64,000 nt of DNA from Microbispora sp. H13382 (lineage in GTDB: Bacteria; Actinomycetota; Actinomycetes; Streptosporangiales; Streptosporangiaceae): contig NZ_JABBXA010000024.1 of assembly GCF_014161445.1 (NCBI RefSeq), positions 62,001 to 126,000 of the forward strand, given 5' to 3'. Position 1 is the first letter of the stretch. Each line of letters opens with the position of its first letter. A program made the position numbers and the translations under genes. The notes under the pieces are model-generated. The model saw only the letters and a program-made list of their open reading frames with translations, was not told the DNA's origin and made no database searches. Of this stretch, positions 1 through 64,000 are shown piece after piece.

Positions 1-1875
1 GTCGGAGGTACCGCGTCCAGCCCGCTTTTCTCGCTTCCCGAGGTGGAGGCGTGGCTACGCAGGAACGGCAAGTCGTTCGAGGTGTCCCAGGGCGACCGCG
101 TCTGGCAGCGGCTGCGCGCGTCGGCCGACGACCTGCGCCTGGGCGAGGTGCTGGGGGACGTCGGGGCGTTCCTGCTCTACACCCTGCGCGATCCCGACGG
201 CTGGAAGCGGCTGTCCGCCGCCTCCGACCTCGCCGTACGGCTCCCGCGCGCGGTGGCCCGGGCGACCGCCGACCTGCCCCGGCGCGGCGGGGACGCCACG
301 CCGGTGGAGCCCGGCGTGCTCCGGCTGGTCGCCGGGATGGCCGAGCGGCACGGCGCGGCCGGCGCCTTCGAGTTCCTCTGCGAGAGGTACGCCGAGGCGC
401 ACAGCCGCAGGCTGGCGCTGACCCGGCCCGACGTGGCCGCCCTGATGACCCGGCTGGCCTGTGCGGGGGCGCGTACGGTGCTCGATCCCGCGTGCGGCAT
501 GGGCACGCTCCTGCTGGACGCCGCCGCGGGGGCCGGCGGGGCGGCGGACGAGGTGCGGCTGCTCGGCCAGGACGCCAACGAGACCGTCGCGCTGCTGGCG
601 GCGCTGCGGCTGCTACTGCGCGGCCGGGACGCCCGGGTCGTCCCCGGGGACGCGCTGCGGCACGACGCCTTCCCGCCGGACCGGCCGATTGACGCGCTCG
701 GGGACGCGCTGGTGGACGCCGTCGTGTGCGACCCGCCGTTCAACGAACGGGCCTGGGGCCACGAGGACCTCGTCGGCGATCCCCGCTGGCAGTACGGCAT
801 GCCCCCGCGCGGCGAGCCGGAGCTGGCCTGGGTGCAGCACTGCCTCGCCCACGTGCGGCCCGGCGGGCTGGTGGCCATCCTGATGCCGGCCGCCGCCGCG
901 AGCCGCCGCCCGGGCCGTCGCATCCGCGCGAACCTGCTGCGGGCGGGCGCGCTGCGCGCGGTCCTCACGCTGGCGCCCGGGGGTCCCGACCTCTGGCTGC
1001 TGCGCCGCCCCGAGCCCGGGGAGCGGCGGCCCGGCGCGATCCTCGTGGCCGACGCGGGCGACGACCCGGCCTCCGTCGAGCCGGCCTGGCGGGCCCACCT
1101 CGCGGAGACCGAACCGCCGCCCGGCGGCCGCGCGGTCCGGATCATCGACATCCTCGACGACGAGGTCAACGTGAGCCCGGCGCGGCACCTGTCGCCGAGG
1201 TCCGACACGCAGGGCTTCCCGGCGGCCAGGGAGCGCTTCAGGGAGGCGGCCGCGGCACTGGCCGGCGACGTGCCCGATCTGGAGGTGCTCACCGGCGCCG
1301 CGGCCGGCTGGGACGCGTCGTGGGCGACCGTGGCCGAGATGGCCAGATCCGGGCTTGTCGCCATCCGGCACTCGACGCTGCGGGCGCTGCCCGCCGATGT
1401 CCCCGACGGCGAGACGCCCGAGGGTGGAGTGCCCGTGCTGACGGCCGACGACGTCGCGGCCGGGACGGCGCCGTCACGGCGGATGCCGCCCGCCCCCGGC
1501 CTGGTCGCCGTACGCCGGGGAGACGTCGTGGCGTCGGCCGTCACCGCCAGGGTCGTCACCGTGGAGGGGGCGCTCCTCGGCCCGCATCTCAGCCTGTTCC
1601 GCGTCGATCCGGACAAGGTGGACCCCGAGTTCCTGGCGGGGTTCCTGCGCTACGCGGCGGGCGGCGGCCGGCCGCACCTGGGCAGCAGCCGGGTGGAGGC
1701 CCGCCGGGCCCGCGTCCCCCAGCTTCCCCTGGACGTCCAGCGGACGTACGGCACGGCCTTCCGGCGGCTGCTCGCGCTGGAGGACGGCCTGCGCGAGGCG
1801 GCCGCCGCGGGGGAGGCACTCGCCCGGCTCGGGGTCGAGGGACTCGTCGACGGACGTCTGCGCCCCCGCGGGTGA
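1..1875 (+). CDS. N-6 DNA methylase-like protein (5' end outside window)
   Basis: Probable S-adenosylmethionine-dependent N6-adenine DNA methyltransferase of the HsdM-like type. The frame is open from base 1 and already reads like the end of a winged-helix segment (SSPLFSLPEVEAWLRRNGK), so the true start lies upstream; the first in-window start would be GTG at 43. Counting from that GTG, motif I DPACGMGT is at about residue 148 and the catalytic DPPF motif at about 230, the order and spacing of gamma-type adenine methylases. The C-terminal ~250 residues resemble a target-recognition half-domain. No restriction or specificity subunit follows; a Ser/Thr kinase starts 99 bp downstream. It could be an orphan methylase or part of a defence module lying mostly to the left. 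Confidence 0.82.
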   Translation, partial: VGGTASSPLFSLPEVEAWLRRNGKSFEVSQGDRVWQRLRASADDLRLGEVLGDVGAFLLYTLRDPDGWKRLSAASDLAVRLPRAVARATADLPRRGGDATPVEPGVLRLVAGMAERHGAAGAFEFLCERYAEAHSRRLALTRPDVAALMTRLACAGARTVLDPACGMGTLLLDAAAGAGGAADEVRLLGQDANETVALLAALRLLLRGRDARVVPGDALRHDAFPPDRPIDALGDALVDAVVCDPPFNERAWGHEDLVGDPRWQYGMPPRGEPELAWVQHCLAHVRPGGLVAILMPAAAASRRPGRRIRANLLRAGALRAVLTLAPGGPDLWLLRRPEPGERRPGAILVADAGDDPASVEPAWRAHLAETEPPPGGRAVRIIDILDDEVNVSPARHLSPRSDTQGFPAARERFREAAAALAGDVPDLEVLTGAAAGWDASWATVAEMARSGLVAIRHSTLRALPADVPDGETPEGGVPVLTADDVAAGTAPSRRMPPAPGLVAVRRGDVVASAVTARVVTVEGALLGPHLSLFRVDPDKVDPEFLAGFLRYAAGGGRPHLGSSRVEARRARVPQLPLDVQRTYGTAFRRLLALEDGLREAAAAGEALARLGVEGLVDGRLRPRG

Positions 1876-1974
1876 CGCGCCGATGGTTCCCCGTGGTTGA
1901 GACCCGGTTGCCGAGCCCGAACATCGCGGACGGATCCGGTAGCTTTTTCCCCGATAGGCCGACGGGAGGGGCGC

Positions 1975-2877
1975 ATGGTCATCGGCGACCGGTATGAGCT
2001 GGACGACCTTCCCCTGGGCCAGGGCGGCATGGGCGCCGTGTACGGCGGGCATGACCGGCGGCTCGACCGCAAGGTGGCGGTGAAGTTCCTGCGGCTGCCC
2101 GACGGCCCGGACGAGGAGCTGCAGCGCCGGTTCCTGCGCGAGGCGCGGATCCTCGCCAAGCTCGACCACCCGGGCGCGCCCGTCCTGTACGACTTCGGCA
2201 CCTACGAGCAGCGGCTCTTCCAGGTCATGCAGTTCATCGAGGGGGTGACGGTCGCCGATCTGCTGAGCGAGCACGGCCCGCTGCCGGTGCCGTGGGCCGC
2301 GGCCGTCGCCGCCCAGGCGTGCGCCGTGCTGACCGCCGCGCACGAGCTGTCGATCTGCCACCGGGATCTCAAGCCGACCAACCTCATGCTCTGCCCGGAC
2401 GGCAGCGTGAAGGTGCTCGACTTCGGGCTCGCCATGCTGCGCGAGAGGGATGTCGCAGGGGTGACGGCGCAGTTCACCCGGATCGGGCAGATCCTCGGCA
2501 CCCCGGCTTACATGTCTCCCGAGCAGATCCAGCGTGGCGTCGCCGGGCCGAAGAGCGACCTGTACTCTCTCGGCTGCGTGCTGCACGAGATGCTGACCGG
2601 CAACCAGCTGTTCACCGGCCCGACGGAGTACGCCGTGTTCGACAAGCAGGTGAAGGAACGGCCGCCCCGGGTGCCGGGGGTCCCCGCCGAGCTGGACCGC
2701 CTGATCGCCGAACTGCTGGAGAAGGAGCCGGACAACCGGCCGCCCGACGCGCACACGCTGTTCGAGCGGCTGCAGCCGTTCGCGGTCGACCTGCCCCCGC
2801 TGCCCGGCTTCCTCAACCCGTCGACGGTCCCCAGCCCCGGGCGCATGTACGCCCAGATGGTCGGCCGCGTCCGCTGA
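1975..2877 (+). CDS. Soluble serine/threonine protein kinase
   Basis: Hanks-type Ser/Thr kinase of 300 residues, essentially a bare catalytic domain. The glycine loop GQGGMG is at 15-20, the ATP lysine K37 in AVKF, the catalytic loop HRDLKPTN at 129-136, DFG at 149-151 and the activation segment GTPAYMSPE at 175-183, so it should be active. There is no membrane segment and no PASTA or other sensor domain, so it is cytoplasmic. ATG 1975 is chosen because GGGAGG lies just upstream and the kinase fold starts immediately; an in-frame ORF extends further 5' without support. It follows the methylase gene and converges on the DUF2293 gene with a 6-bp gap. Confidence 0.93.
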   Translation: MVIGDRYELDDLPLGQGGMGAVYGGHDRRLDRKVAVKFLRLPDGPDEELQRRFLREARILAKLDHPGAPVLYDFGTYEQRLFQVMQFIEGVTVADLLSEHGPLPVPWAAAVAAQACAVLTAAHELSICHRDLKPTNLMLCPDGSVKVLDFGLAMLRERDVAGVTAQFTRIGQILGTPAYMSPEQIQRGVAGPKSDLYSLGCVLHEMLTGNQLFTGPTEYAVFDKQVKERPPRVPGVPAELDRLIAELLEKEPDNRPPDAHTLFERLQPFAVDLPPLPGFLNPSTVPSPGRMYAQMVGRVR

Positions 2878-2883
2878 GAACGC

Positions 2884-3927
2884 TCAGGCGCGCCAGGCGG
2901 TCAGGACCTCCTCGACCCGGGACCGGATCCGCTCGCGGGCGGTCATCCGGGGCACCCCGGACATCAGCAGCTCGTCGTAGTCGGTGTCCAGGTGGCGCAC
3001 GCTCGCGACGACGGCGAGTGTGATGGCGCCCTCGTCCAGCACGCGGGCGGCGGCGGTGCGGCCGACCCGCCCGCTGCCGCGGACGGCGGCGTGCGCGGCG
3101 ACGGCCTCGGCCCGTTCGGCCGGGCAGCGGGGGAACAGGCGGCGGATCTCCGCCGCCATCCTCGCCTGGAACTCGGCGTCCTCACCGGCCCTGCGCTCGC
3201 GGTCGCGTTCCCGGCGGCGCAGCCGCGCCTCCTCGTCGGCCAGGCACTGCTCCTCGGCCCGCGTCAGTGCCTCCTCCTCGACCAGCACGCCGAGCCGCTC
3301 GTATCTCTTGCGCCGCCGGTTGAAGCGGACCACCACCGCCGACAACCCGCTCTCCTTCTTGGCGCGGCGGCTCAGCGCCGCGTTCCCCGCGGGGAGGAGG
3401 CACAAGTGGTCCATGTCGGCGCAGGTCAGGCAGTGCGGCCGGTCGTCCTCCATGATCAGGTACGGCCCGGTCTCCCCGCAGCCTGCGCAGGTCCACGCGT
3501 CCAGCGGCGCGACCACCACGAGGTCGGGGGCCTTGTTGTGCCGTTCGGCGATCTGCCGCCGCCGCGTCTCGCTCAGCTCCGGCGAGAGCCAGTGAACGCG
3601 GAAGGCGCGCTCCAGGTCCTCGTCGCCCGCCGTCGTGAAGCGCAGCGGCCGCCGGTCGCGGGTGCCCGCCGTGTACGCCGCCTCGCTCTCCAGCAGGTCC
3701 CGGGACAGGGCCCACGCGCGCAGGTGCGACAGCGCCTCCTCCATCCGGACGGCGTCCACGGCGGCCAGCCGTTCCAGGCTGTCGGCGCGGCCCTGCCGCC
3801 AGGTCTCCACGTGGCGGTCGTGCAGCCACCGCAGGCCGGTGAGGACGTCGATCGGGGTCACGTACTTGCGGGTGGCCAGGGCGATCTCCGCCGCCTGGGC
3901 CACCCGTCCGCCGAGCTTGCTGCGCAT
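2884..3927 (-). CDS. DUF2293 family protein with CxxC zinc-finger motif
   Basis: A 347-residue protein of unknown function. The C-terminal ~90 residues, ending in the signature around TDYDELLMSGVPRMTARE, fit the DUF2293 family. The middle has two CxxC pairs (C147/C150 and C166/C169) that could bind zinc, followed by a strongly charged Arg/Glu-rich, probably coiled-coil stretch at about 215-255. No signal peptide or membrane segment is seen, so it is probably cytoplasmic. It starts 15 bp after the rodA stop on the same strand and may be the last gene of the mre operon, though nothing known links the family to cell-wall synthesis. The 3' end nearly touches the convergent kinase gene. Confidence 0.82.
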   Translation of the reverse strand: MRSKLGGRVAQAAEIALATRKYVTPIDVLTGLRWLHDRHVETWRQGRADSLERLAAVDAVRMEEALSHLRAWALSRDLLESEAAYTAGTRDRRPLRFTTAGDEDLERAFRVHWLSPELSETRRRQIAERHNKAPDLVVVAPLDAWTCAGCGETGPYLIMEDDRPHCLTCADMDHLCLLPAGNAALSRRAKKESGLSAVVVRFNRRRKRYERLGVLVEEEALTRAEEQCLADEEARLRRRERDRERRAGEDAEFQARMAAEIRRLFPRCPAERAEAVAAHAAVRGSGRVGRTAAARVLDEGAITLAVVASVRHLDTDYDELLMSGVPRMTARERIRSRVEEVLTAWRA

Positions 3928-3942
3928 TCCCCCAAGACTGCC

Positions 3943-5109
3943 CTATGCGGGCGTGCGCGTACGCCGGTTCACGGCCGCCAGCAGCCCCACGGCCGCCAGG
4001 CTGGAGATCGTGGCCGACCCGCCGTACGACACGAACGGCAGCGGCAGCCCGGCGACCGGCAGCAGGCCCATGGTCATCCCCACGTTGACGAACGTCTGGA
4101 ACGCCAGCCAGCACACCACCCCGCCGGCCACGGCCGTGCCGAACGGCGTGGGGCTCTTGGCCGCGATCCACAGGCCGCGCCACAGCAGGGCGAGCATCAG
4201 CAGGATCACGCAGGCGGCGCCGACGAAGCCGAGCTCCTCGCCCGCGACCGTGAAGATGAAGTCGGTGTGCTGCTCGGGCACGAAGTGCCCCGCCGTCTGC
4301 TCGCCGTGGAACAGGCCCTTGCCCAGCAGGCCCCCGGAGCCGATCGCGATCCTGGCCTGGGTGGCGTTGTAGCCCACGCCCATCGGGTCGGCGTCCGGGT
4401 CGGCCAGCACCATCAGGCGCTGGAGTTGATAGGGCCGGATGAGGTCGAGCCGCCACACCAGGAGCAGCGCGGCTGCCCCGGCGGCGGCGAACGCCGCGAA
4501 CCACCTCTTGGGCGCACCGGACACCGCGATCACCCCGGCGGCCACCACCAGGAAGACGAGCGCGGTGCCGTAGTCGGGCTGCAGCGCGATCAGGCCGACC
4601 GGCAGTGCGGCGAGGCCCAGGGCGAGCAGCACGGCCCCGGCGCCCGGCCTGCGCTCGCCGTCCCGCGGCTCGCCGAGCGCCGTCGCCAGCGCGAGCACCG
4701 TGGCCGCCTTGGCGAACTCGGACGGCTGGAACTGCAGCCCGTCGCCGAGCACGATCCACGCGTGCGAGCCGTTGACCGTACGGCCCAGCGGGGTCAGCAC
4801 GGCGACCAGGCCGGCCAGCCCGAGCAGGTACAGCACCGGAACGTAGGCCCGCAGCACGCGCAGGTCGATCCGGGAGACGGCCCACATGAGCACGAAGCCG
4901 ATGCCCACGCTGAGCGCCTGCCGCTGCGGCAGCGTCGAGCCCGGCTCGTTGCGGGTGGCCGACCACACGAGCAGCAGCCCGATGGCCGACAACGCGGCCG
5001 CGGGCAGCATCAGCCCCAACGCGGGGAGCAGGGCGAGGCGCGCCTGCGAACGCCGCCTCGTCGCGCGGCCCGCCGGCAGCCGTACGGACAGGGGACCGAG
5101 CGTCGTCAT
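3943..5109 (-). CDS. rodA: Rod shape-determining protein RodA (SEDS glycosyltransferase)
   Basis: Polytopic membrane protein of 388 residues, the SEDS peptidoglycan polymerase that works with the class B penicillin-binding protein encoded just upstream. It shows about ten hydrophobic segments and SEDS signatures such as NGSHAWI, QPSEFAK and, near the C-terminus, GLLPVAGLPLPFVSYGGSA. ATG 5109 gives the usual RodA length with a cytoplasmic Arg-rich N-terminus; the longer frame upstream has no signal. A GGGAGG ribosome site precedes the start. Unlike the other genes of the operon, which overlap, rodA is separated from mrdA by 169 bp containing two inverted repeats, one of which covers the ribosome site. 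Confidence 0.95.
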   Translation of the reverse strand: MTTLGPLSVRLPAGRATRRRSQARLALLPALGLMLPAAALSAIGLLLVWSATRNEPGSTLPQRQALSVGIGFVLMWAVSRIDLRVLRAYVPVLYLLGLAGLVAVLTPLGRTVNGSHAWIVLGDGLQFQPSEFAKAATVLALATALGEPRDGERRPGAGAVLLALGLAALPVGLIALQPDYGTALVFLVVAAGVIAVSGAPKRWFAAFAAAGAAALLLVWRLDLIRPYQLQRLMVLADPDADPMGVGYNATQARIAIGSGGLLGKGLFHGEQTAGHFVPEQHTDFIFTVAGEELGFVGAACVILLMLALLWRGLWIAAKSPTPFGTAVAGGVVCWLAFQTFVNVGMTMGLLPVAGLPLPFVSYGGSATISSLAAVGLLAAVNRRTRTPA

Positions 5110-5115
5110 CGCACG

Positions 5116-5159
5116 CCTCCCGGGTCGTGTCGGGAGGCCACGCGCCGCCGCGCGTGGCC
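5116..5159 (-). promoter_or_regulatory. Two adjacent hairpins before rodA, one masking its ribosome binding site
   Basis: CCTCCCG (5116-5122) and CGGGAGG (5131-5137) form a 7-bp inverted repeat. On the minus strand this pairs the rodA Shine-Dalgarno with an upstream anti-SD. Next to it GGCCACGCGC (5136-5145) pairs perfectly with GCGCGTGGCC (5150-5159) around a 4-nt loop. The two stems share bases 5136-5137, so they may be alternative structures. There is no U tract, so this looks like a translational or attenuation element rather than a classical terminator. The function is inferred. Confidence 0.4.
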
Positions 5160-5278
5160 CAGGCAGGCGAGGGGCGGCGTTCGCCGGACGCGCTCCGGCA
5201 GCCGGGCCGCGGCCGCGGCGGCAGGTGCGCGGCCCGCGACGAGGCGGGTCAGGGCCGCATGGGCGGGCGGGCGGCGCG

Positions 5279-7339
5279 TCACCGCCCGCCGTCCTTCTTG
5301 TGCTTCTTCTGGTCCTTGTGCTTTTTCTGATCGTGGGAGAGGGCGGCGATGCCCTCCCAGATCTCCCGCGCGGCGGGGGCCGCCGTGGTCCCGCCCGTGC
5401 CGCCCTGGGAGACGACGACCACCACGACATACTTGGGCTTCTTCAGCGGGCCGAAGGAGGCGAACCACGAGGTGTCCTGCCTGCCGTACGCCTCGGCGGT
5501 GCCGGTCTTCCCGGCGATCGGCAGGCGCTTGAACGCGTACCCGTCGAACGCCCCGGCGGCCGTGCCCGTGCGCGGCACGCCGGCCAGCGCGTCGCGGATG
5601 AACCGCAGCGTCTTGCGCGACGCGTCGACCTTGCCCACGACGGGCGGGGTGATCGTGCGGACGACGGTGCCGTCGGCGCGCACGACCTGCTTGCCGATCC
5701 TGGGGCTGAAGACCGTGCCGCCGTTGGCGAGCGCGGCGTATCCCCGGGCGAGCTGGAGCGGCGTCACCAGCACGTCGCCCTGGCCGATGGAGAAGTTGGC
5801 CGCGTCTCCGGCCCACCAGACCCCGCCGGAGCGGCAGTTGTCGGCGGCGAGCGCCTTGAGGTAGGCCGCCCGCCTGCGGTCGGACATCTCCGGATAACCG
5901 GTCTTGGCCCGGCGGCAGGAGTCCGCCTTGGTCCGCTCCCAGTTGGCCTTCTTCCAGGCGCGGTCGGGCACCCTGCCCGCCGCCTCGTGCGGCAGGTCGA
6001 CGCCGGTGGCGGTGCCGAACCCGAACTCCCCGGCCATCACCTGCATCGGGTCCTTGGGCCGCTTGACCGGCTTGAGCCCGCCGTCGCGCCGCCACATCTT
6101 CTCCGCGAACCGGTAGAAGATCGTGTCGCACGACACCACCAGGGCCCGGCGCATGTCCATCCGGCCGAGTTCGGCGCTCTCGAAATTGTGGAACACCCGG
6201 CCGCCGATCTTGTAACCTCCGGGGCAGTCGTAGGAGGCCCGCAACGAGTAGCCCGCCTTCGCCGCCGCGGCGGTCGAGGTCACCTTCCACGTCGAGCCCG
6301 GCGGCCACTGCCCCTGCACGGCGGCGCTGACCAGCGGCAGGTCCTCGTAGTCGCGCTGCGAGATTCCCCCGGTCCACACGCCCGGGTCGTAGGTGGGATA
6401 GTCGGCGATCGCCGTCACCCGCCCGGTCTTCGCCTCCAGCACCACCGCCGCGCCGCTGTCGGCGGGCTCGCCCCGCTTGCGCGCGGCGGTCACGGCCCGG
6501 GCCAGCGCCCGCTCGGCCACCTTCTGGACGCGCGCGTCGATGCTGGTCACCAGGGTGTCCCCGGCCACGGCGGCCTCCTCGCGGACCAGGCCGGTGACCT
6601 TGCCCGTGCTGTCGACCGCCATCTGCCTGATGCCGGTCCGCCCGGCCAGCTCGCGGTCGTACTCCGCTTCCAGGCCGTCGCGGCCGATCAGCTCCGGGCC
6701 TCCCTCGGGGTCGTCGGGCGAGGGCGGCTGCAGGTAGCCGAGCACGTGCGCCGCGGCCGAGCCGAGCGGGTAGGTCCTGACCGGCCGCAACGCCGTGCTG
6801 ACGCCGGGGAACTCGCTCTGCCGCTCGGCGATCCACAACGCCGTGCGCACGCTCACGTCGTCGGCGACGACGATGGGCTGGTACGGCGAGCCGGGCCAGC
6901 ACGGCCGGGGCACGTTCCCGGCGCACAGCCGCGCCCGGTCGGCGATCTCCTGGTACGGCCGGCCCAGCGCCCGGGCGAGCCGGGTCAGCACGTCCCTACC
7001 GCCGTCGGGCTGGTGGATGAGGGCCATGTAGTCCACCGACACCTGCGGCTTGGTCTCGTTGGCCACCAGCGGCCGGCCGCGCACGTCGAGGATCCGCCCC
7101 CGCACCGGCGGCAGCACGACCGAGCGCACCCGCGCCTCCGTGGCCGCCCTGACGTACGACGGGCCGGTGACGACCTGCAGGTACCACAGGCGGCCGAGCA
7201 GGGTCAGCATGAGCGCGGTCACCACGACGAACACGAGCGTGAGGCGGCCCTGGGGCCGGTTGCGACCCCGGCTGAGAGGACGCTGCTGGACGCTCCTACG
7301 ACCCGGGCTGAGAGGACGCTGCTGGACGCTCCTACGCAA
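5279..7339 (-). CDS. mrdA: Penicillin-binding protein 2 (class B transpeptidase, elongasome)
   Basis: DD-transpeptidase that cross-links lateral-wall peptidoglycan together with RodA. From TTG 7339 it has 686 residues: a short basic N-terminus, one membrane anchor at about 33-52, the PBP dimerisation domain, then the transpeptidase domain with S349-TWK352, S403-C-D405 and K611-TG. The lysine-rich C-terminus ends in repeated KKHK. TTG 7339 has GGGAGG at the right distance and overlaps the mreD stop by 8 bp; a GTG at 7432 would add 31 residues buried in mreD. The N-terminal cytoplasmic tail holds a duplicated RSVQQRPLS segment created by a 36-bp tandem duplication. Confidence 0.93.
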   Translation of the reverse strand: MRRSVQQRPLSPGRRSVQQRPLSRGRNRPQGRLTLVFVVVTALMLTLLGRLWYLQVVTGPSYVRAATEARVRSVVLPPVRGRILDVRGRPLVANETKPQVSVDYMALIHQPDGGRDVLTRLARALGRPYQEIADRARLCAGNVPRPCWPGSPYQPIVVADDVSVRTALWIAERQSEFPGVSTALRPVRTYPLGSAAAHVLGYLQPPSPDDPEGGPELIGRDGLEAEYDRELAGRTGIRQMAVDSTGKVTGLVREEAAVAGDTLVTSIDARVQKVAERALARAVTAARKRGEPADSGAAVVLEAKTGRVTAIADYPTYDPGVWTGGISQRDYEDLPLVSAAVQGQWPPGSTWKVTSTAAAAKAGYSLRASYDCPGGYKIGGRVFHNFESAELGRMDMRRALVVSCDTIFYRFAEKMWRRDGGLKPVKRPKDPMQVMAGEFGFGTATGVDLPHEAAGRVPDRAWKKANWERTKADSCRRAKTGYPEMSDRRRAAYLKALAADNCRSGGVWWAGDAANFSIGQGDVLVTPLQLARGYAALANGGTVFSPRIGKQVVRADGTVVRTITPPVVGKVDASRKTLRFIRDALAGVPRTGTAAGAFDGYAFKRLPIAGKTGTAEAYGRQDTSWFASFGPLKKPKYVVVVVVSQGGTGGTTAAPAAREIWEGIAALSHDQKKHKDQKKHKKDGGR
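7271..7336. repeat. Tandem duplication, period 36 bp, at the mreD/mrdA junction
   Basis: A 30-bp segment at 7271-7300 is repeated exactly at 7307-7336, a period of 36 bp. The copies encode the N-terminal tail of PBP2 (RSVQQRPLS twice). The promoter-proximal copy also carries the mreD TAG stop, and the mrdA TTG start lies directly beside it. The period is a multiple of three, so the mrdA frame is kept. Confidence 0.85.
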
Positions 7340-7883
7340 GCCGCCTCCCGGGCGCGTACGGATCGCGAGGTCTGTCCCGTGGTCCGCGCACCCGCCCGAA
7401 CGACCGGCGGCGGGGCAGCAGGGCGAGCGCACCGGTCACGAGCGCGGCCAGGCCGGCGGTCCAGGCGAGGGCGCCGGGCGCGAGGGCCGTTCCCCAGGGC
7501 GTCCCGTCGAGCAGGGCCGCGAGCACGCCTCCGGCGAGCGTCGCGCCCAGGGCCACGGCGGCGGCGACGGCGGCGCGCCGCCCGGCCGTGGCGTCCGCGG
7601 TGAGCCGCGTGCACACCCACCCGGCCAGGCACAGAACCAGGGCGAGCCGCCCGATGGTGTGGTCGGCGGGCGGCGCGATGTCGGCGGCCAGGCCCGCGGC
7701 GAACCCCAGGAACGCCCCCGCCCCTCCTCCCGCAGCCCGGGGCCGCAGCAGCGGCGCGAGCGCGACCACGCCGACCAGCACGACGTCGGGCCCGCCGCCG
7801 GGCAGCGCCAGCCCGTTGACGACGGCGACCTGGAGCACGGGTGCGACGAGGACGACGAGTAAGGACAGGACGACCGCCTTCAT
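7332..7883 (-). CDS. mreD: Rod shape-determining protein MreD
   Basis: Small integral membrane protein of 183 residues, the poorly conserved MreD subunit of the elongasome. It shows five to six hydrophobic segments from residue 1, including VVLSLLVVLVAPVLQVAVV at the N-terminus and PDVVLVGVVALAPLL after it, and a basic Arg-rich tail. Identification rests on topology, size and position between mreC and mrdA rather than on motifs. ATG 7883 overlaps the mreC TGA, giving translational coupling. The 3' end overlaps the mrdA start and lies in the 36-bp tandem duplication. Confidence 0.88.
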   Translation of the reverse strand: MKAVVLSLLVVLVAPVLQVAVVNGLALPGGGPDVVLVGVVALAPLLRPRAAGGGAGAFLGFAAGLAADIAPPADHTIGRLALVLCLAGWVCTRLTADATAGRRAAVAAAVALGATLAGGVLAALLDGTPWGTALAPGALAWTAGLAALVTGALALLPRRRSFGRVRGPRDRPRDPYAPGRRLA

Positions 7884-8671
7884 CACGCCCCCTTCGCCTT
7901 GTCCGGGCCGCTCTTGTCCGGGCCGCTCTTGTCCGGCAGTGGTCCGAGGACCACGGTGACGAGGCCGAGCGCGGTGAAGCGGGCGAAGGGCCGCACGAGC
8001 GCCGTCCTGGTCAGCGCGTCCGGCGCGGGCTCGACCGCGACCACGGCGCCGATCGGCACGTCCGGCACGTACGGCCGCATGTCGCGCGAGCCCAGCGTCA
8101 CCACCCGGTCGCCCGGCTTCACCTCGGCGGAGGCGTTGAGCAGGCTCAGCCGCAGCAGCCCGCGCTCGGGGACGCCGGTCACCAGGCCGACCTCCCGCGA
8201 GCCCTCGAGCCGTGCGCCGATCGAGGCGCCGGAGGCGGTGGCGAGCTGGACCGTCGCCGTACCGGGACCGGACCGCAGGACCCGGCCGACCAGCCCGTTC
8301 CCGTCGAACACGGTCATGTCGCGGGCCACGCCGGCCTCGGAACCGGCGTCGACGGTGACCGTGCCGTCCCGGCCGAAGCCGACGACGTGGGCGGGCACGG
8401 CCCGGTAGCCGTCCGCCGGAGCAGGGGAGGAGGTCACGCGGCGGGCGGCGAGCAACTCGGCGCGCAACCGGGCGTTCTCGGCTTCGAGCTCCGCCACCCG
8501 GTGTTGTCCCGGCGCCCATCGGACGCCGGCGGACGCCGCGTCCTCCAGCCCGCCGAACACGGCCGACCCGAACGCCCGCAGCGGGTCGAGCGGCGTCAGG
8601 GTGTCGGCGACGATCAGGGCGACGGAGACGAGCGCCAGCAGCACGGGCGTCCGGCGTCCGGCGGCCCTCAT
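7883..8671 (-). CDS. mreC: Rod shape-determining protein MreC
   Basis: Periplasm-facing elongasome scaffold of 262 residues. A single membrane anchor (about 8-24) is followed by a coiled coil around VAELEAENARLRAELLAARR and the two-lobed beta domain typical of MreC (GLVGRVL, VTLGS, and a C-terminal IGAVVAVEPAPDALTRTALVRPFA). ATG 8671 overlaps the mreB stop as ATGA and the gene ends in a TGATG overlap with mreD, so mreB, mreC and mreD are probably translated as a coupled unit. The C-terminal tail carries a DKSGP repeat written in an imperfect 15-bp tandem repeat (7898-7936). Confidence 0.93.
   Translation of the reverse strand: MRAAGRRTPVLLALVSVALIVADTLTPLDPLRAFGSAVFGGLEDAASAGVRWAPGQHRVAELEAENARLRAELLAARRVTSSPAPADGYRAVPAHVVGFGRDGTVTVDAGSEAGVARDMTVFDGNGLVGRVLRSGPGTATVQLATASGASIGARLEGSREVGLVTGVPERGLLRLSLLNASAEVKPGDRVVTLGSRDMRPYVPDVPIGAVVAVEPAPDALTRTALVRPFARFTALGLVTVVLGPLPDKSGPDKSGPDKAKGA
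7898..7936. repeat. 15-bp tandem repeat at the 3' end of mreC
   Basis: The unit CTTGTCCGGGCCGCT occurs about 2.6 times in tandem. On the coding strand it gives the repeated DKSGP tail of MreC. It is one of four period-15 tandem repeats in this window. Confidence 0.8.
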
Positions 8672-9702
8672 CGACGCGTTTCGGGAAGGAACACGTCCTG
8701 CATGTCGTCGAAGCGCTCGACGCACCGGCCCGCGCCCAGCACCACCGACTGGAGCGGCTGGTCGACGAGGTGGATCGGCATGCCGACGGCGTCTCCGAGC
8801 CGTTCGGCCAGCCCGTCGAGCAGCGCGCCGCCGCCGGTCAGCACGATGCCGTTGTCGATGAGGTCGCCCGCCAGCTCGGCCGGGCACTGGTCCAGTGTGG
8901 TCTGGACGGCGTCGACGATCGTCTGGACCTGGTCCTCGATCGCCTCCCTGACCTGGGCCCGGTTGATCGTGGCGGTCTTGGGCAGGCCGGTCACCAGGTC
9001 GCGGCCCCGGATCGGCAGCGAGGTCTCGTCGTCGCCGCCCGGCCGCGCGCTGCCCATCTTGATCTTGATGTGCTCGGCCGTGCGCTCGCCGAGCATCAGG
9101 GAGTGTTCCTTCTTGACGTAGTTAACGATCGCCTCGTCGAGCTCGTCGCCGCCGACCCGCACGGACTTCGACACGACCACCCCGCCGAGCGAGACGATCG
9201 CGACCTCCGTCGTGCCGCCGCCGATGTCCACGACCATGTTGCCGGTGGTGTCGCCCACGTTGAGCCCGGCGCCGATCGCCGCGGCCATCGGCTCCTCGAT
9301 GATGTGGACGCGGCGGGCGCCCGCCTCGTACGCCGCCTCCCTGACCGCGCGCTGCTCCACGCTCGTGGTGCCGCTCGGCACGGCGACGACGACCCGGGGC
9401 TTGGCCAGGTAGCGGTTCTTGTGCGCCACCTGGATGAAGTGCCGCAGCATGCGCTCGGCCGCGTCGAGGTCGGCGATCACACCGTCCTTGAGCGGGCGCA
9501 GCGTGGCGATGTGGGGCGGGGTGCGCCCGATCATCTCCTTCGCCGCGGTCCCGACCGCCACGATCCTGTCCGTGTGCAGGTTGATCGCCACCACCGAGGG
9601 CTCGTCGAGGACGACGCCCTTCTTGCGCACGTACACGAGCGTGTTGGCTGTGCCGAGATCGACCGCCATGTCCCGGCCGAGCAATCCCCACGGGAAACCC
9701 AT
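8668..9702 (-). CDS. mreB: Rod shape-determining protein MreB (actin homologue)
   Basis: Actin-like ATPase of 344 residues that organises lateral wall synthesis in filamentous actinomycetes. Visible actin-fold motifs are the phosphate-1 loop VDLGTANT near the N-terminus, VAVPSGTTSVEQRAV, the adenosine region IIEEPMAAAIGAGL, phosphate-2 VDIGGGTTEVAIVSLGG and GIVLTGGGALLDGL near the C-terminus. ATG 9702 (MGFPWGLLGRDMAVDLGT) fits the family N-terminus; a GTG at 9735 in frame would add 11 residues and cannot be excluded, because neither start has a strong ribosome site. It is the first gene of mreB-mreC-mreD-mrdA-rodA and ends in ATGA with mreC. Confidence 0.95.
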   Translation of the reverse strand: MGFPWGLLGRDMAVDLGTANTLVYVRKKGVVLDEPSVVAINLHTDRIVAVGTAAKEMIGRTPPHIATLRPLKDGVIADLDAAERMLRHFIQVAHKNRYLAKPRVVVAVPSGTTSVEQRAVREAAYEAGARRVHIIEEPMAAAIGAGLNVGDTTGNMVVDIGGGTTEVAIVSLGGVVVSKSVRVGGDELDEAIVNYVKKEHSLMLGERTAEHIKIKMGSARPGGDDETSLPIRGRDLVTGLPKTATINRAQVREAIEDQVQTIVDAVQTTLDQCPAELAGDLIDNGIVLTGGGALLDGLAERLGDAVGMPIHLVDQPLQSVVLGAGRCVERFDDMQDVFLPETRR

Positions 9703-9800
9703 CGCCGACCAGCTTTCAGAGAGGAGGGAGAGCACGCGTGATCGCTGCCCGGCGGCCCCGCCTCTAAACAGAACGGCCCCTCCCGTACGAACCGGACACG

Positions 9801-10784
9801 CTAGGCGACGCTGAGATAGAGGTCTCTCGCCAGCTTCGTCACCCGCTCCGCCGACTTCCTGAAGGACGCCCCCGAGGGCTGCAGGGTGAGCACCACCATG
9901 ATCAGCCGGTCGCCGATCACGCCAGTAGTGTGGAGCACCGGACGGCCGAAATCAACCGGGTTGCCGCCCATTGTGACCGCCCCGATACGGAGTGACGCCA
10001 CCGTCGCGCGGGTGCACTTGACGGGAGGAACCGCGCCGTATCCCGACCACCCCTGCTTGATCGCCCAGGGTCTGGGGACGGCGCGCGGGATCCCGAAGTA
10101 CTGGTCGAAGCCGTCGCTCGCGCACTTCGACGCACTGTGCAGGTTGCCGAGGACGAAGTCGCGGACGCGGGGTTCGGCCCGCCGCAGCAGATACCGGTAG
10201 ACGAGCGCCATGTCGGCCGCGCTGACGGCGGTGTAGCCCCAGAATCCGGGTTTGGCGGCGGGCGGCGGGGCGGTTTCGGTCAGGCCGATCCGGCGGGCCA
10301 TGCGGCGGACGATCTCGCCCTGACCGCCGCGCCGCCACAGGGCCGTCGCCGCGTCGTCGTCGCTGCCGCGCAGCATGGGCGTCAGAAGCGCCCTGTCCCG
10401 GGCGGGCACGGCGCCCTTGTGCCGCTCCAGGTAGTCGACGGCGATGAGGATCTTCACCACCGACGCCGACCGGAACCGGTGGTGCGCCAGATGCCGGGCG
10501 ACCGTCTTGCCCGTGGTCACGTCCACCACGGCGTACCCCGCCGTCACCCCGGCCGGCACCCGCACGGGCCCGGCGGGGGAGCGGACCGGACGGGCCGCCT
10601 CGGCCGCCGCCTCCCCGGCGGCGGCGCCGCCCGCTCCCGGCGTCTTCGGGGCCGCGGACGCCGCCGTGTCCGTGTCCGGGTTCGGGGACCGCGTCGCCGG
10701 CCGGGCGTTCGCCGCGCACCCGGTCAGCAGTGCGGGAAGCACGGCGGCGACGGCCAGAAGCGAGGCGGTTCTCGATCGGGTCAC
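9801..10784 (-). CDS. Lipoprotein serine hydrolase (beta-lactamase/PBP fold)
   Basis: A 327-residue exported protein. Residues 1-23 form a lipoprotein signal peptide with lipobox L20-TG-C23, followed by an Ala/Pro/Thr linker to about residue 75. The domain beyond has S108-VV-K111 (the SxxK active-site tetrad of penicillin-recognising enzymes) and SDD at 141-143 where class A enzymes have SDN. A canonical KTG triad is not obvious; KQGWSGYG lies in the matching region. It may be a carboxypeptidase-like or degenerate beta-lactamase-family protein on the outer face of the membrane. Start GTG 10784 is chosen because the signal peptide begins there; its ribosome site is weak. It lies just upstream of the mre operon in the same direction. 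Confidence 0.8.
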   Translation of the reverse strand: MTRSRTASLLAVAAVLPALLTGCAANARPATRSPNPDTDTAASAAPKTPGAGGAAAGEAAAEAARPVRSPAGPVRVPAGVTAGYAVVDVTTGKTVARHLAHHRFRSASVVKILIAVDYLERHKGAVPARDRALLTPMLRGSDDDAATALWRRGGQGEIVRRMARRIGLTETAPPPAAKPGFWGYTAVSAADMALVYRYLLRRAEPRVRDFVLGNLHSASKCASDGFDQYFGIPRAVPRPWAIKQGWSGYGAVPPVKCTRATVASLRIGAVTMGGNPVDFGRPVLHTTGVIGDRLIMVVLTLQPSGASFRKSAERVTKLARDLYLSVA

Positions 10785-10843
10785 CCGACCATGCCTACCA
10801 GATCGCCGCGAAGCGCGACGGCACTCGCCTGGTCGCGCTCTTC

Positions 10844-12034
10844 TCAGCGGAAGGCCGCGTGGCCGGTGAGCGCCTGTCCGACGACGAGGGTGTGCATCTC
10901 GGGAGTGCCTTCGTAGGTCAGGACCGACTCCAGGTTGGTCATGTGCCGGATCACGGGGAATTCCAGCGAGATGCCGTTGGCGCCGAGAACGGTGCGCGCG
11001 ACGCGGCAGATCTCCAGCGCCTTGCCGACGTTGTTCAGCTTGCCCATGCTGATCTCGTGCGGACGCACCGTGCCGGCGTCCTTGCGGCGGCCGAGGTGCA
11101 GGGCCAGCAACTGCCCGGTGGCGAGTTCGGCCGCCATGCCGGCGAGCTTGGCCTGCGTGAGCTGGAAGGCGGCGATCGGCCTGCCGAACTGGGTGCGCTG
11201 TCCGGCGTACTCCAGGGCGGCGGCGAACGCGGAGCGGGCCGCGCCCATGGCGCCCCAGACGATGCCGTAGCGGGCCTCGTTCAGGCAGGACAGCGGTCCC
11301 CTGAGGCCGCGTACCTCCGGGAACGCCGCGTCGGCGGGCAGCCGGACGCCGTCCAGGACGAGCTCGCTGGTGATCGAGGCGCGCAGGGACAGCTTGTGCT
11401 TGATCACCGGGGCGGAGAAGCCGGGAGCGCCGGTGGGGACGACGAACCCGCGGATGCCCTCGTCGGTGTTCGCCCAGACCACCGCGACGTCGGCGACCGA
11501 GCCGTTGGTGATCCACATCTTCCGCCCGTCGAGGATCCAGTCGTCGCCGTCGCGGCGGGCACGGGTGCGCATGGCCCCCGGATCGGACCCGTGATCGGGC
11601 TCGGTCAGGCCGAAGCAGCCGATGGCCTCGCCGGCCGCCATGCGGGGCAGCCACTCCTGCTTCTGCTCCTCGGTGCCGTGCTTCCAGATCGCGAACATCG
11701 CCAGCGACCCCTGCACCGACACCAGGGAGCGGATGCCCGAGTCGGACGCCTCCAGTTCCAGGCACGCCAGGCCATAGTCCACCGCGCTCATGCCGGCGCA
11801 GCCGTATCCCTGCAGGTGCATGCCCAGGAGGCCGAGCGAGCCCAGCTCCTTGGCGAGGTCCCGGATCGAGGGCAGGCCGCCCTCCTCGAACCAGGTGGCG
11901 ACGTACGGATCGATCAGCCGCGCGCACAGCTGGCGCACGGCGTCGCGTACGGCCTTCTCGTCGGAGCCGAGCAGGTCCTCGATGCCGATCGGGTCGAGCG
12001 GGTCGACGGGGGCGGGGCGGCCGGGAGCGGTCAT
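10844..12034 (-). CDS. gcdH: Acyl-CoA dehydrogenase, glutaryl-CoA dehydrogenase-like
   Basis: FAD-dependent acyl-CoA dehydrogenase of 396 residues. It has the family signatures GCFGLTEPDHGSDP and KMWITNG and a catalytic Glu375 in TYEGT near the C-terminus, the arrangement of glutaryl-CoA dehydrogenases, which oxidatively decarboxylate glutaryl-CoA to crotonyl-CoA. Substrate assignment is by resemblance. ATG 12034 overlaps the stop of the upstream CoA-transferase gene as ATGA, so the two are co-translated: the transferase would make the CoA ester and this enzyme oxidise it. That fits lysine/glutarate-type dicarboxylate catabolism in the cytoplasm. Confidence 0.88.
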   Translation of the reverse strand: MTAPGRPAPVDPLDPIGIEDLLGSDEKAVRDAVRQLCARLIDPYVATWFEEGGLPSIRDLAKELGSLGLLGMHLQGYGCAGMSAVDYGLACLELEASDSGIRSLVSVQGSLAMFAIWKHGTEEQKQEWLPRMAAGEAIGCFGLTEPDHGSDPGAMRTRARRDGDDWILDGRKMWITNGSVADVAVVWANTDEGIRGFVVPTGAPGFSAPVIKHKLSLRASITSELVLDGVRLPADAAFPEVRGLRGPLSCLNEARYGIVWGAMGAARSAFAAALEYAGQRTQFGRPIAAFQLTQAKLAGMAAELATGQLLALHLGRRKDAGTVRPHEISMGKLNNVGKALEICRVARTVLGANGISLEFPVIRHMTNLESVLTYEGTPEMHTLVVGQALTGHAAFR

Positions 12035-13227
12035 GACGGTGTCTGTCCTGTCGTAGGGAGATCGATCGGGTCGAGATCCGCGAGCGACCCGTGACCGGAG
12101 GCGAGCCAGGCGCGCACGGCGGGGTCGTGTTCGCCGAGCGCCGGCGGCGGCCCCGCCGGGCGGACCAGGTCCTCGGAGTAGCCCACGGGGTGGCGCACCT
12201 GCGGTGCGCGATCGGAGCGGGGGCGTACGGCGGGTGCCAGGCCGAGGCGTTCGGCCAGACGGAACGCCTCGGCGAGGTCCTGCACGCGGCCGGCCGGCAC
12301 CTGCTCGGCGGTCAGCCGTTCCTGCCAGTCGGCCGCGTCCGCGGCGGACAGGAGGCGTTCCAGCGCATCGACGAGCTCCTCGCGGTGGGCCACCCTGGCG
12401 GCGTTCGTCGCGAAGCGATCGTCGGTGGCCAGGCCGGGGTCGCCGAGCACGCGGGCCAGCCGGGCGAACTGGCCGTCGTTGCCGCAGGCCACGGCGAGCA
12501 GGCCGTCGCGGCAGCGCAGGGTCTCGTACGGGGCGATGGAGGGGTGCCGGTTGCCCATCCGCTTCGGCGGCACGCCGGTCTCCAGGTAGCCCTGCGCCTG
12601 GTTGACCAGCGCGGCCAGCAGGCTGGACAGCAGATTCACTTCGACGTGGCATCCCCTGCCGGTGCCCGCCCGGGCGGCCAGCGCGGCCAGGATCCCGATG
12701 GTGGCGTCCTTGCCGGTCAGCACGTCGACCAGGGCCACGCCCGCCTTCGTCGGCTCCCCATCGGCCGCGCCGGTGATCGACATCAGTCCGCCCACCGCCT
12801 GGACGACGAAGTCGTAGCCCAGCAGGTCGGCCCCGGCGCCGGCGCCGAAGCCGCTGACGGAGCAGTAGACGACTCCCGGGTTCGTGGCCGCCACCTGCGC
12901 GTAGCCCAGGCCGCGCCGGTCGAGCGCGCCCGGTTTGAAGTTCTCCACGAGCACGTCGGCGCGCCGCGCCAGCTCGCGGGCGAGCGTCAGGTCCGCCGGA
13001 TCGTCCAGGTCCAGCGTGACGCTCCGCTTGGAGCGGTTCACGCTCTCGAAGTAGGTCGACGACGTGGCCGACCACGGCGGGCCCCACGATCGGGTGTCGT
13101 CTCCCGTGCCGGGGCGCTCGACCTTGATCACGGTCGCTCCCAGGTCGGCCAGCGTCATCGTGCAGGACGGTCCGGCCAGCACGCGGCTGAAGTCGGCCAC
13201 GAGAACACCGTGCAGCGGACGGGTCAC
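12031..13227 (-). CDS. Family III (CaiB/BaiF) CoA-transferase
   Basis: CoA-transferase of 398 residues with the family N-terminus (LAGPSCTMTLADLGATVIKVERPGTGDDTR) and the conserved DVLVENFKPG region at 91-100. By context it probably moves CoA to glutarate or a related acid for the adjacent GcdH-like enzyme. Aligned to formyl-CoA transferase, the catalytic Asp (Asp169 there) falls at S201 in GRGCHVEVNLLSS, so the usual aspartyl nucleophile appears to be missing. GTG 13227 has GGAGG upstream. It is read divergently from the PucR-type regulator across about 530 bp. Confidence 0.88.
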   Translation of the reverse strand: MTRPLHGVLVADFSRVLAGPSCTMTLADLGATVIKVERPGTGDDTRSWGPPWSATSSTYFESVNRSKRSVTLDLDDPADLTLARELARRADVLVENFKPGALDRRGLGYAQVAATNPGVVYCSVSGFGAGAGADLLGYDFVVQAVGGLMSITGAADGEPTKAGVALVDVLTGKDATIGILAALAARAGTGRGCHVEVNLLSSLLAALVNQAQGYLETGVPPKRMGNRHPSIAPYETLRCRDGLLAVACGNDGQFARLARVLGDPGLATDDRFATNAARVAHREELVDALERLLSAADAADWQERLTAEQVPAGRVQDLAEAFRLAERLGLAPAVRPRSDRAPQVRHPVGYSEDLVRPAGPPPALGEHDPAVRAWLASGHGSLADLDPIDLPTTGQTPS

Positions 13228-13502
13228 GGCCGCGCCTCCGGTTCCCGCGGCGCGCCGATCGGCGGCTCTGGGTCGCGCATCACATCTCCTCGGTCGGGTG
13301 CGGGTGCCGGGACGTCTCGAGGCTAGGACCGGGTGCGGCCCTCGTTCTTCGGATGTTCCGCCGGAGTTCGGCGATCACCGGGCGAAACCGATGAAGATCA
13401 CCGCACCGCCGACATCGGGCCGATGAGTCGGACAAAATACGCAATGCGGATGTAAGCTCCGGGGGGCATCGCCCGCAGCAAGCCCGGGACCTGGGGCTTG
13501 AG
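13228..13502. promoter_or_regulatory. Divergent promoter region of the CoA-transferase operon with a palindrome
   Basis: This 275-bp stretch separates the minus-strand CoA-transferase start from plus-strand genes. It contains an interrupted palindrome at 13409-13431 (CCGAC and ATCGG, a central G, then CCGAT, two bases, GTCGG), the best operator candidate for the adjacent PucR-type regulator. No convincing gene is seen: an 80-codon minus-strand frame here has poor composition. Confidence 0.4.
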
Positions 13503-13751
13503 GTGCGGCTGTACCGTGTCATCGAGTACGCCGTCGGAACGGATCACCGGCCCGCCCCGGGCGTACGAAAGCAAAGGATCGACTCCCGCATGTCCGAGAA
13601 GGGCGCCGAGTTCGAAACCGGGTTCGGCGACCCCCACTGCCAGGTCGAAGGCCCGGTCGTCAGCCTGGAGATGGACGGGAGCGCGACGTACACCGTGCCC
13701 GACGTGATCGAGGCGATGCCGGCGTTCGGCGCGGGTGCCGCGGGGACGTGA
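13503..13751 (+). CDS. Small hypothetical protein upstream of pucR-type gene
   Basis: An open frame of up to 82 codons ending 3 bp before the regulator start. An internal ATG at 13590 gives 53 residues (MSEKGAEFETGFGDPHCQVE and onward). Nearly every codon of that part ends in G or C, as in real genes of this window, and its position suggests co-transcription with the regulator. I recognise no family, it has no cysteine pair, signal peptide or membrane segment, and there is no strong ribosome site. It may be a small accessory protein or the tail of a lost gene. Confidence 0.3.
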   Translation: MRLYRVIEYAVGTDHRPAPGVRKQRIDSRMSEKGAEFETGFGDPHCQVEGPVVSLEMDGSATYTVPDVIEAMPAFGAGAAGT

Positions 13752-13754
13752 CCG

Positions 13755-15227
13755 ATGCCCCGGCTCGCCGAGCTCAGCCGCGCCCTCGGGCATGACCTGC
13801 GGCCCGTCTCCGCCGGGCCGCTGCCCGACCGCGTCGTGACCGGAGTGCACGTCAGTGAGCTGACCGATCCCACGCCGTACCTTGAGGGCGGCGAACTGCT
13901 CCTGACGACCGGCATGGGACTCACCGGACAGGCCGCGCAGGCACGGTCGTACACCGCCCGGCTGGCGGAGAAGGGGATCGCCGCCCTCGGTCTCGGGCTG
14001 GGCCCGATCTACCGGGAGGTGCCCGCCGTCCTGGCCGAGGCGTGCGAGGCGGCCGGGCTGCCGCTGCTGGTGGTGCCCGATCCCACGCCGTTCCTCCTGG
14101 TGGCGCGCAAGTACTGGTCGCTGCTGGCCGAGGCCGGTCAGGAGGAGGCCGACGCGACCCTCGGCGCGCACCGGGAACTCGTCCGCGCGGCCGCGGGCCC
14201 CGACCCGGTGTCCGCCGTGGTCCGGACCCTCGCGGGCGCGGTCGAGGGGTGGGCCGCCCGGCTCACCCCGCAGGGACACATCGTGGAGGTCTGGCCCTCG
14301 GAACGCCGTCGCGTCGCGCGGCAGATCGCGGGGGTGCTGGCCCGGCTGCGCGCGGCCGGCCCGCACTCCTCGGCGACCCTGCCCATCGACGGGGACGACG
14401 TGGTCGTGCAGCCGCTCAGCGCCCAGGGGCGGCTGACCGGGTTCGTCGCGATCGGCTGCCCCCCGCCCATGAGGGCGCGGGACCGGCAGCTCGTCCTGGC
14501 GGCCTGCTCGCTGCTGGCGCTGCGGGACGAGCGGGGACGGTCTCACGGGCGGGCGGCCCGGGCCGCCCGCGACGCGGTGGCGCGACTGTTGCTGCTGGGC
14601 TACTGCGACGCGGCGCGCGCCCTCGCCGCCGACCTCGGCATGCCCGCGCCGCCCTCGCGCCTGCGCGTCCTCGCCGTCACGGGGGCCGCCGCGGCCGGAT
14701 CCGACCTGCTCGACGCGCTGGAGCAGACGCTGCCACGCGGGCATGGGCGGATCCTCGCCGCGGCCGGCCCCGGTGAGCTGTGGATGCTGCTCGCCGACCG
14801 GAACCGGCCGGCGGTCCAGGCCGTCGTCGCCGACTTCGTCGCCGCCGGTGCTCCGGCGGCGCGCGCGGTGCTGTCCCGTGAGCTGGCCGTCCGCGACCTG
14901 GCCCTGCACCTGCCCGCGCTGCGTGCCGCGCTCGCCCGGGCGGACGGGGGGTCGGTCAGGGACCTGGCCGCGGACGGGCGGCCGTTCGCCGGCTCGCCCG
15001 ATCTGGAGCCGCTGCTGTCGTACGCGCGGGCGGATCTCGTCGGCGCCGTCGTCGCCTACCTTCGCCACCGTGGGCGTTGGGAGGACGCGGCCAGGGAGCT
15101 CTCCGTCCACCGCAACACCCTCCGGCACCGCATCGGCACCGCGGCCAAGGTGCTCGGCGCGGACCTCGACGATCCCGACGTGGCGAGCACGGTCTGGCTT
15201 CGCCTGAGAGAGCGCGGCCTGGCCTGA
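13755..15227 (+). CDS. PucR family transcriptional regulator
   Basis: Regulator of 490 residues. The N-terminal ~130 residues match the PucR purine-catabolism-type ligand domain (LTDPTPYLEGGELLLTTGMGL). The C-terminal ~70 carry the PucR-type helix-turn-helix (LSVHRNTLRHRIGTAAKVLG). The central part is a GGDEF-like degenerate region common in this family. It stands divergent to the CoA-transferase/gcdH operon and convergent with the ureohydrolase gene, so it probably controls the dicarboxylate operon, possibly both. It is cytoplasmic with no membrane segments. The start ATG 13755 lies 3 bp beyond a small upstream frame. Confidence 0.9.
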   Translation: MPRLAELSRALGHDLRPVSAGPLPDRVVTGVHVSELTDPTPYLEGGELLLTTGMGLTGQAAQARSYTARLAEKGIAALGLGLGPIYREVPAVLAEACEAAGLPLLVVPDPTPFLLVARKYWSLLAEAGQEEADATLGAHRELVRAAAGPDPVSAVVRTLAGAVEGWAARLTPQGHIVEVWPSERRRVARQIAGVLARLRAAGPHSSATLPIDGDDVVVQPLSAQGRLTGFVAIGCPPPMRARDRQLVLAACSLLALRDERGRSHGRAARAARDAVARLLLLGYCDAARALAADLGMPAPPSRLRVLAVTGAAAAGSDLLDALEQTLPRGHGRILAAAGPGELWMLLADRNRPAVQAVVADFVAAGAPAARAVLSRELAVRDLALHLPALRAALARADGGSVRDLAADGRPFAGSPDLEPLLSYARADLVGAVVAYLRHRGRWEDAARELSVHRNTLRHRIGTAAKVLGADLDDPDVASTVWLRLRERGLA

Positions 15228-15255
15228 GACCGCGGATTCTCCCGCTACCGAGGGC

Positions 15256-16269
15256 TCAGCGGCCGTCGAGGAGGGGCTGCCCGGGGTCCCAGCGGGTGCC
15301 TTCCGCGGCGTCCCTGCGGCGGCGGGCGATCGCCGACAGCGCCTCGAGGACGACCCGGTTGCCGAGGTACGCCGTGATGTCCGCGTGGTCGTACGGCGGG
15401 GCCACCTCGACGATCTCCAGGCCGACGACGGGCAGCTCGTAGCAGGTGCGGCGTACGGCGTCGAGGAGCTGGCGGGCCGACAGGCCGCCCGGCTCGGGCG
15501 TGCCGGTGCCCGGCGCGTGGCCCGGGTCGCAGACGTCCACGTCAACCGACAGGTAGACCCCGTCGCAGTCGTCGAGCGCGATCGCGTACGCCTCGGTGAG
15601 GCACTCGTCGAGGCCCCTGGCGACGATCTCGGTCATCTCGTAGGACCGCATGCGCTGCCCGGCCATCCAGCCGAGGATGTCCGGCCCCGGCCAGTAGCCG
15701 CGCAGCCCGACCTGCAGGAAACGGTCGCCCCGGATGGCGCCCGACTCGATGAGCCGCCGCATCGGCTGCCCGTGGCCGTGCAGGTGGCCGAACTCGATGT
15801 CGCCGGTGTCGGCGTGCGCGTCGAAATGGATCATCGAGATCCGGCCGAAGCCGTGGTGACGGGCCACACCGGTCGCGTCGGGCAGGGCGATCGTGTGGTC
15901 GCCGCCGAGGACGACGGGGATCGCCCCGGAGGCCGCGATCGCGGCGACCGCGTCCTCGATCGCGCGCAGGCTGCCTTCGATGTCCCCGGCGTAGGTCTCC
16001 ACGTCCCCGGCGTCCAGCACCCGCAGGTCCTTGAGGGCGTCCACGCGCAGTGCCAGGCTCGGGCGGGAGCCGTCATGGGGGAGATAGCAGGTCTGGCGGA
16101 TGGCGTTCGGGCCGAAGCGCGCACCCGGACGGTGGGAGGTGCCGCCGTCGAACGGCGCGCCCAGGATGACGACGTCGGCGTCCGCGTAGCCGGCGGGGTC
16201 GTCGAGGTCGCACCGCTCGACGCCGAGGAACGTGATGTCGGGGCCGAACATCTGGCCGTAGCGGGACAA
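15256..16269 (-). CDS. speB: Agmatinase-family ureohydrolase
   Basis: Binuclear-manganese ureohydrolase of 337 residues that releases urea from a guanidino compound such as agmatine; guanidinobutyrate, guanidinopropionate or guanidine are equally possible, so the symbol marks the family only. All metal ligands are present: H125 in GGDHT, D150/H152/D154 in FDAHADT and D243/D245 in SVDVDVCDPGHAPGTGTPEP. The start is TTG 16269 with CAGGAG at ideal spacing. It stands alone, converging on the PucR regulator gene with a 28-bp gap and followed on the same strand by nothing related. No guanidine riboswitch was recognised upstream. Confidence 0.9.
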   Translation of the reverse strand: MSRYGQMFGPDITFLGVERCDLDDPAGYADADVVILGAPFDGGTSHRPGARFGPNAIRQTCYLPHDGSRPSLALRVDALKDLRVLDAGDVETYAGDIEGSLRAIEDAVAAIAASGAIPVVLGGDHTIALPDATGVARHHGFGRISMIHFDAHADTGDIEFGHLHGHGQPMRRLIESGAIRGDRFLQVGLRGYWPGPDILGWMAGQRMRSYEMTEIVARGLDECLTEAYAIALDDCDGVYLSVDVDVCDPGHAPGTGTPEPGGLSARQLLDAVRRTCYELPVVGLEIVEVAPPYDHADITAYLGNRVVLEALSAIARRRRDAAEGTRWDPGQPLLDGR

Positions 16270-16302
16270 TCCAACTCCTGACGAAACCGGTCTTATCGGG
16301 TA

Positions 16303-17895
16303 TCACATGCTATTAGCTGACAAGGTGGACATGGTGCGGGCCTCGACGATGAACGGGTCGAGCAGGCCCGGGGTGCTCGCGGCGGCGAGGCGCAGCGCCT
16401 CGGCGAGGTCCACGTCGCGCACCTGGTAGCCCTGCTTGCCCGCCGCGGTGGTCGCCGTCAGCGTCGCCAGGCGGGCGCGGCGCTGGAAGAACGACCGCTC
16501 GATGTTCCAGCCGATGACGCCGTCGCACTCCAGCACCACGCGGCGGCGCACGATCGAGCCCCAGCGGGTGACCAGGTAGCCGGACGTCAGCGCGTGGCCC
16601 AGCGAGCGGTAGCGGTCGGCGGCCAGCAGGGCCGTCAGCGGCAGCAGGGCGGCGGCGGTGAGCCACGTCCACGAGGGCAGGCCGGCCCACTGCCACGCTG
16701 CGAGCAGCGCGGCCAGCACCAGCGCGTGCACGCCGTACGCACGGGTGAACCTGCGGCGCAGCGCGGCCGGGCCGTGCGCGGTCAGGCCCGCGGTGACCGG
16801 CGAGGCGGCGGCCTCGGGCGTGCCGGAGGAGACGCGCGGGAGCACGAGCCGGGCCACCGACACGGCCCGCTCACGCGGCGCGGGTGGCAGCAGCATCGAC
16901 CCGCCGCGCTGGGCGCCCTGCGCGGCGCGCAGGCCCGTGGTCACCGCCGCCAGGCGGGCCCCGCGTACGGCGCGCAGGAGCAGCGGCTCGCCGACCTCGA
17001 CGCCGCGCAGCCGCCGCTCCTCGATGGTGGTGGCCCGCGTGGTCAGCAGTCCCCGGGTCACGTGCAGGGTGCCCTCGGCGTGCCGGGTCAGCCGGAAGTT
17101 CCCGAAGGCCAGCACGTAGCCGAGCGTGGAGGCGACGCTCACGAACACGACCAGCACGAGCACCACCGTCGCGATCTCCAGCGGGAGCGACATCGCGCTG
17201 AACCACCGCCAGGTCTCCCGGACGGGTCCGACTCTCCCGAGGTCGACGTTGCCCTCCGAGACCAGGCGGGACACGAAGCCGGCGACGACGCCCACGGTGA
17301 CGAGCCCGGACATCGTGAACGGCCCGAACCTCACCCACTCGGGACGCATCCGCGCGAGCTCGGTCTCCGCCGCCGGCGTGCTCCCGGCGGGAGGCGTCAC
17401 GGTGACCGCCGTGGTGGACGCGGTGGTGGAGGCAGCGGGAGAGCGGTGCAGCAGTTCCACGCGCAGGCGGGCGGCCTCGGCGGCGGTCAGCGCGTCGAGC
17501 TTGAGCCGGCCCTCGTGCCTGCGCTCCGACGTGCCCGTCCCCACCTCCACCCGGGCCAGGCCGAGCACGCGGTGCAGCACGTGGGAGGTGACGTCCACCG
17601 TGCGGACCCGGTCGCGGGGCACGGTCAGCACCTTCCGGGTCAGCAGGCCACGGCGGACCTGCACGTGCTCCGGGGTGATCCGATAGGTCGTGGTGAACCA
17701 GCGCAGCATGCCGAGCACGACCATGAGACCGACGCCGGCGACGCTCCACAGGTGCCCCTTCCCGCCGCTGCTCGACCCCGCGACCAGCAGGCCGAGCAGC
17801 GCCGGGGCGGCCCGTACGACCTCCTGGAAGGGGTGGACCACCAGCATCCGCGGGCTCAGCCGGCGCCAGACCGTCTCCACCACGGGGTCGATCAC
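16303..17895 (-). CDS. Bacterial PH-domain membrane protein (YdbT-like)
   Basis: Polytopic protein of 530 residues containing repeated bacterial PH (bPH_2) domains alternating with pairs of membrane helices, the layout of Bacillus YdbT. Copies are recognisable from motifs such as TYRITPEHVQVRRGLLTRK (about residue 70) and NFRLTRHAEGTLHVTRGLL (about 270). GTG 17895 overlaps the stop of the upstream ydbS-like gene as GTGA, so the two form a translationally coupled pair that probably assembles in one membrane complex. Its function is unknown; in Bacillus the pair affects sensitivity to certain bacteriocins. Confidence 0.85.
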   Translation of the reverse strand: MIDPVVETVWRRLSPRMLVVHPFQEVVRAAPALLGLLVAGSSSGGKGHLWSVAGVGLMVVLGMLRWFTTTYRITPEHVQVRRGLLTRKVLTVPRDRVRTVDVTSHVLHRVLGLARVEVGTGTSERRHEGRLKLDALTAAEAARLRVELLHRSPAASTTASTTAVTVTPPAGSTPAAETELARMRPEWVRFGPFTMSGLVTVGVVAGFVSRLVSEGNVDLGRVGPVRETWRWFSAMSLPLEIATVVLVLVVFVSVASTLGYVLAFGNFRLTRHAEGTLHVTRGLLTTRATTIEERRLRGVEVGEPLLLRAVRGARLAAVTTGLRAAQGAQRGGSMLLPPAPRERAVSVARLVLPRVSSGTPEAAASPVTAGLTAHGPAALRRRFTRAYGVHALVLAALLAAWQWAGLPSWTWLTAAALLPLTALLAADRYRSLGHALTSGYLVTRWGSIVRRRVVLECDGVIGWNIERSFFQRRARLATLTATTAAGKQGYQVRDVDLAEALRLAAASTPGLLDPFIVEARTMSTLSANSM

Positions 17896-18392
17896 GTGGC
17901 GTCACCCGCCGTGGCCTGCGCGGCGGCCGTGAGGTCGGCGACCAGGCGCTGGGCGGTGTCCCGGTCGAGGCCGCCGACCTTGATCGGGCCGGCCGCGGAG
18001 GCGGTCGTGACGGTGACGTTGGCCAGGCGGAAGAGCTGCTCCAGCGGGCCGCGCTCGCTGTCCACGGTCTGGATGCGGGAGACGGGGGCGATGCGCCACT
18101 CCTGCTTGAACCAGCCCGACTGCGTGAAGACGGCCGCGGAAGTGGCCTCCCAGCGGTGCACCCGATAGCGCCACTGCGGCATCACCGTGACGTGCGCCAC
18201 CGCGACGACGGCGGTGACGACGAGAGCGGCCACGTGCGTGGTGACGGGCAGGGCGTTCTCGTCGTCCATCACGAGCCAGAACACCTGGGCCGCGATGACG
18301 ACGAGCCAGCCGAGGGCGGCCCGGGCGGCCCAGTACCAGACGGCGGTACGGCTCACCCGGTGCTGGGGGGATCGGAGGGTCGGGGTGTCCAC
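17892..18392 (-). CDS. Bacterial PH-domain membrane protein (YdbS-like)
   Basis: A 166-residue protein with two membrane helices (about 20-40 and 50-75) followed by one bacterial PH domain (YRVHRWEATSAAVFTQSGWFKQEW, then ISRIQTVDSERGPLEQLFRLANV). This is the usual small partner of the larger YdbT-like protein encoded immediately downstream, with which it shares a GTGA overlap. The start is GTG 18392 with a weak upstream ribosome site. No substrate or pathway can be assigned. Confidence 0.85.
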   Translation of the reverse strand: MDTPTLRSPQHRVSRTAVWYWAARAALGWLVVIAAQVFWLVMDDENALPVTTHVAALVVTAVVAVAHVTVMPQWRYRVHRWEATSAAVFTQSGWFKQEWRIAPVSRIQTVDSERGPLEQLFRLANVTVTTASAAGPIKVGGLDRDTAQRLVADLTAAAQATAGDAT

Positions 18393-18488
18393 GTCCCAAC
18401 TCTGCCCGATCGCCCGCGTTCCGGCGTAGTGGAGCCGATCCTGTCCTTCTCAGGACAAATGTCATGCCCCCGGGCGTCGTACGGCGGA

Positions 18489-19328
18489 TCAGAGGGCGGA
18501 CAGGAGCTTGTGGACGTGGGAGAGCGGGTCGGCGCCCACCGGGCGGACGGCGACCGTGGTGACGCCCGCCTCCCACAGTGCCCTGACCTGCGCGGACGCC
18601 TCCTCCGGCGAGCCCGTCGCCATGACGACCTCCTCGGGCGGCACCTGCAGGAACGCCGCCTGCTCCTCCGCCGCGGGCCGCATGGCCTCCCGTGCGCCGT
18701 CGCCGACGTAGAGGTGGACGAACGCCACCACTTCGTGATCGCCGGTCGCGCCGATCCGCTCGATGGTCGACCGCACCCGCTCCGGGCCGAGGCCCTCGGG
18801 AAGGATCGTGCCCTCGGCCACCCGCCCCGACAGGGCCAGCGAGCGCGGGCTCACCACTCCGGCGAGGACCGGCGGCGGCTCGGCCGGCGGGTGGACGAGG
18901 CGGACGCCGTCCAGGCGCACCTCGCGTCCGTGCAGGGTGACGGTCTCGCCGCGCAGCAGCGCCCGTACGGACGTGATCGTCTCCTCCAGCAGCGACAGCG
19001 GGGACGAGGCGGCTGCGCCCACCTGGCGCATCCACGCCTGCACGCCGTGCCCGATGCCGGCGGCCAGCCGCCCGGGGTGCAGGCGGGCCAGGTTGGCCAG
19101 CTCCATCGCCAGCAGCATCGGATTGCGCAGGGGCGCCGGGGTGATGCCGATGCCCACGCGCAGGCGTGAGGTCGCGGCCAGTGCCGTGGCGGCCGAGGAG
19201 ATCCCGCCCGTCCAGCCGAGGTCCTCCACCACCCACAGGTCGGAGACCGCCGTGCCGTCGAGTTCCCCGGCGAACGCCGGGAGCGACTCCGGTGGCAGGT
19301 CGCGGTCGAAGACGACTCCAAGCCTCAC
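18489..19328 (-). CDS. LLM class flavin-dependent oxidoreductase
   Basis: Luciferase-like monooxygenase-fold protein of 279 residues, probably using coenzyme F420 or FMN as is usual for this class in actinomycetes. Recognisable elements are the first strand RLGVVFDRDLP, SRLRVGIGITPAPLRNP, LHPGRLAAGIGHGVQAWM and the C-terminal EAGVTTVAVRPVGADPL. No substrate can be named. GTG 19328 is preceded by GGAGGG. It is a single gene, followed at about 100 bp by the PH-domain pair on the same strand. Confidence 0.85.
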   Translation of the reverse strand: MRLGVVFDRDLPPESLPAFAGELDGTAVSDLWVVEDLGWTGGISSAATALAATSRLRVGIGITPAPLRNPMLLAMELANLARLHPGRLAAGIGHGVQAWMRQVGAAASSPLSLLEETITSVRALLRGETVTLHGREVRLDGVRLVHPPAEPPPVLAGVVSPRSLALSGRVAEGTILPEGLGPERVRSTIERIGATGDHEVVAFVHLYVGDGAREAMRPAAEEQAAFLQVPPEEVVMATGSPEEASAQVRALWEAGVTTVAVRPVGADPLSHVHKLLSAL

Positions 19329-19506
19329 GGACGGCCCTCCAGTTTCAGGCGAGATCGGCTCTGCGGCTTTCCGAGTATCCAGGACCCGGGGACGCGCCGC
19401 ACACGGGGGCCGCGAAGGCCGGACGGCGGAGGAGATGAGTGGTGCGGGGGAGGGCCGGGCCCGGACAGGGCCGGGCCCGGATCACGGCGTCACCGCGGAC
19501 AGCGGA

Positions 19507-19632
19507 TCACTCGCCCTCGGCGGGGCGGTTGGCCTTCTTGGCCTGCTTGGCCGAGCGGGCTTCCTTGATGGCCGTCCTCTTCGCCTTGCCGGTGGACTTC
19601 ACCGGCTTCTTCTTCTGAGCGTCGTCAGCCAT
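19507..19632 (-). CDS. Small lysine-rich basic protein (41 residues)
   Basis: A complete 41-codon gene: ATG 19632 is preceded by a GGGGGA ribosome site and codon thirds are almost all G or C. The product starts MADDAQKKKPVKSTGKAKRT and continues with alternating Ala/Lys to NRPAEGE. With about one third Lys or Arg and no hydrophobic core it should be a soluble, probably disordered, nucleic-acid-binding or ribosome-associated protein. I recognise no named family. It lies between the LLM oxidoreductase and the Baeyer-Villiger monooxygenase genes and is not obviously tied to either. Confidence 0.6.
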   Translation of the reverse strand: MADDAQKKKPVKSTGKAKRTAIKEARSAKQAKKANRPAEGE

Positions 19633-19766
19633 GATTCCCCCGAATGTACGAGGATGCGCCTAATGTGCGCATCTGTGGGGGTTGATACCCAAGAGGGGCG
19701 TGTGCCATCCGGCCTGCCGCCTCGCACCGGCGAGTCACGCTTCCCGGGTGCGATGTCCTGTCGGGC

Positions 19767-21743
19767 TCACGCCGATGTGCGCGGTCCGGGACGTGGGACC
19801 CTGCGGTACGCCTCGGGGTCGACCTCGCGGGTCGCGTTCCAGTAGGCGAGCAGCGGGAACGGCCAGCACTGCGACACGCGTCCCCTGCTGTTCTTGTACC
19901 AGCTGCTGACCTCGGCCGCGCCCCAGACCACTCGCTTGTTCTCGGCGTCGACGGCGTCGTTGTAGCTCAGGTAGGCGTCCTCGCGGCAGTCGAGGGCCGC
20001 GTCGCCGTCGCGCACCAGCCTCTCGACGACCTTGACGATGTATTCCATGGAGAGCTCCGTGAACAGCACGGTGCTCCCGTTCAGGACGTGGTTCGTGTTG
20101 GGGCCGTAGAGGAGGAACAGGTTGGGGAAGTGCGGGATGGTGACGCCGAGATACGCCCGCGCGTCGCCGTCCCAGAAGTCCTGGAGGTCCCGCTTCCCGG
20201 TGCCGGTGACCCGCATCGTCGACAGGAACTCCGAGGCGCTGAAGCCGGTGCTGTAGACGATGACGTCGAGCTCGTGCAGGGTTCCGTCCTCGGTGCGGAT
20301 CCCGTTCGCCGTGAACTCCCGGATCCGGTCCGTCACGAGGGCGACGTCGTCCCGCTTGAGGGTCCGGGCCCAGCTCCCGTTGTCCCGCAGCAACCGCTTC
20401 GCGCCCGGCGGGTATGTCGGGATCACCCGGTCGAGCAGGTCCGGCCGGTCGGCGTACTGCGCGGCGAGATGCTCGGTCAGGGCCACGCGCAGGACCTCGT
20501 TCTGCGCGGAGACCGAGCCCTCCTTGGTCCACTCGGGATCGACCTCGGCGAAGCGGCGACGCCCCTCCACCGACGTCCAGAACTGGAAGAACCGGTACCA
20601 CTGCGCGTAGTACGGCACATTGCGGAAGAGCCAGATGAGCTCCTCCTCGATCTCGTCCACGTACCGCGGGGTCGGCAGCGTCCAGGGAGGGTTGCGCTGG
20701 AAGACGGTCAGGTGCTCCACCTGCTCGGCGATCGCCGGGACGACCTGGAAGCCGGACGCGCCGGTGCCGATGACGCCCACGCGCAGACCCGTCAGGTCCA
20801 CGTCGTGACGCCACCGTGCGGTGTGCCAGGTCTCGCCCCGGAAAAGCTCCTGGCCCTCGAACCTCGGTACCAGCGGCTGGTTGAGCTGCCCCACGGCGCT
20901 GACGACTGCGTCGAAGACCTCGGTGGCCTCCGCCCCGTCGCCTGTGCGGTATCGCACCCGCCAGTTCGCGTCCGGCTCCTGGAAGCCGAGCGCGACGACA
21001 TGCGTCGAGAGCCGCAGGTGCGGGGCGAGGCCCGCGTCCTCGGCGAACTTCACGAGGTAGGCCTGGATGGACTCTCGGCTCGAGAAGTAGCACGGCCAGT
21101 CCGGCTTCTGCGCGAACGAGTAGCTGTAGGCGTAGTTGTGCGTGTCGAGCCGGCAACCCGGATAGGTGTTCTCGTACCAGGTCCCGCCGACGTCCGGGTT
21201 CTTGTCGAAGACCACGACCTCCACCCCGGCCTGCCTCAGCCGGTGGGCGGCGACGAGCCCGGACAGACCGGCGCCGATGACGGCGACGCGGAAGTCGCGC
21301 TCGGGATCGAGGTCCTTCAGCACCCAGCCGGGCGCGCCGCTGTCGTGTGGGATGTCGAGTTCGTGCGCCAGCAGGGGAAGGTAGGACTCGTCCGCCCCGT
21401 GGGAGATGAAGTCCAGCAGCCGGGTGAGCCGGGCCGGATCCGGCTCGGGGCCCGTCGCGAACCCCGAGTCGCGGAAACGTCGCAGCCCGTCGAGGCAGAG
21501 AGCGCGCGCCCACCGCTGCCGCTCCTCGTCGAGGCCGCCTTGGTGAAGGGCCCCCGCAGGCGGGATCACCGAGTCGGGGCGCAGGGCGGGATCGATGAAC
21601 GCGTCGTCGTCCAGGATCTGCGCCAGCGTGGTGAGGAGGGCGGGAAGGTCGGCGGTCGCGACCGCGCTTTCGAGTCTCTCGTCGCTCCACTCGGCGTGGT
21701 CGGGCACCGGTGCGGTGACCCGGTCGACGGCAGCCTGGTCCAT
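19767..21743 (-). CDS. Flavin Baeyer-Villiger monooxygenase (HAPMO-like)
   Basis: Type I Baeyer-Villiger monooxygenase of 658 residues that would insert oxygen next to a ketone using FAD and NADPH. It has an extra N-terminal domain of about 145 residues, as in 4-hydroxyacetophenone monooxygenase. An FAD Rossmann motif GAGLSG is at 157-162, the BVMO fingerprint FRGETWHTARW at 301-311 and the NADPH-binding GTGASG at 326-331. The second half continues to a WPFPLLAYW-type end. It is the last gene of the aromatic catabolic run and has its own good ribosome site (GAAGGA). In that context it may trim a ketone side chain before ring hydroxylation. Confidence 0.9.
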   Translation of the reverse strand: MDQAAVDRVTAPVPDHAEWSDERLESAVATADLPALLTTLAQILDDDAFIDPALRPDSVIPPAGALHQGGLDEERQRWARALCLDGLRRFRDSGFATGPEPDPARLTRLLDFISHGADESYLPLLAHELDIPHDSGAPGWVLKDLDPERDFRVAVIGAGLSGLVAAHRLRQAGVEVVVFDKNPDVGGTWYENTYPGCRLDTHNYAYSYSFAQKPDWPCYFSSRESIQAYLVKFAEDAGLAPHLRLSTHVVALGFQEPDANWRVRYRTGDGAEATEVFDAVVSAVGQLNQPLVPRFEGQELFRGETWHTARWRHDVDLTGLRVGVIGTGASGFQVVPAIAEQVEHLTVFQRNPPWTLPTPRYVDEIEEELIWLFRNVPYYAQWYRFFQFWTSVEGRRRFAEVDPEWTKEGSVSAQNEVLRVALTEHLAAQYADRPDLLDRVIPTYPPGAKRLLRDNGSWARTLKRDDVALVTDRIREFTANGIRTEDGTLHELDVIVYSTGFSASEFLSTMRVTGTGKRDLQDFWDGDARAYLGVTIPHFPNLFLLYGPNTNHVLNGSTVLFTELSMEYIVKVVERLVRDGDAALDCREDAYLSYNDAVDAENKRVVWGAAEVSSWYKNSRGRVSQCWPFPLLAYWNATREVDPEAYRRVPRPGPRTSA

Positions 21744-21848
21744 GGTGAGTCCTTCGGTGGGTGGGAGGAGGTCAGGGGAGGCCGGACCGGCGCCCTTTCC
21801 GGGGCGGGGGCGGGGCGGGGTCAGCGCGGGACGGTCAGCTCGGGACGG

Positions 21849-23444
21849 TCAGCTCGGGATCGGGGGCTGGAGCCGCTCCTGGTGACGTCGCCAGGCGTCG
21901 GAGAGCCACGGGACGTATTCCCCGAGGGCCGCGAACGCCTCGGACTCCCGGCCGGCGGGTGCGGCGGCCGCCACGTACCGGTCGGGGCGGACGAGGAGCG
22001 TCACCGGCTCGGCGAAGGAGCGGGAGCGGTCCGCCACGACGATCCGGCCGTCCGCCGCGCCGGGGGTCGCGCCGGGGGTCGCGTCGAGGGGGACGACCTC
22101 GATGCCCGCGCCCGCGGTGAACCGCAGCGCGTTCCACCCCGTGCCGAGCACCGTGTCCAGCGGTGCGGTCTCGCCCCCGGGCAGGAGGACCGCCGGCTGG
22201 GAGAGGGCACGGCCGACGACGCCGGCGACGGGCTTGGGCAGCCCGCCGGGGACCGGGGCGACGCAGCCGCCGGTGAAGTGCGGCTGCCTGAGGAACTTCA
22301 TCGCCGTGATCCAGCTCTTCAGCGACGGCACCAGACCGGTGCCGCGCAGCAGCAGGTCGCGCGTCAGGGTGACCTTCGCATCCGTGCTCATGACGATCTG
22401 CCCGATCCGCCGCGACAGCTTGACCATCTGCTCGGCGTGGGGGCGCCGCTCGGTCTCGTACGTCGCTACCAGCGCGTCCGTCCCGGTGCCGTGGACGGCG
22501 GCGGCGATCTTCCAGGCGAGGTTGGCGGCGTCGCGGATGCCGGCGTTCATCCCCTGTCCCGCGAACGGCGGCATCATGTGGGCGGCGTCGCCGGCGAGCA
22601 GAACGCGGCCCTGGCGGTAGCGCAGCGCGACGCGCTGGTGCGCGACGTAGACCCTCGCCCGCCGGATGTCCTCGGGGGCGATGCGGCGGTGCAGGTACGG
22701 CTCGACGAGCGTCGCCACCATGTCGGGGGTGGTCACCTGCTCGGCGGTCTCACCGGGCAGGAGCATGAACTCGAACCGGCAGCGTCCCTTGACGCCCGGG
22801 ACGACCACGGCGGGCCGGGTGCCGTTGCAGTGGAACTCGGCGAACCTCTCGTGCTCGCCGGTGCCCAGCAGGTCGACGACGATCCACTCCTCGACCTGCG
22901 TGGAGCCCTCCATCGGAATGCCCAGCTGGCACCTGACGGGACTGCGCCCGCCGTCGCAGGCGATGAGCCATCTGGATCGCACGACCGTCCTGCCCTGCGG
23001 GCCCAGGACCGTCGTCTCCACGTGGTCGCCGGCGTCCCGCACGGAGAAGGCCTCCGTCTCGAAGCGGAGCGTGACACGGTCGCGCCCGCGGACGGCGTCG
23101 AGCAGCAGCTCCTCCAGCACCGGCTGGTCGAACTGGGATTTGCCCGGCTGCCCGAGCCGGGAGCTCGCCGGGCGGACCTCGGCCAGCAGCCGCCCGTCCC
23201 GGCCGAAATAACGCGCTCCGGTGTCCAGCAGCGTCTCCGGCCTCAGCCGGTCCATGATGCCGATCTGCTGCATCACCCGCAGTGTCTCGTCCGCGACGCT
23301 GATCGCCCGCGGCTCGTCGCAGGTGCCCGGGTTCTTCTCCACGACCACGACGCGCACGCCGTGGTCGGCGAGGAGGGCTGCGGCGGTCAGCCCGGTGGGC
23401 CCGGCCCCGACGATCAGGACATCGGTGTCCATGACAGGGTGCAT
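21849..23444 (-). CDS. FAD-dependent aromatic hydroxylase (first of two MhpA-like)
   Basis: Single-component flavoprotein monooxygenase of 531 residues, PHBH/MhpA superfamily, expected to hydroxylate a phenolic ring with NAD(P)H and O2. Motifs are the dinucleotide-binding GAGPTG at 13-18, the DG motif CDGGRS at 163-168 and the second FAD motif GDAAHMMPPFAGQG at 285-298. The C-terminal thioredoxin-like region is shortened and divergent. ATG 23444 has GGAAGG upstream; ATG 23432 is an alternative. It lies between the FAH-family and BVMO genes in the same operon direction. The second, clearly different hydroxylase upstream suggests two successive hydroxylations or two substrates. Confidence 0.88.
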   Translation of the reverse strand: MHPVMDTDVLIVGAGPTGLTAAALLADHGVRVVVVEKNPGTCDEPRAISVADETLRVMQQIGIMDRLRPETLLDTGARYFGRDGRLLAEVRPASSRLGQPGKSQFDQPVLEELLLDAVRGRDRVTLRFETEAFSVRDAGDHVETTVLGPQGRTVVRSRWLIACDGGRSPVRCQLGIPMEGSTQVEEWIVVDLLGTGEHERFAEFHCNGTRPAVVVPGVKGRCRFEFMLLPGETAEQVTTPDMVATLVEPYLHRRIAPEDIRRARVYVAHQRVALRYRQGRVLLAGDAAHMMPPFAGQGMNAGIRDAANLAWKIAAAVHGTGTDALVATYETERRPHAEQMVKLSRRIGQIVMSTDAKVTLTRDLLLRGTGLVPSLKSWITAMKFLRQPHFTGGCVAPVPGGLPKPVAGVVGRALSQPAVLLPGGETAPLDTVLGTGWNALRFTAGAGIEVVPLDATPGATPGAADGRIVVADRSRSFAEPVTLLVRPDRYVAAAAPAGRESEAFAALGEYVPWLSDAWRRHQERLQPPIPS

Positions 23445-23486
23445 CGACTGTCTACCTTCCGACGCTGGATTCCGGGTCGACTGGCC

Positions 23487-24338
23487 TCAGCGCTCGCGCC
23501 GGACGGTGTTGCGCAGGACTCCGAGACCGGTGATCTCCACCTCGACCACGTCGCCCTCGGAGAGCAGGCCCTGCGGGTCCATGAACATGCCGACCCCGCC
23601 CGGCGTGCCGGTGACGACCACGTCGCCGGGAGCCAGCCGGGTGAACCCCGTGACGTGCGCGATCAGCTCGGGGATGCCGAAGTACAGGTCTCCGACGGAG
23701 GCCTTCTGGCGCACGTCGCCGTTGACCCTCGTCTCCAGCACGAGCTCGTCGACGTTCCCGAGGTCCGCGGCGGACACGAGATAGGGCCCGAACGCGCCCG
23801 TTCCCGGGAAGTTCTTGCCCGGGATCCACTGGCTCGTGGCGCGCTGCCAGTCACGGGCGGTGAAGTCGTTGTAGACGGCGTATCCGGCGATGTGGTCCCA
23901 GGCGTCGGCCTCACCGACGTGGAAGGCCTCCTTGCCGATCACCAGCGCCAGCTCGCCCTCGTAGTCGAACTGGGTGGTCGACGCGGGCATCAGCGCGGGC
24001 CGCAGGTGACCGATCTGGGTGTCCGCGAAGCGGGTGAAGACCGTGGGGGCCTTCTGCTCGGTGCGGCCCGTCTCCTGCTGGTGGCTGCGGTAGTTGACGC
24101 CGATGCAGATGATCTTCGACGGGTTGGTGATCGCAGGGAGGAACTCGATCTCGGCCTCCGGCCGAGCCGGCGCGTCCAGGTAGCGGTCCCCGACCTGGCC
24201 GAAGACGCCCGAGACCACGGCGTCGCGCAGATCGGCCGCGAGGCCGAGCCCGGAGGGGCCGAGGTCGTAGGCGGTCCCTGCGACGATCACTCCCCAGGTG
24301 GGCGATCCGTCGGGGGCGGAGAAGCTGGCGTGGTGCAT
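23487..24338 (-). CDS. Fumarylacetoacetate hydrolase family protein
   Basis: FAH-superfamily protein of 283 residues, metal-dependent C-C hydrolase or isomerase acting on acylpyruvate-like ring-cleavage products. The core begins at IICIGVNYRSHQQETG (about residue 75) and contains the metal-site region FDYEGELALVIGK (about 124) and AGYAVYNDFTARDWQ, ending with PGDVVVTGTPGGVGMF. Acylpyruvase, oxaloacetate decarboxylase or HHDD isomerase activity cannot be told apart by eye. In the operon it offers a hydrolytic alternative to the hydratase/aldolase branch. ATG 24338 has GAAGGA upstream, the same CACCGAAGGA leader as the BVMO gene. Confidence 0.88.
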   Translation of the reverse strand: MHHASFSAPDGSPTWGVIVAGTAYDLGPSGLGLAADLRDAVVSGVFGQVGDRYLDAPARPEAEIEFLPAITNPSKIICIGVNYRSHQQETGRTEQKAPTVFTRFADTQIGHLRPALMPASTTQFDYEGELALVIGKEAFHVGEADAWDHIAGYAVYNDFTARDWQRATSQWIPGKNFPGTGAFGPYLVSAADLGNVDELVLETRVNGDVRQKASVGDLYFGIPELIAHVTGFTRLAPGDVVVTGTPGGVGMFMDPQGLLSEGDVVEVEITGLGVLRNTVRRER

Positions 24339-24395
24339 GGGTGTTCCTTCGGTGGGGCGTTGGTGATGAGAGAGGCGATCCGCGGGGGACGCGCG

Positions 24396-26033
24396 TCAGG
24401 CCACGTACGAAATGGCGTCGAGCAGCTTCTCTGTGGTCGGGTCGGCCTCGACGGCCAGGCACTCGGCCGCGATCACGCGGTCGGGGCGGAGGAAGAGAAC
24501 CGAGTAGGGCTTGTCGTCGAACCACTTCTTGACCCGGCCCAGGGCGTCGCCGATGACCGTGACGCCAGGGGAGGCGTTGGCGGCCGTCCACTCGCGCTGC
24601 ACCTCGGGCACCACCTGGACGAAGGCCGCACCGAGACGTTCGAGCGCCTCGACGGACTTCTCGGACAGGATCCGGCGCGGGTCGTTGTTCCAGGTCAGGA
24701 CGGCCCACCGCAGGCCGATGACGTCGTCGAGCAGTTTCACCGCTCCGTCGGGCGCGGACACCTTCGGCTGGATGAACAGCCTGCCCGCCGAGCGGTTCAC
24801 GCCGTGCGCCGGGAGGATCGACCTCGACTTGTGGACCTCGGTCCGCACCACGGCGCCGCGGGTGTAGGTCGGCATCGGCTTGAAGCGCATCGAGGCGACG
24901 TAGCGCTTCACCGGCGGGAGATAGTCGACCGCGGTCCCGACGACGGTGCGGGCCACCTCGCGCAGCCGGCCGCGGGAGGCGAAGGCCTTGCCCATGCCGA
25001 CCGACAGTTCGACCATGCCGCGCACGTGGTCACGGCGCTCGATCTCGTAGGTGTCGAGCAGCGCGGGCGACGAGGTGCCCTCCAGCACCGCGGCGAGCTT
25101 CCAGCCGAGGTTCACGGCGTCGCGGATGCAGGAGTTCCAGCCCTGGCCGGCGTTCACGGGCATGACGTGCGCCGCGTCGCCCGCGATGAAGACGCGGCCA
25201 CGACGGAAGGCCGAGGCGATCCGCGCGTTGTGGGTGTAAACCCGCCTGCGGATGATGTTGAGCCGTTCGGGGCTGCGCACGTGGTCGGCGAGCAGGCCGC
25301 GCACGAAGGCGTCCGACTCGGCCAGCTCGTTGTCCTCGTCGTCGCCGAGCATGAACTCCCAGCGGCGGATGCCGTGCGGCAGCCCGAAGGTGGCCCAGCT
25401 TCGTACGGGATCGGCTCCGAAGATCGCGTTCGGGGTGCCGAGCGGGTCGTCGGCGACGTCGATGACGAGGCAGCGGTCGGGCAGCGTGACGCCCTCGAAG
25501 TTGGCGCCCAGCCAATCCCTGGTGAACGAGCGGCCACCCTCCGCGCCGACCATGTATTCGGCCGTGACCCGGGTGACCTCGCCGGAGTCGACGTCCTGGA
25601 TCGTGCAGACGACCTGCTCGGCGGTCTGCTCGATCTTGAGGAGCTCGTGTCCGAGCCGCACGTCGACGTGCGGGAAGCGGTCGAGACCGGTGAGCAGCGC
25701 CCGGTCGACGAGGGGCTGGATGAAGCCGTTGCGGCGCGACCAGCCGAACTCGTCGGTCTGCGGCGCCATCTCGGCGATGACCTTGCCCTGGGCGTTGACC
25801 GCCCGCACCATGTGGTGCGGGACGGTGTGCGGGAGGACCTTGTCGACGAGGTCGATGGCCTGCATCGAGCGCAGGGCCTCGTCGTCGATGCCGATCGCAC
25901 GCGGGTAGTCGATGAGATCGTGGAGCCGCTCGATGATCAGCGTTCGCACGCCGTAACGCCCGAGCAGGTTGGACAGCGTCAGGCCCGTCGGGCCGGCCCC
26001 GACGATGACGACCTGGTAATCAGCGGCACTCAT
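24396..26033 (-). CDS. mhpA: 3-(3-hydroxyphenyl)propionate hydroxylase-like flavin monooxygenase
   Basis: Flavoprotein hydroxylase of 545 residues, the closer match of the two in this island to MhpA, which converts 3-(3-hydroxyphenyl)propionate to the 2,3-dihydroxy compound. FAD motif GAGPTG at 12-17, DG-type motif AEGGRS at about 164-169, GDAAHVMPVNAGQG at 285-298 and a C-terminal domain ending LFLRPDRVIAAECLA as in MhpA-type enzymes. ATG 26033 overlaps the upstream aldolase stop (ATGA). Its product would be the substrate of the MhpB-type dioxygenase encoded at the head of this operon. The exact substrate is inferred from the gene set. Confidence 0.87.
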   Translation of the reverse strand: MSAADYQVVIVGAGPTGLTLSNLLGRYGVRTLIIERLHDLIDYPRAIGIDDEALRSMQAIDLVDKVLPHTVPHHMVRAVNAQGKVIAEMAPQTDEFGWSRRNGFIQPLVDRALLTGLDRFPHVDVRLGHELLKIEQTAEQVVCTIQDVDSGEVTRVTAEYMVGAEGGRSFTRDWLGANFEGVTLPDRCLVIDVADDPLGTPNAIFGADPVRSWATFGLPHGIRRWEFMLGDDEDNELAESDAFVRGLLADHVRSPERLNIIRRRVYTHNARIASAFRRGRVFIAGDAAHVMPVNAGQGWNSCIRDAVNLGWKLAAVLEGTSSPALLDTYEIERRDHVRGMVELSVGMGKAFASRGRLREVARTVVGTAVDYLPPVKRYVASMRFKPMPTYTRGAVVRTEVHKSRSILPAHGVNRSAGRLFIQPKVSAPDGAVKLLDDVIGLRWAVLTWNNDPRRILSEKSVEALERLGAAFVQVVPEVQREWTAANASPGVTVIGDALGRVKKWFDDKPYSVLFLRPDRVIAAECLAVEADPTTEKLLDAISYVA

Positions 26034-26755
26034 GCTCGATAACTCCCGATAAGAAGCTGTGTTGCCCGGGCCACGAGGCCCACGTCGCTGCCGAGCCCGA
26101 CGAAGTCGGCCTGCCCGGAGCCGGTCATGCGGCGGGCGTACTCGCCCGAGACGCAGAAGATGCCGACGTCGACGCCGGCCTCGCGGGCGGCGGCGACGAC
26201 GAGGTCGATGGCGTCCTTGACCGGGCCGTCCTCCCAGTCCAGACGCGGCGGGTGGCCCATCGTGAGGGCCAGGTCGGCGGGGCCGATGTAGACACCGTCG
26301 AGGCCGGCGACGGTGAGGATCTCGCGTCGCCGCTCGACCCCGAGGGCCGACTCGATCTGGACGTACGCGCGCACGCTCGCGTTGGCCGAGGCGCACATGT
26401 CCGGCCCCTGGTAGAGCCCGGGGCGCTGCGGACCGAGGCTCCTGGCTCCGACCGGCGCGAACTTCGTCGCGGCCACCAGGGCGCGGGCCTGCTCGGCGCT
26501 CTCGACGCAGGGGGCGATGATCCCTCCCGCGCCCGCGTCGAGGACTGCGCCGATGACGCCCGAGTCGATGCCCGGCACCCGCACCAGCGTGCGGCTCAGG
26601 GAGCCGGGCACCGAGCGGATGATCCGGGTCGCCGAGCCGAGGTCGTGCTCACCGTGCTGCATGTCCACGACCACGCCGGTGAACCCGCCGGCCACCGCGT
26701 GCTCGGCGATCAGCTGCGATCCGACGCTCAGGTGCAGGAACGCGGGCGCGCTCAC
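26030..26755 (-). CDS. HpcH/HpaI-family class II aldolase
   Basis: Metal-dependent pyruvate aldolase of 241 residues of the HpcH/HpaI/citrate-lyase-beta type. Recognisable are FTGVVVDMQHGEHD, the VRVPGIDSGVIGAVLDAGAGGIIAPCVES barrel segment (about 57-85), VRAYVQIESALGV with the metal-binding Glu, and GVYIGPADLALTMG. It would split 4-hydroxy-2-oxovalerate into pyruvate and acetaldehyde, replacing the unrelated MhpE aldolase of the classical pathway. GTG 26755 overlaps the preceding NTF2-like stop (GTGA) and its own stop overlaps the hydroxylase start. No acetaldehyde dehydrogenase (MhpF) partner is present in the window. Confidence 0.88.
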   Translation of the reverse strand: MSAPAFLHLSVGSQLIAEHAVAGGFTGVVVDMQHGEHDLGSATRIIRSVPGSLSRTLVRVPGIDSGVIGAVLDAGAGGIIAPCVESAEQARALVAATKFAPVGARSLGPQRPGLYQGPDMCASANASVRAYVQIESALGVERRREILTVAGLDGVYIGPADLALTMGHPPRLDWEDGPVKDAIDLVVAAAREAGVDVGIFCVSGEYARRMTGSGQADFVGLGSDVGLVARATQLLIGSYRA

Positions 26756-27231
26756 CTGCCCTCATCCTCCGTGCCGGCGACCACGGGGCTCGCATCCACG
26801 GGGCTCGCGACCACGGGCCTCGGCGCGTCGGCGTTGGTGAACACCGGCACGACACGCCGCTCGGCGAGCAGCCACTCGTCGCCCACCTTCTCGAAGGTGT
26901 CGTGATACTCGCCCACGCTCGCGGGGGTCGCCGCGTTGGCGTGGGTGTCGCGGAAGGCCACGTAGTAGGAGGTGGCGCACAGGCGTCCCTCGCTCCAGAA
27001 CACGCGGATGTTGCTCAGCACGTGGCGGACCTTGCTGGGGTTGCCCAGGCGCCGGATGCCCCACTGCCTGATGGCGTCGCGACCGACCATGGTGCCCATC
27101 GGCCCCTCGGAGCGGCACTTCTCGCCGTACAGCTCCCAGAGGGTGTCGGTCAGGCCGTGGTCGTTGCGGTAGGCGTGCTCGGCGAGCAGCGCCATCACGG
27201 CCAGGCGGTCCTCGGTGCTCACACTGGTCAT
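26752..27231 (-). CDS. NTF2-like (SnoaL-type) protein
   Basis: A 159-residue protein with the cone-shaped NTF2-like fold pattern: an N-terminal helix DRLAVMALLAEHAYRNDHG, MVGRDAIRQWGIRRLG, then strands LCATSYYVAF and GEYHDTFEKVGDEWLLAERRVVPVF. Such proteins in aromatic operons are small isomerases, dehydratases or dioxygenase-beta-like accessory subunits; no role is proven here. The last ~25 residues are a low-complexity VASPVDASPVVAG tail encoded by a 15-bp tandem repeat (26781-26825). It sits between the hydratase (4-bp gap) and aldolase (GTGA overlap) genes. Confidence 0.8.
   Translation of the reverse strand: MTSVSTEDRLAVMALLAEHAYRNDHGLTDTLWELYGEKCRSEGPMGTMVGRDAIRQWGIRRLGNPSKVRHVLSNIRVFWSEGRLCATSYYVAFRDTHANAATPASVGEYHDTFEKVGDEWLLAERRVVPVFTNADAPRPVVASPVDASPVVAGTEDEGR
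26781..26823. repeat. 15-bp tandem repeat in the NTF2-like gene tail
   Basis: CCACGGGGCTCGC-type units start at 26781, 26796 and 26811, a period of exactly 15 bp. They encode the repetitive Ala/Ser/Pro/Val tail of the NTF2-like protein. Confidence 0.75.
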
Positions 27232-27235
27232 CAGT

Positions 27236-28012
27236 TCACTCCTCGGCGAAGCGCGCGGTCACGGACCCCACGCCGGTGATGTCGGCCCGGTAGAGCGGCC
27301 CGAAATCGAAATCCATGATCAGACCGATCGAGCCGGGCAGGAGAAGCTCGCCGGCCTGCAACGGGACGTCCTGCTCGCAGGCGGTGCGGGCCAGCCAGGC
27401 GATGGCGTTGATCGGGTCGCCCATGACGTTGCTGCCGACGCCGGAGGTGATCTCCACGCCGTCCCGGGTGAGGGACAGGCGGACGTCCCGGAGGTCCACC
27501 TTCCCGTAGGGCTGTCTGGCGCCCAGGATGATCCCGGCGCAGGCGGCGTTGTCGGCGATCGTGTCGACGATCTTCATGCCGTAGTTCTCGTAGTGGCAGT
27601 CGACCAGCTCGAACGCCGGCGCGATGTAGTCGATCGCATCCTCGATCGTGGGGATGTCCCAGGCGTGCAGGTCCTTCTTGAGGGCGAAGGCGACCTCGGC
27701 CTCGATCTTCGGCTTGACGTAGTCCTTCGGGTCGAACACGACTCCGTCGTGGAAGACCATGTCGTTCATGATCGTCCCGTAGTCGGGCTCGTGCACGCCC
27801 GCCTTGGCCTGGACCAGGGGGTTGGTGAGACCGACCTTGCGCCCGACGCGGGTCCGTCCCGAAGCGATCTTGCGCTGGACGATCCGGCGCTGGATCTCGT
27901 ACGCCGAGTCGACGTCGTCGTCGGCGATGAACTCGCGGACGAACGGCATGCGGGTCCGGTTGACGTTCGCCTCCCAGAGGAGGTCGGTCACCGTGTCGAG
28001 AACCCCGCTCAT
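27236..28012 (-). CDS. mhpD: 2-keto-4-pentenoate hydratase (MhpD-like)
   Basis: Hydratase of 258 residues that adds water to 2-hydroxypenta-2,4-dienoate to give 4-hydroxy-2-oxovalerate. Family features are RVGRKVGLTN (about 54-63), a metal-site region KPKIEAEVAFAL (about 103), the YIAPAFELVDCHYENYG stretch and GDPINAIAWLART near the C-terminus. ATG 28012 overlaps the upstream hydrolase stop as ATGA. Together with the MhpB-, MhpC- and aldolase-type genes it forms the lower meta-cleavage pathway. Confidence 0.92.
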   Translation of the reverse strand: MSGVLDTVTDLLWEANVNRTRMPFVREFIADDDVDSAYEIQRRIVQRKIASGRTRVGRKVGLTNPLVQAKAGVHEPDYGTIMNDMVFHDGVVFDPKDYVKPKIEAEVAFALKKDLHAWDIPTIEDAIDYIAPAFELVDCHYENYGMKIVDTIADNAACAGIILGARQPYGKVDLRDVRLSLTRDGVEITSGVGSNVMGDPINAIAWLARTACEQDVPLQAGELLLPGSIGLIMDFDFGPLYRADITGVGSVTARFAEE

Positions 28013-28887
28013 GACGCCTGCTCCCGGAGGAATCGGAGGACCGCCGCGTTGAACTGCTCGGGTTCCTCCCACTGCGGCCAGTGGGCGGCGCCCTCGACGA
28101 GCACGAACCGGCCGTGCGGCATCTTCTCGGCCAGGGCGCGCCCCACGCCGGGGTCGCCCGACGGCTCGTGGTCGGTCCAGACCAGCAAGGCCGGCAGCGG
28201 CTGGTTCTCGTAGTCGGCGTCCGTGACGCTGTTGCGCCGCCTGATCTCGGGATCCTGCAGGGCGAGGATCGCGTTCATCGAGTCGATGAACCCGGGCTGG
28301 GCGTAGATGGCCTGGCGCACCGCGACGAGTTCGTCGCTGATCGCCTCGGCGTCGTGGATGACGACGTTGAGGCGTGCCTTGACGTTCTCCCAGGAGGGGT
28401 CCTCGACCGACCGGCGCGACATGCTCTGGGCCCGCGCCATCCGGTCGGCCGGGATCATGCGCCCGCCGGGCGCGCTCAGGATCAGGGAGGCGAAGCGCTC
28501 GGGGTGCCGCCGCGCCACCTTGAGGGCGATCCAGCCGCCGAGGGACTCCCCGCACAGGTGGGGCTTGTCCAGGCCGTAGTGGTCCATGAGCGCGAGCAGG
28601 TGCTCGACGTAGTCGGCGATCTCGAGCGTGCCCTTCACCAGCGTCGAGTAGCCGTGGCCCGGGTAGTCGTACGCGATGATCTGGTAGTGCTCGCCGAGCG
28701 CGCGCAGGTTGTGCGTGTAGGCCTCGATGTGCCCGCTCGTACCGGCGAGCATGAGGATGGTCTGGTCGCCCCGGCCCATGCGGAGCACGCGGGTGCGGAT
28801 CCCCCCGATCTCGGGGAACTCCAGGACGTGGGGCAGATCGGCGATCTGTGCCCACAGGGTCCGGTGGTGAACGTCGCGGATCGTCAT
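28009..28887 (-). CDS. mhpC: Alpha/beta hydrolase, meta-cleavage product hydrolase (MhpC-like)
   Basis: Alpha/beta-fold hydrolase of 292 residues that would cleave the C-C bond of the ring-fission product to release 2-hydroxypentadienoate and an acid. Nucleophile S115 lies in GESLGG, the catalytic His is H269 in GAAHWPQWE and the acid is probably D239 or D245. The oxyanion region LMLAGTSGH is at about 46-54. ATG 28887 overlaps the upstream dioxygenase stop as ATGA; a longer frame upstream lies inside that gene. The neighbours make a ring-fission substrate far more likely than a simple ester. Confidence 0.87.
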   Translation of the reverse strand: MTIRDVHHRTLWAQIADLPHVLEFPEIGGIRTRVLRMGRGDQTILMLAGTSGHIEAYTHNLRALGEHYQIIAYDYPGHGYSTLVKGTLEIADYVEHLLALMDHYGLDKPHLCGESLGGWIALKVARRHPERFASLILSAPGGRMIPADRMARAQSMSRRSVEDPSWENVKARLNVVIHDAEAISDELVAVRQAIYAQPGFIDSMNAILALQDPEIRRRNSVTDADYENQPLPALLVWTDHEPSGDPGVGRALAEKMPHGRFVLVEGAAHWPQWEEPEQFNAAVLRFLREQAS

Positions 28888-29822
28888 GCGAGCGACCTCG
28901 CCGTGACCACGCCGAAGCCGGCACCCCAGGGGACGGAGGACCAGTAGCCCTCGTTCACCGTCTTGTACTCGCCGAGGGCCGACAGCGCCGAGAACGCGGC
29001 CAGCCACGTGCGCACCTCCTGCGCCCCGGATCCGCCCTCGCGCGTGATCCAGTCGCCCCGCCACTCGTCGGCCTGGGCCAGATCGTTCGATCCCAGGACG
29101 CGCAGGATCTCGCGGTCGAAGGCCTCGTTGACCGGCTTGCAGTCGCCCTCGCCCCGGGCGTGCGCGTGCGCGGCCCGCATGATCATGGCCTCGCGCTCGG
29201 CGCGCTGCTCGGGGGTGACGACGGCGCTCGTCAGCCGCTGACGCACCGGCTCGGGGGCGGTGTCGAAAACCGCGATCGGCGGGTCGTGGGACAGGCCTCC
29301 CGAGGCGAGGAAGAGCACCCGCTTGCCGAGCTGTTCCGCCGTCCTGCCCACCGCCTCACCGAAGAGGCGGATCCGCCCCATGGGGCCCAGCGGAAGGCCC
29401 ACACAGTTCACGAAGATCGGCACAAAGGGTTTGGTGAATTCCTTGCCGAAGATGAACTCCATCGACTGAAGCATTCCGTGGTCGACTTTCAACCGCTCCG
29501 AGCGTGGCACGTCGATGCCCTGGGCCAGTACGCCGGCGTGAAGACGTCGCGCGGTTTCCGAGTCGACGGGAAGAGGCCCGTGCCGCGTTCCCCAGTCCCC
29601 GATTCCCTCGGCCTGAGCGCCGATGCAGAACGACGGCATCATTTCGTACAGCACGCCATTGAAATGGTCGGGGCCGAACGAGACCACCACCTCCGGATCG
29701 AACTCGGCCACGAACTCCTTGACGCCTTCGATCGCATCGAGGATCTCTTCGTAGATCGTCCCGCCGGGATCGACCCTGCCCAGGGTCGGAGCATGGCTCA
29801 TTGCCGCCAACGCGAAGCTCAC
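28884..29822 (-). CDS. mhpB: 2,3-dihydroxyphenylpropionate 1,2-dioxygenase-like (class III extradiol)
   Basis: Class III extradiol ring-cleavage dioxygenase of 312 residues, MhpB type. From GTG 29822, H115 (VDHG) and H179 (GGLSHDPP) fall exactly at the positions of the acid/base histidines of E. coli MhpB, and the N-terminus FALAAMSHAPTLGRVDP aligns with that protein. GTG 29840 would add 6 residues but lies inside a palindromic operator and has no ribosome site, whereas 29822 has a GAGGGGGCGAGGA tract before it. It is the first gene of the nine-gene run and its promoter is divergent from the TetR regulator. Confidence 0.92.
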   Translation of the reverse strand: MSFALAAMSHAPTLGRVDPGGTIYEEILDAIEGVKEFVAEFDPEVVVSFGPDHFNGVLYEMMPSFCIGAQAEGIGDWGTRHGPLPVDSETARRLHAGVLAQGIDVPRSERLKVDHGMLQSMEFIFGKEFTKPFVPIFVNCVGLPLGPMGRIRLFGEAVGRTAEQLGKRVLFLASGGLSHDPPIAVFDTAPEPVRQRLTSAVVTPEQRAEREAMIMRAAHAHARGEGDCKPVNEAFDREILRVLGSNDLAQADEWRGDWITREGGSGAQEVRTWLAAFSALSALGEYKTVNEGYWSSVPWGAGFGVVTARSLA

Positions 29823-29839
29823 GGGTCCTCGCCCCCTCA

Positions 29840-29857
29840 CTAGAATCGCGGTTCCAG
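29840..29857. promoter_or_regulatory. Putative TetR operator at the dioxygenase operon promoter
   Basis: CTAGAATCGCGGTTCCAG is an imperfect 18-bp palindrome ending 18 bp upstream of the mhpB-type start. The same core occurs as a better palindrome (32899-32916) before the AAHS transporter gene at the other end of the island. With the TetR gene between them, a shared operator is the simplest reading. Confidence 0.5.
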
Positions 29858-30008
29858 AATCAACGTACTAGCAGGTTGACGCTGTTGCAAGGCCCGGTGT
29901 CGCCTCGTCGGACTCCTCCTCGCCCATGCCGGGGGCGGTGTGGCCCACGGGTGCGGGAGCGGGAAGCGGGGGCCCGGGGAGGACCATGTGGCGGCCCTGG
30001 CCTCGCGT

Positions 30009-30020
30009 ACACTCCCCCTA
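30009..30020 (+). promoter_or_regulatory. Leaderless-type promoter of the TetR gene
   Basis: TACACT (30009-30014) lies 5 bp before the ATG at 30020, and there is no ribosome binding site. A TANNNT -10 box this close to the start is typical of leaderless actinobacterial mRNAs. Confidence 0.5.
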
Positions 30021-30691
30021 TGGCGCAAGGCACTTCACGGCGGGCGAGATCCGAGAACTCCAAGGAGCAGATCCTTCAGGCGGCGCTGCGCCTCGCCGTC
30101 GAGCGGGGTTACGAGGGCACGACGATGGCGGACGTCAGCGCGGAGTCGGGCCTGCCCATCGGCTCGGTGTACTGGCACTTCAAGAACAAGGAGCAGCTCT
30201 TCGTCGAACTGCTCGAGCACAGCTACGCCGAATGGATCAAGATCCACTCAGGCCCTATCGCGGTCCGCGACAAGGTGACGCGCGGCATCGCCGGCCAGGT
30301 CCGCGAGGACCCCGGCGGTTACTCCCGCGAAGAGGCGTTGTTGAAGGTCGCGATGATTCTGGCCCTCGACAAGCGTCTCGGCGGCCTCGGTGAAGACAGC
30401 GAGGTCCGCCGGACGTATATAAGAATCCGGTCCAAGATGTTCGAGATCAATGTCAGGCATCTCGCGGATTCGCTGCCTCCGGACGTGGTCGAGGCGTTTC
30501 CCGAATTGCCGGAGAAGTTGGCGGTGCTCAGTCTCGCCCTCACCGACGGCTTTTATGTGCACGCCAACTCGGCCATTCGCATTGATTTCGCCGAGTACGC
30601 CGACCTCGCCGCCCTGGCACTCGAAGGACTGGTCGACCGGTATGTGAATCTCGCGCGCGAGCGCAAATCCGTCTCCACCGCCGCCGGCTGA
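30020..30691 (+). CDS. TetR/AcrR family transcriptional regulator
   Basis: Repressor-type regulator of 223 residues. The N-terminal helix-turn-helix spans about 15-62 (SKEQILQAALRLAVERGYEG, then ADVSAESGLPIGSVYWHFKNKEQLF), matching TetR_N closely; the rest is a helical ligand domain. It is divergent from the MhpB-type operon and convergent with the SDR gene, and similar palindromes stand before the dioxygenase and the transporter genes, so it probably represses the whole aromatic island until a pathway intermediate binds. Translation is probably leaderless from ATG 30020. Confidence 0.92.
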   Translation: MAQGTSRRARSENSKEQILQAALRLAVERGYEGTTMADVSAESGLPIGSVYWHFKNKEQLFVELLEHSYAEWIKIHSGPIAVRDKVTRGIAGQVREDPGGYSREEALLKVAMILALDKRLGGLGEDSEVRRTYIRIRSKMFEINVRHLADSLPPDVVEAFPELPEKLAVLSLALTDGFYVHANSAIRIDFAEYADLAALALEGLVDRYVNLARERKSVSTAAG

Positions 30692-30698
30692 TCAGCCG
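30685..30698. terminator. Palindrome between convergent tetR and SDR genes
   Basis: CGGCTGATCAGCCG is a perfect 14-bp palindrome spanning the tetR stop codon, between two convergent genes 17 bp apart. It could end transcription in both directions, but has no U tract. Confidence 0.3.
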
Positions 30699-30708
30699 CC
30701 GGCAGGAG

Positions 30709-31422
30709 TCAGACGCTCCGGGTCACGCCTCCGTCGACACGTACGTTCTGGCCCGTGATGTACGCGGCGTCGTCCGACGCCAGAAATGCCACGGTACGCG
30801 CGATCTCGGCATAGCTGGCCGGGCGTCGCATCGGGATGTTCGCGACCCAATCGCTCGGGACCGTCGCCGGGTCGGCCACGGTGTATCCGGGCAGGACGTT
30901 GTTGACCCTGATCCCGTCCGCGGCCACCTCGGCGGACCACAGCTTGACCCAGGTCGTCATCGCGGCCCGCGCCACCATGGACGTCGGGAACCGAGGCGAG
31001 GGCTCGGTGGGGGCGGCGCTGGAGATGTTGACGATCGCACCGCCCCCCTGGGACCGCATGACGGGGAGCGCCGCCTTGCAGGCGCGCACCACGTTGTAGA
31101 AATACAGGTCGAAGCCGAGGGCCAGTTGCTCGTCCGTGAGCTCTTCGAGAGTGCCCTTCGGCCCATGACCGGCACTGTTCACGACGACGTCGAGACGTCC
31201 CCATTCACCGGTCACCCGCTCCACGGCGGACTCGATCGTTCCCCGTGCCGTGTAGTCCCCGCGGACGGCCAGGCCGCCGATCTCGCCGGCGAGGTCCTCC
31301 AGCGCCTCCCCGCGGGCCATCACCGCGACGCGGTGACCGCGCGTCGCGAGCTCGCGGGCCGTCGCCGCACCGATGCCGCTGCTCGCGGCGATGACCAGCG
31401 CGGCCTTCTTTCCCCCGATCAA
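30709..31422 (-). CDS. Atypical short-chain dehydrogenase/reductase
   Basis: Rossmann-fold SDR protein of 237 residues. The cofactor loop ASSGIGAA (about 13-20), the NSAGHG motif and ISSAA strand are all present, as is the C-terminal GQNVRVDGG. The usual YxxxK catalytic pair is missing: the aligned segment reads FPTSMVARAAM, giving Ser and Arg where Tyr and Lys are expected. It may therefore use a different catalytic residue or be a non-catalytic relative; this variant occurs in some FabG-like lineages. AGGAGG precedes the ATG. It follows the AAHS transporter gene by 51 bp on the same strand, probably as one transcript. Confidence 0.87.
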   Translation of the reverse strand: MIGGKKAALVIAASSGIGAATARELATRGHRVAVMARGEALEDLAGEIGGLAVRGDYTARGTIESAVERVTGEWGRLDVVVNSAGHGPKGTLEELTDEQLALGFDLYFYNVVRACKAALPVMRSQGGGAIVNISSAAPTEPSPRFPTSMVARAAMTTWVKLWSAEVAADGIRVNNVLPGYTVADPATVPSDWVANIPMRRPASYAEIARTVAFLASDDAAYITGQNVRVDGGVTRSV

Positions 31423-31473
31423 GGTGATCCTCCTGGTGCGAGATGTCGTGTTCGGTGTGTCTCAGGCCGTCCC

Positions 31474-32823
31474 TCAGGCCGCGTTCAGTGCCGTCGCCGG
31501 CTCGACGCCGGTGCTGACGCGCCGCACGTGGCCGTGCAGGAACAGCAGCACGATGGCCGAGAGGACGAGTGGCAGCGCGAACAGCGTGAAGGTCAGGCGT
31601 GGTGCCACCCCGGCGTCGAAGAAGGCGCCGCCGAGGGTCGGGGCGATGATGCCGCCGATGCGCCCCACTCCCATCACCAGTCCGTAGCCGGTCGAGCGGA
31701 CCTTCTCCGGGTAGAGCAGAGGCACGGCGGCGTAGAAGCCTGTCGTCGAGGCGCTCAGGAAGAACGAGGTGGCGGCGATGGCGAGGAAGGGAAGCGTCTG
31801 AACGGTCGCCGCCTGGCCGAAGACGACGAGGAGGACACCGCCGAGGACGATGACGATCGCGGTCATCCGGTAGAGGTTGCGCCGGGCGATGACGGCACCG
31901 AAGACGAGGACGCCGATCACTCCGCCGATGCCGTACCACGACATGGTGCCGGCGGCCGCGCCTCGGTCGTGCGTGACGTCGGCCATGTACTTGGCGGCCC
32001 AGTTCGTCGTGAAGTAGAAGCCGACCATGAAAAGGAAGTAGGCGAGGCTCGACAGCATCGTGTTGCGCAGGAGCCTGCCCCTGAGGACCTCGGCGAACGG
32101 GGCCCTCGTCCTGGTGAGGCGCTCCTCCTGGGGGAGGGCGCTCACGGACTCGAGACCCATGCGGCCGAGAAGCCTGTTGAAGCGCTCGATCGCGCCGCGC
32201 TTGCGGGAGGAGGCGATGTAGGCGAGGGACTCGGGCAGCAGCAGGTGAACGAGGACGATGCTGAGGAGCGCGCCGCCCAAGCCGATGCCGAAGGCGAAAC
32301 GCCACCCGTGCTCGTGCAGCATCGGGCCGACGAAGGTCGAACCGAGGAACGTTCCGATGGGGATACCGGCGGCGTACCCGGTCATGACGATCGGATAGAC
32401 GCGGGCGTTGACGTACTCGGAGAAGAGAACCGCCACGACGGCGATGAGGGTCCCGATCCCCGCGCCCGTCACGATGCGGCCGAGAGCGAGTAACGCGACA
32501 CCGTCGGCGAAGGTGGAGATCGCCATGCCGATCGCCACGATGTAGGCCCCGAGAAGGCCGGTGGCCCGGCGGCCGATCCTGTCGCCGAGAGGTGCGAGCG
32601 CGACCGCTCCGATGAACAGACCGACCAGGGCGCCCGACATCGCCATGCCGAGTTCCTTGGAGGTGATCCCGAAGTCGTCGGCGATGTAGGGCGACGCGAA
32701 CGACGTCAGCGAGATGTCATAGCCGTCCATCAGCACGAGGAAGAGACCGGTGGCGACCACCCACCATTGCATCGCCGACATCTTCCTGGTCTTCAGGGTG
32801 TCGAAGACTCCTACCGCTGCCAT
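31474..32823 (-). CDS. MFS transporter, aromatic acid:H+ symporter (AAHS) type
   Basis: Twelve-helix major facilitator of 449 residues. The DGYD signature in helix 1 (VLMDGYDISLTSFASPYI, about 31-48) and GDRIGRRATG in loop 2-3 are those of the aromatic acid:proton symporter family, which includes the uptake systems for hydroxybenzoate and hydroxyphenylpropionate. It would import the aromatic growth substrate across the cytoplasmic membrane. It lies in the same island as the ring-cleavage genes and its promoter carries the island palindrome. The downstream SDR is probably co-transcribed. Confidence 0.9.
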   Translation of the reverse strand: MAAVGVFDTLKTRKMSAMQWWVVATGLFLVLMDGYDISLTSFASPYIADDFGITSKELGMAMSGALVGLFIGAVALAPLGDRIGRRATGLLGAYIVAIGMAISTFADGVALLALGRIVTGAGIGTLIAVVAVLFSEYVNARVYPIVMTGYAAGIPIGTFLGSTFVGPMLHEHGWRFAFGIGLGGALLSIVLVHLLLPESLAYIASSRKRGAIERFNRLLGRMGLESVSALPQEERLTRTRAPFAEVLRGRLLRNTMLSSLAYFLFMVGFYFTTNWAAKYMADVTHDRGAAAGTMSWYGIGGVIGVLVFGAVIARRNLYRMTAIVIVLGGVLLVVFGQAATVQTLPFLAIAATSFFLSASTTGFYAAVPLLYPEKVRSTGYGLVMGVGRIGGIIAPTLGGAFFDAGVAPRLTFTLFALPLVLSAIVLLFLHGHVRRVSTGVEPATALNAA

Positions 32824-32883
32824 TCCCCTTCTCCTCCCTGAGATGGGATCGGGTGCCGCTTGAGGGGCACCCGGAGGAAGAAC

Positions 32884-32916
32884 TCTAGAATTAAGGATCT
32901 AGAATCGTGATTCTGG
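32884..32916. promoter_or_regulatory. Putative TetR operator before the AAHS transporter gene
   Basis: CTAGAATCGTGATTCTGG (32899-32916) is a nearly perfect palindrome, 76 bp upstream of the transporter start. A further half-site TCTAGAAT (32884-32891) repeats the one at 32898-32905 with 14-bp spacing. The core matches the site at 29840-29857 before the dioxygenase gene. Confidence 0.5.
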
Positions 32917-33195
32917 TCGGAACAGTAACGAACCTCACAAGTGGCGTCAACGGGTTGTGTTGCCGGGCGAGTGAGCCCATCCCGCATCGCGGGGCCGGGG
33001 GTCGAACCCGGCGATGATCCACGGCTCGCCCGGTTCAGGCGAAGAGCCGGGCGTTCATGTGGCGACCGCCTCCACCTGCGCGTCGGGGCGTTGACGGCCG
33101 TAGCGGGGGAGGCCGTAGCGGGGGAGCGACCGCCCTGGCGCCGCGACCGCCAGAGTTTACCCGGGGCAGAGGCTGGCGGGAGTGGCGCCAGAACG

Positions 33196-33230
33196 GGCAC
33201 AGGCACCTGCCGAGGGCAGGTGCCTGTGCC
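33196..33230. terminator. Strong 16-bp stem-loop
   Basis: GGCACAGGCACCTGCC pairs perfectly with GGCAGGTGCCTGTGCC around a GAG loop. It lies 160 bp beyond the stop of the minus-strand MFS gene and is a likely factor-independent-type terminator or processing stem; no U tract follows. Confidence 0.5.
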
Positions 33231-33257
33231 GGAGACGTGGAGCGTGCGCCCGGCGAC

Positions 33258-33302
33258 GTCCTGACCCGTGCCGTCCTGACCCGTGCCGTCCTGACCCGTG
33301 CC
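33258..33302. repeat. Intergenic 15-bp tandem repeat, three copies
   Basis: GTCCTGACCCGTGCC occurs three times head to tail without a mismatch, beside the hairpin at 33196-33230. No coding frame uses it convincingly. Confidence 0.85.
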
Positions 33303-33390
33303 GTCCATCGCGCGGATCGGCGCCTCTGCCGGCCGGGCGTCTCCTCCGGGGCATGCGGACGGGCGAAGAGGTCCGGCCGCGTGATCGCAG

Positions 33391-34830
33391 TCAGACCATC
33401 TGGTGCTGCTCGGAGCTGAGCGGGGCGGCGATGTCCTCCAGCGAGCGCCGGGCCGCCTCCACGCCCATGAACCACTGCACCAGCCCGGCCGCCATCATCA
33501 GGACCGCGCCGATGACGTAGCCGACCACGACGTTGCCGACGACCCCGCTCTCCACCAGGCGGCCGAACAGCACGGGGCCGATGATGCCGCCGAGCCCGGT
33601 GCCGACCGCGTAGAACAGCGCGATCGCCAGGGCCCTGGTCTCCATCGGGAAGATCTCCGAGACCGTCAGGTAGGCGCTGCTCGCCCCCGCCGAGGCGAAG
33701 AAGAACACCACCATCCAGCAGGCCGTGAGTGTCATCGGGGTCAGCACGTGCGCGTTGAACAGTGCGGCAGTGCCCAGCAGGAGCAGGCCGGACAGCACGT
33801 AGGTGCCCGCGATCATCGTCCGGCGGCCGATCGTGTCGAAGAACCGGCCGAGCAGGACCGGGCCGAGGAAGTTCCCGATGGCGATCGGGATGAGATACCA
33901 CGGAGTGGTGCCGTCCGGCACCTTGAAGAACGTCGACAGCACCAGCGCATACGTGAAGAAGATCGAGTTGTAGAGGAACGCCTGGCCGACGAACAGCGAC
34001 AGGCCGACGGTCGTGCGCTTGGGATAGCGGCGCAGCAGCGTCGCCGCCACCTCCGTCAGCGGGGTGCGCTCCCGCTGGGTGATCCTGATCTCCCCGTGAG
34101 CCGGTTCGAGCGTCTTGCCGCTCTCCTCGCGGACCTTCGTCTCGATCTCCGTGACGATCTCCTCGGCCTCGCGTTCGCGGCCGTGGATGAACAGCCAGCG
34201 TGGGCTCTCCGGCACCGTACGGCGGACCAGCAGGATCCCCACGCCGAGGACGGCGCCGAGGCCGAACAGCAGGCGCCAGCCGAGATCGGCCGGCAGCAGG
34301 CCGGTGTCGAGGGCCGGGATCGCGATGAGCGCGCCGAGCGCGGTGCCCAGCCAGAAGGAGCCGTTCACCACCAGGTCGACCGTGCCGCGTACGCGGGCCG
34401 GGATGAGCTCGTCGATCGCCGAGTTGATCGCGGCGTACTCGCCCCCGATGCCGGCGCCGGTGAAGAACCGGCACAGGTAGAAGTACCAGGCGTCGTGCGA
34501 GAAGGCCGTGGCCACGGTGGCGGCCAGGTAGAGGGCGAGGGTCGCCAGGAAGAGCTTCTTGCGCCCGAACCGGTCCGTCAGGTGGCCGAAGAAGAGAGCG
34601 CCGAGACAGGCTCCCGCGACGTACACGCCGGCGGCGATACCGACCTCGCTGTCGGTGAGTCCCAGCCCGCTGTCCGGATCCGTGATCCGGGGCCCGATCA
34701 CCCCGACGATGGTCACTTCGAGTCCGTCGAGGATCCAGACGGTGCCAAGCCCGATGAGCACGAGCCAGTGCCAGCGGGCCCAGGGGAGCCGATCCAGCCG
34801 CGCGGGAATGTCGGTGCTTATTTGCGCCAT
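33391..34830 (-). CDS. MFS transporter, sugar-porter-like
   Basis: Major facilitator of 479 residues with twelve hydrophobic segments. Helix-1 motif WILDGLEVTIVGVI, the loop signature GHLTDRFGRKKLF (about 84-96) and PESPRWLFIHGRE after helix 6 place it with the sugar/metabolite porter branch. The substrate is unknown; a metabolite:proton symport role is likely. It is not part of the aromatic island by spacing. The start ATG 34830 lies in the stem of a 10-bp inverted repeat with its ribosome site in the loop, so translation may be modulated. Confidence 0.9.
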   Translation of the reverse strand: MAQISTDIPARLDRLPWARWHWLVLIGLGTVWILDGLEVTIVGVIGPRITDPDSGLGLTDSEVGIAAGVYVAGACLGALFFGHLTDRFGRKKLFLATLALYLAATVATAFSHDAWYFYLCRFFTGAGIGGEYAAINSAIDELIPARVRGTVDLVVNGSFWLGTALGALIAIPALDTGLLPADLGWRLLFGLGAVLGVGILLVRRTVPESPRWLFIHGREREAEEIVTEIETKVREESGKTLEPAHGEIRITQRERTPLTEVAATLLRRYPKRTTVGLSLFVGQAFLYNSIFFTYALVLSTFFKVPDGTTPWYLIPIAIGNFLGPVLLGRFFDTIGRRTMIAGTYVLSGLLLLGTAALFNAHVLTPMTLTACWMVVFFFASAGASSAYLTVSEIFPMETRALAIALFYAVGTGLGGIIGPVLFGRLVESGVVGNVVVGYVIGAVLMMAAGLVQWFMGVEAARRSLEDIAAPLSSEQHQMV

Positions 34831-34859
34831 ATCGTCCCCTTCTTCGGAAGATATGGCGC
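34824..34859 (-). promoter_or_regulatory. Inverted repeat enclosing the ribosome site and start codon of the MFS gene
   Basis: GCGCCATATC (34824-34833) and GATATGGCGC (34850-34859) form a perfect 10-bp inverted repeat with a 16-nt spacer. On the minus strand the ATG is in the 3' arm and the AAGGGG ribosome site in the loop. It could be an RNA hairpin controlling initiation, or a DNA operator overlapping the start. Confidence 0.45.
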
Positions 34860-34934
34860 CCGTCTACCCCGTATCGGGCCAGAAATTCGTTCTGCTTCTC
34901 ACCGGTCCCGGCCGTGGGCGGTGCGAACCGGAGT

Positions 34935-35378
34935 TCACGCCGTCCTCGTCCCCTCGCTCTCCACGCCCCTGGGCGGCGGCACGGGGGCGTCGTGCCCGAG
35001 CTCGAACCACACGCAGACTCCCGTGCGGCTGGCCGACACGCCCCAGCGCCGGGTGAACAGGTCCACGAGATGGACGCCGCGGCCCGGCGTCAGCTCGGGG
35101 GACGTCCAGCACCCGCAGCCCTGGGTGGACAACGTGACGCGGGCCGCGGCGGGCGTGACCAGGACCGACACGCCATACCCCGGAGGGCGCCCGCAGGAGA
35201 CGGCGTGCCGTAGGGACTCCGCGACCAGCTCGCCGATCAGTTGCACGGCGTCGTCACGGCAGGGGTGGTCGTCACCGAGACGGCTCGCCACGAACCGCCG
35301 GGCGGCCCGCACCTGGGAGGGGGCTCCCGAGAAGGGGCGTGAGATCGCGATTCTCCCCGAGAGGTTGAGAATTGTCAT
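34935..35378 (-). CDS. ATP-binding protein, anti-sigma-factor kinase-like (HATPase)
   Basis: A 147-residue GHKL-fold protein of the RsbW/SpoIIAB-like group abundant in actinomycetes. The N-box region reads ELVAESLRHA, with Glu where the Mg-binding Asn is normally found, and the G1 box is GRGVHLVDLFTRRWGV. It may bind ATP weakly or serve only for protein contacts. It is divergent from an Scr1-type helix-turn-helix gene that is followed by a DUF397 gene, the usual three-gene arrangement in these organisms, whose function is mostly unknown. ATG 35378 is preceded by a GGGAG ribosome site. Confidence 0.85.
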   Translation of the reverse strand: MTILNLSGRIAISRPFSGAPSQVRAARRFVASRLGDDHPCRDDAVQLIGELVAESLRHAVSCGRPPGYGVSVLVTPAAARVTLSTQGCGCWTSPELTPGRGVHLVDLFTRRWGVSASRTGVCVWFELGHDAPVPPPRGVESEGTRTA

Positions 35379-35480
35379 CCCGTGATAACTCCCTGTGCAC
35401 CCGTCTGCGGATGGCGATTCGAGGTCCGTGCAAGACTTCGTTCATCCTGCACTTTGCAAAACGGCTACGCAATATGGCGA

Positions 35481-35494
35481 ATGCACGATTGCAT
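35481..35494. promoter_or_regulatory. Palindrome in the divergent ATPase/HTH promoter
   Basis: ATGCACGATTGCAT contains ATGCA and TGCAT arms around CGAT, 35 bp upstream of the helix-turn-helix gene. The surrounding A/T-rich segment (about 35430-35520) is the least GC-rich DNA in this part and probably carries both promoters. Confidence 0.35.
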
Positions 35495-35529
35495 AGTTTC
35501 CTTTTGCGACGAAAGGGAGAGTTCGGCTC

Positions 35530-36381
35530 ATGAGGGGAGTAGGCGGCCCTACGGTCCGGCTCCGCCGGCTTTCCGGCGAGCTGACGCGTCTACGGCGTGA
35601 ATCCGGGTTCGTCCGCGAGGAGGTGGCACGGCGGCTCGGCGTGGCGGTCTCCACCGTGTACCGGATCGAGGCCGGCCACTCCCGCCCGCACACCCGGACC
35701 ATCCGCGACCTGCTCGACCTCTACGGTGTCGAGGGCTCCGCGCGGGAGGCGCTGATCGCGCTGGCCAGGGACGCCGGCCGGCGCGGATGGTGGCGCGCCT
35801 ACGACGACGTCCTGCCCGGGCCGTACGTCGGCATGGAGGCCGAGGCGTCGTCGGTGCGCAACTACGAGCCGCTGCTGGTGCCCGGGCTGCTGCAGACCGA
35901 GGACTACGCCCGCGCGGCCATCGGCGCCGCCCTCGTCAAGGACCCGGCGGAGATCGAACGGCGCGCGGCGGCCCGGATGGAGCGCCAGCGGCGCCTGACC
36001 GGGCCCGGCGCCATGGAGTTGTGGGCCGTCCTCGACGAGGCGGCGCTGCGCCGGCCGGTGGGCGGCCCGCCGGTGATGGCCGAGCAGCTGCGCACGCTGC
36101 GGGACAGGGCCCTGCAGCCGAACGTCACCGTGCAGGTGCTGCCCTTCGACGCGGGCGCCTACCTCGGCATGGGCAACTCGATGGCGATCCTTGCCTTCCC
36201 CGATCCCGGCGACGCCGACGTGGTGCTGCTGGAGAACATGAGCGGCGAACTCTATCTGGAGGGTTCGGCGGAGATCCGCGAGTACGCCCAGGTCTTCGAT
36301 CATCTTCGTGCCGCCGCGCTCGGCCCGGAGAAGTCCATGGAAATGATCATTTCGGTCGAGAAGGAGATGGCAGGACGATGA
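35530..36381 (+). CDS. Scr1-family helix-turn-helix regulator (DUF5753)
   Basis: A 283-residue regulator. An N-terminal XRE-type helix-turn-helix (about 10-65: LRRESGFVREEVARRLGVAV, STVYRIEAGHSRP) is followed by the DUF5753 domain with its signature VPGLLQTEDYARAAI (about 117) and VQVLPFDAGAYLGMGNS (about 205). It overlaps the following DUF397 gene by ATGA. Such pairs are expanded in filamentous actinomycetes and some control development or antibiotic production; no target is evident here beyond the divergent ATPase gene. Confidence 0.92.
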   Translation: MRGVGGPTVRLRRLSGELTRLRRESGFVREEVARRLGVAVSTVYRIEAGHSRPHTRTIRDLLDLYGVEGSAREALIALARDAGRRGWWRAYDDVLPGPYVGMEAEASSVRNYEPLLVPGLLQTEDYARAAIGAALVKDPAEIERRAAARMERQRRLTGPGAMELWAVLDEAALRRPVGGPPVMAEQLRTLRDRALQPNVTVQVLPFDAGAYLGMGNSMAILAFPDPGDADVVLLENMSGELYLEGSAEIREYAQVFDHLRAAALGPEKSMEMIISVEKEMAGR

Positions 36382-36599
36382 GGGGACTCGTACCGGCGGA
36401 CGACCTGGCCTGCGCGGTCTGGCGCAAGGCGGCGCGCTCGAACACCGTTGGAAACCAATGCGTGGAGGTGGCGCGTCTGCGTGACGGCGTCGCCGTACGC
36501 GACTCGAAGGATCCCCAGGGATCGCGGTTGATGTTCACTCCCGGCGAGTGGGAGGCGTTCATTGAGGGGGTGAAGGGCGGGGAGTTCGATCTGTCCTGA
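36378..36599 (+). CDS. DUF397 protein
   Basis: A 73-residue protein with the DUF397 pattern: W-RKAARSNTVGNQCVEVA, then DGVAVRDSKDPQGSRLMF and a C-terminal W-EAFIEGVKGGEFD. It is the translationally coupled partner (ATGA overlap) of the Scr1-type regulator. The family is thought to act as small partner or toxin-like antagonist of its regulator, but this is not settled. A 19-bp hairpin follows 11 bp after the stop. Confidence 0.9.
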   Translation: MRGLVPADDLACAVWRKAARSNTVGNQCVEVARLRDGVAVRDSKDPQGSRLMFTPGEWEAFIEGVKGGEFDLS

Positions 36600-36610
36600 G
36601 GCCTTCGTCC

Positions 36611-36662
36611 CCGTACGGCCCGCCCCTCGTCGCGCACCTGCCGCGAGGGGCGGGCCGTACGG
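36611..36662 (+). terminator. 19-bp perfect stem-loop after the DUF397 gene
   Basis: CCGTACGGCCCGCCCCTCG (36611-36629) pairs without mismatch with 36644-36662 around a 14-nt loop, just after the regulator/DUF397 operon. It is very GC-rich with no U tract, as is common in actinomycetes. Confidence 0.7.
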
Positions 36663-36729
36663 CGTTCCGGGGACGGTCCGGTGCGGCCGGACCGGTATGG
36701 CGGGCGCTTCATCGGGCAGGAGACCTGGC

Positions 36730-36876
36730 ATGCGAAAGGAAGACGACCGATACATCGATACCGAGGACGAGCCGGACATCGCCGGAGAGTTCGCCCCGTC
36801 CGCCACGGACCCGCCCAACGCGGAGCCCGACGACAAGAACCCGGACGAGCGCTGGGACAAGCCGACAGAGGTGTGA
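36730..36876 (+). CDS. Small acidic protein (48 residues)
   Basis: A complete 48-codon frame starting MRKEDDRYIDTEDEPDIAGE and rich in Asp, Glu and Pro. Codon thirds fit the genome and it is followed after 11 bp by another small gene in the same direction. The product should be disordered and cytoplasmic. I recognise no family; similar short acidic proteins are often annotated as hypothetical in this group. Confidence 0.55.
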   Translation: MRKEDDRYIDTEDEPDIAGEFAPSATDPPNAEPDDKNPDERWDKPTEV

Positions 36877-36887
36877 GGGAGGACGTC

Positions 36888-37115
36888 ATGACCATGGGAG
36901 TCGACCCGCGGGACCTGGGCGACGAGGACCTGATCCGCGAGTTGCGCCACCTGCACGAGACCCGGTCGGAGACGTTCTTCCACGGGTCGGACGACGCGCT
37001 GGAGCGCCACACCTCGCGGACGCAGGAGCTGGAGGGCGAGTACCTCGCACGCTACCCGGACCGGCAGGTCGATCCGGAGCGGCTGCGTGAGGGGGCGAGA
37101 CAGCGGAGTGCCTGA
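36888..37115 (+). CDS. Small hypothetical protein, DUF6158-like
   Basis: A 75-residue helical protein (GVDPRDLGDEDLIRELRHLH, then ETFFHGSDDALERHTSRTQE and YPDRQVDPERLREGAR). The pattern resembles the actinobacterial DUF6158 family, recalled from family knowledge rather than a search. GGGAGG lies 5 bp before the ATG. It overlaps the next gene by 8 bp and is probably expressed with it and the acidic protein upstream. Its function is unknown. Confidence 0.7.
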   Translation: MTMGVDPRDLGDEDLIRELRHLHETRSETFFHGSDDALERHTSRTQELEGEYLARYPDRQVDPERLREGARQRSA

Positions 37116-37353
37116 CAAGAAGAGCCTGGAAGACGCCCAGGAGATGTCGACGGCGGAGATGACGGTCTACGAGGCCGCCGCCGCCCTGAACGTGAAGGAA
37201 CAACCGGCGACCGCCGCCGAGGTCGCCGGGATGACCGGCCTCCCCGAGGACACCGTACGGCGGTGCCTCGACAGGCTGGCCGAAGGCGGCAGGCTGCTGC
37301 CCAAGGGCGGCGCCTATGTCCTCGGCGACCACGACTGGGGGCTCGAGTACTGA
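37108..37353 (+). CDS. Small winged-helix protein
   Basis: An 81-residue protein starting at GTG 37108 (an upstream GTG at 37087 is in frame). Residues about 18-70 read as a winged helix of MarR/IclR type: MTVYEAAAALNVKEQPATAA, EVAGMTGLPEDTVRRCLDRL, AEGGRLLPKGGAYVL. It has no ligand or dimerisation domain. It could be a small DNA-binding protein acting on its own three-gene operon. Confidence is in the fold, not the function. Confidence 0.7.
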   Translation: MPDKKSLEDAQEMSTAEMTVYEAAAALNVKEQPATAAEVAGMTGLPEDTVRRCLDRLAEGGRLLPKGGAYVLGDHDWGLEY

Positions 37354-37749
37354 CGGCGGGGCCTGGCGCGGACGAACGTGCTCCGGCTCCGCCGCGCAGG
37401 GACGTTGCAGAACGGCGCTGCGTCCGGGCGGGAGCACGTTGGGCGCGCAAGAGAGGGGTGTCTCGGCGGCGAGGGTGTGTCACGGGCCCATCAGCCTGCT
37501 TCGGCTTGTCCAGGCTGCGCGCTCGAGAGCCTGCTTGGCTCGTTGACGCCGCCCCCGGCTTGGCTTGTCGGAGAGGGACGCGCTCAAGGGTGAGCGGGCG
37601 CTCCGGCCGGGATGGTCGCGGAGCTCGCGGCCGGGTCGTCAGCGGCCAGGGCGAGCGTGGACAACAGCGTCTCGCAGTCCTGCCATCCCTCAGGGGCGAC
37701 CCAGCGCCTCGGTCATCGCCCGGGCGCCTGGGTGGCTTGAGACGAGTCG
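37354..37749. other. 396-bp region without a recognisable gene
   Basis: No frame here has both a start signal and good codon use. A 10-bp inverted repeat AACGTGCTCC (37375-37384) and GGAGCACGTT (37431-37440) with further internal pairing could be a terminator for the small-gene operon. The rest may be decayed coding sequence but I cannot assign it. Confidence 0.45.
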
Positions 37750-38367
37750 TTAGAGGGGGACCTTGACGGAGGTAGGGATGCTCCAGGGGCCGCAGTCGGA
37801 GCCGAAAGTGCCGCGGTCGCAGCCCTGGACGATGAAGGAGGCCTTGACGTATCCCCCGTGGCCGTTGGTGGTGACGCAGATGTTTTCACCATCCTCCTTG
37901 CTCCAGTAACACGTGGGGTGCACCGAATAGACGCCGCTCCACGGGGTCAGCCTGCCGACCTTCACCTGGGTGGTTTGGCCGCCGGCGGTGGTGCTCCAGC
38001 GGACCTGGAAGAAGTCCCAGTCGCGGCCGAGGCCGCTCCAGCGAAAGACTGCCTTGCCGCCTGCGTAGTAAGCGCGGACCAGGGCGCCGTTGCCGAGGCC
38101 GGGGGACCACACGATCTTGCCGTTGCGGAACTCCTGGTAGGAGCCGCGCTTGTCGGCGTAGCCGTACTCCTTGGTGACCGGGCAGCCGTAGACGCTTGTC
38201 TCTCCGCCGTTGGAGCGCCACAGGTCGCCGATGAGGCTGCCGGCCGGCGCCACGAGGGACGGGTCGCAGGTCGCGGCGTTCGCGGTGGAGGTGCTGACCG
38301 CGACGGTCGTGGCGACCGTTCCGAGAGCGGTGGCGAGGCCGAGGAGGGCGCGGGTGGTGCGTGTCAT
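37750..38367 (-). CDS. Secreted LGFP-repeat protein
   Basis: A 205-residue exported protein. Residues 1-33 form a Sec-type signal peptide (MTRTTRALLGLATALGTVAT, cleavage near TANA-ATC). A segment at about 45-80 (LIGDLWRSNGGETSVYGCPV, TKEYGYADKRGSYQEFRNGKI) matches an LGFP wall-binding repeat. The C-terminal half holds four cysteines that could form disulphides. GAAAGGA precedes the ATG. It probably binds the cell surface or polysaccharide. A palindrome TGCAAG-TCG-CTTGCA lies 75 bp upstream. Confidence 0.8.
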   Translation of the reverse strand: MTRTTRALLGLATALGTVATTVAVSTSTANAATCDPSLVAPAGSLIGDLWRSNGGETSVYGCPVTKEYGYADKRGSYQEFRNGKIVWSPGLGNGALVRAYYAGGKAVFRWSGLGRDWDFFQVRWSTTAGGQTTQVKVGRLTPWSGVYSVHPTCYWSKEDGENICVTTNGHGGYVKASFIVQGCDRGTFGSDCGPWSIPTSVKVPL

Positions 38368-38712
38368 CGCAAGTGGTCCTTTCTGGTATCGGGTGCCACC
38401 TTTGGTGTACGTCGGACCGCTTTCAGTGGGGTTACCGATGTTGCAAGTCGCTTGCACGAGCCTCCCCGGCGACGTCGCGCGCCGGGCGGGTGGCTCAGGT
38501 CACTCGGCGGGGCTTTAGCAGCGATGGAACGGCCAGTGGCGGTAGCGGGTCGAGAACCGGCTCCCTGCCGTCGGGTGCCGTCGGGCGGGAGTACCGCAGG
38601 ACCGCCGATTCGCCACGCCCCCGCCCCGGCACCGCTGGCGGTCCTGGTCAACGCCCGGTTGTTCGAACCTCTTTGTCAGAACGCGTTGAGTCATGGCGGT
38701 AACGGCTACTCA
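38368..38712. promoter_or_regulatory. Upstream region of the LGFP gene with LacI-like palindrome
   Basis: TGCAAG-TCG-CTTGCA (38442-38456) is a perfect 6-bp inverted repeat with 3-bp centre, 75 bp before the start, like a LacI/GalR operator. The two lacI genes at 39.6 and 43.8 kb are candidate binders. No other feature is convincing in this 345-bp stretch. Confidence 0.4.
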
Positions 38713-39011
38713 GTGGAAAACCCTCTGAACAGCATCTGCTACATGTGGTGGGACGTCTTTCCCACCTGGGCAGGCCGGGTGACCCCGTCGCGCACAGGAT
38801 CGACGAGGTGCTGCTCGGGGTCATGCGTGACACGCTGTCCAGTGAGAACGTCGCCTGCGTCGAGAGCGGTCTGCACGGGCTGGGGCACTGGCACGTCACC
38901 TACTCGGACGCGGTCGAGAGCGTCGTCGAGGAGTTCCTGCGTCAGCGGCAGGCAATCGGCGTGTCCCTGCGCGACTACGCCCGCGCCGCCGGACGTGGCA
39001 GGGTGCTGTGA
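38713..39011 (+). pseudogene. Frameshifted hypothetical gene (LHGLGHWH-type protein)
   Basis: Two adjacent frames read as one conserved protein: ENPLNSICYMWWDVFPTW in frame 1, then GRPGDPVAHRIDEVLLGVMR and VESGLHGLGHWH to the stop in another frame. Adding one G to the GGG at 38768-38770 joins them as WDVFPTW-GRPGDP without any other change. The joined product of about 100 residues resembles an uncharacterised actinobacterial family ending in LHGLGHW and RAAGRGRVL. The gene is either a recent one-base loss or a sequencing error in a short homopolymer. The 5' end is uncertain. Confidence 0.6.
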
Positions 39012-39015
39012 ACCG

Positions 39016-39086
39016 GCGGCCATCGCGGGCGCGGTGGTACAGGGCACGGTCCTACGCCGGCCTCCGCACCCGCCCGCCCCGGCGCT
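39016..39086 (+). repeat. 71-bp inverted repeat, left copy
   Basis: This sequence recurs in inverted orientation at 44866-44936 with one mismatch over 71 bp. The left copy lies directly after the frameshifted gene, the right copy after the second lacI gene. It has no coding role that I can see. Confidence 0.85.
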
Positions 39087-39114
39087 TCGCGCCGACGGCG
39101 GGGCGGGCCGGAGG

Positions 39115-39486
39115 TCAGGAGCAGGCGGAGGCGAGCTGCTGCGTCGCCTGGGTGGCCTTCTGCCCGAACTCCGCGAGCTTGGTCGCGGCGGCCGGGTCCG
39201 ACAGGTCGATCTTGAAGGACGCCCACGAGTCGGCCATGCCGGCGAGCGCCACCTTCAGGTCGCCGTCAGCCTTGCCGGACAGGTCCTTGAGCTGCGCGGC
39301 CAGGTCGCCGGTCGCGGCGTTGAGGCCCTTGATGTCGCCGGCCGCGCCGGCGGCCTTGGCGCTGTAGTCGGTGAACGCCTTGGTCGCCTCCTCGCAGACG
39401 GCCGTCTGGCTCCCGCTGCAGGCGGCGGTCAGGCCGAGAAGGGCGGACACCGCGACGACGGCGAGGCTGTTCCTGAGGATGTTCAT
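39115..39486 (-). CDS. Small secreted lipoprotein
   Basis: A 123-residue lipoprotein. The signal peptide MNILRNSLAVVAVSALLGLT ends at AAC-SGS; Cys23 is the probable lipidation site. The mature part is helical with heptad-like Ala/Leu spacing (CEEATKAFTDYSAKAAGAAG, then LNAATGDLAAQLKDLSGKAD) and a second Cys near the C-terminus. This kind of small helical lipoprotein is common and uncharacterised in actinomycetes. GGAAGG precedes ATG 39486. It converges on the frameshifted gene and is divergent from lacI. Confidence 0.75.
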   Translation of the reverse strand: MNILRNSLAVVAVSALLGLTAACSGSQTAVCEEATKAFTDYSAKAAGAAGDIKGLNAATGDLAAQLKDLSGKADGDLKVALAGMADSWASFKIDLSDPAAATKLAEFGQKATQATQQLASACS

Positions 39487-39604
39487 GATGCCTTCCTGAG
39501 TGATCTCTGACGCGCCAGACACTAGGAATCGCCTCTTTCACCGTGCTTTCAGGCCGCTTGCACCCCGTGCGGCTGATCATCCCTGGCCCAGTTGCTCCGC
39601 GTCG

Positions 39605-39618
39605 TATGCTTGCGGCCA
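39605..39618 (+). promoter_or_regulatory. Leaderless-type promoter of the first lacI gene
   Basis: TATGCT (39605-39610) is followed by 7 bp and the ATG at 39618, without a ribosome site. The second lacI gene has TATAGT at exactly the same distance from its ATG. Confidence 0.55.
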
Positions 39619-40610
39619 TGACGCGACGGCTTGCGGAGGTTGCGAAGAAGGTCGGGGTCAGCGAGGCCACGGTGAGTCGCGTCCTCAACGGCAAGGCCGG
39701 GGTCTCCGAGGCCACCCGGGAGGCCGTTCTCACGGCTCTCGACGTGCTCGGGTACGAGCGGCCCACGCAGTTGCGCGGTGAGCGCGCCCGGCTGGTCGGG
39801 CTCGTCCTGCCCGAGCTGCAAAACCCCATCTTCCCGGCGTTCGCCGAGGTTGTCGGCGGGGCGCTGGCCCAGCAGGGGTTCACTCCGGTGCTGTGCACGC
39901 GTACGGTCGGCGGGATCTCCGAGGCCGACTACGTGGACCTGCTGTTGCAGCAGCAGGTGTCCGGCGTGGTGTTCGCCGGGGGGCTCTACACGCAGAACGG
40001 CGTCGTCCACGAGCACTACGTGCGGCTGGTCGAGCGGCGGCTGCCCACCGTGCTGGTCAACGCGGCCGCCGATCACTGGGACTTCCCCCGCGTCTCCTGC
40101 GACGACACGATCGCGGTGGAGCAGGCGCTCGGCCACCTGCGCGCGCTCGGTCACCAGCGGATCGGTCTCGTCGTCGGTCCCGCCGACCACATGCCGTCCG
40201 TTCGGAAGCTGGAGGCGTTCCGCGCCGCGGGCGGCGAGCTGGTCGAGCACACCATGCACTCGCTGGAGGGCGGCCACGCGGCGGCGCTGAAGCTCGTGCG
40301 GCAGGACGTCACCGGCATCATCTGCGGCAGCGACCCGCTGGCCCTCGGGGCCATCCGCGCGGCGCGGCGGGCCGGCAGACGCGTGCCTGCGGACGTGTCC
40401 GTCGTCGGGTACGACGACTCCGCGCTCATGACCTGCGTGGACCCGCCGCTGACGACGGTGCGCCAGCCGATCGAGGCGATGGGCAGGGCCGCGGTGGAGC
40501 TGCTGGTCAGCCAGATCGAGGGCGCCGCCGTCGCGACGGGCGAGCTGCTGTTCGAGCCGGAGCTGGTCGTGCGCTCCTCCACCGGCCGCGTCGGCGTCCC
40601 CGTCACCTGA
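39618..40610 (+). CDS. LacI family transcriptional regulator (copy 1)
   Basis: LacI/GalR regulator of 330 residues. The helix-turn-helix RLAEVAKKVGVSEATVSRVL is at 3-22 and the hinge region RPTQLRGERARLVGLVLPEL follows at about 48-67; the remainder is a periplasmic-binding-type sugar domain ending DPPLTTVRQPIEAMGRAAVELL. It is very similar to the second lacI at 43.8 kb, with identical recognition helices, so both probably bind the same operator. Between them lies the first GH87 gene on the opposite strand. Inducer is presumably an alpha-glucan oligosaccharide. Translation is probably leaderless. Confidence 0.94.
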   Translation: MTRRLAEVAKKVGVSEATVSRVLNGKAGVSEATREAVLTALDVLGYERPTQLRGERARLVGLVLPELQNPIFPAFAEVVGGALAQQGFTPVLCTRTVGGISEADYVDLLLQQQVSGVVFAGGLYTQNGVVHEHYVRLVERRLPTVLVNAAADHWDFPRVSCDDTIAVEQALGHLRALGHQRIGLVVGPADHMPSVRKLEAFRAAGGELVEHTMHSLEGGHAAALKLVRQDVTGIICGSDPLALGAIRAARRAGRRVPADVSVVGYDDSALMTCVDPPLTTVRQPIEAMGRAAVELLVSQIEGAAVATGELLFEPELVVRSSTGRVGVPVT

Positions 40611-40631
40611 GCACGTCATGCTGTGTGCGGA

Positions 40632-40666
40632 GCCCGGAGGAGGAGGCGTCCACTCCTCCTCCGGGC
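40632..40666. terminator. Bidirectional stem-loop between lacI and GH87 genes
   Basis: GCCCGGAGGAGG (40632-40643) pairs with CCTCCTCCGGGC (40655-40666); two more pairs extend it to 14 bp. It lies between two convergent genes. Confidence 0.65.
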
Positions 40667-40679
40667 GTCCCGTTCCGGG

Positions 40680-43514
40680 TTACGAGGCGTACGCCTCGAA
40701 CTCGGAGATCTGCGCGGCCGGCCAGCCGGTGTTACCGGTGACGTTGAGCCGCAGGTAGCGCCGGGCGCCGGCGGGCACGGTGACCGTGACGGTGTTCCCG
40801 GTGGCCGGGTCGAACGTGCGGCCCGCCGAGGCGGACAACGTGGTGTAGTTCGTGCCGTCCGTGCTGCCGAGGACCGCCAGTGTCTGGGTGCGGGTGGCCC
40901 AGGCCGCGCTCGGCGGCAGCCTGAGCACCACCCTGCCGACCGTGACGGACGCGCCGAGATCGACGGTCAGGGTCTGGGGGAAGGCGTTGTTCGCCGACTC
41001 CCAGTAGGTCGAGGCGTTTCCGTCGGCGGCGTTGCCCGCGACGTACACGTCGGCGTGACTGCTCGCACTGATCGCCCTGCCGGCGGCGAGGTTCCCCGTG
41101 GGCAGCGGCCCGGGGGAAGCGCTGGGCGACGGTGACGGGCTCGGGGCGCCTCCGGTGCCGTACACCTCGAAGGCCGACAACTGCCCGGCCGGCCAGCCGG
41201 TGTTGCCGGTGACCGTCACCCGGACATGGCGGATGTTCGCGCCGGTGAACGGGATGGTCACCGCGTTCCCGGTGGCGGGGTCGAACGTGCGGCCCGCCGA
41301 GGCGGACAAGGTGGTGTAGTTCGTGCCGTCCGTGCTGCCGAGGACCGCCAGTGTCTGGGTGCGGGTGGCCCAGGCCGCGCTCGGCGGCAGCCTGAGCACC
41401 ACGCGCTGCACCGGCGTCACCGCGCACAGGTCCACCGTGATCGACTGGGGGAAGGCGTTGTTCGCCGACTCCCAGTAGGTGCCCGCGTCGCCGTCGACCG
41501 CGTTGGCCGCGACGTACGACTGGGTGCTGCTCGTCGCCGTGGCCGCCTTGCCCCGGGCGAGGTCGCCGCTGCCGGGAGCGCACGCCGTCGGGCTGGGCGA
41601 AGGCGAGGGGGAGGTGGACGGCGAGGCGGACGGCGACGGGCTCGGGCTCGGGTCGCCGCCCTCGTAGATGTAGTTCGGCGCGGGCCACTGGCCGGTGCAG
41701 ACGGTGGAGCCCAGGCTCCAGCCGGAGTTGCCGCTGCCGTACGTGGGGGCGAAGCCGGTGCCGACGCAGTTGTGGATGGCGACACCCGCGCCGATGTGGG
41801 CCGCCCTGACGTTGGTGAAGGTCGCCTTCGCCGCCGCCTGCGCCTGGATCATGTACGTCCCGGTGCCGTCGACGTTCACGTTCGAGAAGTTGACGGTCTG
41901 GGTGCTGCCCTCGATGAACTGGATGGCCTCGTAGGAGCTGTCGACCATGTCGGTGTCGGTCACGTTGATCGTCGCGTTGACCGGCTCGTTGAGGCCGTCG
42001 AACCAGATCGCGCCGACGCCGAAGTTCCAGTTGTAGTCGCTGTTGCCGGCTCGGATGAGCGTGTTGCGGGCGACCGTGATCGTGCCGGCCACCGCGGTGC
42101 CCTGGCCGGAGTGCACCCCGGGGTAGCGGTTGGCGACGTGGATGCCGCCGCCGTTGGTGACCGTGTCGCTCACCACGTTGTCGGTGATCTTTATGTCCCG
42201 GCCGCCGTACGTGACGATGTTGTTGGCCAGGACCGGCGCCACCACGGTGTTGGACGTGAACGAGTTGTTCACGTTGGCCATCCGGTCGGGCCACATCGCC
42301 AGGCCGTCGTCGCCGGTGTTGCGGACGAACGTGTTGGTCACCGTGGAGTTCGTGACGCCGGTGTGGAAGTTCACGCCGTCGGCCGTCTGGTCGAGGATGC
42401 GGCTGTTCTTCAACGTGAAGCCGTCCATCGGGCCGTCCATCCAGGCCCCGACCTTGGTGTGCTGGATCCACAGGTTGTCGACCACCGAATCGGTCATCGC
42501 GCCGCCGACGGCGTTGACCTGGTCGTCGTCCACGCGTTCGGTGATGTCGCCGATGATCGCGAAGTCCCGCAGGGTGACGCCCCGGCTCGGGCCGCCCGCC
42601 TCGTGCGGTCTGATCCCGCCGGTGTACCCGCCGCCGCTGACGTACTTGCCGTAGACGCCGACGGCGCGGTTGCGCTGGGTGGGATGGCGGCCGGTGAGAA
42701 CGCTGTGCCACGGCCCGGCGCCGCGCAGCGTCACGCCGTCCACGACCACGTGGTCCCACAGGGTGTAGGTGCCGGACGGGATGTAGACCTCCTTGCCCTG
42801 GGCCCGGCCGGCGTCGACGGCGGCCTGGAAGGCGGCGGTGGAGTCGCCCGTGCCGTTGCGGTCGGCGCCGAAGTCGTCGACCGACAGCGACCCGGCGGGC
42901 CGGGGGATCGCGTCGGGCGCGAGCTCGAAGTCGGCGAGGTCCACGACGAACCAGGGCGCGACCGCGGTGGAGGCCACCTGGATCCTGACCTTGGTGCCCG
43001 CCGCGAGCGTGGACCCGAACATCGTGCGGGTCTCGTCGTAGAAGTGGTGCGGCTTGTCGCCGGGCGTGTTCCCGAACGGGTAGCCGCCGTAGTACCAGCC
43101 GTACCGGGAGGTGAACTGCAGGTCCTTGAGCTTGGTCCCGTTGATCCTCAGGTCGACCGGTGCCGTGATGCCCGTTCCCGCCGCGTTGTCCGGCACGCTG
43201 TAGCGCACGGTCATCGCGTTGGCGGGCTTGGGCAGGGTGAACTCGACGTACTCGCCCGGCGCGTCGAGGCGCACGGCCCGGCGGCCCGAGGCCTCGGACG
43301 GCAGGCGGGTGTAGACGCGGTCCGGGCCGATCTGCTCGCCGTTGGTCACGGCGGCCTCGGCCTCGATCTCCGTGAACGGCACGCTCGCGCCTCTTCCCGG
43401 CACGGAGAACGGCGACGGTGACGTCGCGGCCGACGACGTGCCGGGGAACGCCACCACGCCGCCCACGGCGATCAGCGCCCCCGCCACCGCGACGGCGGCT
43501 CCGGATCTTGTCAT
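40680..43514 (-). CDS. Secreted modular alpha-1,3-glucanase (GH87-type) with two F5/8 type C domains
   Basis: Exported protein of 944 residues. Signal peptide about 1-30; CBM35-like sugar-binding domain about 50-180; right-handed beta-helix catalytic domain about 190-600; Pro/Ser linker about 618-644; discoidin (F5/8 type C, CBM32-like) domain to about 788; second linker; second discoidin domain to the end. In the beta-helix D379 (TADGVNFH) and D402-D403 (NTGDD) reproduce the 23-residue spacing of the three catalytic Asp known for GH87 glucanases, which cut alpha-1,3-glucan internally. ATG 43514 has GAAAGGA upstream. Palindromes before the gene suit LacI control. Confidence 0.87.
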   Translation of the reverse strand: MTRSGAAVAVAGALIAVGGVVAFPGTSSAATSPSPFSVPGRGASVPFTEIEAEAAVTNGEQIGPDRVYTRLPSEASGRRAVRLDAPGEYVEFTLPKPANAMTVRYSVPDNAAGTGITAPVDLRINGTKLKDLQFTSRYGWYYGGYPFGNTPGDKPHHFYDETRTMFGSTLAAGTKVRIQVASTAVAPWFVVDLADFELAPDAIPRPAGSLSVDDFGADRNGTGDSTAAFQAAVDAGRAQGKEVYIPSGTYTLWDHVVVDGVTLRGAGPWHSVLTGRHPTQRNRAVGVYGKYVSGGGYTGGIRPHEAGGPSRGVTLRDFAIIGDITERVDDDQVNAVGGAMTDSVVDNLWIQHTKVGAWMDGPMDGFTLKNSRILDQTADGVNFHTGVTNSTVTNTFVRNTGDDGLAMWPDRMANVNNSFTSNTVVAPVLANNIVTYGGRDIKITDNVVSDTVTNGGGIHVANRYPGVHSGQGTAVAGTITVARNTLIRAGNSDYNWNFGVGAIWFDGLNEPVNATINVTDTDMVDSSYEAIQFIEGSTQTVNFSNVNVDGTGTYMIQAQAAAKATFTNVRAAHIGAGVAIHNCVGTGFAPTYGSGNSGWSLGSTVCTGQWPAPNYIYEGGDPSPSPSPSASPSTSPSPSPSPTACAPGSGDLARGKAATATSSTQSYVAANAVDGDAGTYWESANNAFPQSITVDLCAVTPVQRVVLRLPPSAAWATRTQTLAVLGSTDGTNYTTLSASAGRTFDPATGNAVTIPFTGANIRHVRVTVTGNTGWPAGQLSAFEVYGTGGAPSPSPSPSASPGPLPTGNLAAGRAISASSHADVYVAGNAADGNASTYWESANNAFPQTLTVDLGASVTVGRVVLRLPPSAAWATRTQTLAVLGSTDGTNYTTLSASAGRTFDPATGNTVTVTVPAGARRYLRLNVTGNTGWPAAQISEFEAYAS
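40801..40931. repeat. Near-identical domain repeat, copy in second discoidin domain
   Basis: About 131 bp match 41272-41402 with only a few mismatches, at an offset of 471 bp. Both encode the same core strand region (WATRTQTLAVLGSTDGTNY) of the two discoidin domains. Confidence 0.85.
41272..41402. repeat. Near-identical domain repeat, copy in first discoidin domain
   Basis: Partner of 40801-40931. The rest of the two domains is clearly diverged, so the near-identical core suggests recent gene conversion rather than recent whole-domain duplication. Confidence 0.85.
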
Positions 43515-43622
43515 GAGGATCCTTTCTGCATGCGAGATCCGGGAGATGCGGCGTGGACGCTGGAACCGCCACACCTCCGAAGAAGGTGAGTGGCCACACG
43601 ATAAGTTGACAGACATCCTTCT

Positions 43623-43647
43623 GCAATATTGCGACGAGAAGTCGCAA
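43623..43647. promoter_or_regulatory. Overlapping palindromes upstream of the GH87 gene
   Basis: GCAATATTGC (43623-43632) is a perfect palindrome overlapping TTGCGAC-GAGAA-GTCGCAA (43629-43647), a perfect 7-bp inverted repeat. They lie 110-135 bp upstream of the GH87 start and about 160 bp before the second lacI, in the divergent promoter region. They are candidate LacI operators. Confidence 0.5.
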
Positions 43648-43757
43648 GATAACCCGCATGTTACGTCGGGCCACCGCTCCAGGAGATCAGCACTCCACCG
43701 AGTCGGGGGAGACCCCCACAACCATGGGCCGAGGCGAAAGATGCCGACAGCCTGCAT

Positions 43758-43806
43758 GCGCAAGCGGATGAAAACATTTGCGCTCGCTGTCGTATAGTTG
43801 CGTCCA
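43758..43806 (+). promoter_or_regulatory. Promoter of the second lacI gene with half-sites
   Basis: GCGCAA (43758-43763) and TTGCGC (43778-43783) form an inverted pair, followed by TATAGT (43793-43798) and, 7 bp later, the ATG at 43806. No ribosome site is present, so a leaderless transcript with autoregulation is likely. Confidence 0.5.
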
Positions 43807-44816
43807 TGACACGACGGCTTGCGGAAGTAGCCAAGAAGGTGGGCGTGAGCGAGGCGACCGTGAGTCGCGTGCTCAACGGCAAGCCGGGGGTCTCCGACGC
43901 CACCAGAGAGGCCGTGCTCACCGCGCTCGACGTGCTGGGATACGAGCGGCCCACCCAGCTGCGCGGCGACCGCGGCCGCCTCGTCGGCCTGGTCCTCCCC
44001 GAGCTGCAGAACCCGATCTTCCCGGCGTTCGCCGAGGTCGTGGGAGGCGCGCTGGCGCAGCAGGGGTTCACGTCCGTGCTGTGCACCCGGACCGTGGGTG
44101 GCGTCTCCGAGTCCGACTACGTGGACCTGCTCCTCCAGCAGCACGTGTCCGGCATGGTCTTCGCCGGCGGTCTGTACGCCCAGGGGGACGCCTCCCACGG
44201 CCATTACCGCAGGGTCCTCGAACGCAAGCTGCCGACCGTGCTCGTCAACGCGGCGGTCGAGTATCTCGGGTTCCCGCAGGTGTCGTGCGACGACGTGGCC
44301 GCGGCGGAGATCGCGCTCGCCCATCTCATGGCGCTCGGGCACCGTCACGTCGCGATGCTGCTCGGCCCGCCCGACCACGTGCCGTCCCAGCGCAAGCTCG
44401 CCGCCTTCCGCGCGTACGCCGCCGCCAACGGCCTCGAACTGGACCCCGATCACGTCGAGCACACGATGTTCTCGCTGGAAGGCGGGCACGCCGCCGCCAC
44501 GCGCATGATCGCCAGGGGTGTGACCGGCATCATCTGCGCCAGCGACGTGCTCGCCCTCGGCGCCATCAGGGCGGCGCGCCGGGCGGGACTGTCGGTGCCG
44601 GAGGACGTCTCCGTCATCGGCTACGACGACTCCGCGCTGATGAACTGCGTGGACCCGCCGCTGACCACGGTCCGCCAGCCCATCGACGCGATGGGCCGGG
44701 CTGCCGTCGAACTGCTGGTGGCCCAGATCGACGCCGCCGTCGTCCCCGGTGACGAACTATTGTTCGAACCCGAACTGGTGGTCCGCGCCTCCACGGCCCC
44801 CGCCCCCCGCTCCTAG
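43806..44816 (+). CDS. LacI family transcriptional regulator (copy 2)
   Basis: LacI/GalR regulator of 336 residues, a close paralogue of the copy at 39.6 kb: helix-turn-helix and hinge are nearly identical (VSEATVSRVLNGKPGVSDAT; RPTQLRGDRGRLVGLVLPEL) while the sugar-binding domain is more diverged, with a 6-residue insertion YAAANG near the middle. It is divergent from the GH87 gene and the promoter-proximal regulator of that gene. It probably responds to the same class of oligosaccharide. The two paralogues may compete for one operator or sense different ligands. Confidence 0.94.
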   Translation: MTRRLAEVAKKVGVSEATVSRVLNGKPGVSDATREAVLTALDVLGYERPTQLRGDRGRLVGLVLPELQNPIFPAFAEVVGGALAQQGFTSVLCTRTVGGVSESDYVDLLLQQHVSGMVFAGGLYAQGDASHGHYRRVLERKLPTVLVNAAVEYLGFPQVSCDDVAAAEIALAHLMALGHRHVAMLLGPPDHVPSQRKLAAFRAYAAANGLELDPDHVEHTMFSLEGGHAAATRMIARGVTGIICASDVLALGAIRAARRAGLSVPEDVSVIGYDDSALMNCVDPPLTTVRQPIDAMGRAAVELLVAQIDAAVVPGDELLFEPELVVRASTAPAPRS

Positions 44817-44865
44817 CGGGCTTGTCCGCGAACCTCGGCTGAGGCGGTTATCAACAGGTGCGCGG

Positions 44866-44936
44866 AGCGCCGGGGCGGGCGGGTGCGGAGGCCGGCGTAA
44901 GACCGTGCCCTGTACCACCGCGCCCGCGATGGCCGC
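44866..44936 (-). repeat. 71-bp inverted repeat, right copy
   Basis: Reverse complement of 39016-39086 with one mismatch. It lies 50 bp after the second lacI stop. The enclosed 5.8-kb segment carries the lipoprotein, both lacI genes and the modular GH87 gene. Confidence 0.85.
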
Positions 44937-45363
44937 TCCCGAGGCTCACCGGAGCGCAACTATCACGGCCGGCCGGAGCACCCGCCCGCTTTGAGCGCGT
45001 CCAATGGCAAGAAGCCAACCCCCGGCTCTCAAGCGTCCAGCGGCAACGAGCAAACCCCGGCTCTCAAGCGTCCAGCGGCAACGAGCAAACCCCAGGCACT
45101 CAGGCGTCCAGCGGCAACGAGCAAACCCCAGGCACTCAGGCGTCCAGCGGCAACGAGCCGTAGGAGGTTCTCGGGCGATGTCCTTGCTCCGAGACGCCGT
45201 AGGCCCTGCACTGTCACTTTTTTGCACAGTTACTGCCGCTCTATTGCTCAGTCCTGCATGCCTCTGTATGTTTCTCGCAATCGAGCGGATCGGGGCGCTC
45301 CAAGTCGGCCCCGAGCCGCGTGCTTCGACGGGTCGTGGTGCGCGGTTCCAGAAGGGAACGAGG
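44937..45363. promoter_or_regulatory. Promoter region of the ABC importer operon
   Basis: It holds a 35/36-bp tandem repeat (44998-45158) and then an A/T-rich segment (about 45205-45275) with TTTTTTGCACAGTTACTGC, the likeliest promoter/operator zone for the binding-protein gene. No gene with good start signals is seen; frames through the repeat give low-complexity peptide only. Confidence 0.5.
44998..45158. repeat. Minisatellite, 35/36-bp period, five units
   Basis: Units begin at 44998, 45034, 45069, 45105 and 45141. The last four share CGTCCAGCGGCAACGAGC exactly; the first is degenerate. The period alternates 36, 35, 36, 36, so no reading frame is kept, which argues against coding. Confidence 0.85.
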
Positions 45364-46743
45364 ATGAAATCCCACAAGCTCTCGATACTGCTGGTCTCGG
45401 GACTTGCCATTGCAGCGGCCGCGGCGTGCGGCACCGACAACAGCGGCGGCAGCGGTGACAAGGCGAGTGCGGCGCCCGAGGGCGCCGGGCCGGTGTCGAT
45501 CTCGGTGAACTGCGAGCCGCCGAAGACGAACAAGGCGGAGCGCGCGACGTTCGAGGAGGACCTGGCGGCCTTCCAGCAGCTGAACCCCACTATCAAGGTC
45601 GCGAAGGTCACCGACGCGTTCCCCTGCTACGACCCGCGCACCTTCGAGCCGAAGCTGGCCAGCGGCGAGCTCGAGACGGTCTTCTACGTCAACTTCCCCA
45701 ACGTGGGCCGCCTCATCGAGAGCGGACAGGCGGCCGACCTCACGCCGTACGTCAACGAGATCAAGACGTTCCAGGACTACAACAGCTCGATCGACCTGTT
45801 CAAGAAGGACGGCAAGGTCTACGGCCTGCCGACCGACGGCTACGGCATGGGCCTCGTCTACAACAAGGAGGTCTTCACCAAGGCCGGTCTCGACCCGAGC
45901 AGCCCGCCCAAGACGTGGGCGGAGGTGCAGGCCGCCGCGAAGAAGATCGCCGGGCTCGGTCCCGGTTACGTCGGGTACGGCGAGTACAGCGGCAACAACG
46001 TCGGGGGCTGGCACTTCACCGCCTCCGTCTACGGTCGCGGCGGGTCGGTCATCACCGACGACGGCAAGAAGGCCGCCTTCAACACCCCCGAGGGCAAGGC
46101 CGTGCTGGAGAACCTGCACCAGATGCGGTGGGCCGACAACAGCATGGGCTCCCAGCTGTACATCGACTGGCCGGCCCTGATGAAGGCCATGGCCGGCGGC
46201 AAGATGGGCATGATGCTGGGCGCGCCCGACGTGCTGATCTCGCTGCGCAACGACTTCGGCGGCAAGTTCGAGAACTACGCCATCACCGCCCAGCCCGAGG
46301 CCAAGGCCCTGTTCAACGGCGGCGCCGGTTACATGATCAACCCGAAGGCCACGCCGGAGCAGATCAAGGCCGGTCTCAAGTGGATCGAGTACAAGTTCCT
46401 CACCCCCGGCAAGGGCCAGTTCGACTACGCGCGGGCCAAGAGCGCGGACCTGACCGTCGGCCAGCCCTACCCCGACCTTTACCGCCCGGACACGCCGTCC
46501 GGCCAGGCCGTCGACGAGCTGCGCAAGGCGAACGCCAACATCGACCTCGCGCAGTTCGCCGGATGGGTGGAGGGCTCCAAGGGCATCCCGCCGAAGGCCG
46601 AGCCGGGGCCGTACGCCCAGGAGATCTACAAGATCCTCGACACTCCGATGTCGGCCGTGCTGACCCGCAAGGACGCGAACATCGACCAGCTCCTGGCCGA
46701 TGCCGAGTCGAAGGTCAACTCCCTGCTGGCCTCGAAGGGCTGA
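45364..46743 (+). CDS. ABC sugar transporter, substrate-binding lipoprotein (CUT1)
   Basis: Extracellular solute-binding protein family 1 lipoprotein of 459 residues. Signal peptide MKSHKLSILLVSGLAIAAAA with lipidated Cys22, then a two-lobed sugar-binding domain (PTDGYGMGLVYNKEVFTKAG at about 158; WPALMKAMAGGKMGMMLGAP at about 277). It would catch the oligosaccharides made outside by the GH87 enzymes. ATG 45364 has a GAACGAGG ribosome site. It is the first gene of the importer-glucosidase-GH87 operon; a stem-loop after its stop may raise its level over the permeases. Confidence 0.94.
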   Translation: MKSHKLSILLVSGLAIAAAAACGTDNSGGSGDKASAAPEGAGPVSISVNCEPPKTNKAERATFEEDLAAFQQLNPTIKVAKVTDAFPCYDPRTFEPKLASGELETVFYVNFPNVGRLIESGQAADLTPYVNEIKTFQDYNSSIDLFKKDGKVYGLPTDGYGMGLVYNKEVFTKAGLDPSSPPKTWAEVQAAAKKIAGLGPGYVGYGEYSGNNVGGWHFTASVYGRGGSVITDDGKKAAFNTPEGKAVLENLHQMRWADNSMGSQLYIDWPALMKAMAGGKMGMMLGAPDVLISLRNDFGGKFENYAITAQPEAKALFNGGAGYMINPKATPEQIKAGLKWIEYKFLTPGKGQFDYARAKSADLTVGQPYPDLYRPDTPSGQAVDELRKANANIDLAQFAGWVEGSKGIPPKAEPGPYAQEIYKILDTPMSAVLTRKDANIDQLLADAESKVNSLLASKG

Positions 46744-46756
46744 CCGCCCTGATAAT

Positions 46757-46803
46757 CCGGGGCGCCGCCCGTGGCCGTGACCCACGCGCGGCCGGCGCCC
46801 CGG
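46757..46803 (+). promoter_or_regulatory. Intercistronic stem-loop after the binding-protein gene
   Basis: CCGGGGCGCCG (46757-46767) pairs perfectly with CGGCGCCCCGG (46793-46803). Stems at this place in ABC operons often protect the upstream mRNA or partly terminate, giving excess binding protein. Confidence 0.55.
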
Positions 46804-46861
46804 CGAACCGTGCAGGGCGAATCGAGTGCAGGGCAATCACGTCGAGATCGGATCCACAACG

Positions 46862-47785
46862 ATGACCACAGCGAGCATCCCGGCAGCGAGCGGCAGACGG
46901 CGGCAGCCGACGAAACTGCGGCGCGCCGTGCGGCGCAACGTGACCGCCTACGGATTCCTGTGCGGCGCTCTGATCTGTTTCGCGTTCTTCTCCTGGTATC
47001 CGATGGTCCGCGAGGTCATCCTCAGCTTCCAGAGGACCAACTTCGTGGACCCGCCCCGATGGGTGGGGCTGGAGAACTTCCGTACTGTGATCAATGACCC
47101 CGCCTTCGGGCCGGCCTGGGTCAACACCGCGGTGTTCACCCTGCTCGCCCTGCTGTGCGGCTACGGGATCCCGTTCGTCACCGCGATCGTGCTCAACGAG
47201 CTGCGGCACGCGAGGGCGTACCTGCGCTTCGTGGTCTACCTGCCGGTGATGCTGCCGCCCGCGGTGAGCGTCCTGCTGTTCCAGTGGTTCTACAACCCCG
47301 ACTACGGGCTGTTCAACCAGGCTCTCGGCCTGGTCCACCTGCCGGGCCTGCAGTGGCTCAACTCGACGAGTACCGCGCTGATCTCGCTGGTCATCGTCTC
47401 CACCTGGATGAACATGGGCAGCGGCACCCTGATCTACCTCGCCGCCCTGCAGACCATCCCGAGCGAGCTGTACGAGGCCGCCGAGCTCGACGGCGCCGGC
47501 CTGTTCAAGCGGATCTGGCACGTCACGATCCCGCAGACCAAGCTGATCCTGCTGGTGATGCTGCTTCTTCAGATCGTGGCGACCATGCAGGTCTTCATCG
47601 AGCCCTACCTGCTCACCGGCGGCGGCCCCGAGAACGCCACGGTCAGCGTCGTCTACCTCATGTACCAGTACGCCTTCAACTTCGGCAATCTCAACGCCGG
47701 CAACGCGCTCGGCCTGATGCTCATGATCGTTCTCATGGTGTTCTCCGCGATCTACCTGCGCGTCTCGCGCGACAACACGGTGTGA
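46862..47785 (+). CDS. ABC sugar transporter permease (MalF type)
   Basis: Inner-membrane permease of 307 residues with six main hydrophobic segments and the BPD_transp_1 signature EAA loop YEAAELDGAGLFKRIWHVTIPQ at about residue 206, the site that docks the ATPase. ATG 46862 is the start after a leader with an in-frame upstream ATG at 46826. It forms the translocation pore with the next gene product. No ATPase is encoded in this operon; a shared MsiK-type ATPase elsewhere is usual for such systems in actinomycetes. Confidence 0.93.
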   Translation: MTTASIPAASGRRRQPTKLRRAVRRNVTAYGFLCGALICFAFFSWYPMVREVILSFQRTNFVDPPRWVGLENFRTVINDPAFGPAWVNTAVFTLLALLCGYGIPFVTAIVLNELRHARAYLRFVVYLPVMLPPAVSVLLFQWFYNPDYGLFNQALGLVHLPGLQWLNSTSTALISLVIVSTWMNMGSGTLIYLAALQTIPSELYEAAELDGAGLFKRIWHVTIPQTKLILLVMLLLQIVATMQVFIEPYLLTGGGPENATVSVVYLMYQYAFNFGNLNAGNALGLMLMIVLMVFSAIYLRVSRDNTV

Positions 47786-47798
47786 GGGGGGAGCGACC

Positions 47799-48788
47799 AT
47801 GCCAGACACGACGACCGACGTCACCGTGATGCCCGACAGCCCGACCGGAACGCCCGCCGCCCCTGCCCGGAACGAGCGCCGTGGGCGGCGGCGGCCCCGC
47901 AAGCCGTTCGGCACGCAGTTCCGCACCGCCGTCTCGCCGCACCAGCTCAACACGACCCGCGGCCGGATCATCTACTGGATCGTGCTGGCGATCGTGGTGG
48001 TGAGCTTCACCGCCGCGTTCGTCTTCCCGCTCTACTGGATGGTCACCGGTGCGATGAAGTCCACCGAGGAGCTCAACTCCATCCCGCCGACCTTCCTGCC
48101 GTCGCACTTCTCGCTCGACGGCTACCTGGAGGCGTGGGATCTGCTGGACCTCGGCACGCTGCTCGGCAACACGGCCCTCTACGCCGGCGGCGCCTGGCTG
48201 CTGACACTCGCGGTGGACGTCTCGGCGGCCTACGCGCTGTCGAAGCTCCGCCCGGCGCTCGGCAAGGTCGTGCTGGCGCTGATGCTGTCGACGCTGATGA
48301 TCCCGCCCATGGTCATCATGCTCCCGGCGTACCTGACGGTGAAGGAAGTGCCGATCTTCGGCTGGAACCTGCTCAACACGCCGTGGGCGATCTGGCTGCC
48401 GGCCGCGGCCAACGGCTTCAACGTCTTCCTGCTCAAGCGCTTCTTCGACTCGATCCCCAGGGAACTGCTCGAAGCCGCCGAGATCGACGGCGCGTCGCCG
48501 GGCCGCATCCTGTGGTCGGTGGTGATACCGATCTCCCGGCCCATCCTCGGGGTGGTCTCGATCCTCACCGTCGTCAACGTCTGGCGCGACTTCGTCTGGC
48601 CCCTCCTGGTCCTGCCGGACAGCGACAAGATGTCGGTGAGCATCGGCATCGCCTCGCTCTCCTCGCAGATGCCGCAGAACGTGCTGGTCGCCTCCCTGGT
48701 GATCGCGAGCATCCCGACCATCGTCGTCTTCTTCCTGTTCCAGCGGCACATCATGGCCGGTCTCACCGCCGGCAGCCTCAAGGGCTGA
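47799..48788 (+). CDS. ABC sugar transporter permease (MalG type)
   Basis: Permease of 329 residues: a cytoplasmic Arg/Pro-rich N-terminus of about 60 residues, then six transmembrane segments and the EAA loop LEAAEIDGASPGRILWSVVIPISRP at about 225. It starts 13 bp after the MalF-type stop behind a GGGGGGAG ribosome site. It should dimerise with the MalF-type permease and use a remote ATPase. Confidence 0.93.
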   Translation: MPDTTTDVTVMPDSPTGTPAAPARNERRGRRRPRKPFGTQFRTAVSPHQLNTTRGRIIYWIVLAIVVVSFTAAFVFPLYWMVTGAMKSTEELNSIPPTFLPSHFSLDGYLEAWDLLDLGTLLGNTALYAGGAWLLTLAVDVSAAYALSKLRPALGKVVLALMLSTLMIPPMVIMLPAYLTVKEVPIFGWNLLNTPWAIWLPAAANGFNVFLLKRFFDSIPRELLEAAEIDGASPGRILWSVVIPISRPILGVVSILTVVNVWRDFVWPLLVLPDSDKMSVSIGIASLSSQMPQNVLVASLVIASIPTIVVFFLFQRHIMAGLTAGSLKG

Positions 48789-48835
48789 ACGACCCCACCC
48801 CTGCCGCCGTCACCCCGTAAGGAGTTGTATTCAGC

Positions 48836-50404
48836 ATGCCCGGCAACACCTCGACCCACGATTGGTGGCGCGGGGCCGCGATCTACCAGGTCTACCTGCG
48901 CAGCTTCGCCGACGGGAACGGCGACGGGACGGGCGACCTGGCGGGGCTGCGGTCGCGCCTGCCGTACCTGGCGGACCTCGGCGCCGACGCCATCTGGCTG
49001 AATCCGTGGTATCCCTCGCCCATGGCCGACGGCGGTTACGACGTCGCCGACTATCGCAGCATCGAGCCGGTCTTCGGCACCCTCGCCGAGGCGGAGAAGC
49101 TGATCGAGGAAGCCCACGGCCTGGGCATCCGTACGATCGTGGACGTCGTCCCCAACCACGCGTCCGACCAGCACGCCTGGTTCCAGGAGGCCCTGGCGGC
49201 CGGTCCCGGTTCGGAGGCCCGGGAGCGGTTCTGGTTCCGCCCCGGCGTCGGCGACGGCCCGCCGAACGGCTGGCGGTCGATCTTCGGCGGCCCGGCCTGG
49301 ACGCGGGTGCCGGACGGCGAGTGGTACCTCCACCTGTTCGCCCCCGAGCAGCCCGACTTCAACTGGAACAACCCGGCCGTACGCCAGGAGTTCCTGGACG
49401 TGCTGCGGTTCTGGTTCGACCGTGGCGTGGACGGCGTCCGCATCGACTCGGCGGCCGTCCTCGTCAAGGACCTCGACAGCGTGGAGGAGTCGTACACCGA
49501 CCACGACGGCGTCCACGAGATCTACCGCGAGTGGCGGCGGGTGTCCGACTCCTACGGCGGGCGGATCCTCATCGGGGAGGTGTGGCTGCCCGACCAGGAG
49601 CGGTTCGCGAACTACCTGCGCCCGGACGAGCTCCACACGGCCTTCAACTTCGACTTCCTGTCGAGCGCGTGGGAGCCGGCCGCGCTGCGCCGCAGCATCG
49701 ACCTGACCCTCGCCACGCACGTGCCGATCGGCGCACCCGCGACCTGGGTGCTGTCCAACCACGACGTCGCCCGTCCCGTCACCCGGTACGGCCGGGCCGT
49801 CACGTCCTGGGACAACGCCGAACGCCGGGACGGCATGCCGTCCGACCTGGAGCTCGGCCGGCGTCGGGCGAGGGCGGCGGCGCTGCTGGCGATGGCCCTG
49901 CCCGGCAGCGTCTACGTCTACCAGGGGGAGGAGCTCGGCCTGAACGAGGTCGAGGACATCCCCGAGGAGCTCATCGACGACCCGATGTGGGAGCGTTCCG
50001 GCCACACCGTCCGCGGTCGTGATGGTTGCCGGGTGCCGCTGCCGTGGTCGGGGGAGGAGCCGCCGTTCGGCTACAGCACGGGCGAGCCCTGGCTGCCCCA
50101 GCCGGCGGGCTGGCGCGACCTCACGGTCGATGCCCAGCAGGCCGACCCGGACTCCATGCTCTGCCTCTACCGCTCGGCCCTGCGCCTGCGGCGCGAGCTG
50201 CTCGGCGACGGCACGCTGACCTGGCTGCCGACCGGAAACGACGTGATCGCGTTCCGGCGCGACTCCGGGCTGGTCTGCGTGGTGAACCTCGGCGCCGAGA
50301 CTGTTCCGTTCCCCGTCCAGGGCTCGGCCCTGCTGGCCAGCGGCCCGATCGACGGAGACCTGCTCCCGTCCGACACCGCGGTCTGGATCCTGGAGGCCCG
50401 ATGA
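48836..50404 (+). CDS. GH13 family alpha-glucosidase (cytoplasmic)
   Basis: Alpha-amylase-superfamily glycoside hydrolase of 522 residues without a signal peptide. The catalytic triad is D204 (VDGVRIDSA), E248 (LIGEVW) and D310 (LSNHD); region I VDVVPNHAS is at 102-110. Length and motifs fit exo-acting alpha-glucosidases of the GH13 oligosaccharide group rather than endo-amylases. With the importer and GH87 enzymes it would split imported alpha-1,3-linked oligosaccharides such as nigerose to glucose. AAGGAG precedes ATG 48836 and the stop overlaps the next gene as ATGA. Confidence 0.93.
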   Translation: MPGNTSTHDWWRGAAIYQVYLRSFADGNGDGTGDLAGLRSRLPYLADLGADAIWLNPWYPSPMADGGYDVADYRSIEPVFGTLAEAEKLIEEAHGLGIRTIVDVVPNHASDQHAWFQEALAAGPGSEARERFWFRPGVGDGPPNGWRSIFGGPAWTRVPDGEWYLHLFAPEQPDFNWNNPAVRQEFLDVLRFWFDRGVDGVRIDSAAVLVKDLDSVEESYTDHDGVHEIYREWRRVSDSYGGRILIGEVWLPDQERFANYLRPDELHTAFNFDFLSSAWEPAALRRSIDLTLATHVPIGAPATWVLSNHDVARPVTRYGRAVTSWDNAERRDGMPSDLELGRRRARAAALLAMALPGSVYVYQGEELGLNEVEDIPEELIDDPMWERSGHTVRGRDGCRVPLPWSGEEPPFGYSTGEPWLPQPAGWRDLTVDAQQADPDSMLCLYRSALRLRRELLGDGTLTWLPTGNDVIAFRRDSGLVCVVNLGAETVPFPVQGSALLASGPIDGDLLPSDTAVWILEAR

Positions 50405-52374
50405 GAATTCTGCTGGCGGCCGTCGCCGTCACCGGGCTCGTGGCAGTGCAGGCCCCGGCGTCCGCCTCGGCGAAGGCGCCCGTCGTGACCCGGGCCGCCC
50501 TCGACCCGGCTCTCGTCGCCGGGCGCGGGGCCGACGTCGACTTCGCCGAGCAGGAGGCGGAGAACGCCGCCACGAACGGGACGGTCATCGGCCCCGGCCG
50601 CGACGCGTACACGCTGCCGGCGGAGGCGTCGGGCCGTAAGGCGGTGCGGCTGACCCCCGGGCAGTACGTCGAGTTCACGCTGCCGAAGGCGGCCAACGCG
50701 ATCACGGTGCGCTACAGCATCCCGGACGCTCCCGGGGGCGGCGGCATCACCGCGCCGCTCGACGTCGCGGTGAACGGCCGCAAGCAGGCCACCATGACCC
50801 TCACGTCGCAGTACGCCTGGCTCTACAACCAGTATCCGTTCTCCAACGACCCGGGCGCCGGGCTGCTGCACCCCGACTGGTGGATCACCGAGTGCTCCTG
50901 CGTGCCGGCCGCCACCACTCCCACACCGGAGATCGCCAAGCCGTTCCGCCCGAACCACTTCTACGACGAGCAGCGCCTCCTGCTCGGCCGTACGTACCGG
51001 GCGGGTGACACCGTGCGGCTGACGGTCCCGGCGGGGAGCAACGCCGAATGGACGGTCGTCGACCTGCTCGACTCGCACCTCGTCGGCCCGCCGCGGGTGG
51101 AGGTCGTCGCCGCGAACGTGCTGGCCTTCGGCGCCGACCCCACCGGCAGGCGCGACTCCGCCGGGGCGATCGACAAGGCGATCGCCTTCGCCAAGCGCAC
51201 GCGCCTGAAGGTCTACATCCCGCCGGGCACCTACCAGGTGAACCGTCACATCCTCGTGGACAACGTGACGATCACCGGCGCCGGCAGCTGGTACACGATC
51301 ATCAAGGGCCGTCAGACCGATCTGGGCGCCCCGGCCCCGGACGGCTCGGTGCACACCGGAGTCGGGTTCTACGGCAAGGACGCCGCGGCCGGGGGCAGCC
51401 GCAACGTCCACCTGTCCGGCTTCGCCATCGAGGGCGACGTACGGGAACGCATCGACACCGACCAGGTCAACGGCGTCGGCGGCGCGATGAGCGACTCGAC
51501 CATCGACGGGCTCCACATCCGCCACACCAAGGTCGGCATGTGGTTCGACGGCCCGATGCGGAACATCAAGATCACCAATAACGTGATCGTCGACCAGATC
51601 GCGGACGGGCTTAACTTCCACACCGGCGTGACCGACTCCGTCGTGTCGGGCAACCTCTTCCGCAACACCGGCGACGACGCCCTCGCCCTCTGGTCCGACA
51701 GGACCGCCGACGCGCGCAACACGATCGACCACAACACCGTGCAGACGCCCGTGCTGGCCAACGGCATCGCGATCTACGGCGGCACGGACAACACGGTCGC
51801 GAACAATCTGATCGCGGACCCGATCAGGGAGGGCAGCGCCATCCAGATCGGCTCCCGGTTCGGCGCCGAGCCGTTCACCGGCAGGCTCCGCATCACCGGC
51901 AACACCACCGTCCGCGCCGGCACCTTCGAGCTGAACTGGAGGATCGGCCTGGGGGCCGTCTGGTTCTACGCCCTGGAGAAGGACATCGACGCCGACATCG
52001 AGGTCAGCGGCGACCACTATCTGGACAGCACGTACAACGCGATCATGCTCGTCAGTGAGTGGTCGGTGAAGGACCTGTACGCGATCCCGAAGGTCCGGTT
52101 CAGGGACATCCGGGTCGACGGCACGGGCACCTCCGTGGTCAGCGCCCGCGTGAAGGGCTCGGCGTCCTTCCAGAACGTGGACGCCCGCAACGTCGGCGCG
52201 GTCGGGGTCAACAACTGCGGCGCCTTCAACTTCCCGCCCACCGGTTCCGAGTTCTCCCTGACCGACCTCGGCGGCAACGACGGCGGCTGGCTCGCTCCCT
52301 GGATGCTGCCCAACACCATCACCTGCGACGACCGCCCCCCAGTCGTCCCCCCACCCCCGCCGTCCCCGTGGTGA
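50401..52374 (+). CDS. Secreted GH87-type alpha-1,3-glucanase, C-terminally shortened
   Basis: Exported protein of 657 residues, paralogue of the 944-residue enzyme. Signal peptide about 1-24 (MRILLAAVAVTGLVAVQAPA), CBM35-like domain about 38-185 and beta-helix domain about 195-640. D402 (IADGLNFH) and D425-D426 (NTGDD) keep the GH87 catalytic spacing. It ends abruptly in the linker PPVVPPPPPSPW with no binding domain after it, unlike its paralogue, suggesting loss of a C-terminal module. It overlaps the GH13 gene by ATGA, so this secreted enzyme and the cytoplasmic glucosidase are made from one mRNA. Confidence 0.87.
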   Translation: MRILLAAVAVTGLVAVQAPASASAKAPVVTRAALDPALVAGRGADVDFAEQEAENAATNGTVIGPGRDAYTLPAEASGRKAVRLTPGQYVEFTLPKAANAITVRYSIPDAPGGGGITAPLDVAVNGRKQATMTLTSQYAWLYNQYPFSNDPGAGLLHPDWWITECSCVPAATTPTPEIAKPFRPNHFYDEQRLLLGRTYRAGDTVRLTVPAGSNAEWTVVDLLDSHLVGPPRVEVVAANVLAFGADPTGRRDSAGAIDKAIAFAKRTRLKVYIPPGTYQVNRHILVDNVTITGAGSWYTIIKGRQTDLGAPAPDGSVHTGVGFYGKDAAAGGSRNVHLSGFAIEGDVRERIDTDQVNGVGGAMSDSTIDGLHIRHTKVGMWFDGPMRNIKITNNVIVDQIADGLNFHTGVTDSVVSGNLFRNTGDDALALWSDRTADARNTIDHNTVQTPVLANGIAIYGGTDNTVANNLIADPIREGSAIQIGSRFGAEPFTGRLRITGNTTVRAGTFELNWRIGLGAVWFYALEKDIDADIEVSGDHYLDSTYNAIMLVSEWSVKDLYAIPKVRFRDIRVDGTGTSVVSARVKGSASFQNVDARNVGAVGVNNCGAFNFPPTGSEFSLTDLGGNDGGWLAPWMLPNTITCDDRPPVVPPPPPSPW

Positions 52375-52395
52375 ACGTGCCGTACGGCGGCCGAC

Positions 52396-52432
52396 CCGCG
52401 GTCCGGGCCCAGCGGCGGGCCCCGGACCGCGG
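52396..52432. terminator. Stem-loop at the end of the glucan operon
   Basis: CCGCGGTCCGG (52396-52406) pairs with CCGGACCGCGG (52422-52432); four more G/C pairs extend it with one bulge. Its right arm overlaps the broken end of a DUF397 remnant read from the opposite strand. Confidence 0.65.
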
Positions 52433-52571
52433 TGACGCCGCCGAGGACGGCCACCTGTACGTAGTGGCCGGCGTTGCACCTTGAGGAGATACGCCAGTCG
52501 GCCAAGGTGAAGGGTTTCACCGGCACAGCCGGGAAGCCCCTCACCCGGTCGCACGCCGGATGACGCTTCAT
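52416..52571 (-). pseudogene. 3'-truncated DUF397 gene
   Basis: Read on the minus strand from ATG 52571, which overlaps the stop of the intact DUF397 gene upstream (ATGA), the frame gives MKRHPACDR, then FTLADWRISSRCNAGHYVQV and AVLGGVTAVRG. This is the first two thirds of a DUF397 protein. It then runs into unrelated sequence at the point where intact copies have RDSKD. The break lies at the junction with the GH87 gene end. Confidence 0.65.
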
Positions 52572-52774
52572 GGCAGGTCGAAGACCCCGTCCTTGACGCC
52601 CTGCACGAAGGCGCTCCACTCCTCAGCCGTGAAAGCAAGCACGGGACCACCGTCCCTCTGCTTGCCGTCACGCACGCCGACCCATCCCTTCTCGAATGCC
52701 ACTTGGACGCAGTTGCCGCCGTTGCAAACCACCTGGTGCCAGACGACATCGCCGAACAGAGGTGGGTCCGCCAT
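52568..52774 (-). CDS. DUF397 protein
   Basis: A 68-residue DUF397 protein: WHQVVCNGGNCVQVAFEKGW, VGVRDGKQRDGGPVLAF and W-SAFVQGVKDGVFD. It lies downstream of an Scr1-type regulator gene and another DUF397 gene on the same strand and presumably belongs to that regulator set. It overlaps a broken third copy. Its function as a small partner protein is inferred from the family. Confidence 0.9.
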   Translation of the reverse strand: MADPPLFGDVVWHQVVCNGGNCVQVAFEKGWVGVRDGKQRDGGPVLAFTAEEWSAFVQGVKDGVFDLP

Positions 52775-52896
52775 GGGCTCTCCCGGATAGAAGTTCGTCT
52801 GGAGAAGGAAGCTCGCGCCGGAATTATACCTTTGTGGTGTTTGCGTCCAATATTGTCTGCGGTGGTTAGGTTGTGCTCGCCGATGCCCGGAGATCG

Positions 52897-53109
52897 TCAG
52901 GGCCGGTCAAGGTTGCCGGCTTTCACCGCGTCAAGGAAACCCCTCCATTGATTAGATGTGAAGGACAGGACGGGTCCTGTCAGGTCTTTCGAGTCGCGCA
53001 TGGCAACGACGCCGTCTCCGAACGCGACCTGGACGCAACTGCCTCCGTTGCAGCGCGAAGAGATACGCCACTCCGGCGGGAAAGTGGGCGAGTCTTTCGT
53101 TGATTCCAT
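52897..53109 (-). CDS. DUF397 protein
   Basis: A 70-residue DUF397 protein with the full family pattern (WRISSRCNGGSCVQVAFGDG, VVAMRDSKDLTGPVLSF, W-RGFLDAVKAG). It is the copy nearest to the Scr1-type regulator gene, from which it is 113 bp away, unlike the usual overlap. It is more similar to the truncated copy than to the one between, judged from WRISSRCN. GC at the 5' end is lower than in neighbouring genes. Confidence 0.9.
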   Translation of the reverse strand: MESTKDSPTFPPEWRISSRCNGGSCVQVAFGDGVVAMRDSKDLTGPVLSFTSNQWRGFLDAVKAGNLDRP

Positions 53110-53222
53110 AGAGACTCCCGTGATATCGCTGTACTCTCGCTCCTGCCACTGAAGTGAGTACTGCGACCGCCCAGGTGATCCCGACAGTCAGGGCAGACCG
53201 CTGGCTTTGCCCTACCGGCTCC

Positions 53223-54083
53223 CTATAAGACGTACTTCTGGCAGGCCTCCGCGATGCGCTCAAGTGAGTCGTCGGGGCTCAACGCGACGGCCCGGATCTG
53301 GTCAACGGCCTCGCGATAAGTGCCGAGCTCCTCGGACTTCTCCAGGTATTCGGAGTGGGTCAGCAACTCGAGATGCACGACGTTCGGCATGGTCTTATCC
53401 GCGATCTCGAAGAAGACGAACGGGCTGCCGGCACCCATGTACGCCCCGGCCTCGAAGGGGATCACTTGCACAATCACCCGGCGTGACCTCGCCAGCTCGA
53501 GTACCTTTTCCAACTGCTGGCGCATGACCGTGGTTCCACCGACCCTCCGGTGCAGGACCGCCTCGTCGATGAAGGTCCAGTAGCGGGGCGGAGTCGCTCC
53601 TGACAGGAGTTGCTGGCGTTTCATCCTGGCCTCGACCCTGCGCTCCAGTACATCGGGGTGGATCCGCGGCAGCATCCTGCCGACGAGGGCCCGGGCGTAA
53701 TCCTCCGTCTGTAGCAGACCCGGGATATGCGCGATCTGGAACTCCGTGATCGACGCCGCCGCCGATTCGAGGTCCATGTAGGTGTAGATGGCGTCGTCGC
53801 CGAGGTCGCCCCACTCCTGTTTGAGGCCCGGCTGACGTGACTCGCGCGCCAGAGCCATCAACTGCGACACGACGTTCTCGTCGGTCACGTTGTAGAGGCG
53901 ACAGAGATCACGTACGTCGCGGAGACTCGCGCTTCTCTGTGCGGTCTCTATACGACTGATCTTCGCGGGGCTGCACAGCAGTTCCTGAGCGACCTGTTCC
54001 ACGGTCATGCCGCTTGCGTGCCGTAGCTCGCGGAGACGGCTTGCCAGCTGGCGCCGCCGGAGCGTCAGGTTGGTCCCGGCCAT
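53223..54083 (-). CDS. Scr1-family helix-turn-helix regulator (DUF5753)
   Basis: A 286-residue regulator with an N-terminal XRE helix-turn-helix (SGMTVEQVAQELLCSPAKIS at about 24-43, then RIETAQRSAS) and the DUF5753 domain (IPGLLQTEDYARALVGRM at about 128; VQVIPFEAGAYMGAGSPF at about 215). ATG 54083 has AAGGTGA upstream. It is followed by two intact DUF397 genes and one remnant. Its promoter region has a cluster of TTGCCA/TGGCAA half-sites shared with the divergent gene. Confidence 0.92.
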   Translation of the reverse strand: MAGTNLTLRRRQLASRLRELRHASGMTVEQVAQELLCSPAKISRIETAQRSASLRDVRDLCRLYNVTDENVVSQLMALARESRQPGLKQEWGDLGDDAIYTYMDLESAAASITEFQIAHIPGLLQTEDYARALVGRMLPRIHPDVLERRVEARMKRQQLLSGATPPRYWTFIDEAVLHRRVGGTTVMRQQLEKVLELARSRRVIVQVIPFEAGAYMGAGSPFVFFEIADKTMPNVVHLELLTHSEYLEKSEELGTYREAVDQIRAVALSPDDSLERIAEACQKYVL

Positions 54084-54412
54084 AGCGGTCACCTTCTGCG
54101 TACGCGTTCTTGAGGGTGCATCAAAAAGGGCAGCGTAGCATGCCATAGGCAGGTGCCGATGGAAAGAACCAGTGGCAATTGCCAAACGTGGATTGCCACT
54201 GGCAAAGGACGGGTATCAACCAGGCATAAGCCTCAACGTGGCGGCTGGACCAGCCGGTTCCCGAAGGGAGGCGATGCGAATCGGGGGCTCGTCCTTCGCC
54301 CCCTACTGAAATGCGCCGCTGGGCCGATGCTGGCACATCGACCCAGCGCAGACGACCATCCGACCTGCCTGCTCAGCAAAGGGATGATCCCGTGCACTCT
54401 AACAACAAGAAC
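54084..54412. promoter_or_regulatory. Divergent promoter with clustered TTGCCA/TGGCAA sites
   Basis: TGGCAATTGCCA (54173-54184) is a perfect palindrome; TTGCCACTGGCAA (54193-54205) is a second, odd-centred one. CCAGTGGCAA (54169-54178) and TTGCCACTGG (54193-54202) also form a 10-bp inverted repeat. Four half-sites in 33 bp suggest a tight operator. The region is otherwise gene-free. Confidence 0.5.
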
Positions 54413-54721
54413 ATGCGCGCTCCTTCCCTCACGGGGTTACGGATGCGCATCGTCGCCCTCCTTTGGAGGGTGGGCGAGGAGGCGTTCGCCGAAATCGACG
54501 CGTTCGCGTGGGTGCAGCGCTGGGAGATCCGGCGCACCTGGCACACCCACACGTACCGTGACCCGAGGTTCGACGCACTCGCTCCCTGCCGGATCTGTTC
54601 GGCGAAGGGGCGGTGCCCGACCGGCCTGCCGTGCCGTCGCTGCCGGGGGACCGGACGGGTGAACGTGCTCGAACCTCCGTTCTCCCGCAGGCCCGAGCAC
54701 CCGTCGGGCGGACGGGCATGA
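54413..54721 (+). CDS. Small zinc-finger protein, mobile-element-type
   Basis: A 102-residue protein. Residues about 12-50 are helical (RIVALLWRVGEEAFAEIDAF), then a cysteine cluster CRICSAKGRCPTGLPCRRCRG at about 61-81 resembles DnaJ-like zinc ribbons. The start is uncertain: ATG 54413 or the internal ATG 54443, neither with a clear ribosome site. It overlaps the next gene by ATGA. Similar small zinc-ribbon genes precede transfer genes in actinomycete integrative conjugative elements, which is the best context guess. Confidence 0.6.
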   Translation: MRAPSLTGLRMRIVALLWRVGEEAFAEIDAFAWVQRWEIRRTWHTHTYRDPRFDALAPCRICSAKGRCPTGLPCRRCRGTGRVNVLEPPFSRRPEHPSGGRA

Positions 54722-55311
54722 GGCATCCGGTCAGGCGGAACACGCATCTGGTCCTGCGGTTCATCGAACGGGAGACCTCTCCCGTAGCGCGGCCTGGACC
54801 GCTGGTGGTGCTGTGGAGATGGCGCTACGAGACGGTGCTGCTGGTGGGAGGGCCTGCGGTCGTCGTCCTCGCGGTACGCGCGGCGGGCCCGGCCGTCACG
54901 ATCGTCGCCGGCTCCCTGGTCTGCCTGCTCGTCCTGGTCTGGCCGCAGGCCCGGCGGGAGGTAGCGGGCCGATTCTGGTGCGTGGTGACGCCCCACCGCG
55001 TACGGAAGGCCTGCGCCGAGGCGTTGATCGTCAGCCGGCGGGGCAAGCTGCCGGTCATCCTCCGTACGAGGCCGGAGCCGTTCGGCGAGCGCCTGTGGGT
55101 GTGGTGCAGGGCGGGGACCAGCCCGGGAGACCTCGAACAGGCCCGTGACATGATCGCCGCCGCGTGCTGGCTGGCCCGCGAGGTGCGGATCACCAGGGAC
55201 CCGCACCGGACGTCCCTCGTCATCGTGGACGTGCTGCGGCACCCCGGCCGTCCCGTTTCCCGGGAGCCCGCGGAGACCGGCGAGCGGACGCTGACGCGCT
55301 TCAGGCCCTGA
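54718..55311 (+). CDS. Membrane protein resembling part of an actinomycete conjugation locus
   Basis: A 197-residue protein: cytoplasmic N-terminus with WRWRYET, two close membrane helices (about 38-75), then a soluble domain (CVVTPHRVRKACAEALIVSR, RGKLPVILRTRPEPFGERLW, VWCRAGTSPGDLEQARDMIA). The soluble part resembles the region encoded next to, or at the N-terminus of, FtsK-like transfer proteins of pSAM2-type elements. No FtsK ATPase, integrase or replication gene follows, so it looks like a relic or a stand-alone derivative. It is coupled to the zinc-finger gene by ATGA. Confidence 0.6.
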   Translation: MRHPVRRNTHLVLRFIERETSPVARPGPLVVLWRWRYETVLLVGGPAVVVLAVRAAGPAVTIVAGSLVCLLVLVWPQARREVAGRFWCVVTPHRVRKACAEALIVSRRGKLPVILRTRPEPFGERLWVWCRAGTSPGDLEQARDMIAAACWLAREVRITRDPHRTSLVIVDVLRHPGRPVSREPAETGERTLTRFRP

Positions 55312-55329
55312 CGGGGGATACGCGAGAAG

Positions 55330-55758
55330 TCAGGCAGGGGGCTTCTCGGCGGCCGCGACGGTGGACAGTTCGACCGTGCAGAACGCGCAGCGCCGGGCGT
55401 CGACGGGGATGTCCGACAGGCACTCGGGACACTTCTTCTCCGTGGCCTCCTTGTCCCGGTCGAAGAGGCTCAGGAAACGGGTCATGGGCAGGACGACCAG
55501 CCAGTAGACGACGGCCGCGACGATCAGGAACGTCAGCAGGTGATTGATGAAGTCGCCGTATTTGAACACCGCGCCGTTGACGGTGAACGTGTAGCTGGAG
55601 AAGTCGGGCTGTTTGCCGCCGGTGATGGCCGCGATCAGGGGGGTGATCAGGTCCTGTACGAGGGCCTGGATGAGCCCGCTGAACGTCGCGCCCACGACGA
55701 CGGCGACAGCGAGCTCCACCAGGTTGCCCCGCATGATGAACTTCTTGAATCCGCTCAT
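55330..55758 (-). CDS. mscL: Large-conductance mechanosensitive channel MscL with C-terminal zinc ribbon
   Basis: Osmotic safety-valve channel of 142 residues. The N-terminal signature MSGFKKFIMRGNLVELAVAV and the first pore helix, then a periplasmic loop around TGGKQPDFSSYTFTVNGAVF and the second helix are those of MscL. The C-terminus adds a CPEC...CAFC zinc-ribbon motif after the usual cytoplasmic helix, an extension common in actinomycetes. ATG 55758 gives the family N-terminus; an in-frame ATG 36 bp upstream is possible. It stands alone, divergent from the methyltransferase gene. Confidence 0.93.
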   Translation of the reverse strand: MSGFKKFIMRGNLVELAVAVVVGATFSGLIQALVQDLITPLIAAITGGKQPDFSSYTFTVNGAVFKYGDFINHLLTFLIVAAVVYWLVVLPMTRFLSLFDRDKEATEKKCPECLSDIPVDARRCAFCTVELSTVAAAEKPPA

Positions 55759-55869
55759 GGGAAACGAGGTATCCGGTTTTGCCTTCCCCATGCAAGGGGT
55801 TGACCGGTCGAAATCACTCTCAAGCGTGCCACGATGAGGTGGAGAGCCGGCCGGGGGAAGGGGAGGGCG

Positions 55870-56538
55870 TTGCAGGACCGATCGGGAGGTCTCATTGACG
55901 ATGCCGGCGATCCGTTCACCGGCCGGCGTCCGACCAGTCATGAACGGCTGACGGGCCTGCCCTGGGACGCGTCGTACCACGAGGGCCCCGCGCCGTGGGA
56001 CATCGGCCGGCCGCAGCCGGCCATGGTGCGCCTCGCCGCCGAAGGCGGATTCACCGGGGCGGTTCTCGACGCGGGCTGCGGGACCGGGGAGAACGCCCTT
56101 CACGTCGCCTCGCTGGGATTGCCGGTCCTGGGCGTCGACGTGGCGGAGACGGCACTGGCGATCGCCCGGGCGAAGGCCGGCGATCGGGGCGTGGAGGCCG
56201 AGTTCGCCGAGGCCGACGCGTTGCGCCTGGAGCGTCTTGGGCGCAGGTTCGACACGGTGCTGGACTGCGGGCTGTTCCACACCTTCGACGGTGGGGAGCG
56301 GTCCGCCTATGTGGCGAGTCTCGCGTCGGTGACCGAGCACGGCGGCACTCTGTATGTGCTGTGCTTCAGCGACGACGGCTCCGATACGGGCCCGCACCCC
56401 GTCAGCCGGGAGGATCTGAGAGCGGCGTTCGACCTCGTCGACGGATGGAGGGTCGTCGCCATCGAGCCGGACCGGATCCAGACGCGATACCACGACGACG
56501 GGGCACCGGCCTGGCTCGCGACGATCAAGCGGCACTAG
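55870..56538 (+). CDS. Class I SAM-dependent methyltransferase
   Basis: Methyltransferase of 222 residues. Motif I VLDAGCGTGENALHVA lies at about 60-75, motif II region VDVAETALAIARAKA after it and an FDTVLDCGLFHTF motif IV. The PWDIG start and small size resemble thiopurine/TehB-type small-molecule methyltransferases. TTG 55870 is chosen for its strong GGGGAAGGGGAGGG ribosome tract; ATG 55834 would add 12 residues with no such signal. Substrate unknown. It converges on the kinase gene. Confidence 0.88.
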   Translation: MQDRSGGLIDDAGDPFTGRRPTSHERLTGLPWDASYHEGPAPWDIGRPQPAMVRLAAEGGFTGAVLDAGCGTGENALHVASLGLPVLGVDVAETALAIARAKAGDRGVEAEFAEADALRLERLGRRFDTVLDCGLFHTFDGGERSAYVASLASVTEHGGTLYVLCFSDDGSDTGPHPVSREDLRAAFDLVDGWRVVAIEPDRIQTRYHDDGAPAWLATIKRH

Positions 56539-56664
56539 ACGCCGGAGGGCCGGGCGTCGTCGGCCGGCCCACGCCGCAGTGGACGATTGTTTCGGTCGCG
56601 GTACGGACGCTTATCGGACGCGGCCCGACTTACGGTCCTGACCAAACGCAACAGACGGTTGTTC

Positions 56665-56678
56665 TGGGAGCGCTCCCA
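56665..56678. promoter_or_regulatory. CebR-type operator box beyond the kinase gene
   Basis: TGGGAGCGCTCCCA, a perfect 14-bp palindrome, ends 2 bp before the kinase stop codon, in the 142-bp region between convergent genes. It equals the known CebR consensus of Streptomyces and the core of the box at 59189-59202 before the lacI gene. Confidence 0.7.
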
Positions 56679-56680
56679 TT

Positions 56681-58165
56681 TCAGGTATCGCTGGCCTGGG
56701 CCAAGGCGGCTTCGACCCGGTCGAGCGCGGCCAGCAGTTCCCCCTTCAACACGGCCGGCAGCCGTCCCTCGCGGTACCGGACCTCGATCTTCTCGCGGAC
56801 GACGGCCAGCCCCTGACCGTTGTCGACGGCGTTGCGCAGCACCTGCTTGAGGTCCAGGGCGACGTCGTCGTCGATGTCGTGGGTGGCTTCGGCACCATCC
56901 ACCAGCAGGGCGAACTGCCGGACCGCGGTGTCGACCCGCATGGGCGCGGCAGTGGTGGCCAGAGGCAGGGGTGCGACTTCGGACTTGCCGGTGGCCGAGG
57001 CCTTCGGCCGCCTGACGCTGTCTCCCGCGTCCCGGTCCTTTTTGAGGATCTTGACGCTGTGCGTCGGGGAGGGGCGGTGCCGGGCCGGGCCGGTCGTGCG
57101 TACGGGGTCCGCGACGGGCGCGACCGTGTGCCGCGGCCGGCCGACGGGGGCGGCGACGGCTTCGTCCTGCGGCGGCGGCGAGGCGGTGGCCTGCGCGTAC
57201 GCCCCCGACGGGCTGGGCAGGACGACCACGGCTCCGACCTCGGGGCCGCCCGTCTGGGTGAACCAGAGAATGCCGCCCAGGGCGGCGGCTCCGACGGCGG
57301 CGGCGCCCCAGCCGGCCCCGCGCGGGCCGGGCGGCTTCTTCACCGCGCCCAGGGCGGCGGCGACCGCCCGCGCGGTCGGCCGGTCCACGGGGTCGGGGCA
57401 CAGGCAGCGCCGGCACAGGTCGGCGACCTCCTGCGGCAGGCCCGGCACCCCTTCGGGAACCGGCGGCGGTCCATCCCGCCGTGCCGCCTCGATCGCCTCC
57501 CAGGTCTTCTCGGGGTACGGCAGTGCGCCCGTGAGCATCTCGAACAGCAGCACGCCGAGCGCGTAGACGTCCACGGCCGGGTCGGCCGTCGTCCCCTTCA
57601 GCCGCTCCGGCGCGACGTACGGCGGCGTGCCGAAGTCGGCGACGAGCTGGTCGTCGGCCTCGCCGATGAACGCGGCGATCCCGAAGTCGAGGAGCTTGGG
57701 CCCGTCGTCGGCGAGCAGCACGTTCTCCGGGGTGACGTCCCGGTGGACGATGCCCCGGTCGTGCGCCGCCGCCAGCACCTTCGCCAGCCCGGCGGCGATC
57801 TCCGTCGCCTCGGCCCAGGGCAGCGGGCCCTCCATGATCCGGTCGGCCAGCGACCGGCCCTCCAGCAGGCGCATGACCACGAAGGACGCCAGTCTGCCGC
57901 CGTTCGTGACCGTCTCGCCGTAGTCGTAGACCTCGATCGCGTCCGGGTGGATCAGCCGGGCGGTGGCCCTGGCCTCCCGGCGCATGAGTTCCCGTCCGGG
58001 ACTGTCGTCGTCGAGCGAGCCGTCCAGCACCTTGATGGCGACCATGCGCTGGAGTGACTGGTCGAAGGCACGCCAGATGACCGACATCCCGCCCGTCGCT
58101 ATCCGCTCCTGGAGCAGATAGCGACGGGTCAGGACGTCGCCTTCTCGAAGCTCAGGCCGATTCAC
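56681..58165 (-). CDS. Transmembrane serine/threonine protein kinase
   Basis: Hanks-type kinase of 494 residues. Kinase domain about 12-275 with ATP lysine K45, catalytic loop HRDVTPEN at 141-148, DFG at 160-162 and APE at 185-187. The catalytic D143 is present but the usual HRDxKPEN lysine is T145. A single membrane helix at about 284-303 is followed by an extracellular region: a Pro/Ser/Thr-rich linker and a helical C-terminal ~100 residues of unknown kind. It overlaps the upstream lacI gene by 14 bp, so a sugar-responsive repressor seems to control a sensor kinase. Confidence 0.92.
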   Translation of the reverse strand: MNRPELREGDVLTRRYLLQERIATGGMSVIWRAFDQSLQRMVAIKVLDGSLDDDSPGRELMRREARATARLIHPDAIEVYDYGETVTNGGRLASFVVMRLLEGRSLADRIMEGPLPWAEATEIAAGLAKVLAAAHDRGIVHRDVTPENVLLADDGPKLLDFGIAAFIGEADDQLVADFGTPPYVAPERLKGTTADPAVDVYALGVLLFEMLTGALPYPEKTWEAIEAARRDGPPPVPEGVPGLPQEVADLCRRCLCPDPVDRPTARAVAAALGAVKKPPGPRGAGWGAAAVGAAALGGILWFTQTGGPEVGAVVVLPSPSGAYAQATASPPPQDEAVAAPVGRPRHTVAPVADPVRTTGPARHRPSPTHSVKILKKDRDAGDSVRRPKASATGKSEVAPLPLATTAAPMRVDTAVRQFALLVDGAEATHDIDDDVALDLKQVLRNAVDNGQGLAVVREKIEVRYREGRLPAVLKGELLAALDRVEAALAQASDT

Positions 58166-59156
58166 GAACCACCAGTTCCGTGGGCAGCACCGGATTGCCC
58201 TTGGGATTGTCCCCGTCCCCGAGTGTCATGAGAAGCAGTCGTGCGGCGAGCGTGGCCATTTCCTCGACGGGCTGCCTGACGGTGGTCAGCGCCGGCGAGG
58301 TGTGCCTGGCCACGGGCGCGTCGTCGTATCCGATGACGGCCACGTCGTCGGGCACCTTCCGCCCGGCGCGGCGCAGCGTCTGCATCGCCCCGGCCGCCAT
58401 CACGTCCGACGCCGCGAACACGGCGTCGATGTGCGGCGCCCGTTGCAGCAGCCACTGCATCGCGTGCGCGCCGGACGCGTGGGTGAAGTCGCCGTACGCC
58501 ACGGGCATGTCGAGCACGCCGGCGTCGCGGAGCGTCTGCCGGAAGCCCTCCAGCCGGTCGCGGGCGGCCGGCAGGGTCGGCGGCCCGGCGATCGTGGCGA
58601 TGTGCTTGCGGTTGTTGAGCAGCAGGTGCTCGGCCGCCTGCCGTCCGCCGTCACGGTTGTCCATGTCGACGAACGGGAGGTCGATGCCGTCTGGCGGCCG
58701 CCCGGCACAGCGCACCGGGACGCCCGAGGCCGCCAGCGTTACCGCGAGGGGGTGCCGCGCGCGTGCGCCGATCAGTAGGACTCCGTCGACGGAGCCCGCG
58801 ACCAGCGGCGGCGCGGCGATGGAGGCGGTCGCCGGGGTCGCGGTCATCACGACCATGGGGACCCCGTGCGTCGTCAGCACCTCCTCGCAGGCGGACAGGA
58901 GCCTGGCGTAGAACGGCTCGGTGAAAAGGCGTGGACTGTGCTCGCAGACGACCGCGGCGATGATCTGCTCGGCCCGCCTGCCCGCGGATCCCCTGGGGGC
59001 GCGGCGCCGTACATAGCCCAGACGCGACATCGCGTCGTGAACTTGTCGGCGGGTCGACGTGGTCACGCGTACCGAGCCGGTCAAGACCCGGGAAGCTGTT
59101 GCCGGGGAGACGCCGGCTGCGGCGGCTACCTCTGCGAGGGTGGGAAGATCGGCCAT
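58152..59156 (-). CDS. LacI family regulator, CebR-box binding candidate
   Basis: LacI/GalR regulator of 334 residues: helix-turn-helix TLAEVAAAAGVSPATASRVL at 6-25, then a hinge (RRRAPRGSAGRR) lacking the usual leucine-containing hinge helix, and a sugar-binding domain ending SPALTTVRQPVEEMATLAARLLL. ATG 59156 is the first start fitting the family. A perfect CebR-type box lies 31 bp upstream, so autoregulation in the CebR manner is likely, with a beta- or alpha-glucoside as inducer. No sugar transporter or glycosidase adjoins; the only co-transcribed gene is a Ser/Thr kinase. Confidence 0.92.
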   Translation of the reverse strand: MADLPTLAEVAAAAGVSPATASRVLTGSVRVTTSTRRQVHDAMSRLGYVRRRAPRGSAGRRAEQIIAAVVCEHSPRLFTEPFYARLLSACEEVLTTHGVPMVVMTATPATASIAAPPLVAGSVDGVLLIGARARHPLAVTLAASGVPVRCAGRPPDGIDLPFVDMDNRDGGRQAAEHLLLNNRKHIATIAGPPTLPAARDRLEGFRQTLRDAGVLDMPVAYGDFTHASGAHAMQWLLQRAPHIDAVFAASDVMAAGAMQTLRRAGRKVPDDVAVIGYDDAPVARHTSPALTTVRQPVEEMATLAARLLLMTLGDGDNPKGNPVLPTELVVRESA

Positions 59157-59517
59157 CCGGTCTCCTCGGCCCGAAGGTTCACACGGCTTGGGAGCGCTCC
59201 CAAGCGAAAGTATCACTGTTTCGCTCGTGTCAACAGAGGTTTCCTCGGTGTGAAACCTTTCGTAGAGTTTCGCTCCCGTTTGGCACAGTTGGAGGCTAGA
59301 GCACGGCAGTGCTCCAGGGAAGTGAATGGGAATTTTGACACGAATCGCCCAGCTTGTCCGATAATCACCGTAAATATGCCGAAATGCCATGCGGGGGAGG
59401 CCGGAACCACCTCCCGGCGGTAGGGTCCTGCGGCAAAGGGATCACGGACGGACCGACCGCGCCCGGCCCCCGGGGGCGGTCGCGGCCGTCCCCGAGCCAG
59501 AACCGGAAAGGCCTCCA
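59157..59517. promoter_or_regulatory. Promoter region with CebR-type operator
   Basis: A 20-bp perfect palindrome at 59186-59205 centres on TGGGAGCGCTCCCA (59189-59202) and sits 30-50 bp upstream of the lacI start. The rest (to 59517) includes an A/T-rich stretch at about 59330-59385, probably the promoter of the divergent DUF305 gene. No gene is seen. Confidence 0.7.
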
Positions 59518-60234
59518 GTGACGACCACTATCCGCCGGCTCCCTGTCGTGACGGCTCGTGTGACGGGTGCGTTAACGGGCGTGCTCGCCACGGTCCTGCT
59601 CGCCGGGTGCGGCACGCCGGACCCCGCGAACCAGGCCGCGTCGCCGTCTCCCGCGGTCCCGGCCGCCGCCTCGCCCGCCGCCACCTCCGAGGCGGCCACG
59701 GAGGCCCCGCTCACCGCCGGCCCGGACGAGACGGGCGCGGACGAGACGGGCGCGGACGAGACGGGAGCGGCGGATCAGTCCGGCGGCAGGAACGCCGCCG
59801 ACGTGACGTTCGCCCGGCAGATGATCCCGCACCACCTCCAGGCCCTGGAGATGGCCAGGCTCGCGGAGACCCGGGCGGGCGACCCGTGGGTCAGGGAGTT
59901 CGCGGCGAAGGTCGCCACGGCCCGCGACACCGACATGCGTACGTTCAGGGACTGGCTCGACATGTGGGGCGCCGAGCCGCTGCCGCGCGACCACGCGATG
60001 CCGGGGACGCAGACGCGGGCCGAGATCGAGGCGCTGGCCAAGCTCAACGGCCCGCAGTTCGACCGGAAGTACGTGACGCTGATGATCGAGCACGACAACG
60101 GCGCGATCAAGCTGGCCCGGGCCGAGCAGGCCGAGGGCGCCTTCGAGGGGGCCAAGGCGCTGGCCGTCGCCACCACGACCGCCCTGGGCGCCGAGGTCAA
60201 GGAGCTGAAGAAGTACCGCGCCCTGCTCGACTGA
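59518..60234 (+). CDS. DUF305 lipoprotein
   Basis: Exported lipoprotein of 238 residues with lipobox LLAG-C31. A low-complexity Ala/Pro/Glu linker follows, containing DETGA three times in a row (encoded by a 15-bp tandem repeat), then the ferritin-like DUF305 domain from about 92. The family histidine motifs are MIPHHLQALEMA (H105, H106) and MIEHDNGAI near 190; these often bind copper or other metals in the envelope. Start GTG 59518 has GGAAAGG upstream. It converges on a hypothetical gene. Confidence 0.9.
   Translation: MTTTIRRLPVVTARVTGALTGVLATVLLAGCGTPDPANQAASPSPAVPAAASPAATSEAATEAPLTAGPDETGADETGADETGAADQSGGRNAADVTFARQMIPHHLQALEMARLAETRAGDPWVREFAAKVATARDTDMRTFRDWLDMWGAEPLPRDHAMPGTQTRAEIEALAKLNGPQFDRKYVTLMIEHDNGAIKLARAEQAEGAFEGAKALAVATTTALGAEVKELKKYRALLD
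59725..59769. repeat. 15-bp tandem repeat in the DUF305 gene
   Basis: GACGAGACGGGCGCG occurs three times head to tail (one mismatch in the third), encoding DETGA three times in the linker of the lipoprotein. Confidence 0.85.
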
Positions 60235-60258
60235 GCCTGCCGTGGGCCTGCGGTCCCG

Positions 60259-60885
60259 TCAGTTCTCGTAGGTGTCGAGCCGGGGCGGCAGGGCGTTCCA
60301 CGTGCAGAACGCCGACGACTCGTGGATGTCCCGGAGGAAGGCGATCCGCAGCCACTGGTCGGCCTCCCAGACCTTGACCTCGTAGCCGTCGTTCGGGGTC
60401 GCCGTCACCACGCGGCAGTCCCGGGAGGTCACCGCGATCGTCGCCCGGCCGCCCTTCAGCGTGAACGTGTGCAGGCTCTCCCCGCCGGAGGTCCTGCGCG
60501 GCCGGGCGGTGGGGGAGGGCTCCGCCGAGCCGGCCGGCCCGGCCGGCTGGGTGGAGCGGGCCGGCCGCGGCGCCGGAGAGGTCCGCGTCCGCGTCGGCGT
60601 GACGGTGGCAGGGGGGCGGGAGGGGGACGGCCGTCCCGACGGCTCCCCGGACGGCTCGCCGGAGGGACCGCCCTCAGGGGTGTCCTGGGGAGAGGGGGCG
60701 GGGGTGCCCGGCGAGGCGGAGAGCGGCGAGGCGGACAGCGGCGCGGCGACGGCCACCACCGGGGCCAGGGGCGCCTCGTCCAGGATCGCGCTGCGCAGCA
60801 CGTCACGCACGCCGAGCCAGGACACGCCGACGGCGAGCGCGGTCGCCCCGCACCAGGCGATCAAGTAACCCGTGGCCCTTCTCAT
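60259..60885 (-). CDS. Membrane-anchored Pro-rich hypothetical protein
   Basis: A 208-residue protein with one N-terminal membrane helix (about 5-25, YLIAWCGATALAVGVSWLG), a long Pro/Ser/Thr linker with repeated SGEP units (about 75-135) and a compact C-terminal domain of about 65 residues (FTLKGGRATIAVTSRDCRVV, TPNDGYEVKVWEADQWLRI) with two cysteines. It should be extracellular, held at the membrane surface. I recognise no named domain. It is divergent from the two-component system genes and may be a target or partner of them. Confidence 0.75.
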   Translation of the reverse strand: MRRATGYLIAWCGATALAVGVSWLGVRDVLRSAILDEAPLAPVVAVAAPLSASPLSASPGTPAPSPQDTPEGGPSGEPSGEPSGRPSPSRPPATVTPTRTRTSPAPRPARSTQPAGPAGSAEPSPTARPRRTSGGESLHTFTLKGGRATIAVTSRDCRVVTATPNDGYEVKVWEADQWLRIAFLRDIHESSAFCTWNALPPRLDTYEN

Positions 60886-61028
60886 GGGCCGCTCACTCTA
60901 TCTCGTGACGTAGTAAATGCTGCTCGATCCCTTTCGGTCACCCTCTACGGGTTTTTGTCTGCCTTAAATCACGGCGAATCCGTACGTTTCGGATCGCTCT
61001 TCCTGGGACGCCGTGTGGAGCGGGAGTG

Positions 61029-61043
61029 TACGTTTCTGCCCCA
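61029..61043 (+). promoter_or_regulatory. Possible leaderless promoter of the response regulator
   Basis: TACGTT (61029-61034) lies 8 bp before the ATG at 61043, with no ribosome site between. This fits the TANNNT boxes of the tetR and lacI genes in this window. Confidence 0.35.
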
Positions 61044-61726
61044 TGGCGACCGTTCTGGTGGTTGAGGACGACGAGTTCGTCCGATCCGCGATCATCCGCG
61101 ACCTGACCGGGCGCAGCCACGCGGTCCGCAGCGCGGGCCGGGCGCTCGACGCCCTCCGGGAGATCGCGTACGCCGCCCCCGACGTGGTCGTCCTCGACCT
61201 CGGACTGCCCGACCTCGACGGCGCGGAGGCGCTGAAGATGCTCCGGGCGATCTCCGACGTACCGGTCATCGTGGCCACCGCGCGGGACGACGAGGCGGAG
61301 ATCGTCCGCCTGTTGCGCGGCGGCGCGGACGACTACCTGGTCAAGCCGTTCTCCGGCGACCACCTGAACGCGCGCCTCGAGGCCGTGCTGCGCCGGGCCA
61401 GGCCCGGGACGCCGTCGTCGGTCGCGCGGGTCGGCGGCCTGGTCGTCGACGCCGACCGCAGGGAGGCCCGCCTGGACGGTGTGCCGCTCGACCTCACCCG
61501 CCGGGAGTTCGACCTGCTGGCCTACCTCGCCGCGCGGCCCGACCGCGTGATCTCGCGCAGGGAACTGCTGGCCGAGGTGTGGCGGCAGTCGTACGGGGAC
61601 GACCAGACGATCGACGTCCACCTGTCCTGGCTGCGGCGCAAGCTCGGCGAGAGCGCGTCCCGCCCCCGATATCTGCACACCGTGCGGGGCGTCGGCGTCC
61701 GCCTCAGCCCTCCCGCGGAGGGCTGA
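61043..61726 (+). CDS. Response regulator, OmpR/PhoB family
   Basis: Two-component response regulator of 227 residues. Receiver domain 1-120 with the acidic pocket E8-D9-D10, phosphoacceptor D52 in VVVLDLGLPD and K101 in YLVKPF. The C-terminal winged helix about 130-225 (LTRREFDLLAYLAARPDRVI, DVHLSWLRRKLGE, TVRGVGVRL) is OmpR-type. The sensor kinase gene follows after 51 bp. The target genes are not known; the divergent anchored Pro-rich protein gene is the nearest candidate. Confidence 0.94.
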   Translation: MATVLVVEDDEFVRSAIIRDLTGRSHAVRSAGRALDALREIAYAAPDVVVLDLGLPDLDGAEALKMLRAISDVPVIVATARDDEAEIVRLLRGGADDYLVKPFSGDHLNARLEAVLRRARPGTPSSVARVGGLVVDADRREARLDGVPLDLTRREFDLLAYLAARPDRVISRRELLAEVWRQSYGDDQTIDVHLSWLRRKLGESASRPRYLHTVRGVGVRLSPPAEG

Positions 61727-61777
61727 GGCCCCTGCGGGAGCCGCGATGACGGTACGAGGTCCTGAGCGGGAGCCGCG

Positions 61778-63103
61778 GTGAGACGGAGCCTGGCGCTGGT
61801 GGCGGTGGCCGTGACGGCGATGGTCGCGCTGGCCTTCCTCATCCCGCTGGCCGTGGCGGTCAAGGAGATCGCCGAGAGCCGCGCGCTCGCGGACGCCGAG
61901 CGTCAGGCCGCCACGATCGTGCCCGCCCTCGTCGTGACCGACGACGCGGCGGCGCTGGAGCGCGCGCTGGCCAGCACCCCGGCGGGGACCTCGCGGCTGG
62001 CCGTCCACCTTCCGGACGGGCGCACGGTGGGCCGCTCCCGGGTCGCGCCCGCCGACGTCGCGAGCGCGGCGGAAAGAGCCAGGACCGTGCCGGTCAGCAA
62101 GGGATACGTGCTGCTCAGGCCGGTCGCGCTGGACGGCGGGCGGCGGGCCGTCATCGAGGTGTACGCGCCGGAGGCGGACGCGAGCAAGGGCGTGTCCACC
62201 TCCTGGGCCGTGCTGACCGGCGTCGCGGTCACCCTCGTGGTGGGGTCGGTGGTGGTGGCCGACCGGCTCGGGGCCCGGGTGGTCCGGGCGGCCCGGCGGC
62301 TGGGGCAGGCGGCGGCCGCCCTCGGGTCGGGCGACCTGACCGTGCGCATCGTCCCGGACGGACCGCCGGAGCTGGTGGCCGCAGGGCGCGCGTTCAACAC
62401 CATGGCCGACCAGGTGGCGGGACTGCTCGCGGCCGAGCGCGAGCTCGCCGCCGATCTGTCGCACCGGCTGCGCACCCCGCTGACCGCGCTGCGGCTGAAC
62501 ATCGGCGGCCCCGGACCCGAGGCCGAGCAGCGCAGGCTCGCCGTCGACCGGCTCGAACAGGCCGTGGACGAGATCATCGAAGCGGCCCGGCGGCCGTCCC
62601 GGGCCGCGCCGGCCGGCTGCGACGCGGCGCTCGTGCTGCGGGAGCGGCTCGCCTTCTGGTCGGCGCTGGCCGAGGACCAGGCGCGGCCGTGGCAGCTCGT
62701 CGGCGCGGACGAGCCCAGCCCGGTGCCGGTCGCCGCGGCCGATCTCGGCGCGGTGGTCGACGCGCTGCTCGGCAACGTCTTCCGCCACACGCCGCAGGGC
62801 ACGGCCTTCCGCGTCACCCTGCACCGGGGGAGCGGCATGCTGGGCATCCTCGTCGCGGACGCGGGCCCGGGCATCCCCGATCCGGAGAGGGCGCTGCGCC
62901 GGGGCAACAGCGGGGCCGGCTCCACCGGGCTCGGCCTCGACATCGCCCGGCGCCTGGCCGAGTCGACGGGCGGCGGGGTGCGCATCGAGGCCTCGGCACT
63001 CGGGGGGACCGGGGTCAACGTGTGGCTGCGCACCGACGGCCGGGCGTCCGGCCCACGCCGCCGCCTGCTGCGGCGTACCCGCGCCCGAGGGGCCCGTCAC
63101 TGA
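61778..63103 (+). CDS. Sensor histidine kinase
   Basis: Membrane histidine kinase of 441 residues. Transmembrane helices about 8-28 and 144-163 enclose an extracellular sensor of about 115 residues; a HAMP domain follows to about 215. Dimerisation/phosphoacceptor box DLSHRLRTPLT has H229, and the ATPase domain shows an N-box LLGNVFRHTPQGT, G1 DAGPGIPD and G2 GSTGLGLDIARRLAE. It is the cognate partner of the response regulator just upstream. The signal is unknown. Confidence 0.94.
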   Translation: MRRSLALVAVAVTAMVALAFLIPLAVAVKEIAESRALADAERQAATIVPALVVTDDAAALERALASTPAGTSRLAVHLPDGRTVGRSRVAPADVASAAERARTVPVSKGYVLLRPVALDGGRRAVIEVYAPEADASKGVSTSWAVLTGVAVTLVVGSVVVADRLGARVVRAARRLGQAAAALGSGDLTVRIVPDGPPELVAAGRAFNTMADQVAGLLAAERELAADLSHRLRTPLTALRLNIGGPGPEAEQRRLAVDRLEQAVDEIIEAARRPSRAAPAGCDAALVLRERLAFWSALAEDQARPWQLVGADEPSPVPVAAADLGAVVDALLGNVFRHTPQGTAFRVTLHRGSGMLGILVADAGPGIPDPERALRRGNSGAGSTGLGLDIARRLAESTGGGVRIEASALGGTGVNVWLRTDGRASGPRRRLLRRTRARGARH

Positions 63104-63192
63104 CCCTTTGTCGCTGATCATCCGGCGGATTGTCCGAAAAGGCCGAGTTGGGCGGGATACATTTCGGGGGACCGCAATCGGAGGAGATCACG

Positions 63193-64000
63193 GTGGAGTT
63201 CCGCGTGCTCGGCCAGGTCGTCGTGCTCGACGACGGTGGGACGCCGCTCGACATCGGGCCGTCCCAGCAGCGGGCGGTGCTGGCCCTGTGCGTGCTGGCG
63301 GCGCCGCGTCCGGTGAGCACGGCCAGGATCGTGGACGCGCTCTGGGAGCAGGAGCCCCCGCCGGGGGCGGTCAACACCGTGCAGGCGTACGTGTCGAAGC
63401 TGCGGCGCGTGCTCGAACCCGGCCGGGTACGCAGGGCGAAGCCGTCGGTGCTGGTGAGCAGGCCGGGCGGGTACGCCGTCGAGCTGCCGCCGGAGAGCTT
63501 CGACCTCGGCCGCGCCCAGGCCGCCGTCGCCGCCGGGCGCCGGCTGCTGGAGGCGGGCGACCACGCGGGAGCCGCCGGGCGGCTCCGCATGGCTCTGGCG
63601 GAGTGGCGGGGCGAGCCGCTGGCGGGGTTCGAGGAGGAGTCCTGGGCGCGCGACGAGATCGCCCATCTGGCCGAGCTCAGGCTTTCGGTCGTCGAGGACG
63701 TGGCCCAGGCCGAGCTCGCGCTCGGGCTCGGGCGGGCGCTGGTGCCCGAGCTGACGAGGCTGGTGGCGGCCCACCCCCTGCGCGAGCGGCTGCGCAGGCT
63801 CGGCGCGCACGCCCTCTACCAGGCAGGCCGTCAGGCCGACGCGCTCGCCCTGCTCTCCGACGGGCGCCGCCTGCTCGTCGGCGAGCTGGGCCTGGACCCC
63901 GATCCGGGCTCCCGTGAACTGGAGCGGCGGATCCTGGCGCAGGACCCCGCGCTGACGCCCCCGCCCGCGACTCCTCACGACCCCGCCCCGGCGGCCGTCG
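63193..64000 (+). CDS. SARP-family (AfsR/DnrI-type) regulator, 3' end outside window
   Basis: The first 269 codons of a SARP regulator, running off the window. The OmpR-type winged helix is at about 1-95 (LGQVVVLDDGGTPLDIGPSQ, TARIVDALWEQEPPPGAVNT, VQAYVSKLRRVLEP) and the bacterial transcriptional activation domain (BTAD) at about 98-245. GTG 63193 has GGAGGAG 8 bp before it. A Pro-rich linker begins at 255, suggesting a large AfsR-type protein with an NTPase domain further on, often linked to secondary metabolism. It lies 89 bp downstream of the sensor kinase. Confidence 0.92.
   Translation, partial: MEFRVLGQVVVLDDGGTPLDIGPSQQRAVLALCVLAAPRPVSTARIVDALWEQEPPPGAVNTVQAYVSKLRRVLEPGRVRRAKPSVLVSRPGGYAVELPPESFDLGRAQAAVAAGRRLLEAGDHAGAAGRLRMALAEWRGEPLAGFEEESWARDEIAHLAELRLSVVEDVAQAELALGLGRALVPELTRLVAAHPLRERLRRLGAHALYQAGRQADALALLSDGRRLLVGELGLDPDPGSRELERRILAQDPALTPPPATPHDPAPAAV

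Follow-up and report, generated by a model that had tools for sequence, protein, structure and literature searches.

Alpha-1,3-glucan ranks among the major polymers in the walls of many fungi and in dental plaque. No account of how actinomycetes take up its degradation products was found in the literature searched. In Lachnoclostridium phytofermentans, the cluster outlined in PMC9061262 contains genes for a GH65 nigerose phosphorylase and a GH31_u1 enzyme, alongside LacI genes and those for an ABC transporter; a GH87 gene lies nearby. A putative mutan PUL of Prevotella melaninogenica, as presented in PMC13421300, includes GH87, GH97 and GH99-like genes. Judged by GH13 sequence and SBP fold, the closest characterised uptake module to the locus reported here is the CMM system of Arthrobacter globiformis, encoded by genes cmmA-G (PMC7676653).

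Our locus is located in the soil actinobacterium Microbispora sp. H13382 (GCF_014161445.1, contig NZ_JABBXA010000024.1), within a window of 64,000 nt (the whole stretch of DNA analysed, contig positions 62,001 to 126,000). It comprises eight genes at 39618..52374, encoding two LacI regulators, two GH87 proteins, a solute-binding protein (SBP), two permeases and one GH13 protein. Like the L. phytofermentans cluster as outlined, it places GH87 near ABC transporter and LacI genes with a predicted intracellular enzyme for alpha-1,3-glucosides; whereas that clostridium combines a GH65 phosphorylase with a GH31 alpha-1,3-glucosidase, the actinomycete locus has one GH13_30-like enzyme and two GH87, and neither a GH65 phosphorylase nor GH31_u1 is found among the eight genes. 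With the P. melaninogenica PUL, in its published outline, it shares the clustering of GH87 with its own uptake system, which is of the TonB/SusD type in that Bacteroidota design and an ABC system here. The likeness to the CMM system lies in the set of SBP, two permeases and GH13, the GH13 being 49% identical to CmmB and the SBP fold being near that of CmmC. According to the description of the CMM pathway, a GH13 6-alpha-maltosyltransferase works outside the cell and inside it the ring is opened by a further GH13, CmmF, whereas the present locus has GH87 enzymes and a single GH13; neither the CmmA maltosyltransferase nor the CmmF CMM hydrolase is encoded beside the importer.

Two GH87 proteins around an importer operon

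The gene set announced by the preliminary description, i.e., two GH87 genes around a CUT1 importer and a GH13 gene with two LacI regulators, was recovered. GH87-B is the final gene of an operon of LacI, SBP, two permeases and GH13, and GH87 genes stand on both flanks. The ATGA coupling that had been described for the importer, GH13 and GH87 genes holds at the GH13/GH87-B junction, which has a 4-bp overlap, and not at the other junctions, where gaps of 118, 13 and 47 bp separate the genes.

GH87-A (40680..43514, − strand, 944 aa) and GH87-B (50401..52374, + strand, 657 aa) are predicted secreted alpha-1,3-glucanases sharing 42% identity. Both match the D1 model PF22815 (147.8 and 129.7 bits for GH87-A and GH87-B, respectively) and the beta-helix D2 model PF22816 (66.8 and 65.9 bits) above the cut-off of 27, and for both the closest solved relative is the GH87 alpha-1,3-glucanase of Streptomyces thermodiastaticus, PDB 7C7D (E 1.1e-115 for GH87-A queried without its first 12 residues; E 1.3e-97 for GH87-B). 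These curated models and solved relatives bear out the GH87 identity proposed earlier. The three-Asp pattern is likewise exactly as given in the preliminary description: D379/D402/D403 in GH87-A and D402/D425/D426 in GH87-B, with a spacing of 23 residues in both, fall on the ADG and GDD motifs in alignments with solved GH87 enzymes, and we take them to be the catalytic residues, a role known from a Paenibacillus enzyme. A profile search also returned a generic PF12708 match, weaker than the GH87-specific models, and a pectate lyase-like identity was rejected. The solved chain of 7C7D corresponds to the catalytic unit only, whereas GH87-A adds two C-terminal F5/8-type-C (CBM32-like) domains (PF00754 in two stretches).

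The SBP (45364..46743, + strand, 459 aa; PF13416 and PF01547) is a lipoprotein whose lipobox cysteine, C22, is invariant in a 26-row alignment. Permease 1 (46862..47785, + strand) is MalF/UgpA-like with the EAA loop EAAELDG, and permease 2 (47799..48788, + strand) is MalG/UgpE-like with the EAA loop EAAEIDG; both match PF00528, and the NCBIfam models UgpA and MalF for the former and UgpE and MalG for the latter score below their cut-offs. The locus has the lipoprotein SBP and the pair of EAA-loop BPD_transp_1 permeases expected of a CUT1 importer. ATPases of the MalK/MsiK type are often encoded away from the CUT1 importers that they serve. No importer ATPase was detected among the eight genes with Pfam, and the earlier label ‘self-contained' was therefore too strong; three OB_MalK matches on other contigs, two of them above cut-off, are candidates for a putative pairing with this importer.

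The SBP fold is nearest to 5CI5, 7BVT and 5F7V, and lies near CMM-, cycloalternan- and maltose-binding proteins, with about 20% identity to solved proteins. The cycloalternan-binding protein Lmo0181 of Listeria (5F7V) shares the fold and binds an alpha-1,3-containing gluco-oligosaccharide, but it is only ∼21% identical and its ligand is a cyclic alpha-1,3/1,6 one. Close folds also bind maltose (8ART) and acarbose (GacH, 3K01), and the best match, 5CI5 (Tlet_1705), has alpha-D-tagatose as its ligand in a table of PMC7676653. At such identity, and with such diverse ligands among close folds, the SBP ligand is not readable from the fold.

The GH13 protein (48836..50404, + strand; PF00128, 330.6 bits) is a predicted alpha-glucosidase, and no signal peptide was seen at its N-terminus. 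D204, E248 and D310, presumably the Asp-Glu-Asp triad of GH13, are invariant in a 24-row alignment. The nearest solved relative is CmmB (8YIE/8YIF), which is called GH13_30 in the PDB title, and our GH13_30 assignment follows this closest characterised member.

Association of the cassette with GH87 across genomes

In a sample from the family of the host organism, the cassette SBP was present in 114 of the 117 genomes bearing GH87 and in 28 of the 180 without it (Fisher P 1.5e-50, a value that ignores kinship between genomes). A phylum sample of 396 genomes contained GH87 in 11 and the SBP in 12, with both in 11 (including the window's genome), and GH87 and SBP were within ∼4 kb in 6 of the 10 GH87 genomes other than that of the window. 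We inspected 100 cassette loci of the family, 80 of them from GH87-bearing genomes. SBP, both permeases and GH13 were present in all 100, LacI in 94, and a GH87 gene of one of three types was found within ∼4 kb at 59. The LacI-SBP-permease-GH13 cassette is therefore conserved and genomically tied to GH87, which supports the grouping of GH87 with this importer and GH13 made in the preliminary description. Counting type, side and orientation, the GH87 genes show seven different arrangements, and 16 loci have them on both sides; this suggests that they joined the cassette more than once.

It had also been stated that GH87 genes usually stand alone, making a link with uptake exceptional. Among the genomes analysed here this does not hold, given the 59 family loci, and the clostridial cluster outlined in PMC9061262 is a further case. 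The statement fits the GH87-B subtype: among the best 80 of 360 loci with GH87-B relatives, 69 lack the cassette SBP in the surrounding stretch, as do 51 of the 60 from the same set with stretches of at least 20 kb. Since the importer-glucosidase set accompanies such enzymes in many related genomes, cassette plus GH87 probably represents a standard strategy for feeding on alpha-1,3-glucan and no one-off.

The cassette can also serve without GH87, since 28 of the 142 genomes with the SBP have none. GH71 is the other alpha-1,3-glucanase family. In a comparison of 61 genomes, GH71 occurred in 4/28 cassette genomes without GH87, 0/28 with neither, 1/3 with GH87 only and 0/2 Microbispora; as a substitute for GH87, these numbers (4/28 versus 0/28) are too small to carry weight. 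Around 20 GH87-free cassettes, we scanned up to two ORFs per side, chosen by length and third-position GC, against Pfam (78 ORFs, E ≤ 1e-8) and found no common glucanase-like enzyme; the sole glycoside hydrolase was a GH8 with CBM35/6 (locus L140), and a CBM-bearing sugar dehydrogenase was present at L137. Fifteen loci, 12 of them GH87-free, were also surveyed by eye. An SBP tree was built by a quick method from 112 rows of BLAST-hit segments (the window, 100 of the 142 family genomes and 11 others; row L282, from genome G639 without a GH87 match, is labelled ‘genome' where ‘none' applies). The GH87-free cassettes do not form a single SBP clade, as they are scattered over the tree, though somewhat clustered (at least 14 changes versus a shuffled mean of 18.6, a value as low being reached in 1 of 500 shuffles).

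LacI regulators and candidate operators

LacI-1 (39618..40610, + strand, 330 aa) and LacI-2 (43806..44816, + strand, 336 aa) are paralogues with 77% identity, both matching PF00356 and PF13377. An 18-bp motif was trained on SBP upstream regions from a seed picked by eye among the sites of an earlier palindrome search. Its three top sites in the window sit upstream of SBP, GH87-A and LacI-2, and are similar to each other. The candidate operator upstream of the SBP operon (45212..45229, + strand) is the top position of the window and remained so after retraining with the window left out, a model that is not wholly independent because retraining began from the first one. The second best position (43619..43636, − strand) lies upstream of GH87-A, the third (43788..43805, + strand) ends directly before the LacI-2 start codon, and a weaker candidate (39600..39617, + strand; rank 9) directly precedes the start codon of LacI-1. 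The 99% shuffle threshold was passed by only 2/6 non-redundant GH87-A and 2/11 GH87-B upstream regions, and the shuffles keep base composition only, so that shared ancestry of upstream regions inflates the contrast.

Of 33 SBP upstream regions, only 3 contain a mismatch-free copy of GCAAWWTTGC, the palindrome from the first motif search. The whole-genome pattern YGCAANNTTGCR was of no use, as it occurred at 5 places versus 4 for its reversed control. A random-start search of the SBP upstream regions settled on another block, TCTATATGTTTCTCGCAA, that is not common to the other genes. By eye, a different upstream block is shared by ten GH87-B genes whose ∼1.5-kb flanks lack GH13.

Proposed function and alternatives

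We consider it likely that the locus serves to break down extracellular alpha-1,3-glucan, either that of fungal walls or bacterial mutan, and to use the fragments as food. Cleavage of the polymer outside the cell would be the task of GH87-A, which its two discoidin-type modules would keep on the polymer, and of GH87-B, which would be expressed from the importer operon. The SBP and two permeases, with an ATPase encoded elsewhere, would import short alpha-1,3-linked gluco-oligosaccharides (nigero-oligosaccharides), and the cytoplasmic GH13_30-like alpha-glucosidase would cleave their alpha-1,3 bonds to yield glucose. One or both LacI paralogues may repress GH87-A, the operon and themselves via the shared 18-bp site, the imported sugar releasing this repression.

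Against the alpha-1,3 reading stand the GH87-free cassettes, the position of GH87-B mostly away from the cassette elsewhere and the role of CmmB in an alpha-1,4/alpha-1,6 pathway, as described in PMC7676653. The polymer could instead be nigeran (mycodextran) or another mixed alpha-1,3/alpha-1,4 mould glucan, with at least one GH87 being a mycodextranase and the GH13 attacking the alpha-1,4 bond of imported nigerosyl-glucose. Alpha-1,4 bonds would be the easier target for a CmmB-like GH13, and the two GH87 copies, being unequal, could split two linkages. Both mutanases and mycodextranases are reported from the family, a Streptomyces being the source of one mycodextranase (PMC13421300, PMC11475409). 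Yet the nearest solved enzyme of both GH87 proteins is an alpha-1,3-glucanase, in a comparison that is one-sided, being made without mycodextranase sequences, and we regard this alternative as unlikely.

Alternatively, the cassette may be a broad alpha-glucoside importer of the Cmm/Agl kind (for maltose, isomaltose or panose), beside which GH87 settles because its products include sugars already taken up. Such an importer would agree with the SBP genomes lacking GH87, with the alpha-1,4/1,6 systems among its closest relatives in sequence and in fold and with the 20 GH87-free cassettes that share no polymer-degrading neighbour; a generic maltose importer would hardly account for the near-complete dependence of GH87 on the SBP (114/117 in the family sample, 11/11 in the phylum sample) or for the seven GH87 arrangements, which makes this reading quite improbable. 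That the beta-helix proteins are other polysaccharide lyases or hydrolases, or have lost their activity, is very improbable: generic beta-helix and PF12708 matches exist, but the GH87 models score higher across nearly the whole catalytic unit and both proteins keep the three Asp.

Beyond the proposed degradation of alpha-1,3-glucan by this locus, we tentatively propose that the cassette could be a general actinomycete alpha-1,3-glucan module, in which SBP and GH13 departed from the CMM/maltose type and became adapted to nigero-oligosaccharides, and several GH87 subtypes were recruited repeatedly, some by proximity and some (e.g., the third GH87 of this genome) via the same operator. If true, the uptake route would be one absent from the literature searched, and the GH13_30 enzyme would be a specialist for alpha-1,3 bonds. 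As a companion of GH87 throughout the family, the cassette offers an uptake protein, a glucosidase and a regulator that can be tested, and its presence may flag the genomes of organisms likely to degrade fungal necromass and mutan.

Gene content of the locus

The region 39618-52374 is occupied by eight genes, in the order LacI-1 (+), GH87-A (-), LacI-2 (+), followed by the solute-binding protein (SBP) of an ABC importer, permease 1, permease 2, GH13 and GH87-B (all +), in a genome of 8,709,848 bases and 70 contigs. Enzymes of the GH87 family act on alpha-1,3-glucan. Both GH87 proteins exceed the cut-off of 27 bits for PF22815 (GH87-A, 147.8; GH87-B, 129.7) and PF22816 (66.8 and 65.9), in agreement with the preliminary description, whose Asp residues and spacing are exact in both. 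They share 42% identity, and GH87-A additionally contains two F5/8-type-C stretches. The nearest solved structure for both is the alpha-1,3-glucanase 7C7D, from Streptomyces thermodiastaticus (PMC11475409); mycodextranases also belong to GH87 (PMC11475409, PMC13421300).

By eye, both GH87 proteins have a signal-peptide-like start and the SBP N-terminus is a lipobox; neither feature is present at the start of GH13. The two LacI proteins are 77% identical. The ATGA coupling described for the importer, GH13 and GH87 genes is found between GH13 and GH87-B, but not at the other operon junctions, which are gaps of 118, 13 and 47 bp. None of the eight genes encodes an ATPase; OB_MalK matches occur elsewhere in the genome (contigs C34 and C18). 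Between LacI-2 and the SBP promoter lies a 36-bp tandem repeat (44997-45158, 4.5 copies, 92% matches), whose unit was found only in this genome (L031) in an exact 26-base search of 284 loci.

A third GH87, of the Paenibacillus type, is encoded on another contig (C14, L271:7268-11278). It has about 1340 aa, and its closest match is the Paenibacillus glucanase 6K0M (424 bits vs 155 bits for 7C7D). It also shows a fibronectin-like match to chitinase A1.

Association of GH87 with the importer cassette

Among 297 genomes of the family, PF22815 was detected in 117, the SBP (E <= 1e-70) in 142 and GH87-B (E <= 1e-100) in 73. GH87 and the SBP co-occur in 114 genomes, GH87 is present without the SBP in 3 and both are missing from 152 (Fisher P 1.5e-50, which overstates independence because the genomes are related). 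In a phylum sample of 396 genomes (SBP threshold E <= 1e-50), 11 genomes carry GH87, and all of these, including the genome studied here, are among the 12 with the SBP. The two lie within about 4 kb of each other in six of the ten others, four of which have the order LacI-SBP-permeases-GH13-GH87.

For 100 of the 142 family genomes, 11 to 20 kb of sequence surrounding the SBP gene was inspected. All of these loci contain the SBP, both permeases and GH13; LacI is present in 94 and GH87 in 59. The 59 all belong to the 80 loci that come from genomes carrying any GH87. Counting some loci twice or more, GH87-C, a third type at these loci, is divergent upstream in 23 and downstream in 5; GH87-A is divergent upstream in 21, upstream in the same direction in 4 and downstream in one locus in each direction; GH87-B is downstream in the operon direction in 20. 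GH87 flanks the cassette (LacI-SBP-permeases-GH13) on both sides in 16 loci, and the SBP-GH87 distance never exceeds 4.2 kb. The view that GH87 genes usually stand alone therefore does not hold here for GH87 as a whole, but it does for the GH87-B subtype: the cassette SBP is present at only 11 of the best 80 of 360 GH87-B-related loci, all from Microbispora or Planotetraspora, so GH87-B is usually located apart from the cassette. Of the 60 stretches of 20 kb or more among these 80, 9 contain this SBP; GH87-B is inside the operon in three genomes of further genera (G179, G108 and G051). The combination of GH87 with the cassette is spread more widely than the preliminary description supposed.

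In a third family, two genomes have a cassette with its GH13 at the front and GH87 elsewhere, and one further genome has the cassette and no GH87. The loci of this family (L280, L281 and L282) present the order LacI-GH13-SBP-permeases, with an SBP only 29-34% identical and a GH13 61-62% identical; in L282, LacI (30% identity) is on the opposite strand.

The genomic association with GH87 suggests that the importer takes nigero-oligosaccharides. Against an exclusive role with GH87, 28 of the 142 SBP genomes have no GH87. A scan of 78 ORFs around 20 GH87-free cassettes revealed no common polymer-degrading neighbour (one GH8 was found). At L104, from a Microbispora genome without GH87 match (G178), LacI-1, LacI-2 and GH13 are 88-94% identical to their counterparts, the SBP 53% and the permeases 75-78%. 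Judging from these sequences, the importer segment is replaced or diverged where both GH87 genes are missing, and the importer ligand may change upon GH87 loss. In three GH87-free genomes of one genus (G228, G234 and G240; loci L176, L178 and L185), the cassette is flanked by genes for a 2-isopropylmalate synthase and a thermolysin-type protease.

Candidate operator sites

A palindrome search supplied the sites from which a motif of the form WGTCGNNWTNTTGCR was seeded by eye; its training set consisted of 33 non-redundant regions upstream of the SBP. The motif exceeds the 99% shuffle level in all 33, as expected for a training set, and exceeds the shuffle level upstream of LacI-2 in 28/51 cases, of GH87-A in 2/6 and of GH87-B in 2/11. 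A retrained version, based on 31 of the 33 regions (leaving out the window and one close locus), was scored at every position of the 64-kb window on either strand. Its three top-ranked positions are candidate operators upstream of the SBP (45212), of GH87-A (43619, minus strand) and of LacI-2 (43788, where the site extends up to the start codon). Rank 5 (43732) is in the GH87-A/LacI-2 intergenic stretch and rank 9 (39600) is a candidate LacI-1 site; ranks 4, 6, 7 and 8 fall elsewhere. In the 20 kb surrounding the third GH87, the highest-scoring position (L271:7020-7040, 10.7 bits) lies a short way upstream of the gene and is likewise a candidate operator. The LacI proteins are inferred to bind these candidate sites. 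GH87-B genes apart from the cassette (L073-L077, L079, L082, L084, L085 and L088) share by eye an upstream block, CTTGTGG ... ACTGTCACCTCACCC, which suggests a different regulator for them.

Relatives of the importer and the glucosidase

AlphaFold2 models were built on alignments of window proteins and fetched orthologues for the SBP (26 rows, mean pLDDT 88.3) and GH13 (24 rows, mean pLDDT 78.8). The best match of GH13, by structure and by sequence, is CmmB (49% identity), titled GH13_30 alpha-glucosidase, from the CMM pathway of Arthrobacter globiformis. For the SBP, the structural ranking is headed by 5CI5, the CMM-binding 7BVT and the cycloalternan-binding 5F7V, at 20-21% identity; proteins that bind maltose and acarbose come next. 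A search by sequence profile likewise places 5CI5 and 7BVT at the top. 5CI5 is Tlet_1705, for which a table in PMC7676653 gives alpha-D-tagatose. The CMM pathway comprises an SBP, two permeases, the alpha-glucosidase CmmB, the hydrolase CmmF and the outside transferase CmmA (PMC7676653). By these likenesses, the locus studied here resembles an importer-glucosidase set of the CMM type that is combined with GH87 instead of the transferase.

Among the top-ranked matches listed in searches of open-access PMC papers, we recognised no description of this actinomycete operon. A Prevotella GH87 locus has already been published (PMC13421300), and Streptomyces isolates selected for growth on mutan or alternan have been described with CAZyme counts, in a main text from which the word 'transporter' is absent (PMC11475409). 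A clostridial nigerose cluster contains ABC and LacI genes with GH87 nearby (PMC9061262), as does the locus studied here. The company of GH87 with ABC and LacI genes is already known from that cluster.
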